A stretch of 64,000 bases of DNA from Aegilops tauschii subsp. strangulata. Taxonomy: Eukaryota > Streptophyta > Magnoliopsida > Poales > Poaceae. The translations under genes and the position numbers were made by a program. The stretch is from positions 498,944,601 to 499,008,600 of the forward strand of contig NC_053035.3 of NCBI RefSeq assembly GCF_002575655.3, written 5' to 3'. The notes under the pieces were generated by a model. The model was given only the letters and a program-made list of their open reading frames with translations. It was not told the origin of the DNA and did not search any database. Of this stretch, positions 1 to 64,000 are shown in pieces; within the stretch, counting starts at the first letter, position 1; each line of letters begins with the position of its first letter.

Positions 1-1600
1 TGTCTATGATATGATCATAGAGATGAATATTTGAGTTACGAGTTTGGTACACAATTAAGACATTGTGGAAATTGTTTCACAACTAATACCGCCTGGAACA
101 CCATAGTGTGATGGTGTGTCCGAACATCATAAATGCACCCTATTGGATATGGTGCATACCATGATGTCTCTTATCGAATTACCACTATCGTTTATGGGTT
201 AGGCATTAGAGACAACCGCATTCACTTTAATAGGGAACCACGTAATTCCGTTGAGATGACACCGTATGAAATACGGTTTAGAGAAACCTAAGCTGTCGTT
301 TATTAAAAGTTTGGGGCTGCGACGCTTATGTGAAAAAGTTTCAGGCTGATAAGCTCGAACCCAAAGCGGATAAATGCATCTTCATAGAATACCCAAAATA
401 GTTGGGTATACCTCCTATTTCAGATCTGGAAGCAAAAGTGATTGTTTCTAGAAACGGGTCCTTTCTCGAGGAAAAGTTTCTCTCAAAAGAATTGAGTGGG
501 AAGATGGTGGAGACTTGATGAGGTTATTGAACCATGACTTCAACTAGTGTGTAGCAGGGCACAGGAAGTTGTTCCTGTGGCACCTACACCAATTGAAGTG
601 GAAGCTTATGATAGTGATCATGAAACTTCGGACCAAGTCACTACCAAACCTCGTAGGTCGACAAGGATGCATACTACTTCAGAGTGGTACATAATCCTGT
701 CTTGGAAGTCATGTTGCTAGACAACAATGAACCTACGAGCTATGGAGAAGCGATGGTGGGCCCGGATTCCGGCGAATGGCTCGAGGCCATAAAATCCGAG
801 AGAGGATCCATGTATAAAACAAAGTATAGACTTTGGAAGAACTACTTGATGGTCGTAAGGCTGTTGGGTGCAGATGGATTTTAAAAGGAAGACGGACAAT
901 GATGGTAAGTGTCACCATTAAAGAAAGCTCGACTTGTCGTTAAGATGTTTTCTGACAAGTTCAAGGAGTTGACTGCGATGAGACTTTCTCACCCGTAGCC
1001 ATGCTAAGAGTCTGTTGAAATTATATTAGCAGTTACTGCATTATTTATGAAATCTTACAGATAGGATGTCAAAACATTATTTCCTCGACAATTTTCTTGA
1101 GGAAAGGTTGTATGTGATACAGCCAGAAGGTTTTGTCAATCCTGAAATATGCTAACAAGTATGCAAAGCTCCAACAATCCTTCTAAGGACTGGAGTAAGC
1201 ATCTCGGAGATGGAATGTACGTTTTGATGAGATGATCAAAGATTTTGGGTTTATACAAAGTTTATGAGAAACTTGTATTTCCAAAGAAGTGAGTGGGAGC
1301 ACTATAGAATTTTCGATGAGTATATGTTGTTAACATATTGTTGATCAGAAATGATGTAGAATTTTTGGAAAGCATACAGGGTTATTTGAAAAGTGTTTTT
1401 CAATGGAAAACCTGGATTAAGCTACTTGAACATTGAGCATCAAGATCTATAAGGATAGATCAAAAAACGCTTAATAGTACTTTCAAATGAATACATACCG
1501 TGACAAGATTTTGAAGGAGTTCAAAATAGATCAGCAAAGAAGGAGTTATTGGCTGTGTTACAAGGTGTGAGTATTGAGTAATACTCAAGACCTGATCACC
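1..1600 (+). mobile_element. Degenerate Ty1/Copia pol fragment
   Basis: Conceptual translation in shifting + frames gives Copia polyprotein landmarks in order: an integrase C-terminal/linker region (about 240-520), the start of reverse transcriptase around 700-880 (EPTSYGEAMVGPDSGEWLEA is readable), an ETFSPVAML-like block near 975-1010, and RNase H-proximal sequence up to about 1590. Many stops and frameshifts interrupt it, so it is a dead copy. The left end lies outside the window. The right end stops abruptly where the tandem array begins. The residues resemble the BARE/WIS/Angela group, but I do not assign a family. Confidence 0.85.
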
Positions 1601-1603
1601 GGA

Positions 1604-3238
1604 CGGGGGCGGTGAGGCCTCCGCGGCGGCACAGCCGGCCACGGGAGGCAGGAGCATGCGGCACGACCGGCGCTGCTTTCGGCGGCTAGAGCAAGAAGAC
1701 CAGAGGTTGAAGAAGCACTACGGCCGTTGGATGGACATCGTACGGTCACTATAGCTAGAATCGTTCATATTGACTAAAGTTGACAAAGGCCCCCGTCCCA
1801 GTCAACTTAGTAGGCCCACAAGTCAGCCTCCCACCATGGTGGTTCCCAGCTAGCAGGGGGAGTATTCATTTTTTTTGTGCGTAATAAGGAGGCACTTCCT
1901 TGCGTGCGAAGATATAGGTTGTGTGTCCGAGCTGTCAGCGGCGGTAACTTTTTTTCATGAAATACAGAGGCCCTTTTGGTGGGTCCCTGATGTCAGGTGG
2001 AGGAATCATTATTTTGCGCGTAATAAGGAGGCATTTCCTTGCGTGCGGCCGTGGACCCAGCTGTCGGCCTCTCCACGTACAGTCCACTTCATATGCATGT
2101 CGGTCGTTGACCGCGTTGACCAGGCCGCGCCGAGAGCACCAGGGCGGTGGACCACGGCGAGGCCTAGGAAGGGAACGACACGGAGGCAGGGAAGACTCAG
2201 CAGTTGTTTCCCACGCGGAGGGGAGTACGACTGTACAAGGGTTTACTGGTTCGTCTGCCGTCGCCGGAGAATAACAGCAGGTGTGGGTCAGTAGAGGGAT
2301 GGCTAGGCCAGCGATGGGAGTACAGTGGGGCGGTGAGGCCTGCGCGGCAGCAGAGCCGGCCGCGGGGAGGAGGGAGCAGGCAGTCCCGCGGGCGCTTGTT
2401 TGAGCGGCAGCAGCAGGAAGAGCAGAGATTGAAGAAGCACGACGGCCGTTGGATGGCCATCCAACAGTCACTGCTTGTGCGTCAACCTTTTTTTAGGAAA
2501 GCCTCAAATCTGTGAAAAACAGCATACAGCCCATCTGCCATTATTTCTAATAATTTACAGCCCATTTGCTAATTATTAAGGTTTTTTTGGAGCCCATATT
2601 GTTTTTGTTAGCATTACAGCCCATATTGTGGCCACGGTTAAAAAATTATACGAAATTTTGCATATTTCGGTGCGGTCCGAACTGTTTTTAATCCTGAAAT
2701 TTCGACTCACATTCAAGCTGATTTTAAAAATAAATGTATATCAATATAAAATCCAACAAATTCTCCACGCATAAAAATTAATGTAATTTAAAATCTCAAA
2801 ATGAAAAAAAAGAGATTTGAAACTAATTGCCGGTTTGATGTGTTTTAAAAATGTACAGCCCATTTCTCATTACTGATGGGCCATTTTCTCGGCCAGCCGA
2901 ATGAAAGCTCTCCTCGTCTTGAAAGATTTGCAGCCCAATAGGCCTGACAAAGCGACTTACTTGGCAAATCACAAAAAAACTGGGCTGTGGCCATGGACCC
3001 AACTGTCAGCCTCTCCACGTACAGTACTCTTCCGATGGAAGTCGTTCCTTGACCACGTTGACCACGCCGCGCGGAGAGCACCACGGCGGTGGACCGGCGA
3101 GGCCTAGGAAGGGGACGACGCGGAGCCGGGGAAGACGCGGCAGTGGAAGCCCGCGCGGAGAGGAGTACGAGGGTTCACTGGTTCGGCTGCGGTGTGAGGC
3201 TGCCGTCGCCGCAGGGCCTGGCCAGCGGTGGGAATAGT
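1604..3238. repeat. Array unit 1 (complete)
   Basis: Complete unit of about 1635 bases. It retains a ~63-base segment around 1997-2060, between the GGTCCCTGATGTCAG motif and the first module, which copy 2 lacks. Confidence 0.85.
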
Positions 3239-4810
3239 AGGGGGCGGTGAGGCCTCCGCGGCAGCACAGCCGGCCACGGGAGGCAAGAGCATGCGACACG
3301 ACTGACGCTGCTTTGGGCGGCTGGAGCAGGAAGACCAGAGGTTGAAGAAGCACTACGGCCGTTGGATGGACATCGTACGGTCACTGGAGCTAGAATCGTT
3401 TATATTGACTAAAGTTGACAAAGGCCCCCGTCCCAGTCAACTTAGTAGGCCCACAAGTCAGCCTCCCACCACGGTGGGTCCCAGCTAGCAGGGGAAGTAT
3501 TCATTTTTTTTGCGTAATAAGGAGGCACTTCCTTGCTTGCGAAGATATAGCTGGTGGGTCCGAGCTGTCAGCGGCGGTAACATTTTTTTCGCGAAATACA
3601 GTGGCCCTTTCGGTGGGTCCCTAATGTCAGCAGTCCGCCTCTCCACATACAGTCCACTTCAGATGCATGTCGGTCGTTGACCATGTTGACCAGGCCGCGC
3701 CTAGAGCACCAGGGCGGTGGACGATGACGAGGCCTAGGAAGGGAACGACAGGGAGGCAGGGAAGACTCGGCAGTTGTTTCCCACGCGGAGGGGAGTACGA
3801 CTGTACGAGGGTTTATTGGTTCGTCTGCCGTCGCCGGAGAATAATAGCAGGTGTGGGTGAGTAGAGGGATGGCTAGGCCAGCGATGGGAGTACGATGGGG
3901 CGGTGAGGCCTGCGCGGCAGCAGAGCCGGCCACGGGGAGGAGGGAGCAGGCAGTCCCGCCGGCGCTTGTTTGAGCGGCTGGAGCAGGAAGAGCAGAGATT
4001 GAAGAAGCACGACGGCCGTTGGATGGCCATCCAACAGTCACTGCTTGTGCGTCAACTTTTTTTTAGGAAAGCCTCAAATCTGTGGAAAACAGCATACGGC
4101 CCATCTGCTATTATTTATAATAATTTATAGCCCATTTGCTAATTATTAAGGTTTTTTTGGAGCCCATATTCTTGTTGTTAGCATTACAGCCCATATTGTG
4201 GCCACGGTTAAAAAATTATACGAAATTTTACATATTTCGGTGCGGTCCGAACTGTTTTTAATCCCGAAATTTCGACTCACATTCAAACTGATTTTAAAAA
4301 TAAATGTATATCAATATAAAATCCAACAAATTCTCCACGCATAAAAATTAATTTAATTTAAAATCTCGAAATGAAAAAAAAGACATTTGAAACTAATTGC
4401 CGGTTTGATGTGTTTTAAAAATGTACAGCCCATTTCTCATTACTGGTGGGCCATTTTCTCGGCCAGCCGAATGAAAGCTCTCCTCGTCTTGAAAGATTTG
4501 CAGCCCAACAGGCCTGACAAAGCGACTTACTTGGCAAATCATAAAAAAACTGGGCTCTGGCCGTGGACCCAGCTGTCAGCCTCTCCACGTACAGTACTCT
4601 TCCGATGGAAGTCGTTCCTTGACCACGTTGACCACGCCGCGCGGGGAGCACCACGGCGGTGGACGACGGCGAGGCCTAGGAAGGGGACGACGTGGAGCTG
4701 GGGAAGACGCGGCAGTGGAAGCCCGTGCGGAGAGGAGTATGAGGGTTCACTGGTTCGGCTGCGGTGTGAGGCTGCCGTCGCCGCAGGGCCTGGCCAGCGG
4801 TGGGAATAGT
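3239..4810. repeat. Array unit 2 (complete, internal deletion)
   Basis: Complete unit of about 1572 bases. The sequence jumps from CCCTAATGTCAG to the CCGCCTCTCCAC motif near 3625, so it lacks about 63 bases present in units 1 and 3. Confidence 0.85.
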
Positions 4811-5588
4811 AGGGGCCGGTGAGGCCTCCGTGGCAGCACAGCCGGCCACGGGAGGCAGGAGCATGCGGCACGACCGGCGCTGCTTTGGGCGGCTGGAGCA
4901 AGAAGACCAGAGGTTGAAGAAGCACTACGGCCATTGGATGGACATCGTACGGTCACTAGAGCTAGAATCGTTCATATTGACTAAAGTTGACAAAGGCCCC
5001 CATCCTAGTCAACTTAGTAGGCCCACAAGTCAGCCTCCCACCATGGTGGGTCCCAGCTAGCAGGGGGAGTATTCATTTTTTTATGCGTAATAAGGGGGCA
5101 CTTCCTTGCATACGAAGATATAGCTGGTGGGTCCGAGCTGTCACCGGCGATAACGTTTTTTCGCGAAATACAGAGGCCCTTTCGGTGGGTCCCTGATGTC
5201 AGGTGGAGGAATCATTATTTTGCGCGTAATAAGGAGGCATTTCCTTGCGTGCGGACGTGGACCCAGCTGTCGGCCTCTCCACGTACAGTCCACTTCAGAT
5301 GCATGTCGGTCGTTGACCACGTTGACCAGGCCGCGCCGAGAGCACCAGGACGGTGGATGACGGCGAGGCCTAGGAAGGGAACGACACGGAGGCAGGGCAG
5401 ACTCGGCAGTTGTTTCCCACGCGGAGGGGAGTACGACTATACGAGGGTTTACTGGTTCATCTGCCGTCGCCGAAGAATAACAGCAGGTGTGGGTGAGTAG
5501 AGGGATGGCTAGGCCAGCGATGGGAGTACGGTGGAGCGGTGAGGCCTGCGCGGCAGCAGAGCCGGCCGCGGGGAGGAGGGAGCAGGCC
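4811..5588. repeat. Array unit 3 (truncated)
   Basis: Third unit, ending mid-module at the GGAGGAGGGAGCAGGC motif, after which the sequence becomes unrelated. It has the ~63-base segment missing from unit 2, so it is closer to unit 1 in that respect. Confidence 0.85.
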
Positions 5589-6176
5589 TAGACGGGGCAG
5601 CCCAAAACCACGTCCAACACTTGCCAAAACTTCGTCCCTCGTTTTCTCTGTGTTTCGCACACTCGACATTGTGTGGGCATTTTGACTGTGCATCATATGA
5701 AGATGTGCTATGCATGAATGTTGATCAGCATGATGTTAACTGGCTAGTAGTTCCATTTTCGACCATGAATAAAACTTCCAACATGATGTTAACTCTGTTT
5801 GAAAAGGCCGTGTTAATATAAATGCTCTGCCTCTGAAAGTTGCAGTTTCTTATCTGAAACTAAACTTGCAGTTTCTTATCTGAAACTGAAACTTGCAGTT
5901 TCTTCTCTGAGAATCACATTGTCTGCACTTTTATACTCCTATGAAACTACATTTTTTTAAGTGCTAAAAATAGATCTCTAGAATTCATAAAATACTTCAT
6001 ATGCTCAATACTGCAAATCTGAAATTCAAAAGACATTCATATCTGAAAGTACTTTCAAAATACACAACACAAAACAGAATTCACAACCTGCAAATACTGA
6101 CAACCCTAAGCTCCTCCTGACAATTCACAACCTGCCCGACTATTGGGCTGGCGGGGGGGGGGGGGGCAGCCCCCTC
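5589..6176. other. Low-coding AT-rich stretch
   Basis: No gene seen. About 5832-5910 has three copies of a ~26-base repeat built on CTGAAACT and TTGCAGTTTCTT. A run of 14 G lies at 6153-6166, just before the end of the ORF on the other strand. Confidence 0.6.
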
Positions 6177-6827
6177 CTATTCCTCGGCGGCAGACAGCCG
6201 CCCCGTGAGATGATGTGAACGGCGAGGGAGACGATGGCGGGGAAGCGTCGTCGGGCCAACTGCTTTTCTCCTCTTGCAGTTGGGTTCGGTCGACGAAGAC
6301 TCCACCGGCTCGCTCTGGCAGGACACCCTCACAAACGGCACCCAGTAGATGCTCGATCCTTCAATCTCTGGTGGATGCTCCATCTGGGATCGATACTCCC
6401 ACCACCGCTCCCTCATGATCGGATTCGGTGAATCTGTTTGCTCCATGGCCCAGAGGAGCAGCTCTATGTACTCCAGCACGACTCCCTCCGGGAGTATCGC
6501 CGCCTTTTCACTCTGTTGCAGATATTTGGCCATGGATGTCGCCGTCGCCGCTAGTTGGTCCTTGTTGTCAAACCAAGACTGTATCTCCAACATCCTAGCT
6601 AGCTTCACAGGGTCACCGTCTGCGATCCTCACATATCGGTTGTACTCCTCCATCGATCTACTTCTCCACAGCACCTTCACTCGTCGGCAGTGGTTTTTGA
6701 ATGGAAGAGGAGAGGAGCAGCGCTGGTTTTGGATTAGAACGGGAGAGGAGCGACGCTGGTTTTGGACTGGAACAGGAGAGGAGGGGCGGTGGTTTTGAAA
6801 TGGAAGAGGAGAGGAGCGGCGCTGCAT
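6177..6827 (-). CDS. Unrecognised 216-aa protein with N-terminal SSP repeats
   Basis: Open frame of 216 codons on the minus strand. An in-frame stop lies immediately before the ATG, so the frame cannot extend upstream. Residues 1-50 are four copies of an 11-residue repeat of the form SSPxxxQNxRx, encoded by a DNA minisatellite. From about residue 60 (MEEYNRYVRIADGDPVKLAR) to 180 the composition looks like a normal globular protein, rich in Leu, Ala, Glu and Trp, with a probable helical stretch (LEIQSWFDNKDQL to LLLWAMEQTD). The C-terminus is basic. I do not recognise the family. The start could instead be the internal Met at about residue 60, which would leave the repeat untranslated. There is no visible intron. 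Confidence 0.4.
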   Translation of the reverse strand: MQRRSSPLPFQNHRPSSPVPVQNQRRSSPVLIQNQRCSSPLPFKNHCRRVKVLWRSRSMEEYNRYVRIADGDPVKLARMLEIQSWFDNKDQLAATATSMAKYLQQSEKAAILPEGVVLEYIELLLWAMEQTDSPNPIMRERWWEYRSQMEHPPEIEGSSIYWVPFVRVSCQSEPVESSSTEPNCKRRKAVGPTTLPRHRLPRRSHHLTGRLSAAEE

Positions 6828-6900
6828 TTAGATTGGAACAGGAGAGGAGCGGCGGTGGTTTAAGAGGAGAAGAGCGGAAGAGCGGCGCTGGTCTTGGAAG
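6690..6900. repeat. ~33-bp minisatellite (about six copies)
   Basis: Degenerate tandem repeat with core GGAGAGGAGCGGCGCTGGTT, open in several frames. It forms the first ~50 codons of the minus-strand ORF at 6177-6827 and continues beyond its start codon. Confidence 0.75.
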
Positions 6901-6960
6901 TATTTTTTTGTTGTTTTGCGTATTTTGGGTCAAAGTTTGACCACGTACTGTATTTGACAA

Positions 6961-8595
6961 GCAAAATGTGAATGCATGTCACCAAAAATTGTATCGTTTG
7001 GTTCATATCTGAATGTACTTTCAAATTATATTATTTTCGCAACGTATAACATATATTTTATGTGCGAAGAGAGCAACACTAGCAAGCAAGCGTGGAGGCT
7101 CCTACCTATATAGTGGAGTAGTACTAGTTTTCTTTTGTCTACCGGAGCCGGCTTGACCTCGTCAATGACTGTCAAGAAGTCTTCATGCACATGGCTCGGA
7201 GGCGTAGTTGTCGTCATTTTGATCTGAAGCGCCGGATTATAACATATAACACGAAAAAATGCCACATGACAAGAAATCATAACCTCACTGCCCAAAGGAG
7301 ACAACATGAATCCCGACGGACAAACTAGACGAGGAACAAAACTCAAATTAAAGATAAACTCATAGAAAAGGGGTCCGTCGATAGATGTCCTAATTAACAT
7401 AGCCGGCTTGACCTAGATGGCAGCCGAGTAGTCACTGTTCGTGCATGTGCCCCCAATGACTAGCCCAACTCAGTTGTCGCTGTTTAACCCTCGCAGTGAT
7501 CCGAAGCACATGACACCTAATTTTGCGAGATGACAAGAAACCTTTTTTTAGATTTCTCACCACAACTACAGCCATGTACAACACAGCCTGCACGATATGT
7601 AGACGATAGCCAATCCAGGCGTGTCTGCTGGAGTCTGGTCACATGCATGGACGAACTGATCTTCTGTGTCTTGCATGGATCGTCCAGGCACCAACGTAGT
7701 ACAACACTTCTCTAGTACTATCGCTCGTCTCCCTCTTCTATTAAGTCACCCGACTTGCGGGGCCGGGGAGTGTGCCTATGGTCAGTTCTCAATTGCCGTC
7801 CCACATGTGTGTGCAAACGCAATATGACGCGCGTTCCATTCGGAGAGCAGCGTGCCAGACCGACCGACCGTCTGGGGTGCAACGCGAACGCGACGGGCGT
7901 GTTGTAGACTCCGTACATGTGTACCGCCGTTTTCTAGACGCTTTGCTCCATGGCGCGGGCGCAATCCATGGATACAAAATTAGTATATTGTATACTATTT
8001 AAAAGTCGAGGGCGGAGCTTTTCTTGCGCGGTAGGCGGGGCAGTTCCGCCTAGTCGGTTCGACAAAGGCGCGAGACGACGAGGGAGTAGGCTGCTGCAAA
8101 CGTAGGGCTGTGTGATTTGACAGCGAGTTACTGCTGGACAAGTGGGGCCCCGTGATTTGACTTGCCATTATCATTTTAACTGCGGCGCTACGACTGGCGT
8201 GAGTTTCCTGATTCCTGACCACCTCCATACAGGTGCCTCTCCCAATGCTGCACCATGTAGTAGAGGCTGGCTCTTGCATGAGAGCCCACTTCTCCATTTT
8301 TTCCTTGCCTCTCTTTCCTCCACATATGCAAAAATGCCATGTAAAGCGCACTATTGTACTTACTTTTACTTGCTCCTACATGTGCTTAAGCTTGCCACAT
8401 AGGCATAAAGTCTGATGTGGCAAGTTAATCAAGAAGAGAGAGACTAGTTTGGTGACCCAAGGAAGAAACGGTGCTAAGCGCGTGTACCTAGGTGAAAAGG
8501 CAATTTTGAGTCTATAACTAATTAAATGAAGCAAACTTAGCAACACCATTTCATTGGAAGAGGTCACTCCTTGGCAAATGCAATAAATACTAGTA
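6961..8595. other. No supported gene
   Basis: Several short ORFs (61-124 codons) occur on both strands, but none has a recognisable domain or a plausible gene structure. The stretch contains one copy of a dispersed repeat (7940-8190) and a TCATATCTGA-containing 24-base motif at 7003-7026 that also occurs at 6037-6060. Confidence 0.5.
7940..8190. repeat. Direct repeat, copy A
   Basis: Shares blocks with 9968-10150 in the same order: TTTGCTCCATGGCGC, GGGCGG near a GGGGCAGT block, and GTGATTTGAC with TTACTGCTGGA. The two copies are about 2 kb apart and clearly diverged. Confidence 0.65.
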
Positions 8596-8676
8596 CTCCC
8601 TATGTCCCATAATATAAGAACGTTTTTGGCACTACACTAGTGTCAAAAACGTTCTTATATTATGGGACGGAGGGAG
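8596..8676. mobile_element. Stowaway MITE (81 bp, Athos-like)
   Basis: Near-perfect palindrome starting CTCCCTATGTCCCATAATAT and ending with its complement GGGACGGAGGGAG, flanked by TA on both sides (8594-8595 and 8677-8678). Size and sequence match the short Stowaway (Tc1/mariner-derived) MITEs common in Triticeae. The Athos label is from memory. Confidence 0.9.
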
Positions 8677-8867
8677 TACGAAGAAAGAGATAGAGAGGAG
8701 TAAAAAAAATTATACGTATAGCAAACCTTATAGCCAACCTTGTTGTAGTATGAGTGACTAAGTGATGACTATGTATGACATGCCAACATTAGATAGCCTA
8801 ACGCACCGTGTTAAATCTCCAAGGGCGCGACCGCGCGAGCGACGCGACGGTCCTGATAGGCGCGACC

Positions 8868-9032
8868 ATGATACGGGCTGCTGGCAGCCCTTGGATCTGA
8901 GATCAAAAGGTCACATGCTAAGTTGCTGAAAATTTGCAGAATAACCCTCCAGGATAGGATATTCACCCATAGGTCTAGAATCACGCCATGAAACCGTTCG
9001 ATCTCCAAGGGCTCTCGGAAGCCCGTATCATG
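8868..9032. repeat. Short inverted-repeat element
   Basis: CATGATACGGGCTG... at 8868 is matched in reverse complement by ...AGCCCGTATCATG at 9032. Arms are about 32 bases, with a few mismatches, around a ~100-base centre. It is probably a small MITE, family unknown. It lies just upstream of the exonuclease pseudogene. Confidence 0.55.
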
Positions 9033-9186
9033 GGAGAATGGAAAGCCACTACCCTGTCGTTCGCACGCTGGCAGTTTGCTCCTACTCGTCCCCGCACGTC
9101 CTTCAATACTACGGCGGTTCGCTCCTAGTCATCCCGTCCATTCACATTACGGCAGTTCCACTAATCCTAACCCTCCTCCCAAATCC

Positions 9187-9516
9187 ATGGCGTCCCAAAT
9201 CTCCACGATCGGCGGTGAGTACAAGGTTAGAACCATCACCGGCGATGAGTTCGACGTCATCTACACCCGTTCTTCCGCGACGGTGAAAGGATGCCTTTCT
9301 CGCTTCACACGCATGTTCGAAGACTCATATGATGAGTGGGTCGCTGGGCTAGATGTTGAGTACACCACAGTCCTGGGATGAGAGAAGGATCTAAAGGACG
9401 AAGAGAGGAAGAAGCCCGCCGTGGTCCAGGTTTGCGTGCATGACTTATGCTTGGTCTACCACATATGCCATGCCGACGTTGAGTGCCAGGATTTTAAGGA
9501 CTTCCTCGAGAGCAAC
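9187..9516 (+). pseudogene. Broken 3'-5' exonuclease-domain gene (WRN/RNase D-like)
   Basis: From the ATG at 9187 the frame reads like grass proteins of the DEDD 3'-5' exonuclease (Werner exonuclease-like) group. It has an N-terminal beta-rich segment, then GLDVEYT at about codons 56-62, matching exonuclease motif I (D-x-E). After a stop it continues with VVQVCVHDLCLVYHICHAD, matching the usual LQLC...CLVF..LHAD strand. An in-frame TGA at 9379-9381 lies between these two blocks, and the same frame stays open to about 9516, consistent with a single Arg-codon transition. The rest of the domain (motifs II and III) is missing, replaced by Tourist-like MITE sequence. The family assignment is motif-based. 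Confidence 0.65.
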
Positions 9517-9850
9517 CGTCGTTATTTTAGTCTGACTAAAAATAGTCTCTTTAAGAGGCTAAAGTTCCAAGCACCCCTAACTAAAGAGGGGCTAAAACTA
9601 GTCTTGAGACTAAATTTTTTTAGTCAGGGGTACCCCTACTAAACTGTGGATTAGTCCTCTCTCTACTCATTTAACTCCTCTCCTTTAACACAAGCGAGTT
9701 CCGGATTGGAGGGTTTGGAGGATAATAAATGCTCATTAACTTGATTTTAGCCTTTTTAGTATTTGGATCCAAGCATGGGTGAGGCTAGCATGTTTTAGTC
9801 CCACTACTTTTAGTCATGGGACTAAAACGTATCCAAGCACCCTCTTAGTT
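9517..9850. mobile_element. Tourist/Harbinger-like MITE remnants
   Basis: Repeated TTTAGTC and GACTAAAA motifs in both orientations, with two copies of a terminus of the form CCAAGCACCCCTAA (about 9571-9584) and CCAAGCACCCTCTTA (about 9833-9847). Such ends with TAA/TTA targets are typical of Tourist-like elements. The 5' limits are unclear. Insertion here marks the breakpoint of the exonuclease pseudogene. Confidence 0.5.
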
Positions 9851-9967
9851 TTATTTGAGGGGTGGGTTGTGCTGGACACCATTATTGTGACTAGCCTTTT
9901 TAATAGTACTATATGCATAATTTGGCGACGAGCGCGCTCTATATGTACCACCTTTTTTTAATTTCAA

Positions 9968-10150
9968 GTTTTGCTCCATGGCGCAATCCATTGATACTAC
10001 TGCTGTACAAAAGTATACATTTTTTAAAAGGCTAGAGGGCGGGGCAGTCTAGCTTGGTCAGTTTCACGAGAGGCGAGGGCCTTTGTGATTTGACGGCTCA
10101 TTACTGCTGGAACGCGGGGCCTTGTGATTTGACTGCTCGTATAAATGCGC
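9968..10150. repeat. Direct repeat, copy B
   Basis: Diverged second copy of 7940-8190, with the same order of blocks. It lies downstream (3') of the minus-strand coiled-coil pseudogene. Confidence 0.65.
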
Positions 10151-10425
10151 CGACGACCTGATCGAGGAGGAGCAAAGAACCGTGCGGTATACTCAAGTTT
10201 TCCACTGGAGTAGTACTGCGACGGAGGAGCACGAAACACGGCAGCCCAGTGCCATATGGCGATAAAAAATGATCTAATTTGCTAGTCATCTCATTGTTAG
10301 CATTGTTCTATTCATTCCCTCAAAAAAAACATTGTTCTATTCATGCCTCGCAGAGAACGTGACACGTGCGACGAAACACCCGAAGCAAAAGATGAAACAC
10401 AGGAGCAAAAGAAGAAGGAAGAATA
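10151..10425. other. No supported gene
   Basis: Short intergenic stretch between repeat copy B and the coiled-coil pseudogene. Nothing recognisable. Confidence 0.4.
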
Positions 10426-11149
10426 TCACCCCAAATGATCTAATTCGCCGCGGAGTCGTAACTGCTTCTTCATCGCCTCCACGACCTCCATCTCCTTGCG
10501 CGTCTCCTCCGCCATCTTCTTCATTCTGTCCATGACGCGGGATTTCTCGACGCGAGCCTTCATCATCTGTTCCACGGCCGCATTACATACCTTGACAGCA
10601 GCCGGGTGCTCGATGCGGAGCTTCGCCAACTCCTCCTTCTGTTCCATGACGAGGGACTGCAGCATCTTCATCGAGGAACTACTATTCTCATGCAGCTTCT
10701 TCCAGCCGGCGTTCTTCTCCTTCAACAGGTCGATCTCGTGGCAGAGCTTCACCTTGTCCTCCTGAAGTCGCAGGATTTCGCCGGCGCCTTCTTCTCCGAG
10801 GCAATGCTCTTCTTCAGTAGCATCACCAAGCCGGCGGTCAACTCCCCCTGCTGATTGAGCTCAGCGGGCATGTCGTCGAGGCTCTCCTTCAGCAACTCCA
10901 TCAAGCCTTGGATGAACTCCTTCTGTTTATTGAGCTGATCGGGCATTGCCGTCGAGGGATAACGACTCCAGCTCCACTGGCTCGGCATGTTCGCCTCCGT
11001 GGCTAGGGCGCTCCTGGGAGCCATCGCCTGCCCGTGAGAGATCTTTCGAGGTCTCTGCGTGGCGGCGAGCCCTCTTTTTTTTCCGCAGCCTTGGTTGCCG
11101 CTCCCTTGTTACGAGTAGTTCTCGACCTAGAGCTCTGCTCACCGGCCAT
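10426..11149 (-). pseudogene. Frameshifted coiled-coil protein gene
   Basis: Reading the minus strand from an ATG at 11149, the frame starts MAGEQSSRSRTTRN and soon loses phase near a run of eight T on the + strand (about 11076-11083). The protein then continues in other frames: a Lys/Arg-rich segment, a Leu-rich amphipathic stretch (DQLNKQKEFIQGLMELLKES and following), and a long heptad-like coiled coil (KLCHEIDLLKEKNAGWKKLH through MEVVEAMKKQLRLRGELDHL) ending in a stop at 10426. At least two or three frame changes are needed, so it is a pseudogene, or a gene with undetected introns. I do not recognise a named family. The composition is that of a structural or DNA-associated coiled-coil protein. 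Confidence 0.55.
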
Positions 11150-11931
11150 GGCAACGATGGACGAAGAAGAAGCACTTATGAGGAGGAAAGGTAGAGTAAT
11201 TTTCGGTTAGGTAGTTCCCCTTTTTATAACCTAAGTACTAGCACTAGTACTAATACCTGCATAGTGGGAACACGTTCAGGTTTGGTACGTACTAGTAGGT
11301 GTGAGCAGGCTTTCGAATGTGATGGGAACAAGGTAAAGATTAATTGATGGTTTTGGTTTCGAGGCCCGAAACGGCTCCCGATGAGTTTAGCGGAACATAA
11401 ATTTCAAGTACTACACTGCTCAAATGCATAAATATTATGTTACTGTCAAAAATTGGCACAAAATACGAAGGAGACCAATGGAAGTGCTACTAGCAACCCA
11501 TGATATAACTACTCGCATGCGCGCAGTGGAGTAATAATGTATTTCTTCCGCCCTCACGTCCACTCAATTTGCATGCGCTGTATTAATTGACCATCAATGA
11601 AGTGAACAACTTTACACGCGTCAAATTATCACATGGGGTGGATCTTGGTACAAAATTGCGTCCGCCCGTGTACCCGCGTGTGCGTGCGAGGGAATGAGTG
11701 CGTGCGTGGCGTGCGTGCACATCTTCGCTTCGCGCATGTACCGCCAGTATGGCTCAGGGAGGACGAGTACATTCTTCTGGAACCAGCAGCACGTCACTGT
11801 GATCAATCCACGCAAGGAGGTCGCGACAACGCCTCCACATGTGCCACATGGCTTCATGAACTGTAAGAGAGACACTGTGTAGCGTGCCATTGGTATTCTA
11901 ATTTACGTGTTTTGCACATACTCGAAGTACT
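11150..11931. other. No supported gene
   Basis: Probable 5' side of the minus-strand coiled-coil pseudogene. Overlapping ORFs at 11621-11890 lie on both strands of one GC-rich patch and have no recognisable domain. Confidence 0.4.
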
Positions 11932-12093
11932 AGTAAGGTACACGTGCATTGCACGCATCAGATTTTGCAACCAAATTATGAATAAATACCACACTATAGC
12001 ATGTAAGCTCTGAGTCATATATGCCTGATGTATCCCTTCGTTTAATTCTTATAGTTAATCTCATCCAAAATCAATTAGTTTTTATAAAAAAGC

Positions 12094-12376
12094 TAAGAAC
12101 GCGGGAATAGGAAAAACATGGGATTATAGTGGAATGTCGTCTTGAATCCTACAGGATTGTACGAGTGTTTGATTGTGCATAGAAAAAACGCAGAATTCTT
12201 TCAAAGAGGTTTGAGTGGATGTGATGTTTCCTATGAAATCTAGTGCAAATGAATCATATGGAAAAATCCCTATGGTTTACAATCCTACGAATCAAACAAC
12301 CAAGATAGGAAAAATTCCTAATGATTACAATCCTCCAAAATTCCTTTGAGAATCCTTTGAATCAAAGAAGCCCTTA
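12094..12376. mobile_element. Tourist-like MITE inside the left arm
   Basis: The right arm is continuous where the left arm is interrupted, so this ~280-base block is a later insertion. It sits between TAA-type sites and ends TTGAATCAAAGAAGCCCTTAA, as in Tourist/Harbinger MITEs. Inside it, CCTATGGTTTACAATCCTACG and related blocks recur in inverted form. Confidence 0.6.
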
Positions 12377-12686
12377 ATCTTTTTTATGATTCATGGAATT
12401 GCGCGTTGTAAAGCATAAAGTAAAAACAAATAATGGCAATTCAACTAGAAAAAAAGTTTGGGCAGTTATGATACGGAAGATTCTAGAACAAAAGAGAAAC
12501 ACTGTTGTTTTTAGGTTTGTGCATTATGCTTAAGTTCAACCATGGAGTCTGCTAGATTGTACATGTGGCAAAATCCGGTGGGGGGCTAGAAGATGGTGCG
12601 AGGGGCCGAGTGGAGGGAGACTATGAAGGAATGCACAAGTGCGAGATCGATATTTAGAGAGAGGGGGCGAACACGTGCGCTGTTGC

Positions 12687-12891
12687 GCGCAGTGGCGGAG
12701 CCATGAAAAATAAATGAGCTAGGGGGCCAAGCATTGCTAATCCTTTACGAGGAGGGTCAATTCATGAACTTAAACCATTTTTAGCAGCAATTGTCTAATG
12801 ATCACATTCATATTAGCCTCGATATATAGTGATGTTAGGGGGGAGGGGGGCAGGGCCCTTACTGCCCCCTGTCTTCGCCATTGTGCACGCG
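12687..12891. mobile_element. Small hAT-like MITE
   Basis: Starts GCAGTGGCGGAGCC and ends CTTCGCCATTGTGC, an imperfect inverted repeat. CAGTGGCGGAGC termini are common in plant hAT-type MITEs. The target duplication is not clear. Confidence 0.45.
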
Positions 12892-14684
12892 TCTGAGAGA
12901 TGAAGCGGAAGGCATGGATGATGAGAGGGGGACGTTGGATATATAATTAATGTGGGTGTATTAGCTATATATGTTAATCCTATATAGAGAGGTATAGATT
13001 GATCGATGTGGACGTGGGAAAGAGGGTGAGACCTCACTGGATATATCGATTGATCGGTTTGTGTGGAAAACTATGAAAGACCTAGCTATATACACACATA
13101 CATAGAGGAACATCGATCGTTGTGCATGCATGCGTGAGAGATAAAGAATGCGCGATATGATGGAGAGGGGGATGTGTGTGGGTATGTGCCTTCATGGGAG
13201 ACTGACCTGAAGAAAAAGATTGTATGCGTGCGATGGATACTGCCGACTGGTAGTGTGTGTGCATGCATGCACGAGAGAAAGTTAGTGGTACAATTATAAA
13301 GAGAAGACTACTGTGTGGGTGTAAAAGAATAGGTGAGGTCATAATCAATGTAAAGTTGAATTTTCAAATATTTGAATAAGAGATCCTGATCTTTGAAACC
13401 CATGCATGCATGAATATAACGGAGATCTGCGCAGTGTGGTTTGGAGACGAGCATGTTGTAATGTATACACATTGAACAAGGTCAGACTGATTTGAATTTG
13501 AGATAACGATGGCAGACATCATTTGGCCACCCGTGCATGGACACACTATTCTAATTGGAGATGATGGGCGGCTTTCGCATCACATATCTATATCGATACC
13601 CTTATATATATTATATTATATATTTTTTATATTATGTGCGGGTAACTTTAACTTTGAAAGATGGTCGTTGGATGAGGCGAATCCGATGGTCCAAAGATGG
13701 CAAATTTGAGCACTACTGGCCGTTGGATATCATCTAGATTCCACCAGATTTCGCCACATGTATAATCTAGAAGACTCCATGGTTGAACTTAAGCATAATG
13801 CACAAACATCAAAACACAAGCACTTCTTATTTGTTCTAGAATCTTCCGTATCAGAATTGCCCAAATGTTTTTCTACATGATTTGCCATTATTTGTTTTTA
13901 CTTTAATTCTTACGACCCACAATTCCATGAATCTTAAAATAGATTAGCTTTCTTATAAAAACTAGATGATTTTGAATGAAATGAACTATAAGAATTAAAC
14001 GAACATCTACATCATGCATATATGACTCAAAGCTTGCATGCTATAATGTGGTATTTATTCATAATTTGGTTGCCAAATCTCATGCGTGCAATGCACGTGT
14101 ACCTTACTCTAGTCTAAATGGTATTTGTGTGTGTGTTGTGCGTGTTGAGGTGCGAATTGTCTTTTTTTTGGGTACACGTTAAGCTTGTTCTTCCGAAATT
14201 TCAAGCCGCGCCTTGTTATGCCGAAAATTCAAGCTAGCGTCTCTGTCTATCGTGCTGCGAAACTCCCGCCTCTTCAACCCGCGCCTTGTTAGCCCAAAAT
14301 ATTTAAGATATATTTTTGTCTCGTTGTGCTCCGACAACTCCCTCCATCTCAACCCGCTCCTTGCTATTCTGAAATTACAACGCGGGCGAAAACTCCCACC
14401 TCCTGTGAAATCCCGACACGCGAAATGCCCGTGGTACCCCTGAACCGAAAGAACCGCCTCAAATCGGTGGGGGTACTTTTGTAACTTACCCCACATTTCG
14501 GACAAGCGCGTCTCTAAGCCATGGTTCCCCACTGCCATCCCATCCGCCCACCCATTCGTACACCGAGGCCGCGAAAACCCGCGACGAAACCCCAAACCCT
14601 GCTCCGTCCGCCACCCAGCCGGAGCCTCTTCCCCGACGACGTCGTCCACAGCAACACCTCGACGTCCCTCATCCACCGTACCTG

Positions 14685-17600
14685 ATGAGGATCCGTCGTC
14701 GATCTCATCGTCCCGCCGGCTCAGCCACCCCGTCCTCCACCTCCAAGGAGCTACCCCGACGTTCCCCTCGTCTTTCGCGCCACCTCCATTCCCACACCGC
14801 CATATTCACCTGCACCATCGGAAGAGCATCATCATCACCGTTTCCTCGGATGAAGCTGCGGCCTAATCGGCGCCACCAAAGAGGTTGTACACTAATCGCC
14901 ACATTTTCTTCTTGATTCGATCTCACGGTGCTGCCGGCGCTCGGTCCCGAGCCGACCCGGCGCGGCTCCATCCACGGCGGCGTCGCCGGCCACTTCCTCC
15001 ATGGCATCGCTCCCTCGGCGGCGACGTCCACATCAGTAGGAGTTGCTGCTGCTTTAGCTCACGCTCGCGCTGCTGCTCTACTCTTGCTCTTGGTCCCCTG
15101 CCTGGTCAGCTCTTGCTATTGCTCTTGCTCGCCCTGCTGCTCTCGCTCTTGCTCTTGCTTGCGATGCTGCTCCGATTTAGCTACACTTCAGTCGACTGAA
15201 TCGACTTTTGGGTCAGTCGATTTTCAGGGCGTGGGGGGCTCGCTGGGGTGAAGGAAGAACCAGCCGCAGCGGGGAGGGGGCTCGCCGGATAGGTACCCCA
15301 CTATCTATCTTAGGGTTCAGGATGGGGGCGGTGGTCGCCGGCGGTGGCGGGGCGTTGGCGGGGCGGTGGCGTGGGGATCGCCGGAGAAAAAGCTCGGCAC
15401 GGGGGGCCTAGAGGGATGGCCGGGGCGGCGGCGGACCGGCGGTGGGGAGTGTTTTCGGGGCGGGCGGGGCGGCGCACCACCGGCCGCGGGAGGCGGGGGG
15501 CTGCTGTTTGGCCGGTGGTGGCTGGCGGCTCAGGGGGTGGAGGTTGAAGATGAACCGCAGGCCCTTGATTTCGTATCCAACGGCTGCAAAATCGAGTGAC
15601 CAGAGATGAAAAAGTCAGTCGACCGACGTGTAGCCTCGCCTTGCTAGTGCGTTCAGTTTCGACAGCAAAATTCAGTTTCGACAGTTAAGTTCAGTTTTGA
15701 CAGTTAAGTTCAGTTTCGATAGTTAAATTCAGTTTCGACAGTTAAGTTCAGAGATGAGCGGCTGATGTATTTTACATCTAGCACTTTGTGATTATGTATT
15801 TTACGTCATGTATTGGAGATGCTATTAGAATTCCACTCAGGTTAACGTTGTTCGTTGTCTCTCTTGTCCTGCTTCAGCCTCGGCGTCGTCCAACTCACCG
15901 GAGCTGCTCCAACGACGAAACCCTCCATCACAGCGGAGCAGTACCTCGGGCTCCATCTCCAGACGCCTAAGATCTTCTTCCCCTCCTCCGACAGCCAAGT
16001 CAGCCGGAGCATCCTCACCGGCCAACCCAATCACGCTAAGATCGACATGGCTTTGCCAAAGAGGTTGTACACTTGTTGCATCTCTTTTTTACTCTACATG
16101 TTATATATATTGTCCACTGAGCACTCGTAGTAACGGGAAATACGATTATTTTATCCTACTATATGACAAGCAGTGATGTACCAGGCAACTTAGCCATCCG
16201 TGATGGACTCTCTTGAACGCCATCATTATTTATCTCTGCGCGTTTGAGCTGTGCATTTGTCGATGGGCCTAGGAGTTGAGCTAGTATGGCAGTGGCCTGG
16301 GTCCAAAGTAATAGAAGTAGCACAAAAACATTTTTTTAGTGTAGGATTTTCCTTGCTCAAGCCTGCCTACTAGAATCACCAGTGCTTGAAAGGAAAAGTG
16401 AATGAAAAACATCGGAATTGGAAAGTTTCCTATGGTACTACTTTTCATGAATTTGGTGCAAAGGAATGGAGCAAAGGAAAACTGTAGGATTTGTTCCTTT
16501 AGTGTCTCCTTGAAATAAAAACCGTAGGAATTCTAATTTCCACTTCTCCTCCTTTTCATATTCCTATTCATCAAGCACAAGACTAGGAGATAGTAGCATA
16601 ATAGCATTATAACCATACATTTTCTTGTGGTTTGACTTAATCTCACCATGCTTTTTTGCATCCTATGATCTTCCAATTGTTGTGAATCAAACACCCAGAT
16701 TGGCAGAAATCTTGTGTTTTTAAATTCTCTGTTTTGCACGTGCATTCCTATCCTATTCCTGTCTATTTCCTATCCCTGCATTGTTAGAATCCTCAAATTC
16801 AAACAAGCCCTTACTCAATTACTTCTGTTACAGATATGTGTCAAAGAAAACCTTGTGTGGTTTGTCCTGCTCCTGCGGCGCTGTGTTCCACCCCAGCTCA
16901 GCTGCTCCAACGACGGAAGGGTTCACCACAGCAGGGATCCGCTCTCCAGACTGTCTTTCGCCGCCTCAGATCTTCTTCCCCGCCGCCGGCAGCCACGGCA
17001 ACAGCATTACCATCATCAACTGAGAAGATGACCTTGAGGACTACACGGGTCCGCAAGAGAGGTCGCACTCTTCCGTGTCTGCTTACGTTATGCGTCGCTT
17101 AATATGATGACATGCTACATTATCGTCGTGTTCACCTATTAGACTCCGAGTTAGGTCCAAACTAATGCTGAAATTTGAGTTTTTAAATGGTTGTGGGGTA
17201 CATATTGGGGCAGCAATCAGTACTATCTGGTTAATCTCCGGTGTCTACTATGAGTTTCATGTTGGGTGCAAACAAACATTAAAGGAGCCATTATCTGTAT
17301 TTTTTAACTAAAGCTATTATCTGCCTGCTATCATTGGTTTTGGGTCTATCCACAGTTTGCTACCATCACTCTAGATTTGTGCATGCACTCCTTACATAAT
17401 CTCACTATGTTTTATTCCTATGCATGCCAGTTATTGTACACAATGGAACTGATCATGTAGAGCAAAAGAGACGAGCCTTGCGTGGCAATAAAATTTCATG
17501 CAGACGTCGTTCCATGGTGGGCACAAAGGCATCCCCCCCTCGACCCATTTCAGATCGTAATCAAGAGGAAGATAACTGTTCTGAGGGGGATTCAGAAGGA

Positions 17601-20546
17601 GAAGACCACTCCTATTTACCCCATGAGGTCTTCGCTCTAACTTGGCATGCTGATGTTGGTAATATCATGCATATGGTGCCTTGCATTGCTTACTGTATAC
17701 ATTAAAGATGTCATCTGCTTAGTTTAGACATGCTTTGTGTCAATGCCATCTGTTTAGTTTCTTTATCGTATATGTGAATCATGCAATGCCATCTTGTCTA
17801 TCCAGGCATCATATATGTGAATTTTGCAATGCCACCCTGGTTAGCCAGTCATCTTATATGTGAATTATATCATGCCATCAGTTTTTTATTACGTGTTAAA
17901 TTTGTCAAAAATTTTAGTACATTCAATTACTCTTCTTGTGCATCAGCCATTCGGCACGGTCATGGAAAAATCTGGAGTGGAAACAAGGTCTTCAGAGCAG
18001 ACAATGCTATCTGACGAAGCACATGTCTTGCTGATTACCGATAGCTCCTCAGAGGAGGATTCAGACACAGATGACCAGTCATATTCCCCCCCCCCCGTGG
18101 TGCATGCCCTAACTTGCCAGGGTTATGTTGCTCATATCGTGCGTATGGTATCTTGCATTGCTATGTCATTTGCTTAGTTTAGACATGCTTTGTGTGAATG
18201 CCACCTGTTTAGTGTCTAATTACCATATATGTGAATTATGCAATGCCATCTTGTTGCAAGACATTATATATGTGAATTATGCAATGTTATCTTGTTGCAA
18301 GGCATTATGTATGTGAATTATGCAATGCCATGCTGTTTAGGCAAGCGTCATTTATGTGAATTATATCATGCCGTCCTTTTTTTTGTATTTCTCATTGCTT
18401 TTGTCGACAATGTTTGTATATTCAACTGCTCTTCCTATGCATCAGCCATTTGAATTGGTGATGGAGAAATCTGGAGTGAAAACAAGGTCTTCAGAGCAGA
18501 CAATGCTACCTGCTGAAGCAGATATCTTGCTGGTTACAGATAGCTCTTCAGAGGAGGATTCAGAGGCAGATGACCAGTCCTATTATCCCCCTGAGGTGTA
18601 TGCTCAAACTTGGCAGGGGTATATTACTCATATAATGCATATGTTGTATTGCAATGCTTAGTTTTTACATCATATACACAATATTGAATGCCATCTCCTT
18701 AGTTGACACATCATATATGCGATTGCCCTCTGCTCACTTCCTTAGTATATAAATCATATATTTGAATTATGTCATGCCATGATGTTTACATAGACAGCTT
18801 GTTTCTAAATTATGGCATGCCAACCCATTTTCTAAAGACATAATATAGCTATATCATCTCATCCTGTTTACATAGTCATCATATTTTAAATTATGTCATT
18901 CTATCCGTGAATTATATCATGCCATCATGTTTCCATCGACGACATGTTTGTGATTTATGGCATGCCAACCACTTTAATAGACACATCGTATAGTTATATC
19001 ATGTCATCCTGTTTACATAGTCATCATATTTTGAAGTATGTCATTCTATCCGGTTTATGTAGCCATCATACATGTGAAATTGTGTCATGCTATCCTGTTT
19101 AATTAGCCATCATATATGTGAAATTATGTCCTGCTATTCTGTTTGCTTAGACAACATAAATGTGAATTATTTCATGCCCTGTTTTCTTCCCTACTATCCA
19201 TTGCACCTGTCTATCTTACAATGTCTGTACATTCAATTACTTTTCTTGTTTATCAGCCATTTCAATTTGAGGGAGTGATGGCAGTATCTGTGGGAGTACA
19301 AACACGGTCTTCAGAAAAGATCGTGCTACCTGTCGATGCAGATAGAACCACGGTTGTACTTGCCCAAGAACCAGCCCCACCACACATGACCCACACTCAT
19401 GCAAATTGTACCCCTACCCAGTTGGACAGAGAACCAGCTACACCCCTTCTAACCCCAACCCCAGCAGATAGACACCCAGTTCCCGTTGACACAGCACCGT
19501 CTCCACCACAGAGCACCCAAACACGAGCAGTTAGTAAGGAAACTGCAGTGCCCAAATCACGAGGACAACCACTCCGAACCCGAAGTCAACGCTTAAAGCA
19601 GAAGAAGAATTGTTCTCAGGTCAGGTTCCGTAGCTATGGTTCATACTACTTTGCTCTTGCATCACTGTATTTACTGATACCAACTAATTTCAAATTTGAA
19701 GGATGCAATTGAAACTCCAATGGCGCAACAGGTATGTTTTAAACCTGTTTCTTCAACGTGTTTGGCTGTTTGCTGTTGTAACTTGCTCCATGTTGATTTC
19801 AGTTTCAATTGAATAAACAGCTATGTTCTCATGCGATGCACATTACAAGTGTTGTTATTGCTGTGTAGTTTCCCACACTTATATTCTGTCTATGCTGCTT
19901 TGTCTTAAATAGATATGATTCGAACTGTATCTATCTTGATTTGGCAACATAAACTAGAATGATATAGACCATATAGTGACCATACTACATGGATATATGT
20001 TTGTTTCATGCTGTTATCTTGTCCACCTTACTACTGAACTGATTTACCAAAATGAGTTTCATATACTACATTGTAAACCTAAGATGTGTTTGTTTGTTTC
20101 TCTTTTAGAACGCAGATAAAATATTGGAGAAGAGTACCCTGTTATGCAATGGTAAAGGAAGTAATGCAGATAAGGTTCAAGATAGTGAGACATCCCTGTT
20201 GGTCTCCAAGAAAGCTAATAAAAACTATATTGAAGACACTGAGACAACCCCAAAGTCCTGTCTTGATGTAGTGTTCGAGTTACTGGCTACCACTGCTGGC
20301 ACCAGCTCTTCGAACTCGTTGCCTGAATCAGTTCGGCTTCTTGAGTCTCAACTTCAAGTTGAAAGACATCGATCAGATGTTATGCGACAGGAAGCCGAAG
20401 GACTGAGGAAGTCCCTACAGAATTCAGATGCATACTTTCTGGTGCAACAGCAAGCGCTGGACGACTTAAGCGCCAAACAAGAGAAAGTTAATAAGCTTGC
20501 TAAGCATCTTGCCAGCATTATGGGTACCCAGGATATTGTTTCTTGA
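14685..20546 (+). CDS. Multi-exon gene with repeated exons; C-terminal coiled coil
   Basis: Predicted exons: type A at about 16.89-17061 (earlier type-A copies end at 14883 and 16063), B1 17431-17654, B2 17947-18126, B3 about 18446-18622, B4 19257-19619, C 19702-19731, D 20109-20546. A3 joins B1 in phase 1; the later joins are phase 0. The B exons encode repeated acidic motifs (TRSSEQTMLPAEADILL, then TDSSSEEDSEADDQSY). B4 adds a Pro/Thr-rich linker and a basic patch. D encodes a coiled coil (LPESVRLLESQLQVERHRSD through LNKLIK-like KVNKLAKHLA) ending at a TGA. The B3 donor site is degenerate: AT stands where its paralogues have GT. The true start is uncertain because the A copies are ambiguous. 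I do not recognise a named family. Similar coiled-coil genes travel in Triticeae CACTA elements, and a CACTA 3' end lies 1.5 kb downstream, so it may be element-borne. Confidence 0.6.
15652..15750. repeat. ~20-bp minisatellite (five copies)
   Basis: Five tandem copies of TTCAGTTTCGACAGTTAAG with single-base changes, lying between type-A exon copies 1 and 2 of the neighbouring gene. Confidence 0.85.
16320..16811. mobile_element. Tourist-like MITE in an intron
   Basis: AT-rich block with TGTAGGATTTTCC near the left and ending AATTCAAACAAGCCCTTA, the terminus type of Tourist/Harbinger MITEs. It separates type-A exon copies 2 and 3. The left limit is approximate. Confidence 0.45.
17700..19200. 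repeat. Degenerate intronic repeat (~40-45 bp units)
   Basis: The introns around exons B1-B4 are built from many diverged copies of a unit with TCATATATGTGAATTATG followed by CAATGCCATCTTGTTT. Because the same repeat occupies each intron, unequal exchange between introns could have multiplied the B exons. Confidence 0.75.
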
Positions 20547-20759
20547 GCTCTTCTGAAGTGGTTTCAGTTCTGGACTTGTTTTGCTGCGACGTTTATATGC
20601 TGTTGTGTTCCCTACATTTGCACTGGTGGCGAACTTTGATGCCCAGTGGATGTAATATGTGTAATAGCCGTGATAGCCTTGTGTAAGTTGCTTGCTTATT
20701 TATTTCCTTGTTGTCTTGTTTATTTGTTTGCTTGTAGTCAGTGCAGTTCTTTTTCTGCG

Positions 20760-22109
20760 GTTTGCTAGTGGCTGCAATAACCTATTTTTTAAACCTAGGC
20801 CACAATAACCATGGGCTAATATTTACTATAGTGACACTGGGCTTCCTACGGGCCGTAGAAACAGTGGGCCTTCTACGGGCTGTAGAAACAGTGGGCCTTC
20901 TACGGGACGTAGAAACAGTGGGCCTTCTACGGGACGTAGAAACAATGGGCCTTCTATGGGCCGTATCATCAATGGGCCTTATACGGGCCGTATGATCGAT
21001 TGGCCAAACATGGGCCAAACAGACCGCATTCTGGCCGCAAACGGGCTAGAGTTGGAATTGTCCGTTCATGGGCCGACCATAACGGGCCATCGTTAATAGG
21101 CCGTATTTGATGACGCTATGAAAACGGCCCAACGTATTAACGGACCACAAACGGGCTGAATTTGGCCCACAAGCAGAAAATGATAGTAACGGGCCATAAG
21201 TAAACGAATGCTGGAAAATAGCCCAAGAATAAATGGGATCTGAGAAGGCCGAAAGATAACATGGGCTGGAAACGGCCCAACGGAATAACGGCCGTTAATG
21301 GGTATAAAGTGATACACTGTTCTTTACGGGCCAGTTTCACCACGGGCCGTTAATGGGTGTAAAGTGATACACTGTTCATTACGGGCCAGTTTCACCACGG
21401 GCCGTTAATAGGCCAAGAGTTACATAGGGCCTCATATGGGCCGAAAGACGTCATGGGCCATACATGGGCCAGAAGTGAAAACGGGATGGAATCATATTGG
21501 ATGGCCCAGATGACGCTACTGGGCCTAATTCGAATAGTGCGTAACGGGCCTTGGGTTAGCGGGCTGTAAATGGGCTATATGCGAACAGGCCGTTAACAGG
21601 CTTTCCATGGGCCGGCCCGCCACCTTTTGACCAAGTCAAACGGGCCGGCCTTTTCACAGGAATGGGCCTCTGTTGGGCCGTGCCACGTGTCGACGTATCA
21701 TAGGCGCCTTCTGTCCAATGAGTGGATGACATCTGTCCTAGCGATGAGCCGACACGTGTTTCCTCCAGCCAATGATGATTTTACACGTGGAAAATCCCCA
21801 TTGGTCGGGGCTGTTAACGGGTTATCGGATCCAAAACCCGACCCGATAGCTTAACGGCGTTCCGTTACGGTGGATGCCACGTGTCGGTCACCTTTGACGA
21901 AAGCACTTCTGTGACGCGCGATTTATCGTCATGGAAGTGGACACTTCCGTGATGATAATTTTGGTAATGTCATGGAACACTTCTACGACAGCACAGGTAT
22001 GACTATCTTGATTCTGTCATAAATTTGTCATGGATGTACATGCATGACAAAAAACGCGACCTACTGTGACAAACACGTATCATCACGGAAGTGTATTTTT
22101 TTTGTAGTG
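20760..22109 (+). mobile_element. CACTA element 3' subterminal region and terminus
   Basis: Between 20837 and 20990 a ~30-base unit (GGGCCTTCTACGGGACGTAG plus AAACAGT) is tandemly repeated, followed by a dense field of GGGCC and GGCCCA motifs in both orientations to about 21670. The sequence then runs through TGTCATGGA-type motifs to a terminus ending TTTTTGTAGTG at 22109. Its complement begins CACTACAAAAAAAATACACT, a typical Triticeae CACTA end. I cannot find the partner 5' terminus in the window with confidence. Confidence 0.85.
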
Positions 22110-22139
22110 CTTGTAAGCGAGCCAGGCAAACAATCTACA

Positions 22140-22734
22140 TCAAAGGGGGGCACGGCAATCCCATACGACCGTCCTATTAGATCTTTCTCCCGTCCAACAT
22201 ACCTTCTATTCTAAGCTGATTACACAGAGAATTTTCCTGGTGGCTCCCAGGCCCATCTAGCTTCACCTTCCACCTCCGGTAGTAAGGTAATTAATGACCA
22301 AAACACATTCCCAAAGGGCAAGGCACTGTACCAGTTCGTCATAGTTCATGTCAGGCCCAACATCCTGAGACCACACATTGTTGGTAAGGCCTTCCAGAAC
22401 CGTCCGTGACGCTTGCACACGCGGTCTGACCCGATCATAAATTGCTGACGCGATGTCTTGCGCTAGCATGCCATCGATCCATTGATCATCCCAGAAGAAG
22501 GAGGATCCACCATTCCCCACGTGAACAAACACTACAGATCTATAAATATGTCAAATTCCTTCCAAGGCCTCGCCCCATAAACACGCTACAACCAGAGTCA
22601 GCTCACCTGCAACGCCATGTTCAACCATCTCAAGTTCGGTAGCCCAATCCCGCCAGACCCCTTGTGCATGCAGACTACCTCCCAAGTGATAGCGCAGCTC
22701 CAGCCATTGGCCTAAGCAATTCCTACCCACTACC
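22140..22734 (-). mobile_element. LINE ORF2 C-terminal fragment
   Basis: On the minus strand, translation gives the region after reverse transcriptase of L1-type plant LINEs: WEVVCMHKGSGGIGLPNLRW, then after a frame change VGNGGSSFFWDDQWIDGMLA. This is the approach to the zf-RVT region. Frames shift at least once and both ends are missing. Confidence 0.8.
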
Positions 22735-23592
22735 CAGAGAGAGAATTCCTTATTTGGCCCTTTAAGTCTGCTTACCTTTTTTGGCGCTAGTAAAAAATCT
22801 TACCTTTTTGACATTCAAACTTCATTTTGTTCCTTCGATGACATTTCTGTCAGTTTTGGCCACTAATACCGTCAAGGGCAACCTGAAAAGTCTTTTTACC
22901 CCTGCTTGAGCTCACTAGGGAAAACACCGAAAACGCTATTACCAAACTTCCTCCCGTTTCCCAACCCCGAGTCGATGTTGCTGCTGCAGATGTGGCGGCC
23001 TGGCGGGGAGAAACTAGACGAATCCTCAGCCTCGGTGTTGGTTTTAGATCGCTGGAATGCATACGTGTAAAGCTAGGCTAAAACAAGCACATATGCAGCT
23101 TCATTGATTCTTGTATGCGCTTGATTGATTTCTTAGCAGTAGCACAAGCACTTACACATGCATGTGAATGCTTGGACTAGCTTCAACTGGATCGATTGTC
23201 TCGGGCTCGGCCTGCCTCAGAGCATGTCTAATAGAACCCTCGAACCCTTAAAGCAGTTTTAAGGGTTGAGAAGTGCCAGCTTTTGGCACTTTTAAGGGTT
23301 GAAAAACAGGGGCAAAGACTAGAACCCTCAAACCCAACCCTTAAACTGCTTTAAGGGTTGGGTTTGAGGGTTCTAGTCTTTGCCTCAACCCCAACCTTTA
23401 AATCTATCATTTGACATCTCACAATTTATGACTACAAGAACACAATCAACCTCTAAACATACTACCAAACGACAATCATTAATGCATGGTTTAATAGTTT
23501 ACATCACAAAATCATCATCTTCCCCCTCTCATCGGCACCATCACCAAAAAGTTGCACCTCGGCGCCATCTCCTAGACCACATACGGGCTCCA

Positions 23593-26500
23593 TCAAGCAT
23601 CTCCATAGGCGCCGGTGGAGTCGTCCACACCGCCATCGCCACAACTACCCATCGGAGTGTCACCTCGAAAAGTAGAGGACGCACCACGGAACATCCTCTT
23701 CCTCTCCGCGATGTCCTCCTTGTAGTCCTTCCACCATTGCAATTGGTCTTCATCCATGTCCTTCTTGGACATCATCATGTGCTCCTTCTCTTCCACCATG
23801 AGTTCTTTCCATACCTTTGCCTGTTTGAGCTTGATCATCCTCTCCTCCAAGTCGGCCTTGCGCTTTGCTTCTTCACGCTTTGCTTCAACTTGTGCAAGCT
23901 TGACCTCTTTCTTCTTCTCGGTGATAAGAAGCTTCGTCTCCAATGTCTTCGTTGTCAATTCCTCTCTTGCCTTCATCATGTGCTCCATCTTCTCCCTTAG
24001 GCTTGACGCCTCTCCTTCCATCTTCATCCTTAGCTTGCCCTTCTTGGTTCCATCGGGCTTGCCCAAGTTCCTCTCCTCCTCATCTTCACTATCATCCATC
24101 CTAAGCATTGCCGATTTCTTGGGTGCGGTCTCTTGATCCCTCAACTTCCACTTGTCAAAGGTTTGAAGAATTGCCAAAGCATGCTTAAATGGGAATGGCT
24201 TGCCCTTGGAAGCGGCCATCTCCTTGTACCTCATGCCGGCAATTGTCTCCTATCAACCACACATAATCACATAAGAACCCACCACTAGCATAGTACACAC
24301 ACATAATCAAAATAGTGAAGAGATATGTGTTGGAAATATGCCCTAGAGGCAATAGTAAAATGGTTATTATTGTATTTCCTTGTTCATGATAATTGTCTAT
24401 TGTTCATGCTATAATTGTATTAACTGGAAACTGTATTACATGTGTGAATACATAGACCACAACATGTCCCTAGTAAGCCTCTAGTTGACTAGCTCGTTGA
24501 TCAATAGATGGTTATGGTTTCCTGACCATGGACATTGGATGTCATTGATAACGGGATCACATCATTAGGAGAATGATGTGATGGACAAGACCCAATCCTA
24601 AGCATAGCACAAGATCGTGTAGTTCGTTTGCTAAGAGCTTTTCCAATGTCAAGTATCGTTTCCTTAGACCATGAGATTGTGCAACTCCCGGATACCGTAG
24701 GAATGCTTTGGGTGTACCAAACGTCACAACGTAACTGGGTGGCTATAAAGGTGCACTACAGGTATCTCCGAAAGTGTCTATTGGGTTGGCGCGAATCGAG
24801 ACTGGGATTTTTCACTCCGTATGACGGAGAGGTATCTCTGGGCCCACTCAGTAATGCATCATCATAATGAGCTCAATGTGACTAATGAGTTAGCCACGGG
24901 ATCATGCGTTATGGAACGAGTAAAGAGACTTGCCGGTAACGAGATTGAACGAGGTATTGGGATACCGACGATCGAATCTCGGGCAAGTAACATACCGATA
25001 GACAAAGGGAATTGTATACGGGATTGATTGAATCCCCGACATCGTGGTTCATACGATGAGATCATCGTGGAACATGTGGGAGCCAATATGGGTATCCAGA
25101 TCCCGCTATTGGTTATTGGCCGGAGAGGTGTCTCGGTCATGTCTGCATGGTTCCCGAACCCGTAGGGTCTACACACTTAAGGTTCGGTGACGCTAGAGTT
25201 GTTATGGGAAATAGTATGTGGTTACCGAAGGTTGTTCGGAGTCCCGGATGAGATCCCGGACATGACGAGGAGCTCCGGAATTTTCCGGAGGTGAAGATCG
25301 GTATATTGGACGAAGGGTATTGGAGTCCGGAATAGTTCCGGGGGTACCAGGCTATGGCCAGCATGTCCGAAAGGGGTTTCGGAGGCCCCGGCAAGCGTTC
25401 GGGGGCCTTATGGGCCAAGGGGAAGGGGCAAACCAGCCCACTAAGGGGCTATGCGCCCCTCCCAACCCCTCTCACGTAACCAGGAGAGGTGGGGGCGCCA
25501 CCCCTAGGGCAGCCGCCCCTCCCGGCTTGGGGGGCAAGTTTCCTAGGGGGTAGGGGCGCCCAAACCCATCTAGGGTTTCCCCTGGCCGCCGCCTCCTCCT
25601 CTGGACCCATCTAGAGGGGCCGGCCCCCTCTCCCCTTCCCCCTATATATATTGAGGGGGTGGGAGGGCAGCCACACCCTTCCCTTGGCGCAGCCCTCTCC
25701 TCCTCCAACTCCTCCTCCTCCTCCGTAGTGCTTAGCGAAGCTTTGCCGGAGAACCACGAGCTCCATTGCCACCATGCCGTCGTGCTGCTGGAGTTCTCCC
25801 TCAACTTCTCCTCTCCCCTAGCTGGATCAAGAAGGAGGAGGCGTCCCCGGGCTGTACGTGTGTTGAACGCGGAGGCGCCGTCCGTTCGGCGCTAGATCAG
25901 ATCCTCCGCGATTTGAATCGCCGCGAGTACGACTCCATCAACCGCGTTCTTGTAACGCTTCCGTTTAGCGATCTTCAAGGGTATGAAGATGCACTCCCTC
26001 TCCCTCGTTGCTAGCATCTCCTAGATTGATCAACAATATGTACTCACATAGTCACTCTCCACGGTTCCACTAGGTGGTGCATCCCTCACTTGGTCCACGG
26101 CCGCACTCCAACGAGCACAAGCGGGCTTCATAAACTCCCACCGGCCTTGAAGCGACCGGTAAGTGCGAGAGATGAACCCACTATTCTTCGGCTTGATCCT
26201 ACAATAGTTGTCCTCGATCCTTTGCCAATACCGTTTACCGGTTTGATCGGCGCCGGTGCTTGCATCCATCCCACAGCTGCCCAAGCACGAACCAAGAGGA
26301 TATCTTCCGCCTCGGTGTAGTTTGTCGACCGCGCGTGTGGGCGGGAAGCGGCGGTGAATGCCTCCTCCCCTATCTCGGCCACCTCCTCCTCGTCATCCCC
26401 TTCATCCTCCTCATCTTCCTCCAAGTCGTCACCAACCCTAAAGGGTTCTAGAGGCGGAGCCCCGAGGTCCACCTCCGCGTCTTGGAGGAGGTCCATGAAC

Positions 26501-26899
26501 GAGGATGGGGTTGCCATTTCCTCGAACACCTCCTGCGCGGCGGGAGGAGGTTCGGCGACGGCGGCGGGCGGGGCCGCGGGCTTCTTCTGCGGCTTCTTCA
26601 CGGCCGGGGACGAGCCGGCGACCTTGGAGGAAGCCCCTCGCGGCCCACGGGAGGCCGCCTTCGGCCGGCTCTTCTTGGGGGCGGGCGCCGGGGCGGGGAC
26701 GGGGGCCGAGGGCGGGAGCCCGGGAGGCGGGAGGAGGCGGTGCGAGGCCTGCCCGCCGTCGCTTGGCCCCGACGTGGGTCGCCGCCACCACGTCGGCCAC
26801 GGTCGGGTGCCGGGCGGGTGCGGGGGCGGGGGCGGGCGCGGCGGCGGGCGGGGCAGGCGCGGCGGCGGGCGGGGGCGCGGCGGCGGCGGAGGCCTCCAT
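23593..26899 (-). pseudogene. Harbinger Myb/SANT-like protein gene, NAM-associated C-terminus
   Basis: Minus-strand gene. Exon 1 runs from an ATG at 26899 to 26048 and exon 2 from 24249 to 23593. The donor (GTGAGTACAT) and acceptor (TTGATAG) are clear and the junction reads SDY then ETIAGMRYKEMAASK. Order of parts: a Pro/Ala-rich N-terminus, an acidic stretch (DDLEEDEEDEGDDEEE), a Myb/SANT-like domain (RSTNYTEAEDILLVRAWAAV, GKRYWQRIEDNYCR, RTYRSLQGRWEFMKPACARW), then a long charged coiled coil (LREKMEHMMKAREELTTKTL and on). The coiled coil resembles the NAM-associated C-terminal domain of plant Harbinger ORF1 proteins. Such proteins are thought to bind element ends and recruit transposase. 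Exon 1 has frame changes near 26275 and within the Pro/Ala-rich part around 26660, so this copy is not intact. Confidence 0.75.
24328..26035 (+). mobile_element. Solo LTR (Copia, BARE/WIS/Angela-like)
   Basis: Begins TGTTGGAAATATGCCCTAGA and ends AACA, flanked on both sides by ATATG (24323-24327 and 26036-26040), a 5-bp target duplication. The length, 1708 bases, is normal for this LTR class. No internal region is present, so two LTRs have recombined. The last part lacks a segment usually found just before the end, so the LTR jumps from CTAGATTGATC straight to AACA. It sits in the intron of the Harbinger Myb-like gene, in the opposite orientation. Confidence 0.85.
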
Positions 26900-27900
26900 G
26901 GCCGGCGTGGGGCAAGGCGGCGGGAGGAGCCGGGGAGGCGTGGATGAAATTTCCCTCCCGCGCGAGAGGAAAGAGGAGTGCGGGTTGGGGGGAGTTTTTC
27001 CTCCCAACCCTCACTTCTACAGGTTGGGAAACAGTTTGAGGGTTGGACCTTTAATTTTTTTTTACGGGTTTAAGGGTTTAGAGGTTCTAGTCTACGGCTT
27101 TTTTCCGGCGAAAACTGTAAAAAAGCAGTTATTTTTAGGAGTTTGAGGATTTGAGGGTTTGAGGGCTCTATACTTGCTCTCAGTCCGGGCGAGCGCCTGG
27201 TCTCCCGCAGCGCGCGTGGCTGGCTGCCGTCGTTCCCAGCTACCGGGTCGTCTGCGTGGTGTCCGGCTGCTCGTGGCCAGCAACATGCGTTCTTGTCGTC
27301 ATGGTCTGCCTGTCGTGTGCGTAGTGTACAGCTGCCCGTGCGCGTTGTGTACTACAGTACTTGTTTCGAGGGTTTGTTATGCGTACTGTTCTAGTTCTAA
27401 ACGTGTGTTAGCTAGAAGATTTAGTAGTCTATATGTAATACTTTGGAACGTGATAAACTAACCACTATGATAATGATATAAATATGATCATACAAGTGTT
27501 GCACATATTTCTACGGCTTTTGTACGCACAGATCAGTTTAGCTAAGAATTTTTTTTATTGAAGTACATATATATGCAAAACATCAGTGAACATCTTTAAA
27601 AAAAATCGGTGAACTGATTGCCTTTTTACTTAGATATTCAGGACATTCACATAGTGCCTAGGGGCAAAATGGTCTATTTACCTCACACTTAACACCGTGG
27701 GTGACAAAAATAGACGGCAATGTCACCGAGGGAACAAAATAAAGTTTGAGTGTCAAAATGGAAAGAAAATTTTGTTTTGGACCAAAAAGAGAAGGAGATT
27801 TTAAGAAAGGGCCAAATAAGGAATTCTCTCTTAGAGGCAGGGAAAGGCTCCGATGGGGCGCCCCAGGCCCTCCTGCAACATGTCAAGGGGAAAAAAATTA

Positions 27901-28110
27901 TATGAGACCAGGTCTCATATTTAGCAGGTGAGACCCGCCCTGATGGATGACACGTGGCATTCACAAATCACAAAGCATCTAATCTCTCTCCCCCCCCCCC
28001 CCCCCCTGATTTCAGGTGGAGGGTGGGGTAGATGCTTTATGATTTGTGAATGCCATGTGTCATCCATCAGGATGGGTCTCACCTGCTAACCCGTGAGACC
28101 TGGTCTCATA
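27901..28110. mobile_element. Fold-back MITE (210 bp)
   Basis: Almost perfect hairpin. The left arm runs TATGAGACCAGGTCTCAT... through GCATTCACAAATCA...AAGCATCT, and the right arm is its complement, ending TGAGACCTGGTCTCATA. A poly-C tract (about 27990-28006) lies in the loop. Each outer end is itself a small palindrome (GAGACC/GGTCTC). Family not assigned. Confidence 0.8.
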
Positions 28111-29039
28111 GAATTCTTTTCCATGTCAAGGTGCACACTCTTGCACTTAATAGGTAGCACAATACACTTGAGCAAACTGGTGCGCAACCCTGACACTTCC
28201 CCAAAGTCTTTGAGAATAGGACAACACATCTTGCTCAGTTGGGTGCGGTTTAACTTCAAAAGATAGGTTTTTCTTTTATTTTATACCAGGGAGAGTTTAG
28301 GGCTAAAATAAATACAAATAAAATTCTAAGATTTGCAGAAAATTTCGCATAAATACCTGGGCTCGTATGTAACCCTGTGAACTTTTTGTTCCGCCCTAAA
28401 TGCAATCTTTAGAAAATATTATTTTTACAAAATAGTTAATTTGAGTATTAAAATATTTCTCAATTGACTTTAAAATTCCAAATAGTTTTCTAATAATTTT
28501 TCCTAACACTTTTATTTTGAAGAAGTCATGTTATCTTGCCGCTTAATATTTTTCTTGAGTGGAAAAACTATTTGAATATTGCAAAAATAGAATCCAAAAC
28601 TGCAAAGAAAATATGATATGCATATGAATGAATAGTAAGACATCGAAATTGAAAATTGGGATGTTACATGTGTATGGGTTATTCCGTCAATTTGGTCAAA
28701 CAATGTGCCGGTAGTTGCACCTGGAGTTGGGCAAGCAAGTCGAATGACTACTCTCGATGTTCCTGCTCCGAACAACAAAACCGTGTGAACTCCTAGTTAT
28801 CTTGATGAACTTTGTGCTTTCCTATGCATGCAACTGTGCTTTTGTAAACTTGCTATGCTTGAGAATGTTGTGTGCTTGAGAACATTGTGTTTGTGTGCTT
28901 GAGACATTGTGTTTGTGTGCTTGAGACCATAGTTTGTTATGTATGTTCTGCAATGATGTTTGGCTATAATGTGGCAACGATTGAGTCATTTGGGAAGTGA
29001 TATTTGTGCTATATATATGCGGGATATTATTTGTATATG
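28111..29039. other. AT-rich stretch with a minisatellite
   Basis: No supported gene. At about 28856-28930 there are three to four copies of a 21-24-base unit GTGCTTGAGAACATTGTGTT. Otherwise AT-rich and not recognisable. Confidence 0.5.
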
Positions 29040-29830
29040 TGATTTGTTACGAGGCTTTGCAAAGTGCAATACCCAGCTAAACATTGTTATCGAGTGTAGC
29101 ACTCGGCAAAGGTGCCACATGGCACCACCTGGTATCTTGGTGGACTCTTTGCTGAGTTGGACGGGGCGGATCTCGACAAACATCACAACCTCAGATTTTA
29201 CTGGACATATATTTGCCGAGGACGGAACTCGGCAAATGTCAAGAACTTGACAACTTTGCCGAGATACAGAGTTGTACTTCGCGGACTGTGCCAGCCTTTG
29301 TCGTGTGGTACAGAAAGAATGTCAACGATGCTGCCATGCCACGCATCGGTCAACCATAAGACACGTTTTGCCGAGTACAATGTCGGCAATCTCGGCATAC
29401 TTTAAATCTCGGCAAACATCGATGTCCACATGTCATCTGCTCGTGTGTCCATGTTTGCCGAGTAAGTCCGCCATAGATACTCAGCGAAGACGACATCTCG
29501 GCACACTTTGGGCGCCACGTGTTGCGCTCCGGGGCCTCCGAATTTGCCGAGTATCTATGGAAGGCTCTCGGCAAAGTGGCCTGCCACGTGGTTGCCACCG
29601 TCTCCGTCCGGCCTATCAAGTGCCCTTTTTTGCCAAGTGCCCCGCCTAGGGCTTGGCGAAAGGTTTTCCGAATCCCCGATAGATGGCTCTTGGCGAAGTG
29701 GCATTTGCCTGAAGGGTTTGGGCCGAGCACCTTGAGCCGAGAACTACACTAGTCAAACACGTTGCCGAGTGGAAATTGGCTTTCGCCGAGTTTTCCTGGA
29801 ACTCGGGAAACTCGGAAATTCAAGTAGGTA
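29040..29830. mobile_element. CACTA-type subterminal repeat field (GCCGAG motifs)
   Basis: Dense copies of CTCGGCAAA and TTTGCCGAG in both orientations, within an otherwise random-looking sequence. This is the pattern of the subterminal regions of one large grass CACTA group. Related motif clusters occur at 32459-32720 and 38880-39075. No convincing terminus can be fixed here. Confidence 0.7.
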
Positions 29831-30577
29831 GCCCCCTGTCCATGTCTCATGCATGTATTTCACCTGTATTTGTTCTGATTGCACTCTTGGTAGTCCAAAG
29901 TATTTGTCGCCCTGGCCTGGACGTCGCTCTCCTCCGAGAAACTTGATAAGACGATGCCGATCGGCCGGCCTAGTGGATGCAAGGAAGACATGGTACGCAT
30001 GCTAGTCCACTTGTCACTGTCCTTGAATGTTCATGCTGTAGGCACATTATTATTGTTGTCCTGGTCCTAAGATGTCACTTACAGTGGTTCAGACTTTTAT
30101 GTCTACTAGAGCAATGCCCGTGCGTCGCAACGGGATATAATAGTTTTGTTAAAGCACATCTAAATGTGATCTAAGTATTGCACATCTAAGTCCTATGCCG
30201 TTGATATACTATAGTATGTTAGCTTGTGTCTACCTTATATGTTGATCAGAAGTGATTTACCTGCCCATACTATGCAATTGTGTAAATAAATAATTATCAA
30301 ATTTTGCCTGTGATTTACTTTATATTTTGATCAGAAGTTTGGTGAGTAAATTAAAATGAAATTGGTTTAGAAGGTAAGTAAATTAAGATGATGATTATTA
30401 TACAGGGATGGTTGGACGAAGAGGTTGTAGAAAGAAAGGTGAAACGGGAATTTTACGTTTTTTTTTAAGTGGTAGAGATTAGTTTGGAAAACGTACTTCC
30501 TCGATCGCACAACTAGAAGCACGTACGCCACTATACTATTCCCAGTGGAGCCCTCATCACAACTCAGAGCAACAGCA
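29831..30577. other. Upstream region of the lectin kinase, with a Mutator-like MITE
   Basis: About 30104-30480 starts ACTAGAGCAATGCCCGTGCG, continues TCGCAACGGGAT and ends near TAAGTGGTAGAG, a terminus pattern I associate with Triticeae Mutator-like MITEs. That leaves only about 100 bases of non-repeat sequence before the ATG at 30578. A weak TATA-like CTATACTA lies at about 30533. Confidence 0.5.
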
Positions 30578-33243
30578 ATGGCTGAGCTGAAGCTATGCTT
30601 GTGCTTCTTGCTCCTCTGTGTACATGTCCATCATGCGACCGCTATCTCGTTCAGCTACAACTCCTTCCGCTCCGGTGATTTCAGAGAGGAGGATGACGCG
30701 ATGGTCACCGACGGCAGGATTGAGCTCGTTGGCGACGAGGCCGGCGGTCGAGCAAGGGGCCGCGTCCTGTACAAGCAGGCGGTGCAGCTCTGGGACGGCG
30801 TCAAGGGCGAGACGGCCAGCTTCACCACGAGCTTCAACTTCAGCATCCAGTCCCTGCCTGGCCGGAGCAGCACCCCCGGGCACGGCATGACGTTCTTCGT
30901 CGCGCCCTACATGCCCGAAATGCCGCAGGAGTCCTACGACGGCTGCCTTGGGCTCTTCGACGAGAAACATGCCCCGAAGAACGGGACGACGATTATCTCG
31001 GCCAACGCCTCCGGCAGCGCCAGCTTCGTCGCCGTAGAGTTCGACACCCACCGTGACGCGTGGGACCCCAGCAGCCGGCACATCGGCGTAGACGTGAACA
31101 ACGTCGACTCACGCGGCAACTTCAGGATCTTGCCGGAAGGCAGCCTCGTGGACGCCGGCGTGATGTCTTCGACGGTGACCTACGACAACGCCACGTCGTG
31201 GCTGGACGTCGTCCTCCGCGTCAGTGGTGCCAAGTATGCCCTCGGCGCCACCGTCGACTTGCGAAGCTTGCTGCCGGAGCAGGTCGCGTTAGGCTTCTCG
31301 GCGGCCACCGGTGATGCCTTCGGCAGCAGTCACACGTTACTCTCGTGGTCCTTCCACTCCACGCTCCCGACAAGGAACTACACGGCCCTCCCATCTACCT
31401 CGTCAACCAAGAAGGCCACCCTACCACTCATAGCCGGGGTTGCCGCCGCAGCCGTGGTGGCGCTCCTGCTCGCGGTCACCGTGGCGGTGCTGCTCCGTCG
31501 TGCGAGCAGGAGAAACAGGCAAACAGACGACAAAGACATGCTCGCCGGCGACATGACTCCGGACTCCCTCGATGCCGACGGCGATGAGCTCGGTTCCAGC
31601 ACGGGACCCCGGCCGATCCCGTACGCCAGCCTGGCGGCGGCGGCGAGGAACTTCGCGGAGGAAGGGAAGCTGGGGCAGGGCGGATCCGGGTCGGTGTACC
31701 GGGGCCACATGAAAGAGCTCGGCGGCCGCGATGTCGCGGTCAAGGTATTCCTGCGAGGGGCGTCCTTGGAGGGGAGGAAGGAGTACAGGTCGGAGGTCAC
31801 CATCATCAGCAGACTGCGTCACCGGAATCTTGTGCAGCTAATCGGCTGGTGCCATGGCCGCAGGCGGCTGCTGCTGGTCTACGAGCTCGTCCACAACGGC
31901 AGCCTCGATGGGTACCTCTACAGCAACACCAAAAACGACGTTCTGACTTGGCAAGTTAGGTACGCATGCTTTGAGCCACGTGCACATCCATATCGTTCCA
32001 GTCCTATTCTTTACTTACTTTTCTACCTTGACTAAATGAACTAGTCCCTCTCCCATAATATAAGAATGTTTTTGATACTACGTATGCTGAAAATACTTAC
32101 ATTACAGACTAGAAAAATCGTCGTATCATTTGAACTGTCCTTTTCTAGCTTTGATTGAGTCCATTGAGATCTAAGTTCTTGGTCGATGCTAGTATTTCTT
32201 AGGCTTTTCTTAGCATTACTACTATTTGATTATGCGGTTTCGATATTTCTTAGGCTTTTTCAATGGGTGTCGCTAGGTCTTAGTCGACTAAGATTTAACC
32301 AAGTCTCCATCAAGTGACATAATATGCTAGAGAGAAACAGAAAAACTGAAAACAAAATTTTGCATGGATCGCAATGTAAGATCTCACGAATATAGAATCA
32401 ACTGAGACACTAGACTTAGCAAGACTGTTTTCCAATAATAACATGTCTTGCTTTTTTCACTATCAGAACTCGGCACTTTACCGAGTGCCCGGCAATGGGA
32501 GAAATGCACTCGACGAAAGGTTTGCTGAGTGTTAGACTCGTCAAAGGGAACTCGACAATGAAATAGTCTAGACGGAACAGAGTCGAATGTAAAAGAAAGG
32601 CACTCGACAATGAAATAGTCTAGACAGAACAGAGTCGAATGGTGCCATAGCGGTAGTTTGCCGAGTGTTGCACTCAGCAAAAGTTGAGGGGGTTTCTTGA
32701 GTGTTACACTTGGCAAATCATTTTAGCATAATTAAAGAAAACGCGGGCGACCTCAGCCTAGCCCAACAATCCTACATGGGGTCGCCAGGATGCCTGGCGG
32801 CGTGTTGGGAAGATCATCACGGTAAGGATCCCCTCATGCATCTTCGGTTGTGCGACATAAGCAGAGGGCAACGGTCGCGGGGTCGCCATCGAGCTCGGTG
32901 GAAGTGGCTTCAAGCCCAACAAAGCTCCACCTCCATTAGGATAAAGCCGTCGCGAGGTCGGGCCCCTGGATGCACCGGAGATGGCCGCTGCCACCGCGCG
33001 TAGCTGCCCCATGAAGAGAGAGGTTATGGCCGTGCATGCACGTCTATTCACTGTCTCTGGGCGTTGCTGGCCCCTGAGGAGGGAGCAGCTGGCTCTAAGA
33101 TGAGAGTGAGCATCATGGTCAAGCGAGTGACACGACCGCGGGTGAAATTCTAGGAGGCGGCCCTAGATGTTCGGCAGTGGTAGTGACATCATGCCCCCAT
33201 GGTCTTTGGCGACGTCGTCTCAAGAATAGAGCAGCGATTGGGT

Positions 33244-33310
<67 letters not shown>

Positions 33311-36300
33311 AAAGAAGGGAGAGAGAGAAGAGAGGACGGAGAGCGTGAGGGAGAGGGAGAGGGAGAGAGGAATAGGTAGCCATTGGATCTGTGGGAACCA
33401 ATAGATACCCCGCGCGTTGCCGCGGGATTTCTTGTGGTATGCTGGTATGAGAAAGGAAGAATTAAAATGCACATTGCAACTGTTGGCATAATGCACAATA
33501 TGCATGAAAATAATTGAACGGGCAAATAGGCCCGATGGTAGTAATAGTTTTTTCGTGTAACTTAAAGCCTCATATGCTTGATACAGAAGGAAATAGTAAG
33601 GTTTTGGATCCAATGACCGCGTCAGATTATTTTGTAAACATGGGAAAATAATTTTATCATCAATAAATATGGCATGCAAGATACATGGGCAAGATGGAGA
33701 TTCTATAACATGTTTGATAGATAAGGGGGAACTTACTTTAGCACCTTGACGGGTTAAGACTTGAGATTGTAGAAGCTACAGTACAGAAACCACTCCAAGG
33801 GAGATCAACAATCCAATTCGTATATAAAGAGGAAAGTGATACTGAAAACGAAAAGTAAAATACCAAAATAGCTACCTACCTAGCTGCAGTCACCAACAAC
33901 AGCGGCAAAGCAATTATTACATTGCTTGACTAATGGAGTATACAGTATGCTGTCCAGAACCACAAATGAAATAAACGATGTGATAAATGGCGACACATGC
34001 ATGTTTAGAAGTCAGTTACCAGAGGCATTGCATGCATGCGTGTTTAGAAGTCAGTTACCAGAGGCATTGCATGCATGCGTGCATGAGCTTCGTGCAGTTG
34101 TTCCCAAGTGTAGATCCGATGGTTGTCGTACACTAATCTAGTGTATCCAACGGCTAAATTCATTTGGGTGATATGGCTCAAGGAGAAGCTAGAGAATTCC
34201 TAGTAGTGGGGGCTAGCTATTTAGATATAGTAGATGTCTGTGGGAATGAAACGGTGGGGAGGTATGATCCATGGAAGGGTGTCTTTACCCAGTGTCTCTG
34301 AAAATGCACATGAAAACATGTTTGTATTTTCTTTCTCCTCTTTTCTCTTCTTTCTTTTCTTTCTTTTCTTCTCTTCCTTTTTGTGTAAGGCCTAAATATA
34401 GACTCACTAAACACAAATAGGAATTTGTTAAAACATTTTCTTGAACTGTTTCACGGACCTGCAGTTCAAAATTGAATTATATTAACTAAATATCTAGGAA
34501 ATGCACTTAATGACTTAAATATAGCAAATGGTTAAAAAATGCTAAATTACATGTGTCATGTAATGGTGTATTTCGAATGTAGAAAAAAGAATCATGGCCA
34601 CCGGATGAAGCAGGGATCGCTTCACCTTTAAACCTGATTTGTTCCCTTCTAAAACCACAATTCTTTCTAGGAGATGCAACTTTTATGAATCCTTCTCAAA
34701 TTTTTACCACAGTTTCTAGGGGTCATATAATGAAACCTTCCCAAATTTGATGTTTTTTAGAATTCGTTCGCATTTTCAGAATTAAAAAACCAATAACTTC
34801 CATCTTTGCGGTCAAGTCTTGGCATCCTAATGTTTGAAATTTCTTTACTTTTTGGGGGATGGCTTAAACATAGACAGAAGAATAGAAATAGGATCTTTCA
34901 ACCCTATTTTACCAACCTTTCATGCCCTTATAGTTCAAATTTTAATATATTCACTAATACTTAGAAAATGCACTTGATTACTTAAATATAGCAAACAGAC
35001 CCCGAAAAATTTCTAATTTTGACATGGAACATCTCATGGTGTATATTGTGTAGAATTTTTTTCAAGGTCAATAGATGAAGCATCAATCACCTAGCCTTCA
35101 AATGTGATCCATTCCCTATTGAAACTATGATTCTTCCTTGGAGATGGTTCGATTTCTAAGGAGTTTACGTCACAACTTTTACGGAAGTTTCTCAATTGTT
35201 TACCACCGCCTTTAGGGATCATATAATGACATGCCAAGTTTGATGTTTCTTGGACTTCGTTTGCACTTTTAATAAAAAACAAAAAACCAATAACCTACAT
35301 GTTTGGGACAAGTCTTGACACCTTCATGTTTGGAATTTCTTTTATTATTTTTTAGTATAGCCTAAACATAGACTCAAGAATACAAAGAGGATTTTTCATA
35401 GACGGTCCACACTCATACACGACTAAAAGCTATGAAAGCAAGTCAAGCAGTGCTAGATGATGATAAAATAGAGGCACATCCTTCTTTTGTAGAGTTAATT
35501 CTTGGATTGGACATTCTAGCGGCATTCAGAACTTAGTCGGAGTGCTTGGATGAAATCTGATTTTGCTTGATTGTGCCCTTACTTTTGTTATCAGATACCA
35601 GATCATTCTTGGACTGGCGTCTGCCGTGCTGTACCTCCACCAAGAATGGGATCAATGCGTCGTCCATGGTGACATTAAGCCGAGCAACATCATGCTGGAC
35701 GAGTCCTTCAACACCAAGCTAGGCGACTTTGGCCTGTCGCGGCTCATCGACCACGGCATGAGCTTGCAGACAATGACCGCCATGGCTGGTACCCCGGGCT
35801 ACCTCGACCCAGAGTGCGTCATCACCGGCAAGGCGTCCACGGAGTCCGACATGTACAGCTTCGGTGTCACGCTGCTGGAGATCGTGTGCGGGCGGCGACC
35901 GATGGCGCCGCCCAGCGCCGGTGCGAGGGACGGCCAGGTGTTCCGGCTGCTGGAGTGGGTTTGGGACCTCTATGGCAGGGGCGCCGCCCTCGACGCGGCT
36001 GACGAGCGTCTCGGCGGCGTGTTCGACCGGTGGGAGATGGAGAGGGTGGTAGCCGTTGGGCTGTGGTCCGCGCACCCAAACCCAAAGATGAGGCCGGCGA
36101 TGAGGCAGGCCGCCGAGGCGCTGCAGTCAAGGAAGTTCAGGATGCCGGTGCTGCCGCCCAAGATGCCGGTGGCCGTGTACCTGCAGCCTTTCGGAGATTC
36201 CGCCATGGAGTACGGCGACAGCACCACCACGGTCGGGTCCGGGGTTACCACGCAGCTGCAGTACTCGTCGACCAGCTGTACAACAGCGACGCAATCTTCA

Positions 36301-36354
36301 AATACTAGCATGCCGGCGGCTGTAAGTGAGGAGTTGAACCCCAATATAGAGTAG
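30578..36354 (+). CDS. L-type lectin-domain receptor-like kinase (class IX-like)
   Basis: Two exons, 30578-31959 and 35595-36354, joined at GT/AG within an Arg codon, give 713 aa. Order: signal peptide (1 to about 22), legume-lectin domain (about 23-262, with VAVEFDTHRD at 151-160), one transmembrane helix (about 282-307), and a cytoplasmic Ser/Thr kinase (about 363-650). The kinase has a glycine loop at 366-371, Lys389, Glu406, HGDIKPSN at 485-492, DFG at 505-507, and GTPGYLDPE. The catalytic loop is HGD rather than HRD, so it is a non-RD-type kinase. The protein should sit in the plasma membrane with the lectin outside. Such kinases sense carbohydrate or other extracellular cues, often in immunity. 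The real start is the ATG at 30578; a GTG at 30545 in the same frame is not a credible start. The sequence looks intact, with a 3,635-base intron packed with repeats. Confidence 0.93.
32459..32720. mobile_element. CACTA-like terminus in the lectin-kinase intron
   Basis: Begins CACTATCAGAACTCGGCACT and continues with repeated TTTGCCGAGTG and CACTCGGCAA variants. It could be the 5' end of a GCCGAG-type CACTA element. No matching 3' end was found inside the intron, so it is likely a truncated copy. A partial Stowaway arm (CCCATAATATAAGAATG) lies upstream at about 32052-32075. Confidence 0.6.
33245..33302. repeat. (GA)n microsatellite
   Basis: About 29 uninterrupted GA dinucleotides, followed by an imperfect GA-rich stretch to about 33370, within the lectin-kinase intron. 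Confidence 0.95.
33400..34235. mobile_element. Mutator-like MITE candidate in the intron
   Basis: Starts with CCCCGCGCGTTGCCGCGGGA, the terminus style of the MITE at 30104, and ends near GATATAGTAGAT. Limits are approximate and the target duplication is not clear. It includes the 39-bp direct repeat at 34002-34079. Confidence 0.4.
34002..34079. repeat. Perfect 39-bp tandem duplication
   Basis: 34002-34040 and 34041-34079 are identical (TGTTTAGAAGTCAGTTACCA, then GAGGCATTGCATGCATGCG). Perfect identity points to a recent slippage or repair event. Confidence 0.9.
34389..35400. repeat. Diverged ~480-500-bp tandem repeat in the intron
   Basis: The landmarks GCCTAAATATAGACTCA, a GAAATGCACTTnATnACTTAAATATAGCAAA-type block and AAACCAATAAC recur in the same order. 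Units start at about 34389, 34863 and 35362, the last incomplete. Divergence is substantial, so the duplication is old. Origin unknown. Confidence 0.75.
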
Positions 36355-36484
36355 TGGACTTCAGAATTCAGATCGTGGTGGGCGGAAAAGAAGAGTTCCG
36401 CTCCAGAATATTTGTACTGTCGAGTTATACAGGGATCAATGCAGTCACGTTGCTTGTAACTGCACTAATAGATTTTATAAACTA

Positions 36485-36711
36485 CTTCCTTCGTCCCATA
36501 ATGTAACACTACACTAACGTCTTACTCCCTCCATTCCTAAATATTTGTCTTTTTAGATATTTCAAATGGAGTACCACATACGGATGTATATAGACATACT
36601 TTAGAGTGTAGATTCACTCATTTTGCTCCGTATGTAGTCACCTTGTTGAAATCTCTAGAAAGACAAATATTTAGGAACGGAGGGAGTACATTACGACTTT
36701 ATGGGACGGAG
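36485..36711. mobile_element. Stowaway MITE (outer, interrupted)
   Basis: The left part starts CTTCCTTCGTCCCATAATGT and the right part ends TTATGGGACGGAG, flanked by TA at 36483-36484 and 36712-36713. Without the inner element it is about 63 bases, Athos-like. It lies about 130 bases after the lectin-kinase stop codon, so it may be part of the 3' UTR or terminator region. Confidence 0.8.
36525..36686. mobile_element. Stowaway MITE (inner, Thalos-like)
   Basis: 162 bases starting CTCCCTCCATTCCTAAATAT and ending ATATTTAGGAACGGAGGGAG, with TA on both sides (36523-36524 and 36687-36688). The palindromic structure and size fit the Thalos type. It is inserted in the outer Stowaway. Confidence 0.9.
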
Positions 36712-36799
36712 TAGTAGATTGTACCCCGCGCTGGTTGGTTTTGGAATCGGTTGCAACATAATTTATTGAAATGCAGTTGTATGGCATATGAATATTTGA

Positions 36800-38640
36800 A
36801 TTAATATTGAGATGTGAACTGGTCTTTTCTTTGGAAGAACCAAAAAGGGGAAGAGAATAATTATATACAGTTGTTTGGCTGTGAGATTGGTTCTCTCCCG
36901 TTTAGTTATCTAGGAATACCGATTCATCACCGTAAGCTAACAAACAAAGAGTGGAAGTGCATTGGGGACAGATTTGAAAAAAAGTTAGTTGTTGATAAGG
37001 GAAACTTATGTCGTATGGTGTTAGGCTAGTAGTCGTGAACTCGGTGCTTACGAGCTCGTCTATGTTCATGCTATCGTTCTTCAAAGTAAAAATAGGGATG
37101 CGGAAAAGACTTAATTTCTATATATCTATTTTTTGGCAGGGTGGTGAGAATTAGACAAAATATCGCCTAGCGAGGTGGGATATATTGTGTCGACCTAAGG
37201 ATCAAGTTGGTCTGGGTAATGAGAATCTTGAAATAAAAAATACATGTTTGCTTAGTAAATGGCTTTACTGTTTATCCATCGATGAGGGTGGAGTGTAAAT
37301 AAAGTTATTGTGTGACATCGGAAGCCCCCCCCCCCCCCCCGGCAAGAAAAAAGTATTTACATTCTAAGACCTTGTCACAATTAACGGCCCAATCAAATGA
37401 CTAACCCTTTTGGAAGGGTTTGATGGGGACTAAGGTTGCCTCCTTCAATAGGGGTACATTCATTATTAAAAATGGGCGCACTACGTGATTTTTAGAGGAT
37501 ATTTTGTTGATGAATAAACCTCTAGCCCTACAATACTCAACACTTTATAGTACTGTGCAACATAAGGAGGCTTATGTTAGTACGATATTGGGGCCGGTCC
37601 CCTTAAATGTCCAGTACAGGCAGGCTCGGGTTGGGGACAGATGGATTGCTTGGCTTCAATTAGTTAAAAGGCTGGTGAAGGTTACCTTATCTAATGAGCA
37701 TGATATGTTCCAATGGAGGTTGACTGCTTCTAAAGTGTTTTCGGTTAAAGTTAAATCAATGTACATAGACTTGATTAATGTTGGGCCGGTTTTTCGTTCA
37801 ATTCATATTTGGAAAACCAAAGTTCCTTTAAAGATTAAGATTTTCATATGGTTTCTAAATAGAGGTGTGATTCTTACTAAAGACAATTTAGCTAAGCGCA
37901 GATGGAAGGGTAGTAAACAATGTTATTTCTATGATCAAGAGGAGATGGTTCATCATTTTTGGCATGCTTGTTTGCCCACTTTTTGTGTCGTACAATTCAT
38001 GTGTCATTTAATATACCTCTACCTACTAGCGTGTCAAATTTGTTTAGTAACAGGTTAGTTGGGGTGGAGCCTAAGACTACGATGTGAATCCGTGTGAGAG
38101 TATGTGTATTGCTTTGTGCTATTTAGAACTGTAGAAATGATTCTGTGTTTAACACAACAAAGATTCACATTTTTTTGTAGGTTATCTATAGAGCTTCATG
38201 ATGGATCCGCATGTGCTACTTACTACACCATGAGGAAGCGAGGCGGTTTATGGTCTATTGGTGCAATAGTTGGGATACAATAGCACGGGCTACACATAAC
38301 CGGTTAGGATAGTGGTCGAATAGTATGATATGTGTGTACAAAAGTACTCTTCTAGTCCTGAGCTCAAATGAGCTCGGGTGAACAGTAAAATCGAAAATAT
38401 TGAATTTTTTTAGTGACAAACACTAACAAATGTTTTCAAGGCTTGCAAAATTTCATCGTGAGATGACATTTGTAGAAGCCGTGGCAAAAAAAAATTCAAC
38501 ACACCAAAATGCTGTTGGAAATGACATTTTTGGAGCATCGATTTTGTTGGCTGTAGCAGTTTTCATTGTAATAATTTCTTTCAGTACATGATCTTAACAC
38601 TTGTAACCTTTTAATAAATGGATGTGTGCATCAAAATGGC
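36800..38640 (+). mobile_element. LINE (L1-type) ORF2 3' half
   Basis: Translation across frames gives the C-terminal half of L1-type ORF2: end of reverse transcriptase (LFGCEIGSLPFSYLGIPIHH), then after frameshifts the linker (LLNKPLALQYS-like, VGDRWIAWLQLVKRLVKV) and the zf-RVT domain (HIWKTKVPLKIKIFIWFLNR, RWKGSKQCYFYDQEEMVHHF). A C-tract at 37325-37341 and several frameshifts interrupt it. The 5' half is missing, the usual result of incomplete reverse transcription. The 3' UTR ends near 38640. Confidence 0.88.
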
Positions 38641-38879
38641 TGGGCGTATTCCTCTTTTTTTCAAATAATATATATATATATAATATTGTATTGTATTATT
38701 CAATAGTTGTAAATTATTTATTGAATATTAGCATCACAAAATTGAAAGAATTTTCCTATGCATTATGGTATCCTGAGGTGGAAATTTGTCATGCATAATT
38801 GCATGTTGAGATGACATATTTGCATGTTGTTGGCATCGATTGTTTAAGAACTAGAGGCACTACTGTTATGGAACATTAC

Positions 38880-39075
38880 CTAGTCTCAGGTTGTTTGCTG
38901 AGTGCGTTACTTTCTTTCCACTCAGGCAAACAAGTCTTTGTGAAGTACATTCTCTTTTGCATTCGGCAAACAATTTTTGCCTAGTATCTTTTTTTTTACA
39001 TTCCAAACATAACCGTTTATCGAGTACCTTTTTTTCTGTACTCGGCAAATATTTATTTATTTTTCTTTATCTTCT
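38880..39075. mobile_element. CACTA-like GCCGAG remnant
   Basis: Degenerate TTTGCTGAGTGC, CTCAGGCAAAC, ATTCGGCAAAC and CTCGGCAAAT motifs. This is the third cluster of the motif family seen at 29040 and 32459. Confidence 0.5.
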
Positions 39076-39099
39076 CCTTTCCCTTGTTTATTTTTAGTT

Positions 39100-39531
39100 C
39101 TTCTAGTTCTAGTTCTAGTTGGTCCTAGTAGTTCTAGTTGGTCCTAGTTGACTAATTAGAGTTGGATTAATCCTCTTTTACTCATAATTAGAGGCCTAGT
39201 GTGGTTCTAATCTCCTCTCTTTAATTCTCCGGCAATGATTAGTTCTGGACGTACGGCGAAGAGTTGCCGGATCGTGAAGGTTGCACGCTTGCAACCAAGT
39301 AGAGAGGACGTGCTTTCGGTCTTTAGTTCAAGGGACTGTTCGTGGGCGGTACGAGGGATCGTTCATCTACGGTTCGAGGGACTCCAAGTATGATCTACAC
39401 CGACACGTTCTTCTTCCACTGCAACTCGGTGACGGTAACAATCATGATCCCAACCTGTAATGCATCTTAATATTGATCTTGGTTGATCGCAGGTGCGATA
39501 TTTTTTTCGTTTTCTACTACGTTTCCCTACA
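39100..39531 (+). mobile_element. LTR fragment (3' part)
   Basis: Ends with a typical Triticeae LTR tail: TGATCTTGGTTGATCGCAGG, then TTTTCTACTACGTTTCCCTACA. The upstream part includes a triplicated AGTTCTAGTTGGTCCTAG motif at about 39100-39150. The 5' part of the LTR is absent. Confidence 0.6.
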
Positions 39532-39549
39532 ACTATACCAATTTTGTTT

Positions 39550-40015
39550 GGTAATTAATTAGTTGGGTGGTATTCATCATGCCTTGAAGGGCCAAATCCA
39601 TGTGGGAGTTTGTGCCTTGCATTGGGCAATGTGGAATTGCCAGAATGAGTGCATTTTGAACAGATCATCTACTCCATATTTTTTGCAGCTTATCGTCAAA
39701 ACTACGGTGTCAATACGTACATGGTCATCACAACATCATGTGGACACATGAGGGCTTATGGCCGTTGGGTGTAGCCGCGTGGAAATGGTCAAAGGGGGGG
39801 GGGGGGGGGGTCATTCAACTAGTTTGGCTGGCGTGCGAGTAGCAGATTATGTGGATGAGCTATGTAATCTTGCGTTTCAACCGGTGTGGTCGTGTGTTGA
39901 TGTAAACGCTTTGGTACTTGGTGATTTGGACTTTTTATGTTTAGTAAATGGTTGTGTGCATACATGATGAAGAGGTCGGGGTTATCCCTTTTTAATTATT
40001 ATTTTTATTAAAGTT
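39550..40015 (+). mobile_element. LINE ORF2 extreme 3' end
   Basis: Translation gives the tail of the same LINE class (VCALHWAMWNCQNECILNRS and then TTVSIRTWSSQ), followed by a related 3' end (AGTAAATGGTTGTGTGCAT). It is a separate, shorter insertion than the LINE at 36800. A G-tract lies at about 39797-39811. Confidence 0.75.
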
Positions 40016-42060
40016 GATGTAAGACAACAAGATCAATAACAAAAAATAAAGTACAAAACATGGACAACCATTGCAGATTGATTCAAAGTATTTCCATCGA
40101 TCCCTCCACCTATCATGGACCCTCCAGCCAGGTCGTATGGGTCCGAGGCGTCCGGGCAGATCGGACGGCTCGCGGCACTCCCGAGAGGCTATCGGCGCAA
40201 GCCACAATGCGATGGATGGCCAGGAATCTCTCTCGGCCGTGAAGAGCCCTGGGAGGTGGGTACGCTAGCATCCTTTATAGGAGTAACCGACATACCTATG
40301 GACTAAATGTTTTGATCACGCAAATATAAAATGAAGTCTTGAGGCTTGATCCAACAATTGTCCTTAGCATTTTAAGGGGTACATCCCTTGTTGTACCTAT
40401 ATTGAACTTTCCTGGACATTCTTTCAATAGGTATTAGTTCAATCAAATATATGTTATTATGAATTACCAAAACTGCGCAAGGATTAGATGCACTTTCATC
40501 AGCTCTAACATGTGCGTTCATTGAAGGTAATGGTAGGTCAAACATTTTCTGGACTAAGTCATGGAGTTTGAGACATATCACGCCCCTGAGTAACACTGTT
40601 TTTAGTAACAAACTAGTTTCACCCAATGAGAGCCAAGATATCAATCTGGGAAGTTCTCCTACAAGCTAATTCTTAACCTGGCACTTAACTAAGACACTTC
40701 TAATTGGTCCCAAACACTTCTGGTGAAGTTGTTAATCTCACTAGCTTTGCTAGTTATAAGGATTAGCATATCCAATGTTTGGAGTTGATCTCGTATGCAA
40801 GAAGAATTAAAATTTTGAATATTAAATAATAGAATAGCAAGCAAAACGAGGTTGTATTCTTATGAATAAAGAAAGGGTAGCGATTCATAATTTCACTAGT
40901 GGCATCTCTCCAGATAGCATGGGTGTGGTAATAACGGCAACCGATCTACACACTTTTCACTAAGATGTTATGGAAATGGATGGGGGAGATGATGTTGATG
41001 GAGATGGTGAAGATGACTTAGCTGACGACATTCCTATTTATTTAGTAGTGATGATGACGCCGATTTCTTTGAATTCACTAGACGAAGAGGGAAATCATGG
41101 TAGAAACACGCCAACGGGAAGCTACGGTTTCAGCGAGCGAAAGCAAAATACCACAGAGAGGGTACCCGCAGTGGCATGTGGGCCCCAGTCATCTTGTCCA
41201 GGCAGCTAAAGGGTCGAGGCACCTATGTTGGGTGCTTGGGCCTACCAGAAACCTACTCCTTTTGATCCAAACCATGCTCGCATATTTTTATTGAATTCTT
41301 CTCTACGCCTAAAAAGAGATTTTATTTGTGAAACTTTTATTCCCCCCCCCCCCACCCCCCCTCAGACAACTTTTCCAGTAGTCCTTTCGGTAATTCTCTG
41401 CAATATAAGAAGTTGAAGTTAAAATGAAGTAGTGGTGATCATATAAGAATGAAAGTAGAGTATTTATCTTTTGAAATTGTGATGGAAAATACATGTATCA
41501 CAGTCCCATCCATCTGTCTGGTTTTACAAAAGATGGAGATATGTTATACAACATACCAACAACCAACATACTTGCTCCATAATATGTTTAGGAGTAAATG
41601 TTACAACTATGGAAGGTTTTTTGTGAGTTATGTACTGGCAAAGGTGGTTGGCTCCACAGTAAATAACTGAAGGGGGAAGGGGGGGGGGGGTATATAGCTC
41701 CTTATTATAAATCTGTTTTATTTAAAACATTCTATGTTTCACCAATTAGAGAAAAAATTGAAAATCTCTAAAGGTATTTATTTAATAATGGAATTTCTCC
41801 TATGGTGCCCCAAGGTATATATTCCCAACAACATATAGTAACACACATGAGTCCAAAGATATTGGATAAGGTATCTAACTCAAATTATATATGAGCTCCT
41901 TCCTTAAAAATGAAAATAATTATGATATCTCATTAATACACCCATTTATATGGCACAGATATAGATATTCATAACACATTGATTCAAAACTATCTCGGAA
42001 AGACAACATGGGCGGTGGACATTAATGTTGTAAGATATTATTAATTTTGAACAGAACTTC
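40016..42060. other. Non-genic stretch with dispersed repeat pieces
   Basis: About 40520-40780 (minus strand) is related to 51915-52110 (plus strand): AACTAGCAAAGCT, TCTTAGTTAAGTGC and GTAGGAGAAC blocks recur in order, so it is a dispersed repeat, probably LTR-retrotransposon derived. The 90-codon minus ORF at 40372-40644 has no recognised domain. Homopolymer C and G tracts lie at 41342-41361 and about 41676-41690. Otherwise nothing recognisable. Confidence 0.5.
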
Positions 42061-42111
42061 CAATAAATGTTCTTAGACGGCGCATGCTGGCAATAAACAT
42101 TCCCAGACGGC
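42061..42111 (+). promoter_or_regulatory. Direct repeat in the defensin-like promoter
   Basis: CAATAAATGTTCTTAGACGGC at 42061 and CAATAAACATTCCCAGACGGC at 42091 form a 30-base-period repeat directly against the TATA box. It could be a duplicated binding site. Confidence 0.4.
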
Positions 42112-42118
42112 TATAAAA
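42112..42118 (+). promoter_or_regulatory. TATA box of the defensin-like gene
   Basis: TATAAAA lies 55 bases upstream of the predicted ATG at 42173, which leaves room for a short 5' UTR of about 25-30 bases. Confidence 0.65.
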
Positions 42119-42172
42119 GTTGTATCATGTATACCACCGAACACATGACCAAGAACACAGAAAAACAAACAA

Positions 42173-42501
42173 ATGGATGGGAAAACTATGAGTTGTTTTT
42201 TTATTGTGCTTTTGCTCGTAGGAATTTACACTCTGGCTGGTACACTCTTTCACTCCGGCTCCCCCTCTCATCTCTCCTACTATCGGTGCTTGAGAAATCT
42301 ACCATCTTTCTTACTGATGCTTTCCTTTTTTTTTTCCTTTTCATAGAGAACTGCCACAACCATCGTATTGGAGACATGCTATGCAAGGATTTGTCATGCT
42401 TGGGGGATTGTGAAAGTTCTTATTTTCCAAAGAAAGTTAAGGAAGCTTTTTGCGTAGGCAAGTTCCTCGCTCGCAAATGTGTATGTGTCATATGTGACTA
42501 G
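42173..42501 (+). CDS. Defensin-like secreted cysteine-rich peptide
   Basis: Exon 1 is 42173-42239 and exon 2 is 42347-42501, with a 107-base intron (GTACAC donor; T-rich tract and ATAG acceptor). Together they encode 73 aa. Exon 1 is a signal peptide (MDGKT then a hydrophobic core around SCFFIVLLLVGIYTLA). Exon 2 encodes the mature peptide with eight cysteines at 25, 35, 40, 44, 58, 67, 69 and 72. The spacing C-x9-C-x4-C-x3-C-x13-C-x8-C-x1-C-x2-C contains the CxxxC and CxC pair of the Cys-stabilised alpha-beta fold. A phase-1 intron close to the end of the signal peptide is the usual plant defensin gene structure. A TATA box and an AATAAA support a complete gene. The predicted product is secreted. 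Antimicrobial or signalling roles are known in the family, but none is shown here. A second in-frame Met at residue 6 could be the start. Confidence 0.75.
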
Positions 42502-42544
42502 AATTACAGTATGGTTATGGATGCATATAGCATCAAGTGACCGG

Positions 42545-42550
42545 AATAAA
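42545..42550 (+). terminator. Poly(A) signal of the defensin-like gene
   Basis: AATAAA lies 44 bases after the stop codon, a sensible distance for a plant polyadenylation signal. Confidence 0.5.
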
Positions 42551-42754
42551 ATTTATATATGAGCAAGAAAGATTATAATATATATTTAAACAACATCAAA
42601 TTAATCCAAGGTGTTGTTTATGCAACAACAATTTAATCCACATCAAATGAATCCCGAACTCTTGCCACCAAGGAGGCAATGCCCATGGCAGGCATCCATG
42701 TCTTGTTTGAACGATTTTTTACCCCGTTTGCACGTTGCGACACGTTTGATCATT

Positions 42755-43053
42755 GCGAACCAACATGTGGTTGAATAGTTAGGAGGATAGTGGTATCCCA
42801 TCCCACCAGGGTTCAAATCCTGGTGTTCACATTTATTATGAATTTATTTCAGGATTTACGATGATACATGTTCAGTGGGAAGAGACATTCTCCTCGACTA
42901 TGACGCGCCTACGGTGACTTTGTAAAATCTCAAGATGAAAATGCCGGCCCATTCTTTCAGAGGTGCTCATAGGGGTAGAGTACGGATGTGTGCGTTCATA
43001 GGGTGAGTGTATGCACACATATATGAACGCGTGTGTCTGTACTGTGTAAGAAA
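42755..43053 (+). mobile_element. tRNA-derived SINE (copy 1)
   Basis: Starts GCGAACCAACATGTGGTTGA. It has a tRNA-like head with a B-box GGTTCAAATCC, a body matching the copy at 52171 (CCTACGGTGACTTTGTAAA, GGTGCTCATAGGGGTAGAG), and an A-rich tail. Probable target duplications of about 16 bases (GACACGT...ATT) flank it, with several mismatches, so the insertion is older than copy 2. Confidence 0.85.
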
Positions 43054-43219
43054 AAGACACGTGACCACTAATTGGCCTTTTTTACTGAAATAATTTCAGA
43101 AAATGCAAAACTTGTCGAAAACGAAACGACATGGTGCCATGAATTGGTCACTAGGTCATGGAAAATGTTTTGGGTCATTTCTCAACCCGCTCACAAACGC
43201 ATCCTTCCGAACAACCTAG

Positions 43220-44165
43220 TCCGGTCGCCCGGGGTGGATGCCTCCGCTAGTCCGGTCGGGCACGATACCATTGCAGTGCGCCTTGTCTCTGCCTGTGCTC
43301 GCGCGGAGTACGTCGCTAGCGGCAGCTTCGCCGACGCACCACAGCCTATATTCCCGCGGGCCATCGCCACCTGCAGACGAGGACAGGCGGGTCGGCGGCG
43401 GGCAAGGACGATGAAGGCGGCCCGCCGTCAGCCTCGTGAAATGCAGCGGCGTTTTTTCGATCGTTGGAGGTGTTGGAGAATCTCCCTAGGAAGAAGGTGG
43501 AGGCGGCGGATAGAGCTGCATGTCTCGCGGGGGAGCAGAATCGCGCCACCCGACACATGACAGGCTACGTGAGTTCCCGCTCCAACAACGACATCGGCAT
43601 GAGAACAGATAATGATGACGATGCCCCGCTCGCCGTCGACACATGCATGGAGGACCACAGCCTAGACCGCGAAGGGGAAGCGGCCGGCGAGGAAATGGTG
43701 AACTTCGGCCCTCCCCCTATATTAAATTACATGTTTTATGTTTTATTTGGGTTAAGTTTGTACTATGTCAACCCTTCTGATGAAGATGAGCTGAATCTAT
43801 GTCGGATGTCATATTTGTTATGTTTTATGCTCTATGCTATGGATCTACGTACTTTGCATGGCTAGCATGAATTTGGATGCGAAAATTAGGCAATCGTGGT
43901 TGTGGAGCGACTGAAATAGGTCTCTCTACTCAGTGACAGCAGACACGCTAGACGCGCCCGCGGGCATATAGGTCGTTAGAATAGGTAACCGCGGTTGTAA
44001 ATGCTCTTAGCAGACTTTTTGGGGATGTTTTGTCCGGTATTACAAATTTGAGGATTAAGTACAGTTTTTACGTCGGTGCAGAAATCTGAAATGTATAGTA
44101 GTTTGTGAACATGTATTATTTTATTTTGGATCCGTTGCAACGCGCGCGGGCACGTTGCTAGTACT
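43220..44165 (+). other. Unrecognised GC-rich patch, ORF and Mutator-like end
   Basis: 43220-43400 resembles 44260-44450: CGCGCGGAGTACGTC, a GGCGGCAGC/GCCGA block and CCCGCGGnCCATCGC recur in order, so one unit is duplicated about 1 kb apart. The 133-codon + ORF at 43464-43865 (VLENLPRKKVEAADRAACLA and on) has no recognised domain. Near 44130-44160, GCAACGCGCGCGGGCACGTT then GCTAGTAC resembles the terminus of a Mutator-like MITE; its partner was not found. Confidence 0.4.
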
Positions 44166-45197
44166 TGTTTAAAAATTCCAGATGTTTGGGAACAACTCTG
44201 TTTTTCCAGACGTAAGGAGTAGCACCTCTGTTTTTACGACCGATCTGTTCCCTTCTCCGGGGTGGCCGCCTCCGACCTTGACTGCTCGCTCAGGCCGGCC
44301 GGACGCGCAACCATCGCGTCGTGCCTGTCGCGGCCCCTGCACGCGCGGAGTACGTCCCCGGCGGCAGCATCGCCGAGACCCGGACGCATCGCGGGGCCTG
44401 TGCTCCCGCGGACCATCGCAACCCGCCGACGAGGGCGGGGGGAGGAGCGGGGGCTGGGAAAGGATCCCAGCGCGCACTCCGTCAGGCCGAGGATTTGCTG
44501 GGTTCCAGGTCTCCAAGAGGAATGCGACCCTGGTTCATTAGCTCTGCTGTTTGGTATGCGTCGTCAATGCTTCAGTCACCAATTTTGGGTATTTCGCTCT
44601 TCGGTTTCAGCGACCTCAACTGCAACTGCTTTATTACCTCCAATTAGTAAATGTAGATAACTGGTTTTGCTTGCAAAAATTGCAGGTGAGCGAAACAGCA
44701 GATATGAACACAGTCTGCCGGTATTCAGTAGTGAACCGCACTCCACCGCAGGAAGCAGAAAATGTGCTTCTCAAAGAAGACAGTAATGCAACTGAATCTT
44801 GACTTTTACACCTCATGGAACTACATTGCGTTTAGGTGGGAAGTTCTCTCAGAGTGCGAACCCAACAACAACTGATTTACCCCCAGTTTGTACTGTATAG
44901 ATGGTTTGGTTTGGTATGCAACCGGAGGTAGGAAAAAAAAAGCGGCCGAAACAATAAATAGAACACACAGTTTGCAAATGTATGAAGTTATTTCTTACAA
45001 CCAAACTGAAAACCGAAAATAAAATTCAAAGCAACCGCCTCACGCTTGCTTTCAATCCAAACTCTAAGCCCTTCCAAAATGAGAGCACCCCACAAATAAA
45101 TCAAACTGTGCTGATTGCCGAATGAAACAACAAAAACAAATAATCCTCAAACGTTTCCCCTTCTCGATCATCTGTCACCCTGCCCATCATTTCGTGA
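44166..45197. other. Second GC-rich copy and an exon-like piece
   Basis: Contains the second GC-rich copy (44260-44450). A possible exon starts after TTGCAG at 44685: VSETADMNTVCRYSVVNRTP to a stop at 44802. I do not recognise it and cannot link it to an upstream exon with certainty. 44820-45197 is AT-rich and probably the 3' flank of the minus-strand fusion gene. Confidence 0.35.
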
Positions 45198-48100
45198 TCA
45201 GTGCTCCGTTGGCAGATGTTCTTCTACAACTGGCTCAGCCTTCGGCAGTTCAACCCTTTCATAGAAAAGCATGTAGGCCTGACACTCAAGTACCTGTTGA
45301 AGCGATACCTGTGTGATGCTCTCGTCGTTTGCGCAAAACCAAGAGGGAGTGCCGCTGCTCTCCTGTTGCTGGCCTCCAATTTGGCTTGCTCTCACATAAG
45401 CAAAATTGTGTCCTTCATGCAACTTTGGCCCACTGTGTACAATGACAGCAACCAGACGATATTTGTACTCAACATCCTCCGCCTGCCTGAAAATCAGAGG
45501 AAAATAATTTAGTTGCCAGAATTTTTTGCTTGAAAAACGTTGTTATGCCCACTGAGATCATAAGAGACCTGATATTTCAACAGGCTAAAATTTAGCTATA
45601 TTAAACTGACTAAAAGTGTATAGTGGCGTACCCAGGGTCCATGAACTTTGTCATATCAAGAGTATCCTGAAAGCTCACATGTTCTTCCAACTTGTCTGCT
45701 TTATCAGTGTGGGAATAGTCGAATCTCTTCAGCTGGATGGTTAGTATGGGTGCCGCCTTGGTAATGCGATATTGCACTGTTGCAGCTCTGTATATCTTCT
45801 CTTCCTCTTTCTGTTCTCTATGGCTCTCTTCCATTTGATTTGAGTTGCTATCAAGCATAGGTAGCTTTCCGTTGTTCTGATTCGGTGTTCTTGTTTGTTT
45901 GTCAGTTTGATGGCTGGATTCCCCCTTTTCATATGTTTTGTTCTCCGACTGTTCAGGTTGGCCATCATAGTCTGATGTATCTTCTTGGTTCAAAGATGCA
46001 TTTCTAGAAGCAGCAGCAGCTGAACAGTGCATACAGTGCCAATCCTTGATCTCCCCAGTGGCATAGAAGTCCAAGCAGTCCTCGATTGATGCAGGCCTCT
46101 TTGGTGGTATTGCCAAACTGAGATCAAGGTACTCGCCACCACTGGTAACTGATGTGTGCTCACACTCTTTGCTAGAGACATGTTTAGCGACCTCGCTGTA
46201 GAAGAGTGACTCAACCATTGTATGTTCCTCATTGTTCAACCCATCTAGCAAGGAACCAAGCATGTTATTGCTATCTTCCATCACGCCAAGTTTGAAATCT
46301 GATTTCATTTTGCACATATATGAGAAGAATTTGTCTGGCATCAGCACACCTTCAGCACCACTTGTATTGGTTGTCATTCTGAAAAGCTTCTGCAGTTCCT
46401 CACCAAGGTCCCCTGTCAAAGCATCATGTCCTAACATCCTTGCGCGCAACTTATCAAGTGCAAGGAGACTCTGCAACACCGCATTGAAGTAACATGTGTT
46501 CCCGCCATTCCACATCCCTCTGACCACCACAATGTCATATAGACCTTCCACTAGCCATAAGTTGCTCTTCTCAATTCCACAATGCCATAGCAATGCCCAG
46601 AAATAGGTTATGAATTCCCCTCCTGACTCAAGGCACTTCTTGTGTACCTCTGCATTCCAAGTGGGGGCAATGTGTACTAGTAAATCTGCCCATACCCCGG
46701 ACAAGATCTCCCAGCAATCTTTTTGAGACTCACCAATTAGTTGTTTTCCCAGCATTGCACCTAGTCGCACAACATCTTCCTTTCTCATGACGTCGTCAAC
46801 ATCTTTGGTGGCCTTTTCTGCTTCTTCCATCAGTTTGTCATACCTGCTCTTTAAGGAGTCACAGTTCTTAAGAATATCATCACGGGATCGTGTCACAGTT
46901 TCTTGTAAGACCATCTTGGGTACATTAAAGCTGTCGGGGATCACGTCAGGCTTTGAAACTAGCAAATATGCACAGTACCGAGACAAGCTATTCGCAGTGA
47001 TGTACATATCATGGAGCTCATCAGGCAACCTCCCTGTTACTTTCTTCTTTTCCTCTGTCTTGTTGTCCACATCCAGGAGGTATGGTTTCGATGAGCAGCA
47101 ACTTGTGAAGTACGACAAGATGAAGTTCAGGAACCCATGTTTGCTTAAGTCGACATCATGGCGTTGAGCAAGCTCCATCTCACAGAGGCTGGTTGCAATG
47201 TGCCACACAAGAATTACATGGGAGCACGTGGGCAGGTCGTAGCAGGCCCAACGATACCCCTTCCTTCGGTCACAGTCTGCACCAGACAGCGATATGATGG
47301 CCTTGGACAGAGAACGACCCCTAATGATGGTCTCTTCTTGATTTCTGTTAGGATTATCTGGCTGATCACGTACGATGCCAGGAGAGCTTAGCTTCTCTAG
47401 GCTCATGCGGAGCTTCTCCAATGCTGCCAGTGTGACACATTCTGGCACATCAATGGCGCTGTGGAGTGTTGCTCCATCGTCCTTCTTTGGCGACATTCCT
47501 ATGGTTATGTAGTGGAGAAAATTCCAAATTCTTGGTTTGTTATCGTATGACTCCAGAAACACATACTGGTCAATATGTCCATGCCACAGCTTACTAGTTA
47601 TCCTGGATTTGAAAAAGGATGATATTGTGCCTTCCATGCATCTGTTTCTAGTGCGCTCTTCCTTCCGTTGTGCATACATGCACACAAGGAGTAATCTAGT
47701 CCAGTTTGAGACTAAGTAGCTGACCATCTCCCAGATCTCTTTGAACAGCATAAAAATCATGAATACCCAGGTGATGATCATGTCAACATTGACCCCATGC
47801 ACCACTCGAGCCCGATCATTCTTTGGGGGCTTATAGACCTTATGGATATCCACAGCAAGCCAGCAGACAACACCGAAGGTCACTGTGGAGAGAAGCAAAT
47901 TTGAGAAGAGAGAAAGGAACCCACACCAAAACACCATAGGGTAGCGGGTGTTGAAGTAGTCGTTTACGAAAGAGAGTTGCAGCTCCATGATCCTGAAGGC
48001 ACGGCTAGCGTTCTGCTCCTCAAGGATCTTATTCTTAACTAGCTTTCGGTTAATGTGGAAGAGTTTTTGTTGCAGTGTCACATCCTCTAGCCTGCACCGA

Positions 48101-49035
48101 AGCAATCTAGACAAGGCGAAGGCTAGAGAGAGATCCTTTTGATCATTCCCCTCATTGCTGTCCTGGTCTAACAGATGCCTGTAACATCCCCAGATCTTGT
48201 CTAGGGTGATCAGTGTTGATCTCCCTGGACGCGGACGACGACCACGCCTAGCTTTCTTGACATTCCGGGCAGTATCGATATACATGGCATACTGAGGCTT
48301 CTTGAATTTGATGCTCTGTTTGGTTTCTCCATAGACCAAGTATTTGTATCCTGCCATATTCTCTGGGTTGCACTCCTCAGGTTTCCAGTTGCTACTGTGA
48401 GAGCCGGCACGCATGTGCTCTGTAACGACCTCTGAACTCTTGCCATGCCAGACAGATTTGACTGTCAGACTATGCACATAGAATCTGTACCCGCTCTTCA
48501 GTATCTGCAGAGCCAAAAGCGACCATAGTGGAACTGCAAACCTTGAGTCGCTCGACAAGTTCAAGAAGGCTGATCCCAGAAGTTTCACCACGTTCCTCCA
48601 CTCTATGAACCGTCGCCCATGTTGGTCATGAACACCATATCCAGAGATGAAATCGATGTTGTAACGGAAACTAACAAGCACGAGGCCCCAAACTGGGAAC
48701 AGCTGATTCAACAGTCGATTCTTGAACTTCGCTGTTTGCATGGCCCCCAGCAGGTATACGACAATGGAGTCAGAGACGGCATCCAAGATGCTAAAGATAG
48801 TTGCCATCTTTGTGTTGTGGATGTTGCGACGAAAGACATCCATGATGAACATCACAAAGAACAAGAGTGTGACCAGGACTACAAGAATCTCAATCCGAAA
48901 CAGGATGTATGTCTCCTTATTCAGCATGACGAAGAAGGATGCCACACCGTCGCGGATGTCTTGGATGCCCATCGTTTTCTTAGCTTGCTTGTGTTCGTTC
49001 CTATCCTGCAAGGCCCTTTCATCAGAGATATTCAT
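45198..49035 (-). CDS. DUF4220-DUF594 membrane protein fused to a ubiquitin-specific protease
   Basis: Exon 1 (49035-45632) and exon 2 (45486-45198) join at GT/AG to give 1,230 aa. Residues about 20-830 are a DUF4220/DUF594 protein. It has hydrophobic helices near 43-66, 77-98, 110-125, 365-398 and 417-435, long cytosolic-type loops, and a C-terminal DUF594 motif (GGEFITYFWALLWHCGIE, 805-822). About 15 residues later a peptidase C19 domain begins. Its Cys box GNTCYFNAVLQSL has Cys848, it has a partial zinc ribbon (Cys1001/Cys1004), and it has the KRF strand at 1103-1105. The His box GHNFAYVR (His1161) and Asp1189 lie in exon 2. The USP half resembles plant UBP1/UBP2-type enzymes without their N-terminal zinc finger. 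GHN replaces the usual GHY. Predicted role: a membrane-anchored deubiquitinase of unknown substrate. The junction lies inside exon 1 with no stop or frameshift, so a gene-prediction artefact is unlikely. Confidence 0.88.
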
Positions 49036-49237
49036 TGTAAATAAAAATCTTTAGAAAAACGACTTCGAAAAATGTGGTGTTAGAAAGAATGGAGTATGTG
49101 CCTATGGGGGTTGGACAAATCACGTCCTTCTCTAAATTTTGTAGAAGTTGCGGCACTGTTTTGGTCAATTTGGCTGATTCGGAATGATACTATTTTTACA
49201 GTAAAAAAGTACGCTCCTGTATGTAAGTGTTGCTCTT
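49036..49237. other. Upstream flank of the fusion gene
   Basis: AT-rich. No clear TATA box or other element recognised. Confidence 0.4.
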
Positions 49238-49712
49238 ACTCCTTCCATTCCAATGAATAAGTAGCACAAGTTTTTCAAAATTCAACTTTAACCATAAATT
49301 AGATCAATAATATATATTGTTGTGACTTTAAATTTATACCATTGAAAACTCATTTTCAATACGAAATCAACTGTATGATTGTTACCACATATAATTGGAG
49401 TTACTACAACGAGAGCATGAGGTAGTGGAGCTTGGAACCAAGAGGCTAGAGTGATTTGACAAAATGTTTACGGTTTTAGCGGCGTGCAAGTAGCAGGTTT
49501 ATAAGTCCCCTTGTATTTTGAGTCAAATTTTAATCATAGATTTAACTAGAAAAAATATATTAAATATCATAAAAATGTATATCACTGGATTCATATTTAA
49601 AAGAAGTTTCAAACGATATTATTTAACATAAAACTTTTATGTTATTAGTTAAATTTATGGTCAAAGTTTGATACAGAATACGAGGGGGTCTAATAAACCT
49701 AGACAGAGGGAG
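49238..49712. mobile_element. Stowaway-like MITE remnant
   Basis: Left end ACTCCTTCCATTCCAATGAA and right end CTAGACAGAGGGAGTA resemble Stowaway termini. Inner blocks (AACTTTAACCATAAATT and its complement near 49640-49665) are inverted copies. A segment at about 49395-49500 has no counterpart and may be an insertion. Confidence 0.5.
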
Positions 49713-49884
49713 TAGGCGCCAACGTTTTGGCTACCAAATCCCAACAAAATTCCGAAGGTGGGCGAGAAACGCGGATACCGCGGTAACCGCAAAATTCCGA
49801 GGAAAAACCGCTCGAATTTTTGAAACATAATTCGAATTCAAAATTTTCTGAGCTAGGAATATATTAGTTCGGAGCTCAAGAAGT

Positions 49885-49975
49885 TCGCAAAGTCGTTGTT
49901 GGTGCAGTGGCAGGTTTTCCCCGTCCGTCTTCAACGTGTATGAGGTCGTGGGTTCGACTCTCCTACTGTGTTTTT
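49885..49975 (+). repeat. tRNA-like sequence inside the Mutator-like element
   Basis: TGGTGCAGTGGCAGG (A-box-like) is followed about 45 bases later by GGTTCGACTCTCC (B-box). It looks like the head of a tRNA-derived SINE. An inverted B-box-like AGTTCGACACC lies opposite at about 50025-50045 on the minus strand. Confidence 0.45.
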
Positions 49976-50069
49976 AAATTTTATTTATGAGTTGGTTTAG
50001 CAAAAAAAGAAATGGTGGGAGTACAGGTGTCGAACTAGCGACCTACCAGTGTGTGCGAGGGAGCGAGCT

Positions 50070-50879
50070 GGAACCCTAGCCACTGCCAGGGGAGGCCGAT
50101 CTTCCAACGCCGCTCTCCGGCGGCTCCTCTCCGCCGGCGACCTCGGTCGTCGGTGGTGAGGGGGGCCGCCGGATCCACGCGTGTGGATCGTTTTTACTCT
50201 CGTAGTCTAGGTTTTTAGGTTGTTCATCGTCTTTGCTTCGGCGACGACGATGACAACGCTGAATAAAGATTCTTCGGATCCTTCCCTGACGAGGCCATCG
50301 GTCCTATGGTTGGGGATGGATTTGAAAACCAGTCTGTTCAAGCAAGGATGGCGTGGCGGCGGCGGCATCCTCGTGGTGGACCTATGTCCTCGGGCTCCGC
50401 CGTTGCGATGGCGTTTGCTCCAGCATCGGCGCGGAGCTTGGGAGGTAGTCCAGGAGCGGATGCAGATTGTGGTCTACATCGACGACATCTGGAAGACGGA
50501 GCATGTGTTGGGCTCGTGGTTCGTGGATGGCAGATATGGTTTCCTCCTTCTGCATTTTAGTCGTGGTGGGGTGCTAGATCTGGAGTTCGATGGCCCCGGT
50601 CTGATTCGTTCAACGGTAAGGGCTTCACTTTTGGTGAGCCACCTTGGAGGTCCGCAAAGCTGCATATCAGCGATGGAGCCGCGTCGAGCTCGGGTGAGAA
50701 GGTGATTCATCATTCTTTTCTTCGGTGGCTACTGTGGTGGTGCCGGAGGCAGGTGACGGGCGTTGGTGTCAAGCTCAGAGATGTTCTGCTATCTTTTCAG
50801 TTTTGTCATGTCGGTCTTTACTTGACTTGTACTTTGTTCTTTATGATATGAATGAGACACGTATTACCATGAAAAAAAA
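50070..50879 (+). mobile_element. Non-LTR retroposon with poly(A) tail
   Basis: Begins GGAACCCTAGCCACTGCC, a typical 5' end of plant LINE-like retroposons. It ends ATGAGACACGTATTACCATG followed by A8. Flanking 13-bp repeats GAGGGAGCGAGCT (50057-50069) and GAGGAAGCGAGCT (50880-50892) differ at one base, as a target duplication. The 161-codon ORF at 50220-50705 has no reverse transcriptase motifs, so the element is non-autonomous or a processed transcript copy. Confidence 0.75.
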
Positions 50880-51117
50880 GAGGAAGCGAGCTCCATATTT
50901 ACCACAGCTTGTTGATTTAGAAGAGTTTCTGCCATACACTGGTCTGGTGGTAATTTCTGCCATTCTTGACTTCACTATAGCCGTTCAAATTCAAAAAATT
51001 TAAAAAAAATTGACATTTTTTGCTCGGTACGCAGCTTTCTCGTGGGGTAGCGAGAAACGCGGATACCGGGCGGTATCCGAATTTTCCGCCCGGTACCCAA
51101 AACCTTGGTAGGCGCCA

Positions 51118-52154
51118 TTCATCTGGCATGCCACACTTTTTGGATAGAATATCTTTTTTGTGACTGCAATAAACTTTGTAATGAGTATGCGCTATAGCCT
51201 ATAAGTGGTCAGTGTAATAATGCCATCGTTTAAAAACAAGCAAAAACAAGACCATGAACAAAGTCCATGGAGCAATAATGGGGTAAGGAAAACTATAACC
51301 TAAGAGCATCTCTAGTAATGCCCCAAAAACTGAGCCCTGAGGATACCCGTGCTTTTCAACCTTAAAACAACCTCTAAAGCTAGTAATAGCCCATATTAAT
51401 TCAGTACCAAGTGTTAGCTATTTTTTGCCCTTTTTGTGCATCAAGAAATGGTATTTTCTAGGGACAAAAAAATAGGAAAAATATACTTTGCACATATTCA
51501 CATCACGACACCTTGGAGAGTGGGCAAGAGAGGGGTTTTGTGGGCCCCGCACTCCCACCCCAACGCCCCTGGGCTAGGACGTGTATGCCCCCTATCCACC
51601 CTCTCCGTCTTTTTTTCGTCCTACTGCCTTTATATACTTATTATTATGAAACCCTCGGAGGCATTTATCACTATTTTTTTCTGCCATCGCTTCATTGTGA
51701 TCTGAGACAGTCCAGTCTAGAAGGTCTTTCCCGAAACTCTGGCGAAGCAGGAAATTGCTGCCGGAGCCTTCTTCACAAACTTTGATGCTTCGATGGCCAT
51801 GTGCCAGTAGTCCTCCTTTAATATTCTGAAACACAACTCTGCTTAAACGTTTTATGTTCTTTAATATTCTGAAATCTTTTTACTTTTGCATACAAATTCT
51901 TTCCAATACATGATATATAATCCTTGTAACTAGCAAAGCTCCCGAGGTTGAAACCTTCACTAGACAAGTTGGGACAAAGATAAAATTTTCTTAGTTAAGT
52001 GCAGGGCTAATCACTGACTCGTAGGAGAACCTGTGGATTGATAACCTTGGTTCTCACCTAGGGAGAATTCCTCGCTTACTACAAACCCTCACTTTGGGGC
52101 CCAACGGGATTTTCGATGGAACATAAGAATCAGGAATATCTGTAGCAGTGTGGC
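51118..52154. other. Non-genic stretch with dispersed repeat pieces
   Basis: AAGAGCATCTCTAGTAATGC near 51302 resembles a Harbinger-type MITE end. 51915-52110 is related in opposite orientation to 40520-40780. Neither can be bounded. No gene seen. Confidence 0.45.
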
Positions 52155-52170
52155 AACATCAATATGCTCG

Positions 52171-52467
52171 CGAACCAACCTGTGGTTGGATGGTTAGAGG
52201 GACAGTGGTATTCCCAGCCCACCAGGGTTCAAGTCCTGGTGCTCGCATTATTCCTGGATTTATTTCAGGATTTCCGATGGTGCGCTTTCAGTGGGAGGAG
52301 ACGTTCCCGTCGATGACGAGACGCCTACGGTGACTTCGTAAATCTCAAGATGATATGCCGGCTCAGTCTCTCGAAGGTGCTCATAGGGGTAGGGTGTGCG
52401 TGTGTGTGTTCATAAGGATGAGTGTATGCTCGTATGTATGAGCGCTTTATGTACTGTGTTAAAAAAA
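52171..52467 (+). mobile_element. tRNA-derived SINE (copy 2)
   Basis: Same family as copy 1. Head GCGAACCAACCTGTGG-type with TGGTTAGAGGG (A-box region) and GGTTCAAGTCC (B-box), body CGCCTACGGTGACTTCGTAA, tail A7. The identical 14-base flank CATCAATATGCTCG occurs on both sides (52157-52170 and 52468-52481), a clean target duplication, so this is a fairly young insertion. Confidence 0.92.
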
Positions 52468-52564
52468 CATCAATATGCTCGTGCCACCTACCTAGATCAG
52501 TATGAGCGCTTTATGTACTGTGTTAAAAAATCATCAATATGCTCGTGCCACCTACCTAGATCAG
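52437..52564. repeat. 64-bp tandem duplication across the SINE 3' junction
   Basis: 52437-52500 and 52501-52564 differ by one base (AAAAAAAC versus AAAAAATC). The unit joins the last ~31 bases of the SINE, its tail, the target duplication and 3' flank, so the duplication arose after the SINE inserted. Confidence 0.9.
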
Positions 52565-52689
52565 TGGCAGAACAAGATGAGATCTCTTAGGTGAAAATTT
52601 GGATGGCATAGAAACATTGAAGTTGAATACATGAGACAAAAGAAAAAAATTATTTGCTAAATGTGATAGACTAGAGAAGTTGAGTGAGT

Positions 52690-53230
52690 CACATGGAAGT
52701 CATGCCCTGGCTAGTGACTTTGGGAAAGTTTCTTGCGAGCATTGCTTTCACGAGGCAAACGAGATAGCAGACTATTTAGCTAAGCTTTGTTTTAGTTCTA
52801 GATCCATTTCCATCTGGGAGTGTACCCCACCCGACTCTATTTCGCATATGCTTGTAAATGACTTATCTATCATTTGAGAAATGAAGTTATAAGGATAAAG
52901 GCTACTGGTGAGGTGAGACCTTGTCTCTTTGAGCGATCCTCTGGATTGAAAATTAACTTCCATAAAAAAGAGGTCTTCTATATGGGGCATTCGTAAGAGA
53001 AGGCACAGTTGTTTTAGGAGATTGTGCCTTGTAAAGGGGGAGGGTTTCCTAGCAAGTATTTAGACATCCCGATTGACCACAAAAGAATAAGCATAAAAGA
53101 TTGGGCCCCTTCTATTGAGAAGATGGAAAAAAGAGTTAGTCATTGGCAATGGAAACATCTATCAACTACTGACGACTCATCAATTCTTCTCTCACTAGCA
53201 TCCCGCCCTACATGTTGTCTTCTTTAGAAG
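52690..53230 (+). mobile_element. Rearranged LINE fragments (RNase H and RT pieces)
   Basis: 52690-52880 translates as the end of a LINE RNase H domain (CEHCFHEANEIADYLAKLCF). 52905-53230 translates as reverse transcriptase (SGLKINFHKKEVFYMGH, FPSKYLDIPIDHKR). RNase H normally follows RT, so the order is inverted relative to an intact LINE. It is either two insertions or a rearranged one. Confidence 0.75.
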
Positions 53231-53722
53231 CACAAAAGGGATCATGACAGTGCCATGTACACAGGGTACCCTAGGCGACCTGAACTCCGCCCAAGAGGTA
53301 GGAGGCGCATGTATTTGGTGAGTACCCTAGGAATCTTGGAGGATTCCCTGTTCGGCGGCAACTGACCAAGATCCTTGTAAACCCTAGCTTTGTTCCCATA
53401 TGTAAGCAAGGCTAGGGCTAGATCATAGATCATCTAATCTCGACACACCTACATGATCCTTGTGATCTCGCAATTGTACGCCATAATATAGCTCTCATAC
53501 TGCTTACCTCCATCAATACATTCAAGCATGAGTAGGGGTTACCACGTAGTGAGAGCCTGAACTTGGGTAATCACCACGTATAAATCCCCTTCCGTACGGG
53601 ATATGCGCCACACAACTTTGAGATTACTGCCACTATGATGAACATGGCGTGCCAAGAACGGGCTATGCTGACTAGAGATCAGATCCAGAAGGGACCAAAT
53701 TTCATCACTGACGTCTGCTCTC
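53231..53722. other. Probable LTR-element leader/LTR fragment
   Basis: ACGTATAAATCCCCTTCCGT and a following GCGTGCCAAGAACGGGCTAT-type leader with CAGATCCAG are reminiscent of Triticeae Gypsy LTR 3' parts and gag leaders. Limits and family unknown. No intact ORF. Confidence 0.4.
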
Positions 53723-54017
53723 TGATACGTCTCAAATGTATCTATAATTTTGTTATGTTCATGCTACATTTATATCATTTACACATACTCTTATCACCCT
53801 TTATATTATTTTTATTGGATTACCATATTAATGCAGTGTCAAAGCCAAGTTGTTGTTTTCCATTGTTTTTGATGCAATAGAGAAATCAATTTTTCAGGGA
53901 CAAACAAATCGAGGATTATTTCTGTACCACAGGTTCCCAATGGCCGCAGGGGGATGCTAGGCCTCCACGTGGCTTCCTTTCGCGACCTATGGCCTGATCA
54001 CGAGTCCCTGCCATGTG
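53723..54017 (+). mobile_element. Gypsy-type LTR 5' fragment
   Basis: Starts TGATACGTCTCAAATGTATC, the start of a very common Triticeae Gypsy LTR group, and continues in that pattern for about 240 bases before becoming unrelated near the CACTA end at 54018. Truncated and diverged. Confidence 0.6.
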
Positions 54018-55935
54018 CACTACTCGAAAAAGGCTTATAGATTGGCTCAAATTAGTAGCGGGCAATGGTCACGAAACCCCCACTTTTTTTTGAAAAGTAG
54101 TAATGACGGGTAAATGTAATTTCCCACCAATGCTTTTTGCACAGCAGCGACAGGCCAACATTACTATCCGCCACTCGTAAACTCTAACAAATTCGTCCGC
54201 GGGACGGATGAAAACATCAGTAGCAGGGACCTAAGAAGAGAGCACCACTGATTTTCATGCACCAGCGACGAAAAATAGGCCCACCAAAACGATATTCCGG
54301 CAACCCGAGCCAAAAAGCCAAAATAAAAATTCCAAAAGTTTGCAGTGGCGGGCGGTTTGATCTGAAGTCCGGAAATTCTTGAAAAAACAAATTTACTAAA
54401 CCCAAAGTAATCTCAAATTTTAGCATGGGGCTTCTAATCGTGTATATTAATCATGGAAAAAGTTTGAAGTTGAAATAATGTAAAAAATTAATTTGTGTGT
54501 GGCAAGCAGCGGTTTCCGTTAGAAAGGCCGATACTTCGTCCGAGAGTGTTCAATTTATACATGAAGTGTATCAAGTTTTTGCCGCAACACTCAAATTTTT
54601 ACCACACCCAGCAAGGGTCCTATGAAGACACCATGCCATGTTTCATCCATTTCAAAGCTCGTTTGCACTGCATGTTGAACGGAATTGCATTTTGATCTTT
54701 TTAGTGGCCGGTAAATAAATTAATACCTCAAAAATAGCAAACCAACTCAAAAAGTGCTCAAATTTGAGCATGGGCTTTCAATAGTGTTTATTAATCATGT
54801 AAAATAATGAATTTCAAATGATGTATAAAAATTAATTTTTGTGTGGCATGCGGCAATTCATTTTTTGTGTGGCGGGCGGCAGTTTTCGTTCAAAAGGTTG
54901 ACATTTCGCCGGAGAGCGTTCAGTTCGTACGTGAAGTGCATCATGTTTTTTCCGCAACGCTATCAAATTTTTACCACACCTACAAGGGTCTTATGAAGAC
55001 ACCATGCCAAGCTTCATCCTTTCGGAGCTCCTTTGCATGATACGTTCAACCAAATTGTGTCATGCTCTTTTTACTGGCCGGTAAATCAGTTAATGCTTCG
55101 AAAATAGCAAACTAACTAAAAAATTGCTTTAACTTTAGAATGGGGGCAATGGTATGTATTATTCATAGAACTAGTTTTAAGTTGAAATCAAGTAAAAAAA
55201 TATTTTTTTGGGTGGCACGCGACAGTTTCCTTTCGAATGGTGATACTTTGCTAGAGAGTGGCCAGTTTGCATATGAAGTGCGTCAAATTTTTTCGTAATG
55301 CTGAATGCCAAGTTCATCTATTTCAGAACTTGTTTGCACGGTGTGCTGAATGGAACTGCGTTAGACCTTTTTAGTGACTGGTAAATCAGTTAATGCTTCG
55401 AAAATAGCAAACCAAATAAAAAATGCTCAAATTTGAGCATGTGGCTTTCAATAGTGTGTATTAATCATGCAAAAAGATTGAAGTTGAATTGGTGTATAGA
55501 AATTAATTTGTGTGTGGCAGGTGGTGATTTCCATTCCAAAGGTTGATACTTCGCCAGTTCGTACACGAAGGGCATCAAATTTTTACTGTAACACTCTTAA
55601 ATTTTTACCACACTGTACACTGGTCCATGAAGACACCATGTCATGTTTCATCCCTTTCGGAGCTCCTGTGCATGGTATGTTTAATGGAATTGTGTTCTGC
55701 TCTTTTTAGTGGCTAGAAAATTAGTTAATGCTTCGAAAATAGCAAACCAACTAAAAAAGTGCTCAAATTTTAGCACAGGGCTTCGAATGGTGTGTATTAT
55801 TCATAGAAAAGTTTAATGTTGAAATCATGTAAAAAGATGAGGTGTGCGCTATTTTGAATAAAAAATGCAGAAAGGTATGTGGCGGCTAGTTAGTAGCGCC
55901 CGCCAGAGCTAAACTTTGTGGTGGTGGGTCGTGTG
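54018..55935 (+). mobile_element. CACTA 5' end with five ~300-360-bp tandem repeats
   Basis: Terminus CACTACTCGAAAAAGGCTTA at 54018. Downstream, five units carry TGTATTAATCATG, GCGGTTTCCnTT-like, TTTTTACCACAC, GAAGACACCATGCC and GCTTCGAAAATAGCAAAC blocks in the same order. Unit landmarks lie near 54437, 54790, 55152, 55453 and 55790. Near 55885, TTAGTAGCGCCCGCCA resembles the complement of the 5' subterminal AGTAGCGGGCAA motif, so the element may be an internally deleted copy. No exact 3' terminus was found. Confidence 0.65.
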
Positions 55936-56323
55936 TGCCGCCTGGCACGTGACACAGGAGGAGGCGGCCCAAGGAGCACCAACGAGACCGGAGGCCCAGC
56001 AGCCGCTTCCCACCTAGCCAGTACTTAAGCAGGAGGCTCAACTCAAAAAAAAAAACTTAAGAAGGAGGCGGGAGCATTGGAGGAGGCAGAAACGAGACGA
56101 TTCTGGCGGCGGCTATCTCTTTCTCGATTCCCCTTTCCCCTTTGGCTTAGAACCCTAGCTACCTATCAAAATTCGTGTAATCGAACCCTCCTATACCAAG
56201 ATCGAACCCAGAGCGTAACAGTTCGTAATCGGAGCCTTTTCCCCACCACTGCCATCTCGTTGGCACAAGTTGGCTGGTCGATTTCCTTCGATTATCCAGA
56301 CGAGGCGCGACAAGGCGGCCACG
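55936..56323. other. Leader region before the Gypsy gag fragment
   Basis: No gene. It could be the untranslated leader of the Gypsy element that follows. No LTR or primer-binding site is recognisable. Confidence 0.4.
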
Positions 56324-56975
56324 ATGGAGGAGCAGATCAAGGCCATGGCGGACCTGATGGCGGCCATCTCGGCGATGTCGACAAAGATCGACGAAATTCA
56401 CCCTATGGTACTCGATTTCTTGGGGTGGAAGCCGGCGATCGAGCAGTCGGTTGACGAGCTCCGCGCGGAGGTGGGCGATCTGCAGGCGCTGCTGCAGGAC
56501 AAGGGCAAGAGCACAGAGGGTGCGCCGGTAGCTCCACTCCCGAAACATCCACCACCCCACCACTACCACTCTGGCTACTGGATCTGTCGCCCCTGATCCC
56601 TCATGTGACGGAGGCGAGCCTCGTGCGGCCGACAAAGGGGCCGTAAACATATGGTGGCGACAACCACGTGGCAGTTGGCCACGGCAGGACTAGAGATCAC
56701 CGGGGGATGTCACCGGGGCACAAATCCCCGCAGGCTCCTCCGATCATGGGTACGTTCGTTTCCCATCCACAATTTGGAGAGAGTTCATTCATGGGGAAGC
56801 GTGGTTTTGGTTTTTCTCGCTACGCCATGCCACCGCATCCGGAATTCCCTCTGTTCGACAGGGATGGACCACACGCATGGTGTCTGAAGTGTGAAGCATA
56901 TTTTCGTGTGTGTTCCTTGAGTCTGGATACATGGGTGAGCTGCGTCACGATGTATTTCATTAGGGGGCGATGTCA
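56324..56975 (+). mobile_element. Ty3/Gypsy gag N-terminal fragment
   Basis: ATG at 56324 (MEEQIKAMADLMAAISAMST) starts the coiled-coil N-terminus seen in plant Gypsy gag proteins. After a frame change, FPLFDRDGPHAWCLKCEAYF and RVCSLSLDTWVSCVTMYF match the beginning of the capsid region. The fragment stops there. No protease, RT or integrase follows. Confidence 0.75.
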
Positions 56976-57681
56976 TGGTTACAACCCGGCCCAGATCTGG
57001 GGAGCGTGAAACAGAAGAGAACAAAGAGGGAGATCCAATCTCGGAGGGACTCTCGCCCCTCCACCGCCATGGAGGCCATGGACCAAAGGGGGAACTCTCC
57101 TCCCATCTAGGGGGGGGAGGCCAAGGAAGAAGAAGAAGGAGGGGGGCTCTCTCACCCTCTCTCCCGATGGCGTCGGAACGCCGCCGGGGCAATCATTGTG
57201 TGACGGTGATCTACTCCAACAACTCCGTCATCTTCACCAACATCTCCATCACCTTCCCCCATCTATATTCAGCGGTCCACTCTCCTACAACCCGCTGTAC
57301 CCTCTACTTGAATATGGTGCTTTATGCTTCATATTTTTATGATATGTTGACATCCTATGATGTATGAGTAGATTTTTATTGTCGTACCGGTAATTGGTGA
57401 ATTGCTATGGTTGGTTTAATTTGCTTGTGGTTATGTTGCTGTCCTTTGGTTCCCATTCTATGAGCGTGCATGTGGATCACACCATAGGGTTAGTTGTATC
57501 TTGATAGGACTATGCATTGGAGGGCAAGGGTGACAGCAGCTTCTGCCTACCATAGAAATTGATGCATACGTGATTGAAGGGGGCCAATATATATCTTAAT
57601 GCTATGGTTGGGTTTTACCTTAATGAATGTTAGTAGTTGCGGATGCTTGCTAATAGTTCAAATCATAAGTGCATAGAATAT
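56976..57681 (+). mobile_element. Gypsy LTR internal fragment
   Basis: From about 57140 (CATCACCTTCCCCCATCTAT, GATATGTTGACATCCTATGA, GGATCACACCATAGGGTTAG, CTATGGTTGGGTTTTACCTT) the sequence follows the middle of the TGATACGTCTC-type Gypsy LTR. It is cut at 57681 by the Copia LTR. 56976-57139 is G/A-rich and unassigned. Confidence 0.6.
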
Positions 57682-59228
57682 TGTAAGTGCATCTAGTGCC
57701 CCTTAGTGATTTTGGTGTATTGAAGACTTATAGGTTAAGGGACTAATGTCTTTATGAGTGCACACAGGTCTATAAGTCTATGAGGAGTTTGATATTTACA
57801 GAGAAAGTCGACCCCTAAAAATGAAGTTCTTCGACTGAAGACTTTGGATTTCTGAAGACTTTCTGAAGACTTTGAAAGTGAAGAAATTGATGTGACCTTG
57901 AAGACTTGGTATTCATTTGAGGGACATGAAGTGTGAAGAATTTTGTGTTCGTAGTTTCATTTTCCCTTTCTTGAGTCATAGGAAACACCGTACTGTTAAA
58001 GGGGGTCGAGGAAATACTAAGGAAAAAATTTCATGTGATGCTCAACTCAAAATCCTACACCTACCAATCCCTTCGAGTGAAGCCATTGGAAATCTCATAC
58101 AGTTCAGTCATATTCTTCAGTGACAGAGACGAAGTTCTTCTGGTCTCTGAGGAATTTGTTCTGACTGAGGAGTTAGGAATTCGCCAGTGCGGATTTCCTA
58201 CACAGTGAGGAACATGATAGCCCTGAGGAATTTGATACTCAAATTTCCGACCGTTGTTGTGCTATGCGCAAGCTGTCCCAAAATATCTACCCACCTAACG
58301 GTCATATCATTGAAGGGCATTTATGTCTTATCATGTCGGGCTGCTCCCTAGGCTATAAATAGCCGCCCCCTACAACCACTAGCTGGTTGGCTGCTCCGAG
58401 AGAAACTGACATTTGTCATTTGAGAGCATCCCATCCTCCGAGGACTTTGAGCGAAAATCATCAAGTGAGGAAAAACCCAAACCCAAACACCGACAAACCC
58501 AAAGTGATTGAGCATCACTGAAGAGATTGATCCTGCGTGGATCCGACGCTTGTTACCTTTGAAGACTGTGCTTCTTCCAGACGGTTAGGCGTCATGGTCT
58601 AGGGCATCCAAGAGGAATTGTGGATCGCCGAGTGACCGAGTTTGTGAAGGTTCGGAAGTCACCTGAAGACTTACCTTTGAAGTCACGAGTGATTGGGCGA
58701 GGTCTGTGTGACCTTAGCTCAAGGAGAATACGGTGAGGACTAGGTGTCCTGGACTATGTGTTCAGGACTGGGTGTCCGGGACTGTGTGTCCTCAGGTTTA
58801 AATACCTAGCCGCTCCAACCAGATGTACAACCGAGACAGCAGTTGGAACTGGTCTACCAAATCATTGTCTTCACCGAGTTTACTAGTTCTATTTCCTCAA
58901 CTCTTTCATTTCCTCATTACTGTGTTGTGTGCTTGTCATATCTGTGTTTGAAGACTTTGACTGAAGACTTTCTCAATTTCCTCAGTTCAATTTCTTCAGT
59001 CTGTTTGTCTTCATCCTGTGTTATCCCGTGTTTACGCTTTCTGTACTCTGTGCATGTCTTCATTTCATCATGATGACCATGCTTGTGTTATGCTATGCAT
59101 ACTTTTGAGTACTTATTCCGCTGCAAGTAGTTCTTCGCTAAGGAATTTCCTCACCCGCAAATTTCTCAGTGAAGAATTCATAAAAATCGCCTATTCACCC
59201 CCCCTCTAGTCGATATAACGCACTTTCA
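57682..59228 (+). mobile_element. 5' LTR of a Copia element
   Basis: Starts TGTAAGTGCATCTAGTGCCC and ends CGATATAACGCACTTTCA, i.e. TG...CA, 1547 bases. It is followed two bases later by TGGTATCAGATCAAGG, a primer-binding site complementary to initiator tRNA-Met. A CTATAAATAG motif at about 58351 could be the LTR promoter TATA box. Confidence 0.88.
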
Positions 59229-61874
59229 ATTGGTATCAGATCAAGGTACTCCCTTGTTCTGTGTGATTTTGGTTTAACCGCCTAGAGTTTTAGTTATGTC
59301 GACCGCAGGTATGATCAAGGTCTCTACTGGGTGTCCTACCTTCGATGGGACGGACTACCCCTACTGGAAGAATAAGATGCGAATGCATCTTGAGGCAATT
59401 GATAACGATCTCTGGTATGTTGTGGAAAATGGTATTCCCTCTGTCTCACCCTCACTGAACGCTACCGATGTGAAGAGATTCAAGCAACTCGATTCTCAAG
59501 CGAAGAATATCATATGTGGCCATCTGAGCAAAGGACATTATGGAAGAGTGAGTGCTTTGAAAACTGCTAAGCTTATCTGGGATAGGCTGTCCAAAGTGAA
59601 TGAAGGAGTCTCAACTCTGCGTGACTCTTGAGTTGATGTTCTTCACAATCTCTTCCACCGCTTCAAAAGACTCGACAATGAAAATGTTCAACAAACCTTC
59701 GATCGCCTCACTGACATCTCAAATGAGCTTCAAGCGCTTGGTGCCACTGACATCACCGACCATGAGGTGGTGAAGAAATTGTTGAGATTGCTTGATTCCT
59801 CATTTGATACTCTGGCATTGATGATACAAGAACGTGTTGATTACAAGTCACTTGATCCCGCTGATATCCTCGAAAGGCTAAATACTCATGAGTTCCAGCT
59901 TGCTGAAAAGGGAGACCTCTATGGTTCGAGCTATGGCAGATCACGTGCACTGAAGGCCAAGGCAGTTTCTGAGTCTGAAGATGAAGAGTCTGGCAGCAGC
60001 CTTGGTGATCCTGAAGAACTGAGCCAGGAACTAGCACTGCTCGTGAAGAAATTTCAGAAGTTCTCAAGACATGGTCGCTTTGGAAGATCCTCAAGGAGTA
60101 ATGATTCCTCATCCAGTGACTACAAGAAGAGGCTTTGTCACAAATGCAAGAAACCTGGACACTACATTCAAGATTGTCCTCAGTGGGAAAAGGAATCAAA
60201 GAAGAAGAAATACAAGGATTATAGTTCTGATGATGCGAAGAAAAAGAAGAAATCCTCAAAATCTTCATCATCAAAATCCTCAAAGTCTTCATCTCACAAG
60301 AAGAGCAGCTCCAAGAAGGCTCGGGCATTCATTGGCAAGGAAATGGACTCTGAAGCTGAATCTGAGGAACATGAGGAAGAGGAGGCATCTGAGGAGTCCA
60401 AGTCTGGAGTAGCAAGTCTAGCGCTCGCTACTGCATTCGTCAGCAAGTCTATCTTCAACTCTGAAGAAAATGGCTTCACCAACACGGCTGATGAAGGCAA
60501 TGATGACTACGCTCCCACCTATTGCCTTATGGCAAAGGGTGCCAAGGTACTCAAATATACCTCCTCTGAATCTAGTGAGAATGAATCTGATGAAAATCTC
60601 AAGCCCAGCTACTCTAAACTTGCTAAGATTGCTGTGAAACAACAAAGGGATTTTGAAAAGGTTCAAATATGCTAGACAAAAGTGATGATATGTTGGGTGA
60701 AGAAATGGATCGCACTAAAACCTTGACTGAAAATCTCCAAAGACTTCAGACTAGGTTTGACAACCTTCAAGGTCATCATAACACTCTCTTATCTGATCAT
60801 GAGAAGCTTTCTTATGAATTTCTTCAAAGAAAGCAAGATCTTGAGAAGCTAAGAGTGAGTTATGAAGATCTTCAGAAGGAGCGCGATTCATTACTTGCTC
60901 AACAAATCAGCGCTGCTCAGGAAGAATTTGTTCCTCCATGTTTGAAATGCATTGAACGTGAATCTGTTAATTCTTCACCTGAATGTTCAAATGCTTCAAA
61001 TGCTACAAATTCTTCAACTGTCTCTGCTCTCACTAATTCCTCATCTAAGGACATTGCTAGTTTCACTGACGATGCAGGGCTGAAGGAATTGTACATGCCA
61101 GGCATGTACAAAAGCCTCAAAGGGCATCGGACTATTTGTGATGTGCTTAAAAAGCAGATCCTCAACAGGAACCCTAGGAAAGAGGGTATTGCCTTTGAGA
61201 GGAAACTCAATGCTGATGGTACATATTAGAAGCCTGAGCAGTACCCCAAAACCTCATGGGTTGCTGCAAAGGGACCTCCAGTTGATCCATCTAATTTATC
61301 TAGCTTTACATGTGAATCTTCTCATTCTTCTGATGAGTCATTTGACTCCAACTATAAACTGTTTAAAAATCAGAATTGTGAAGTATTTGCTAGATATGTT
61401 GGCACTAACTGCAGGAACGGTTCTCCTATGAAGAAAATCTGGGTTCCCAAAAGGTGCCTTGAAAGTCTTCAGGTGAATGTCCTCATGACACCACCTGTGA
61501 AGAATAGGAACCCCCAATCAAATTCTTCATATGGACCAAATTCTTCATATGGATCCAAGTCCTCATACGGATCGAATTCCTCACGTGGATCATATTCCTC
61601 AAAAGGATCAAAGTCCTCATATGAACATCATCGTGCTAACAACTCTGTTTCGCAGGGAAGAGCTAAGGGCTATGAATATGAGCATTATTCTTCTAATCAT
61701 TATGTTCATAAGTCCTCGAAGAATTTCTCTGCTTATTCATATGCTTACCCTAACTCCTCTTATGTGAAACGAAATGGATTGGCTTCTATGCCACCTTTCT
61801 CGTATGGAGCTCGCAGAGTGATGAACTCTTTGCCACCCCTTCAGATGTGGGTGGTGAAGAAAAAGAACTAATCT
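59229..61874 (+). pseudogene. Copia gag region (disabled)
   Basis: Gag starts at the ATG at 59296 (FDGTDYPYWKNKMRMHLEAI, a UBN2-type gag start). It is interrupted by an in-frame TGA at 59629-59631, continues in the same frame to 60675, shifts frame, meets another in-frame stop at 61227-61229, and continues to 61871. It includes a CCHC zinc knuckle (CHKCKKPGHYIQDC, from 60136), a Ser/Lys-rich tract, a coiled coil after 60700, and a Ser-Tyr-Gly repeat region encoded by 18-base units around 61525-61625. The long spacer after the zinc knuckle suggests the SIRE/Maximus side of Copia. Not functional as written. Confidence 0.85.
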
Positions 61875-62110
61875 TTTATGCAGGGTCAGGTCTCCAGACG
61901 TACTTTAACGTCTGAAGAATTTGCTGGAGACCTGAAAAGTGCCTGAAAGGACGCAGGCTAATCATGAAGAAATGAACTTTCATTTCTCACGTCCTCATAC
62001 TGTTTTTAACTATTGCATTGCTTGATGAAATTGGTCTGATGAATTGTGATGTCATATTCTTCACTGATGAAGTATATGAAGTTCGTAAGCTGCACTAATT
62101 CATCTGCAGG

Positions 62111-64000
62111 ATGATCAACCCAAAGCCACTGAGTGGGTCCTCGATAGTGGATGTACAAATCACATGACTGGTGACAAGAATCTATTGATGGATGCTCCCT
62201 TATCACCATTGCATCTGAAGCATATCATCTTCGCTGACAAAGGCAAAAGTCAGGTATTGGGTCTAGGTAAGGTTGCGATCACAAAGGATCGACACATGGA
62301 CAAAGTCATGCTTGTCGAGTCCTTAGGATACAACCTCATGTCTGTCTCAATGCTTTGTGATCTTGATATGGTTGTTGTCTTTGGAAAGTATCGTTGTGTT
62401 GTGGTTATGGAAGCTGACAATTCCAAAGTCTTCGAAGGCTTTAGGAGAGGAGACTTGTATATTGCTGATTTCTCAACAGGACCGCAACCAGCCGTGTGCC
62501 TACTTGCAAAAGCTTCAGAAGGCTGGCTATGGCATCGACGACTTGGTCATGCAGGCATGAGGAATTTGCACACGCTTGGGAAGAAGAAGCATGTCATGGG
62601 CATTGAGAATGTCAAATTCCTCAACGATCACTTGTGTGGAGCTTGTGAAGCTGGAAAGATGACCAAGGGTAAGCATCCAGCGAAGACTATCATGACCACT
62701 ACTCGACCATTTGAATTGCTTCATATGGATCTCTTCAGTCCTAACCATTACTCAGCAGTCACAAATGACGCATCTCTCTATGGCTTTATTATTGTTGATG
62801 ATTACTCTCGATACACATGGGTACAGTGTTACAAACATGAAGTGCAGGAAGTCTTCAAACGATTTTCCTCGAGGGCTTCAACCAACTTTGGTGTGAAGAT
62901 CAAGCACATCAGAAGTAACAATGGAACTAAGTTCAAGAATTCTGGTCTTGATGACTATCTTGATGAACTTGGTATTACTCATGAGTTATCTGCTCCTTAC
63001 ACTCCTCAGCAGAATGGCGTCATGGAGCGCAAGAACAAAACTCTTGTTGAGATGGCTCGCACTATGCTTGATGAGTACAAGACGCCTCGTCACTTCTGGA
63101 TCGAGGCAATTTATACTGCGTGCCACATCATCAACAGGGTATATCTTCACAAATTCTTCAAGAAGCCTGCCTATGAACTCCTCACTGACAAGAAACCCAA
63201 TGTGAGTTATTTCAAAGTCTTCGATGCTAAATGTTGGATTAGAGATCCTCATCACAATGCTAAATTTGCATCGAAAGCACATGACGGTTTTATGCTTGGT
63301 TACGGAAAGGACTCGCACACCTACAGAGTCTTCAACAACGTTCTTCACAAGGTTGTTGAAACTGTAGATGTGTGGTTCGATGAAACTAATGGCTCGCAAA
63401 GAGAGCACCTACCCTCTGTGATAGATGAACCAGCACCTGAGGAAACTATCAAGTTCAAGGCTACCGAGGATGTCATTCCTACCAAAGAATCTGCTGAAGA
63501 ATTCATTCCAGAACGTGAAGAACGTCGAGCTAATGCACCTGAAGAAAATGCTGAAGAAAATGGTGCTGAAGAAAATGCTGATCAAATTCCTCGACGACAA
63601 CCTGCTCATCCTCGCGTTGCACAAGAAGTGCAAGTTGAAAAGATCATCGATGAAATTGAAGCACCAGGTCCTCTCACACGCTCAAAAGCTTCACATTTAT
63701 CTAACTTTTGTGGGCACTATGCTTTTGTCTCTATCACAGAGCCCACTAAGGTAGATGAAGCATTTCTGGAGCCTGAGTGGATTCAGGCCATGCAAGAAGA
63801 ATTACATCAATTCAAACTCAACAACGTCTGGGAACTGGTTAAACGTCCAGATCCTCGCAAGCACAATATTATTGGCACAAAGTGGATCTACCGCAACAAG
63901 CAAGATGGAAATGGCCTTGTGGTGAGGAATAAGGCACGGCTTGTAGCTCAAGGCTACACACAGGTTGAAGGAATTGATTTCGATGAAACTTTTGCACCTG
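62111..64000 (+). mobile_element. Copia pol: protease, integrase and start of RT
   Basis: One frame is open from about 62111 to the window edge. Protease motif WVLDSGCTNHMTG lies at about 62131. The integrase zinc-binding HHCC region begins WHRRLGHAGM, and the core starts LLHMDLFSP at about 62717. The second catalytic position is AAT/AAC-coded Asn (codon 62917-62919, in RSNNGTKF) where Asp is expected. Glu is present in VMERKN (63024-63026). The RT start (GTKWIYRNKQDGNGLVVRNK) is at about 63877. The rest lies beyond the window. With the broken gag, the copy should be unable to move on its own. Confidence 0.88.

What the first reader, a model, noticed from the sequence alone, without database searches (positions are those of the whole stretch)
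45198..49035. Membrane DUF4220/DUF594 protein fused to a complete ubiquitin-specific protease
Seen directly: one uninterrupted frame runs from the DUF594 motif (residues 805-822) into a USP Cys box (Cys848). A second exon supplies the His box (His1161) and Asp1189, with a correct splice phase. Known: DUF4220/DUF594 proteins are an expanded plant membrane family of unclear function, and UBP1/2-type USPs are soluble deubiquitinases. I know of no described protein joining the two. Inference: this would be a membrane-tethered deubiquitinase, or a DUF4220 protein with an integrated USP, comparable in logic to integrated-domain immune receptors.
Basis: partly seen in the sequence, partly recalled or inferred. 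Interest (0 to 1): 0.88.

Follow-up and report, generated by a model that had tools for sequence, protein, structure and literature searches.

The report
Grass membrane protein fused to deubiquitinase
This goatgrass gene really does join a membrane protein of unclear function to a ubiquitin-cutting enzyme, but the same fusion occurs in many grasses and has been reported before in bamboo, Brachypodium and wheat, where silencing one wheat relative increased a virus infection.

Summary
One exon encodes DUF4220, DUF594 and the front of a USP; a phase-correct intron leads to the His/Asp boxes. Residues 22-1230 of the product are identical to an annotated Aegilops tauschii protein. The novelty claim is wrong: DUF4220-bearing "G15" UBPs were reported in moso bamboo/Brachypodium (2019) and wheat (2021), where silencing TaUBP1A.1 raised Chinese wheat mosaic virus levels.

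Added here: (1) 31 of 120 listed hits carry the fusion, in BOP and PACMAD grasses including wild rices. Their USPs form one clade, suggesting one origin with later USP losses. (2) The catalytic Cys, His, Asp and oxyanion Asn are kept in complete rows except one degenerate copy, but the box-2 Glu that binds ubiquitin Arg72 is missing in 31 of 31 fusions, versus present in 35 of 36 plain USPs. (3) The two halves have conflicting trees in Oryza/Leersia, so USP modules were probably exchanged between paralogues. (4) One sequence of unnamed origin carries this USP on an NLR-PP2C protein.

Best reading: a membrane-anchored, probably catalytic USP with altered ubiquitin-tail recognition, used in immunity and behaving as an exchangeable domain. 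Activity, localisation and a full-length transcript of this gene were not tested.

The parts
45632..49035 (-). Exon 1: DUF4220 + DUF594 + N-terminal USP. Start codon 49035 (reader) or 48972 (Met22, public gene model)
   Evidence: P0001 starts at 48972
45487..45631 (-). 145-bp GT..AG intron inside the USP; five database rows lacking exon 2 end exactly here, so the position looks conserved
45198..45486 (-). Exon 2: C-terminal USP with His box and Asp, stop TGA
47551..48783 (-). DUF4220 (PF13968) membrane domain, residues 85-495
   Evidence: helices in the model; hydropathy
46573..46731 (-). DUF594 (PF04578), residues 769-821
45632..46518 (-). USP/UCH (PF00443) N-terminal part, from residue 840
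46492..46494 (-). Catalytic Cys848
46264..46266 (-). Asn924, at the box-2 position that is Glu in 35 of 36 lettered plain USPs aligned
   Evidence: role of the Glu in USP47
45408..45410 (-). Catalytic His1161
45324..45326 (-). Catalytic Asp1189

Best explanation
This is an Aegilops tauschii member of the grass UBP group G15. The DUF4220 part (four clear hydrophobic segments, up to seven membrane-length helices in the model) anchors the protein, and the USP hangs from its C-terminus, most likely in the cytosol. The USP probably still cuts ubiquitin or a ubiquitin-like tag through Cys848-His1161-Asp1189. Its tail recognition is probably altered, because the Glu that salt-bridges ubiquitin Arg72 in other USPs is gone in the fusion rows examined. 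It most likely trims ubiquitinated membrane-proximal proteins during immune responses. Shown here: fusion, splice match, single USP clade, kept triad, lost Glu, conflicting trees of the two halves. Shown in print for a wheat relative: salicylic acid induction and more virus after silencing. Inferred: membrane side, activity, altered specificity, and that this gene shares the wheat relative's role.
Against: The Glu is lost in 31 of 31 fusion USPs, and the Tyr after the His is Asn in 14 of 20 lettered rows: ubiquitin binding may be poor or abolished. The wheat paper predicted nucleus and chloroplast for TaUBP1A.1, not membrane. The VIGS phenotype is one gene in one study, with a 300-bp fragment that could silence paralogues (my caution). 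That TaUBP1A.1 is the orthologue of this gene was not checked by sequence. The DUF model has no confident PDB match.
Confidence: 0.5

Rival explanations
1. Pseudo-protease or reader: the USP fold is kept as a ubiquitin/UBL-binding or protein-docking module, with little or no proteolysis.
For: Loss of the Arg72-contact Glu in 31 of 31 fusion rows, and of the Tyr after the His in 18 of 20 lettered rows. First zinc-ribbon Cys absent in 25 of 31 fusion rows. Some close paralogues have no USP (P0060, P0061).
Against: The oxyanion Asn, Cys, His and Asp are kept in the complete fusion rows except the degenerate P0032, in both BOP and PACMAD grasses. The first zinc Cys is also missing in 11 of 37 plain USPs, so it is not a mark of decay.
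Confidence: 0.25
2. Integrated bait: the USP is a decoy or sensor for pathogen effectors that target USPs, fused to a membrane protein in the way NLRs carry integrated domains.
For: DUF and USP halves have conflicting trees, which suggests module exchange. The same USP type sits on an NLR-PP2C protein (P0013). A DUF4220 gene is a candidate at a Brachypodium stripe-rust locus, and a DUF594 gene was induced in infected maize roots; neither is said to carry a USP.
Against: The protein has no NB-ARC or other known signalling domain. P0013 is a single sequence of unnamed origin. Retained catalytic residues are not needed for a bait.
Confidence: 0.2
3. Annotation or assembly fusion of two neighbouring genes.
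For: No RNA read was examined here.
Against: One open frame crosses the junction in the window. The same order occurs in 31 listed proteins from many genomes.
Confidence: 0.02
4. Decaying duplicate without function.
For: Variable family with some truncated or degenerate copies (P0060, P0061, P0032). Against P0004 the insert is more conserved (91%) than the USP N half (75%).
Against: No stop or frameshift; triad intact. The low-confidence insert diverges faster than the USP N half in 8 of 10 pairwise comparisons (one tie, one reversed); against barley P0003 the USP halves are 83% and 88% identical, the DUF part 87%, the insert 79%.
Confidence: 0.05

Closest known systems
UBP group G15 (moso bamboo, Brachypodium, wheat; PMC6747111, PMC8212830)
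   Same: DUF4220 (and DUF594 in wheat) joined to UCH. The window USP lies in one 100/100 clade with BRADI_4g15430, a named G15 member.
   Different: No difference of kind. This copy has a very short DUF594-USP linker: BLAST gap 8, shared by 6 of 31 fusion rows; 22 of 31 have 60-197.
UBP1/UBP2-type plant USPs (human USP16-like; group label recalled)
   Same: Nearest plain grass USPs by sequence: P0034-P0042, 42-46% identity over 31-37% of the query. USP16 is the best PDB sequence match.
   Different: No zf-UBP domain; DUF4220/DUF594 instead; box-2 Glu lost.
OsSAC1 (DUF4220 + DUF594 without a listed USP)
   Same: Same two DUFs; [quoted passage not shown]
   Different: No USP is mentioned; I did not compare its sequence.
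Membrane-anchored USPs such as human USP30 and plant UBP27 (anchoring recalled, not from a call)
   Same: USP catalytic fold: USP30 is Foldseek's top match.
   Different: Those use a single transmembrane segment (recalled); here a large multi-helix family protein is the anchor.
NLR proteins with integrated domains
   Same: Apparently exchangeable C-terminal domain. P0013 carries the same USP type on NLR-PP2C.
   Different: The window protein has no NB-ARC or LRR match.

Membership tests
UBP group G15 | DUF4220 plus UCH in one protein | tested here: met
   definition
UBP group G15 | Groups with named G15 members in a USP tree | tested here: met
   P0001 and P0017 (BRADI_4g15430) in one clade, 100/100
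Ubiquitin-specific proteases (C19) | UCH profile and USP fold | tested here: met
Ubiquitin-specific proteases (C19) | Catalytic Cys, His, Asp and oxyanion Asn | tested here: met
   N843, C848, H1161, D1189
Ubiquitin-specific proteases (C19) | Box-2 Glu that contacts ubiquitin Arg72 (common, not strictly defining) | tested here: not met
   Asn924; absent in 31 of 31 fusion rows; role from USP47
Ubiquitin-specific proteases (C19) | Deubiquitinase activity | not testable with these tools
   needs an assay
UBP1/2 type | N-terminal zf-UBP domain | tested here: not met
   absent; present in P0035
NLR with integrated domain | NB-ARC and LRR | tested here: not met
DUF4220/DUF594 family | Both Pfam domains in order | tested here: met

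The most novel reading that the evidence does not exclude
G15 fusions are membrane receptors or regulators whose USP is an exchangeable integrated domain. It has been re-tuned away from ubiquitin Arg72 recognition (perhaps towards another ubiquitin-like tag, or towards a bait), has been swapped between paralogues, and was captured once by an NLR-PP2C. Grasses would then integrate the same modified USP into two unrelated immune-type scaffolds.
Probability: 0.2. Interest if true: 0.8.

Novelty: new member of a known kind. Interest (0 to 1): 0.42.

Why it matters
DUF4220/DUF594 proteins are a large plant family whose molecular function is unclear (one mutant phenotype, OsSAC1, was met in passages). 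A lineage in which they carry a recognisable enzyme gives a handle on what they do. Loss of the Arg72-contact Glu with a kept triad is a sharp, testable prediction about specificity. Apparent module exchange and the NLR case tie the family to immune-gene evolution, and the one functional result that I found in print for a fusion (wheat, antiviral) fits.

Tried and rejected
Assembly or annotation fusion: rejected, because the same order occurs in 31 listed proteins and one frame crosses the junction.

Independent fusions in each grass lineage: not favoured, since the fusion USPs form one side of a branch together with the nested NLR row. The DUF tree (quick method) needs 5 changes, at least 4 forced, between fusion and DUF-only rows. 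I read that as one fusion plus losses, but counts of changes cannot tell gain from loss.

A pool of standalone USPs of this clade: a second search with the USP alone, which admits proteins of about 222-707 residues, gave 7 hits among 4103 candidates. P0121, P0123 and P0124 look like this USP type but are incomplete; P0122 still has DUF594; P0126 is a truncated fusion; P0125 and P0127 look like other USPs (these seven were not put in a tree).

A known fold for the DUF4220-DUF594 part: no PDB sequence match at E 1 or better; Foldseek best E 0.13 with rmsd 25.9. Nothing was learned about its function, and this does not show a new fold.

NLR-USP proteins in print: one search listed 15 of 302 papers, all on mammalian NLRP3 or USPs by title; one search returned 0. 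Neither settles the matter, and the held library lacks most subscription papers. One search (UBP27 at the mitochondrial outer membrane) returned 0, so that point stays recalled.

The AU tests were named after earlier trees had been seen, so their p-values overstate the case. The log-likelihood gaps (98, 180, 194, 212) are nevertheless large. The Leersia row (P0021) is a public gene model and could itself be a chimera of neighbours. P0028 and P0016 come from contigs of at most 6288 and 5030 bases; P0016's own conflict was not AU-tested.

Full report
Observation. On the minus strand the frame 45610-49050 is open for 1146 codons. Joining 45632 to 45486 removes a 145-bp GT..AG intron and gives 1230 residues, with Cys848, His1161 and Asp1189. 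Pfam places DUF4220 at 85-495, DUF594 at 769-821, and UCH from 840 on into exon 2, all above cut-off.

Origin. The best database match, P0001, is named uncharacterized protein [Aegilops tauschii subsp. strangulata] and has 1209 residues. It equals residues 22-1230 of the spliced product letter for letter. The window is therefore most likely Ae. tauschii or a D-genome relative (inference), and the public model starts at Met22. Ten query proteins found no other copy of the DUF or USP in the window at E 1e-4.

Already in print. The moso bamboo UBP survey (PMC6747111; passages seen) describes group G15, made of two bamboo and two Brachypodium proteins (Bradi2g14560, Bradi4g15430) with DUF4220, and reports three TM segments for the bamboo pair. 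The wheat survey (PMC8212830; passages seen, including part of the abstract) finds DUF4220 and DUF594 in TaUBP1A.1, 1B.1, 1D.1 and 1D.2. It reports more than 6-fold induction of TaUBP1A.1 by salicylic acid, and more severe symptoms and more CWMV coat-protein transcript after silencing. It says that the two domains do not occur in Arabidopsis or rice UBPs. Other searches for the pairing: 2 papers, both opened by passages: no fusion; 40 papers with either DUF, 30 listed; of those I opened passages of the two UBP surveys and of PMC6161853, PMC12573847, PMC5449407, PMC11814167 and PMC9966272; 1, the bamboo survey; 2, the same two surveys. The maize survey (PMC11097515; passages seen) calls TaUBP1A.1 group 1, which differs from the wheat paper's G15.

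Distribution. (region 760-1230; 503 hits among 6393 candidates, 120 listed and examined, 383 not seen) gives 31 proteins with UCH plus DUF594 and/or DUF4220: P0001-P0012 and P0014-P0032; P0005 lacks DUF4220. Named organisms are Aegilops, Triticum, Hordeum, Brachypodium, Avena, Festuca, Oryza rufipogon, O. nivara, O. brachyantha, Leersia, Miscanthus and Urochloa. The fusion is thus in both BOP and PACMAD grasses (grouping recalled), including wild rices.

Trees. In the USP tree (69 rows: 31 fusion, 37 plain, 1 NLR; P0033 left out because it holds two USPs) the 31 fusion rows and the NLR row are one side of a branch at 100/100. In the DUF tree (quick method, 80 rows: 30 fusion, 50 DUF-only; P0005 left out as too short) the fusions lie in one 50-row group with 20 DUF-only rows. 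P0061 and P0060 look like copies that lost the USP: P0061 ends in the linker and P0060 about 22 residues into the USP. The simplest history is one joining followed by several USP losses.

Exchange of halves. Careful trees of 30 fusion rows plus four outgroup rows each disagree. The DUF half of Oryza P0020/P0023/P0028 groups with the Triticeae P0001 type (100/100), and that of Leersia P0021 with the Bradi4g15430 type (100/99). Their USP halves nevertheless form one clade of four (100/100), beside the Bradi4g15430 type (96/95). Forcing agreement costs 98 to 212 log-likelihood units (four AU tests, p from 2e-56 to 1.2e-4; groups chosen after seeing trees). Gene conversion or module swapping between paralogues is the natural reading.

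Catalytic state. In the 31 fusion rows the oxyanion Asn and Cys are kept in 30 of 30 lettered rows, His in 20 of 20 and Asp in 19 of 20. P0032 lacks the Cys box and the Asp, and its aligned His is doubtful; 11 rows lack exon 2. Of those 11, P0011, P0012, P0014, P0028 and P0029 end at the intron position, five run a little beyond it and P0024 ends earlier. The box-2 residue three after the Asp is not Glu in 31 of 31 fusion rows (N 20, H 5, I 3, T, L, S) nor in the NLR row (H); it is Glu in 35 of 36 lettered plain USPs, the other being Val. In USP47 Glu182 makes a salt bridge with ubiquitin Arg72 and Asp179 binds the backbone there (PMC10516900, passage seen). Matching our Asp921/Asn924 to USP47 Asp179/Glu182 rests on the same Asp-x-x-Glu spacing and on the USP16 alignment, not on a superposition that I inspected. 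The residue after the His is Asn in 14 and Tyr in 2 of 20 lettered fusion rows, against Tyr in 33 of 36 plain rows. The first zinc Cys is missing in 25 of 31 fusions, but also in 11 of 37 plain USPs.

NLR relative. P0013 (1748 aa, source 'lgn' with no organism, contigs up to 6201 bases) has Rx_N, NB-ARC, winged helix, LRR, PP2C and UCH. One search (65 hits) returned 12 other proteins with NLR-type domains plus PP2C, from Hordeum, Lolium, Triticum, Aegilops, Dasypyrum, Dichanthelium, Oryza and one unnamed source; P0013 is the only one of the 13 with a USP. Against the four that I aligned, the match ends at residue 1352-1365; from ATSEH onwards P0013 continues like the linker and USP of Brachypodium P0010. 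Its USP nests inside the 15-row fusion group that holds the Triticeae, Brachypodium and Avena rows. This looks like capture of the USP with part of its linker, but a chimeric contig is not excluded.

Transcript evidence. None for this gene was examined. P0004 (1217 aa, contigs to 4084 bases) and P0022 (1283 aa, contig 4265 bases) include exon 2 spliced, while P0028 from the same source stops at the intron. That suggests, without proving, that the former are cDNA contigs.

Verdict. This is a real gene of a known kind, found across grasses. The interest lies in the changed ubiquitin-tail contact, the apparent exchange of halves and the NLR case, rather than in the fusion itself.

Noticed in passing
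P0013 (protein), residues about 1353-1748: NLR-PP2C protein of unnamed origin with a C-terminal USP that nests inside the DUF4220-fusion USP clade and shares part of its linker.
   Followed up: partly
window 30476-32035 and 35554-36354 (+): Lectin receptor-like kinase (Lectin_legB + kinase) whose kinase domain is split by about 3.6 kb; the sequence at both edges looks more like an intron than a disruption (my reading).
   Followed up: partly
window 59632-63999 (+): Copia-type retrotransposon gag, integrase and start of reverse transcriptase, running off the window end.
   Followed up: no
window 37489-38058 (+): zf-RVT match, probably a remnant of a non-LTR type element (element type recalled).
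   Followed up: no
P0012 (Ae. tauschii, 1174 aa): Second Ae. tauschii fusion paralogue; its public model ends exactly at the intron position, so it lacks the His/Asp exon, probably an annotation shortfall.
   Followed up: partly
P0020, P0021, P0023, P0028 and P0016: DUF and USP halves group with different paralogue types, suggesting module exchange (P0016 not AU-tested).
   Followed up: partly
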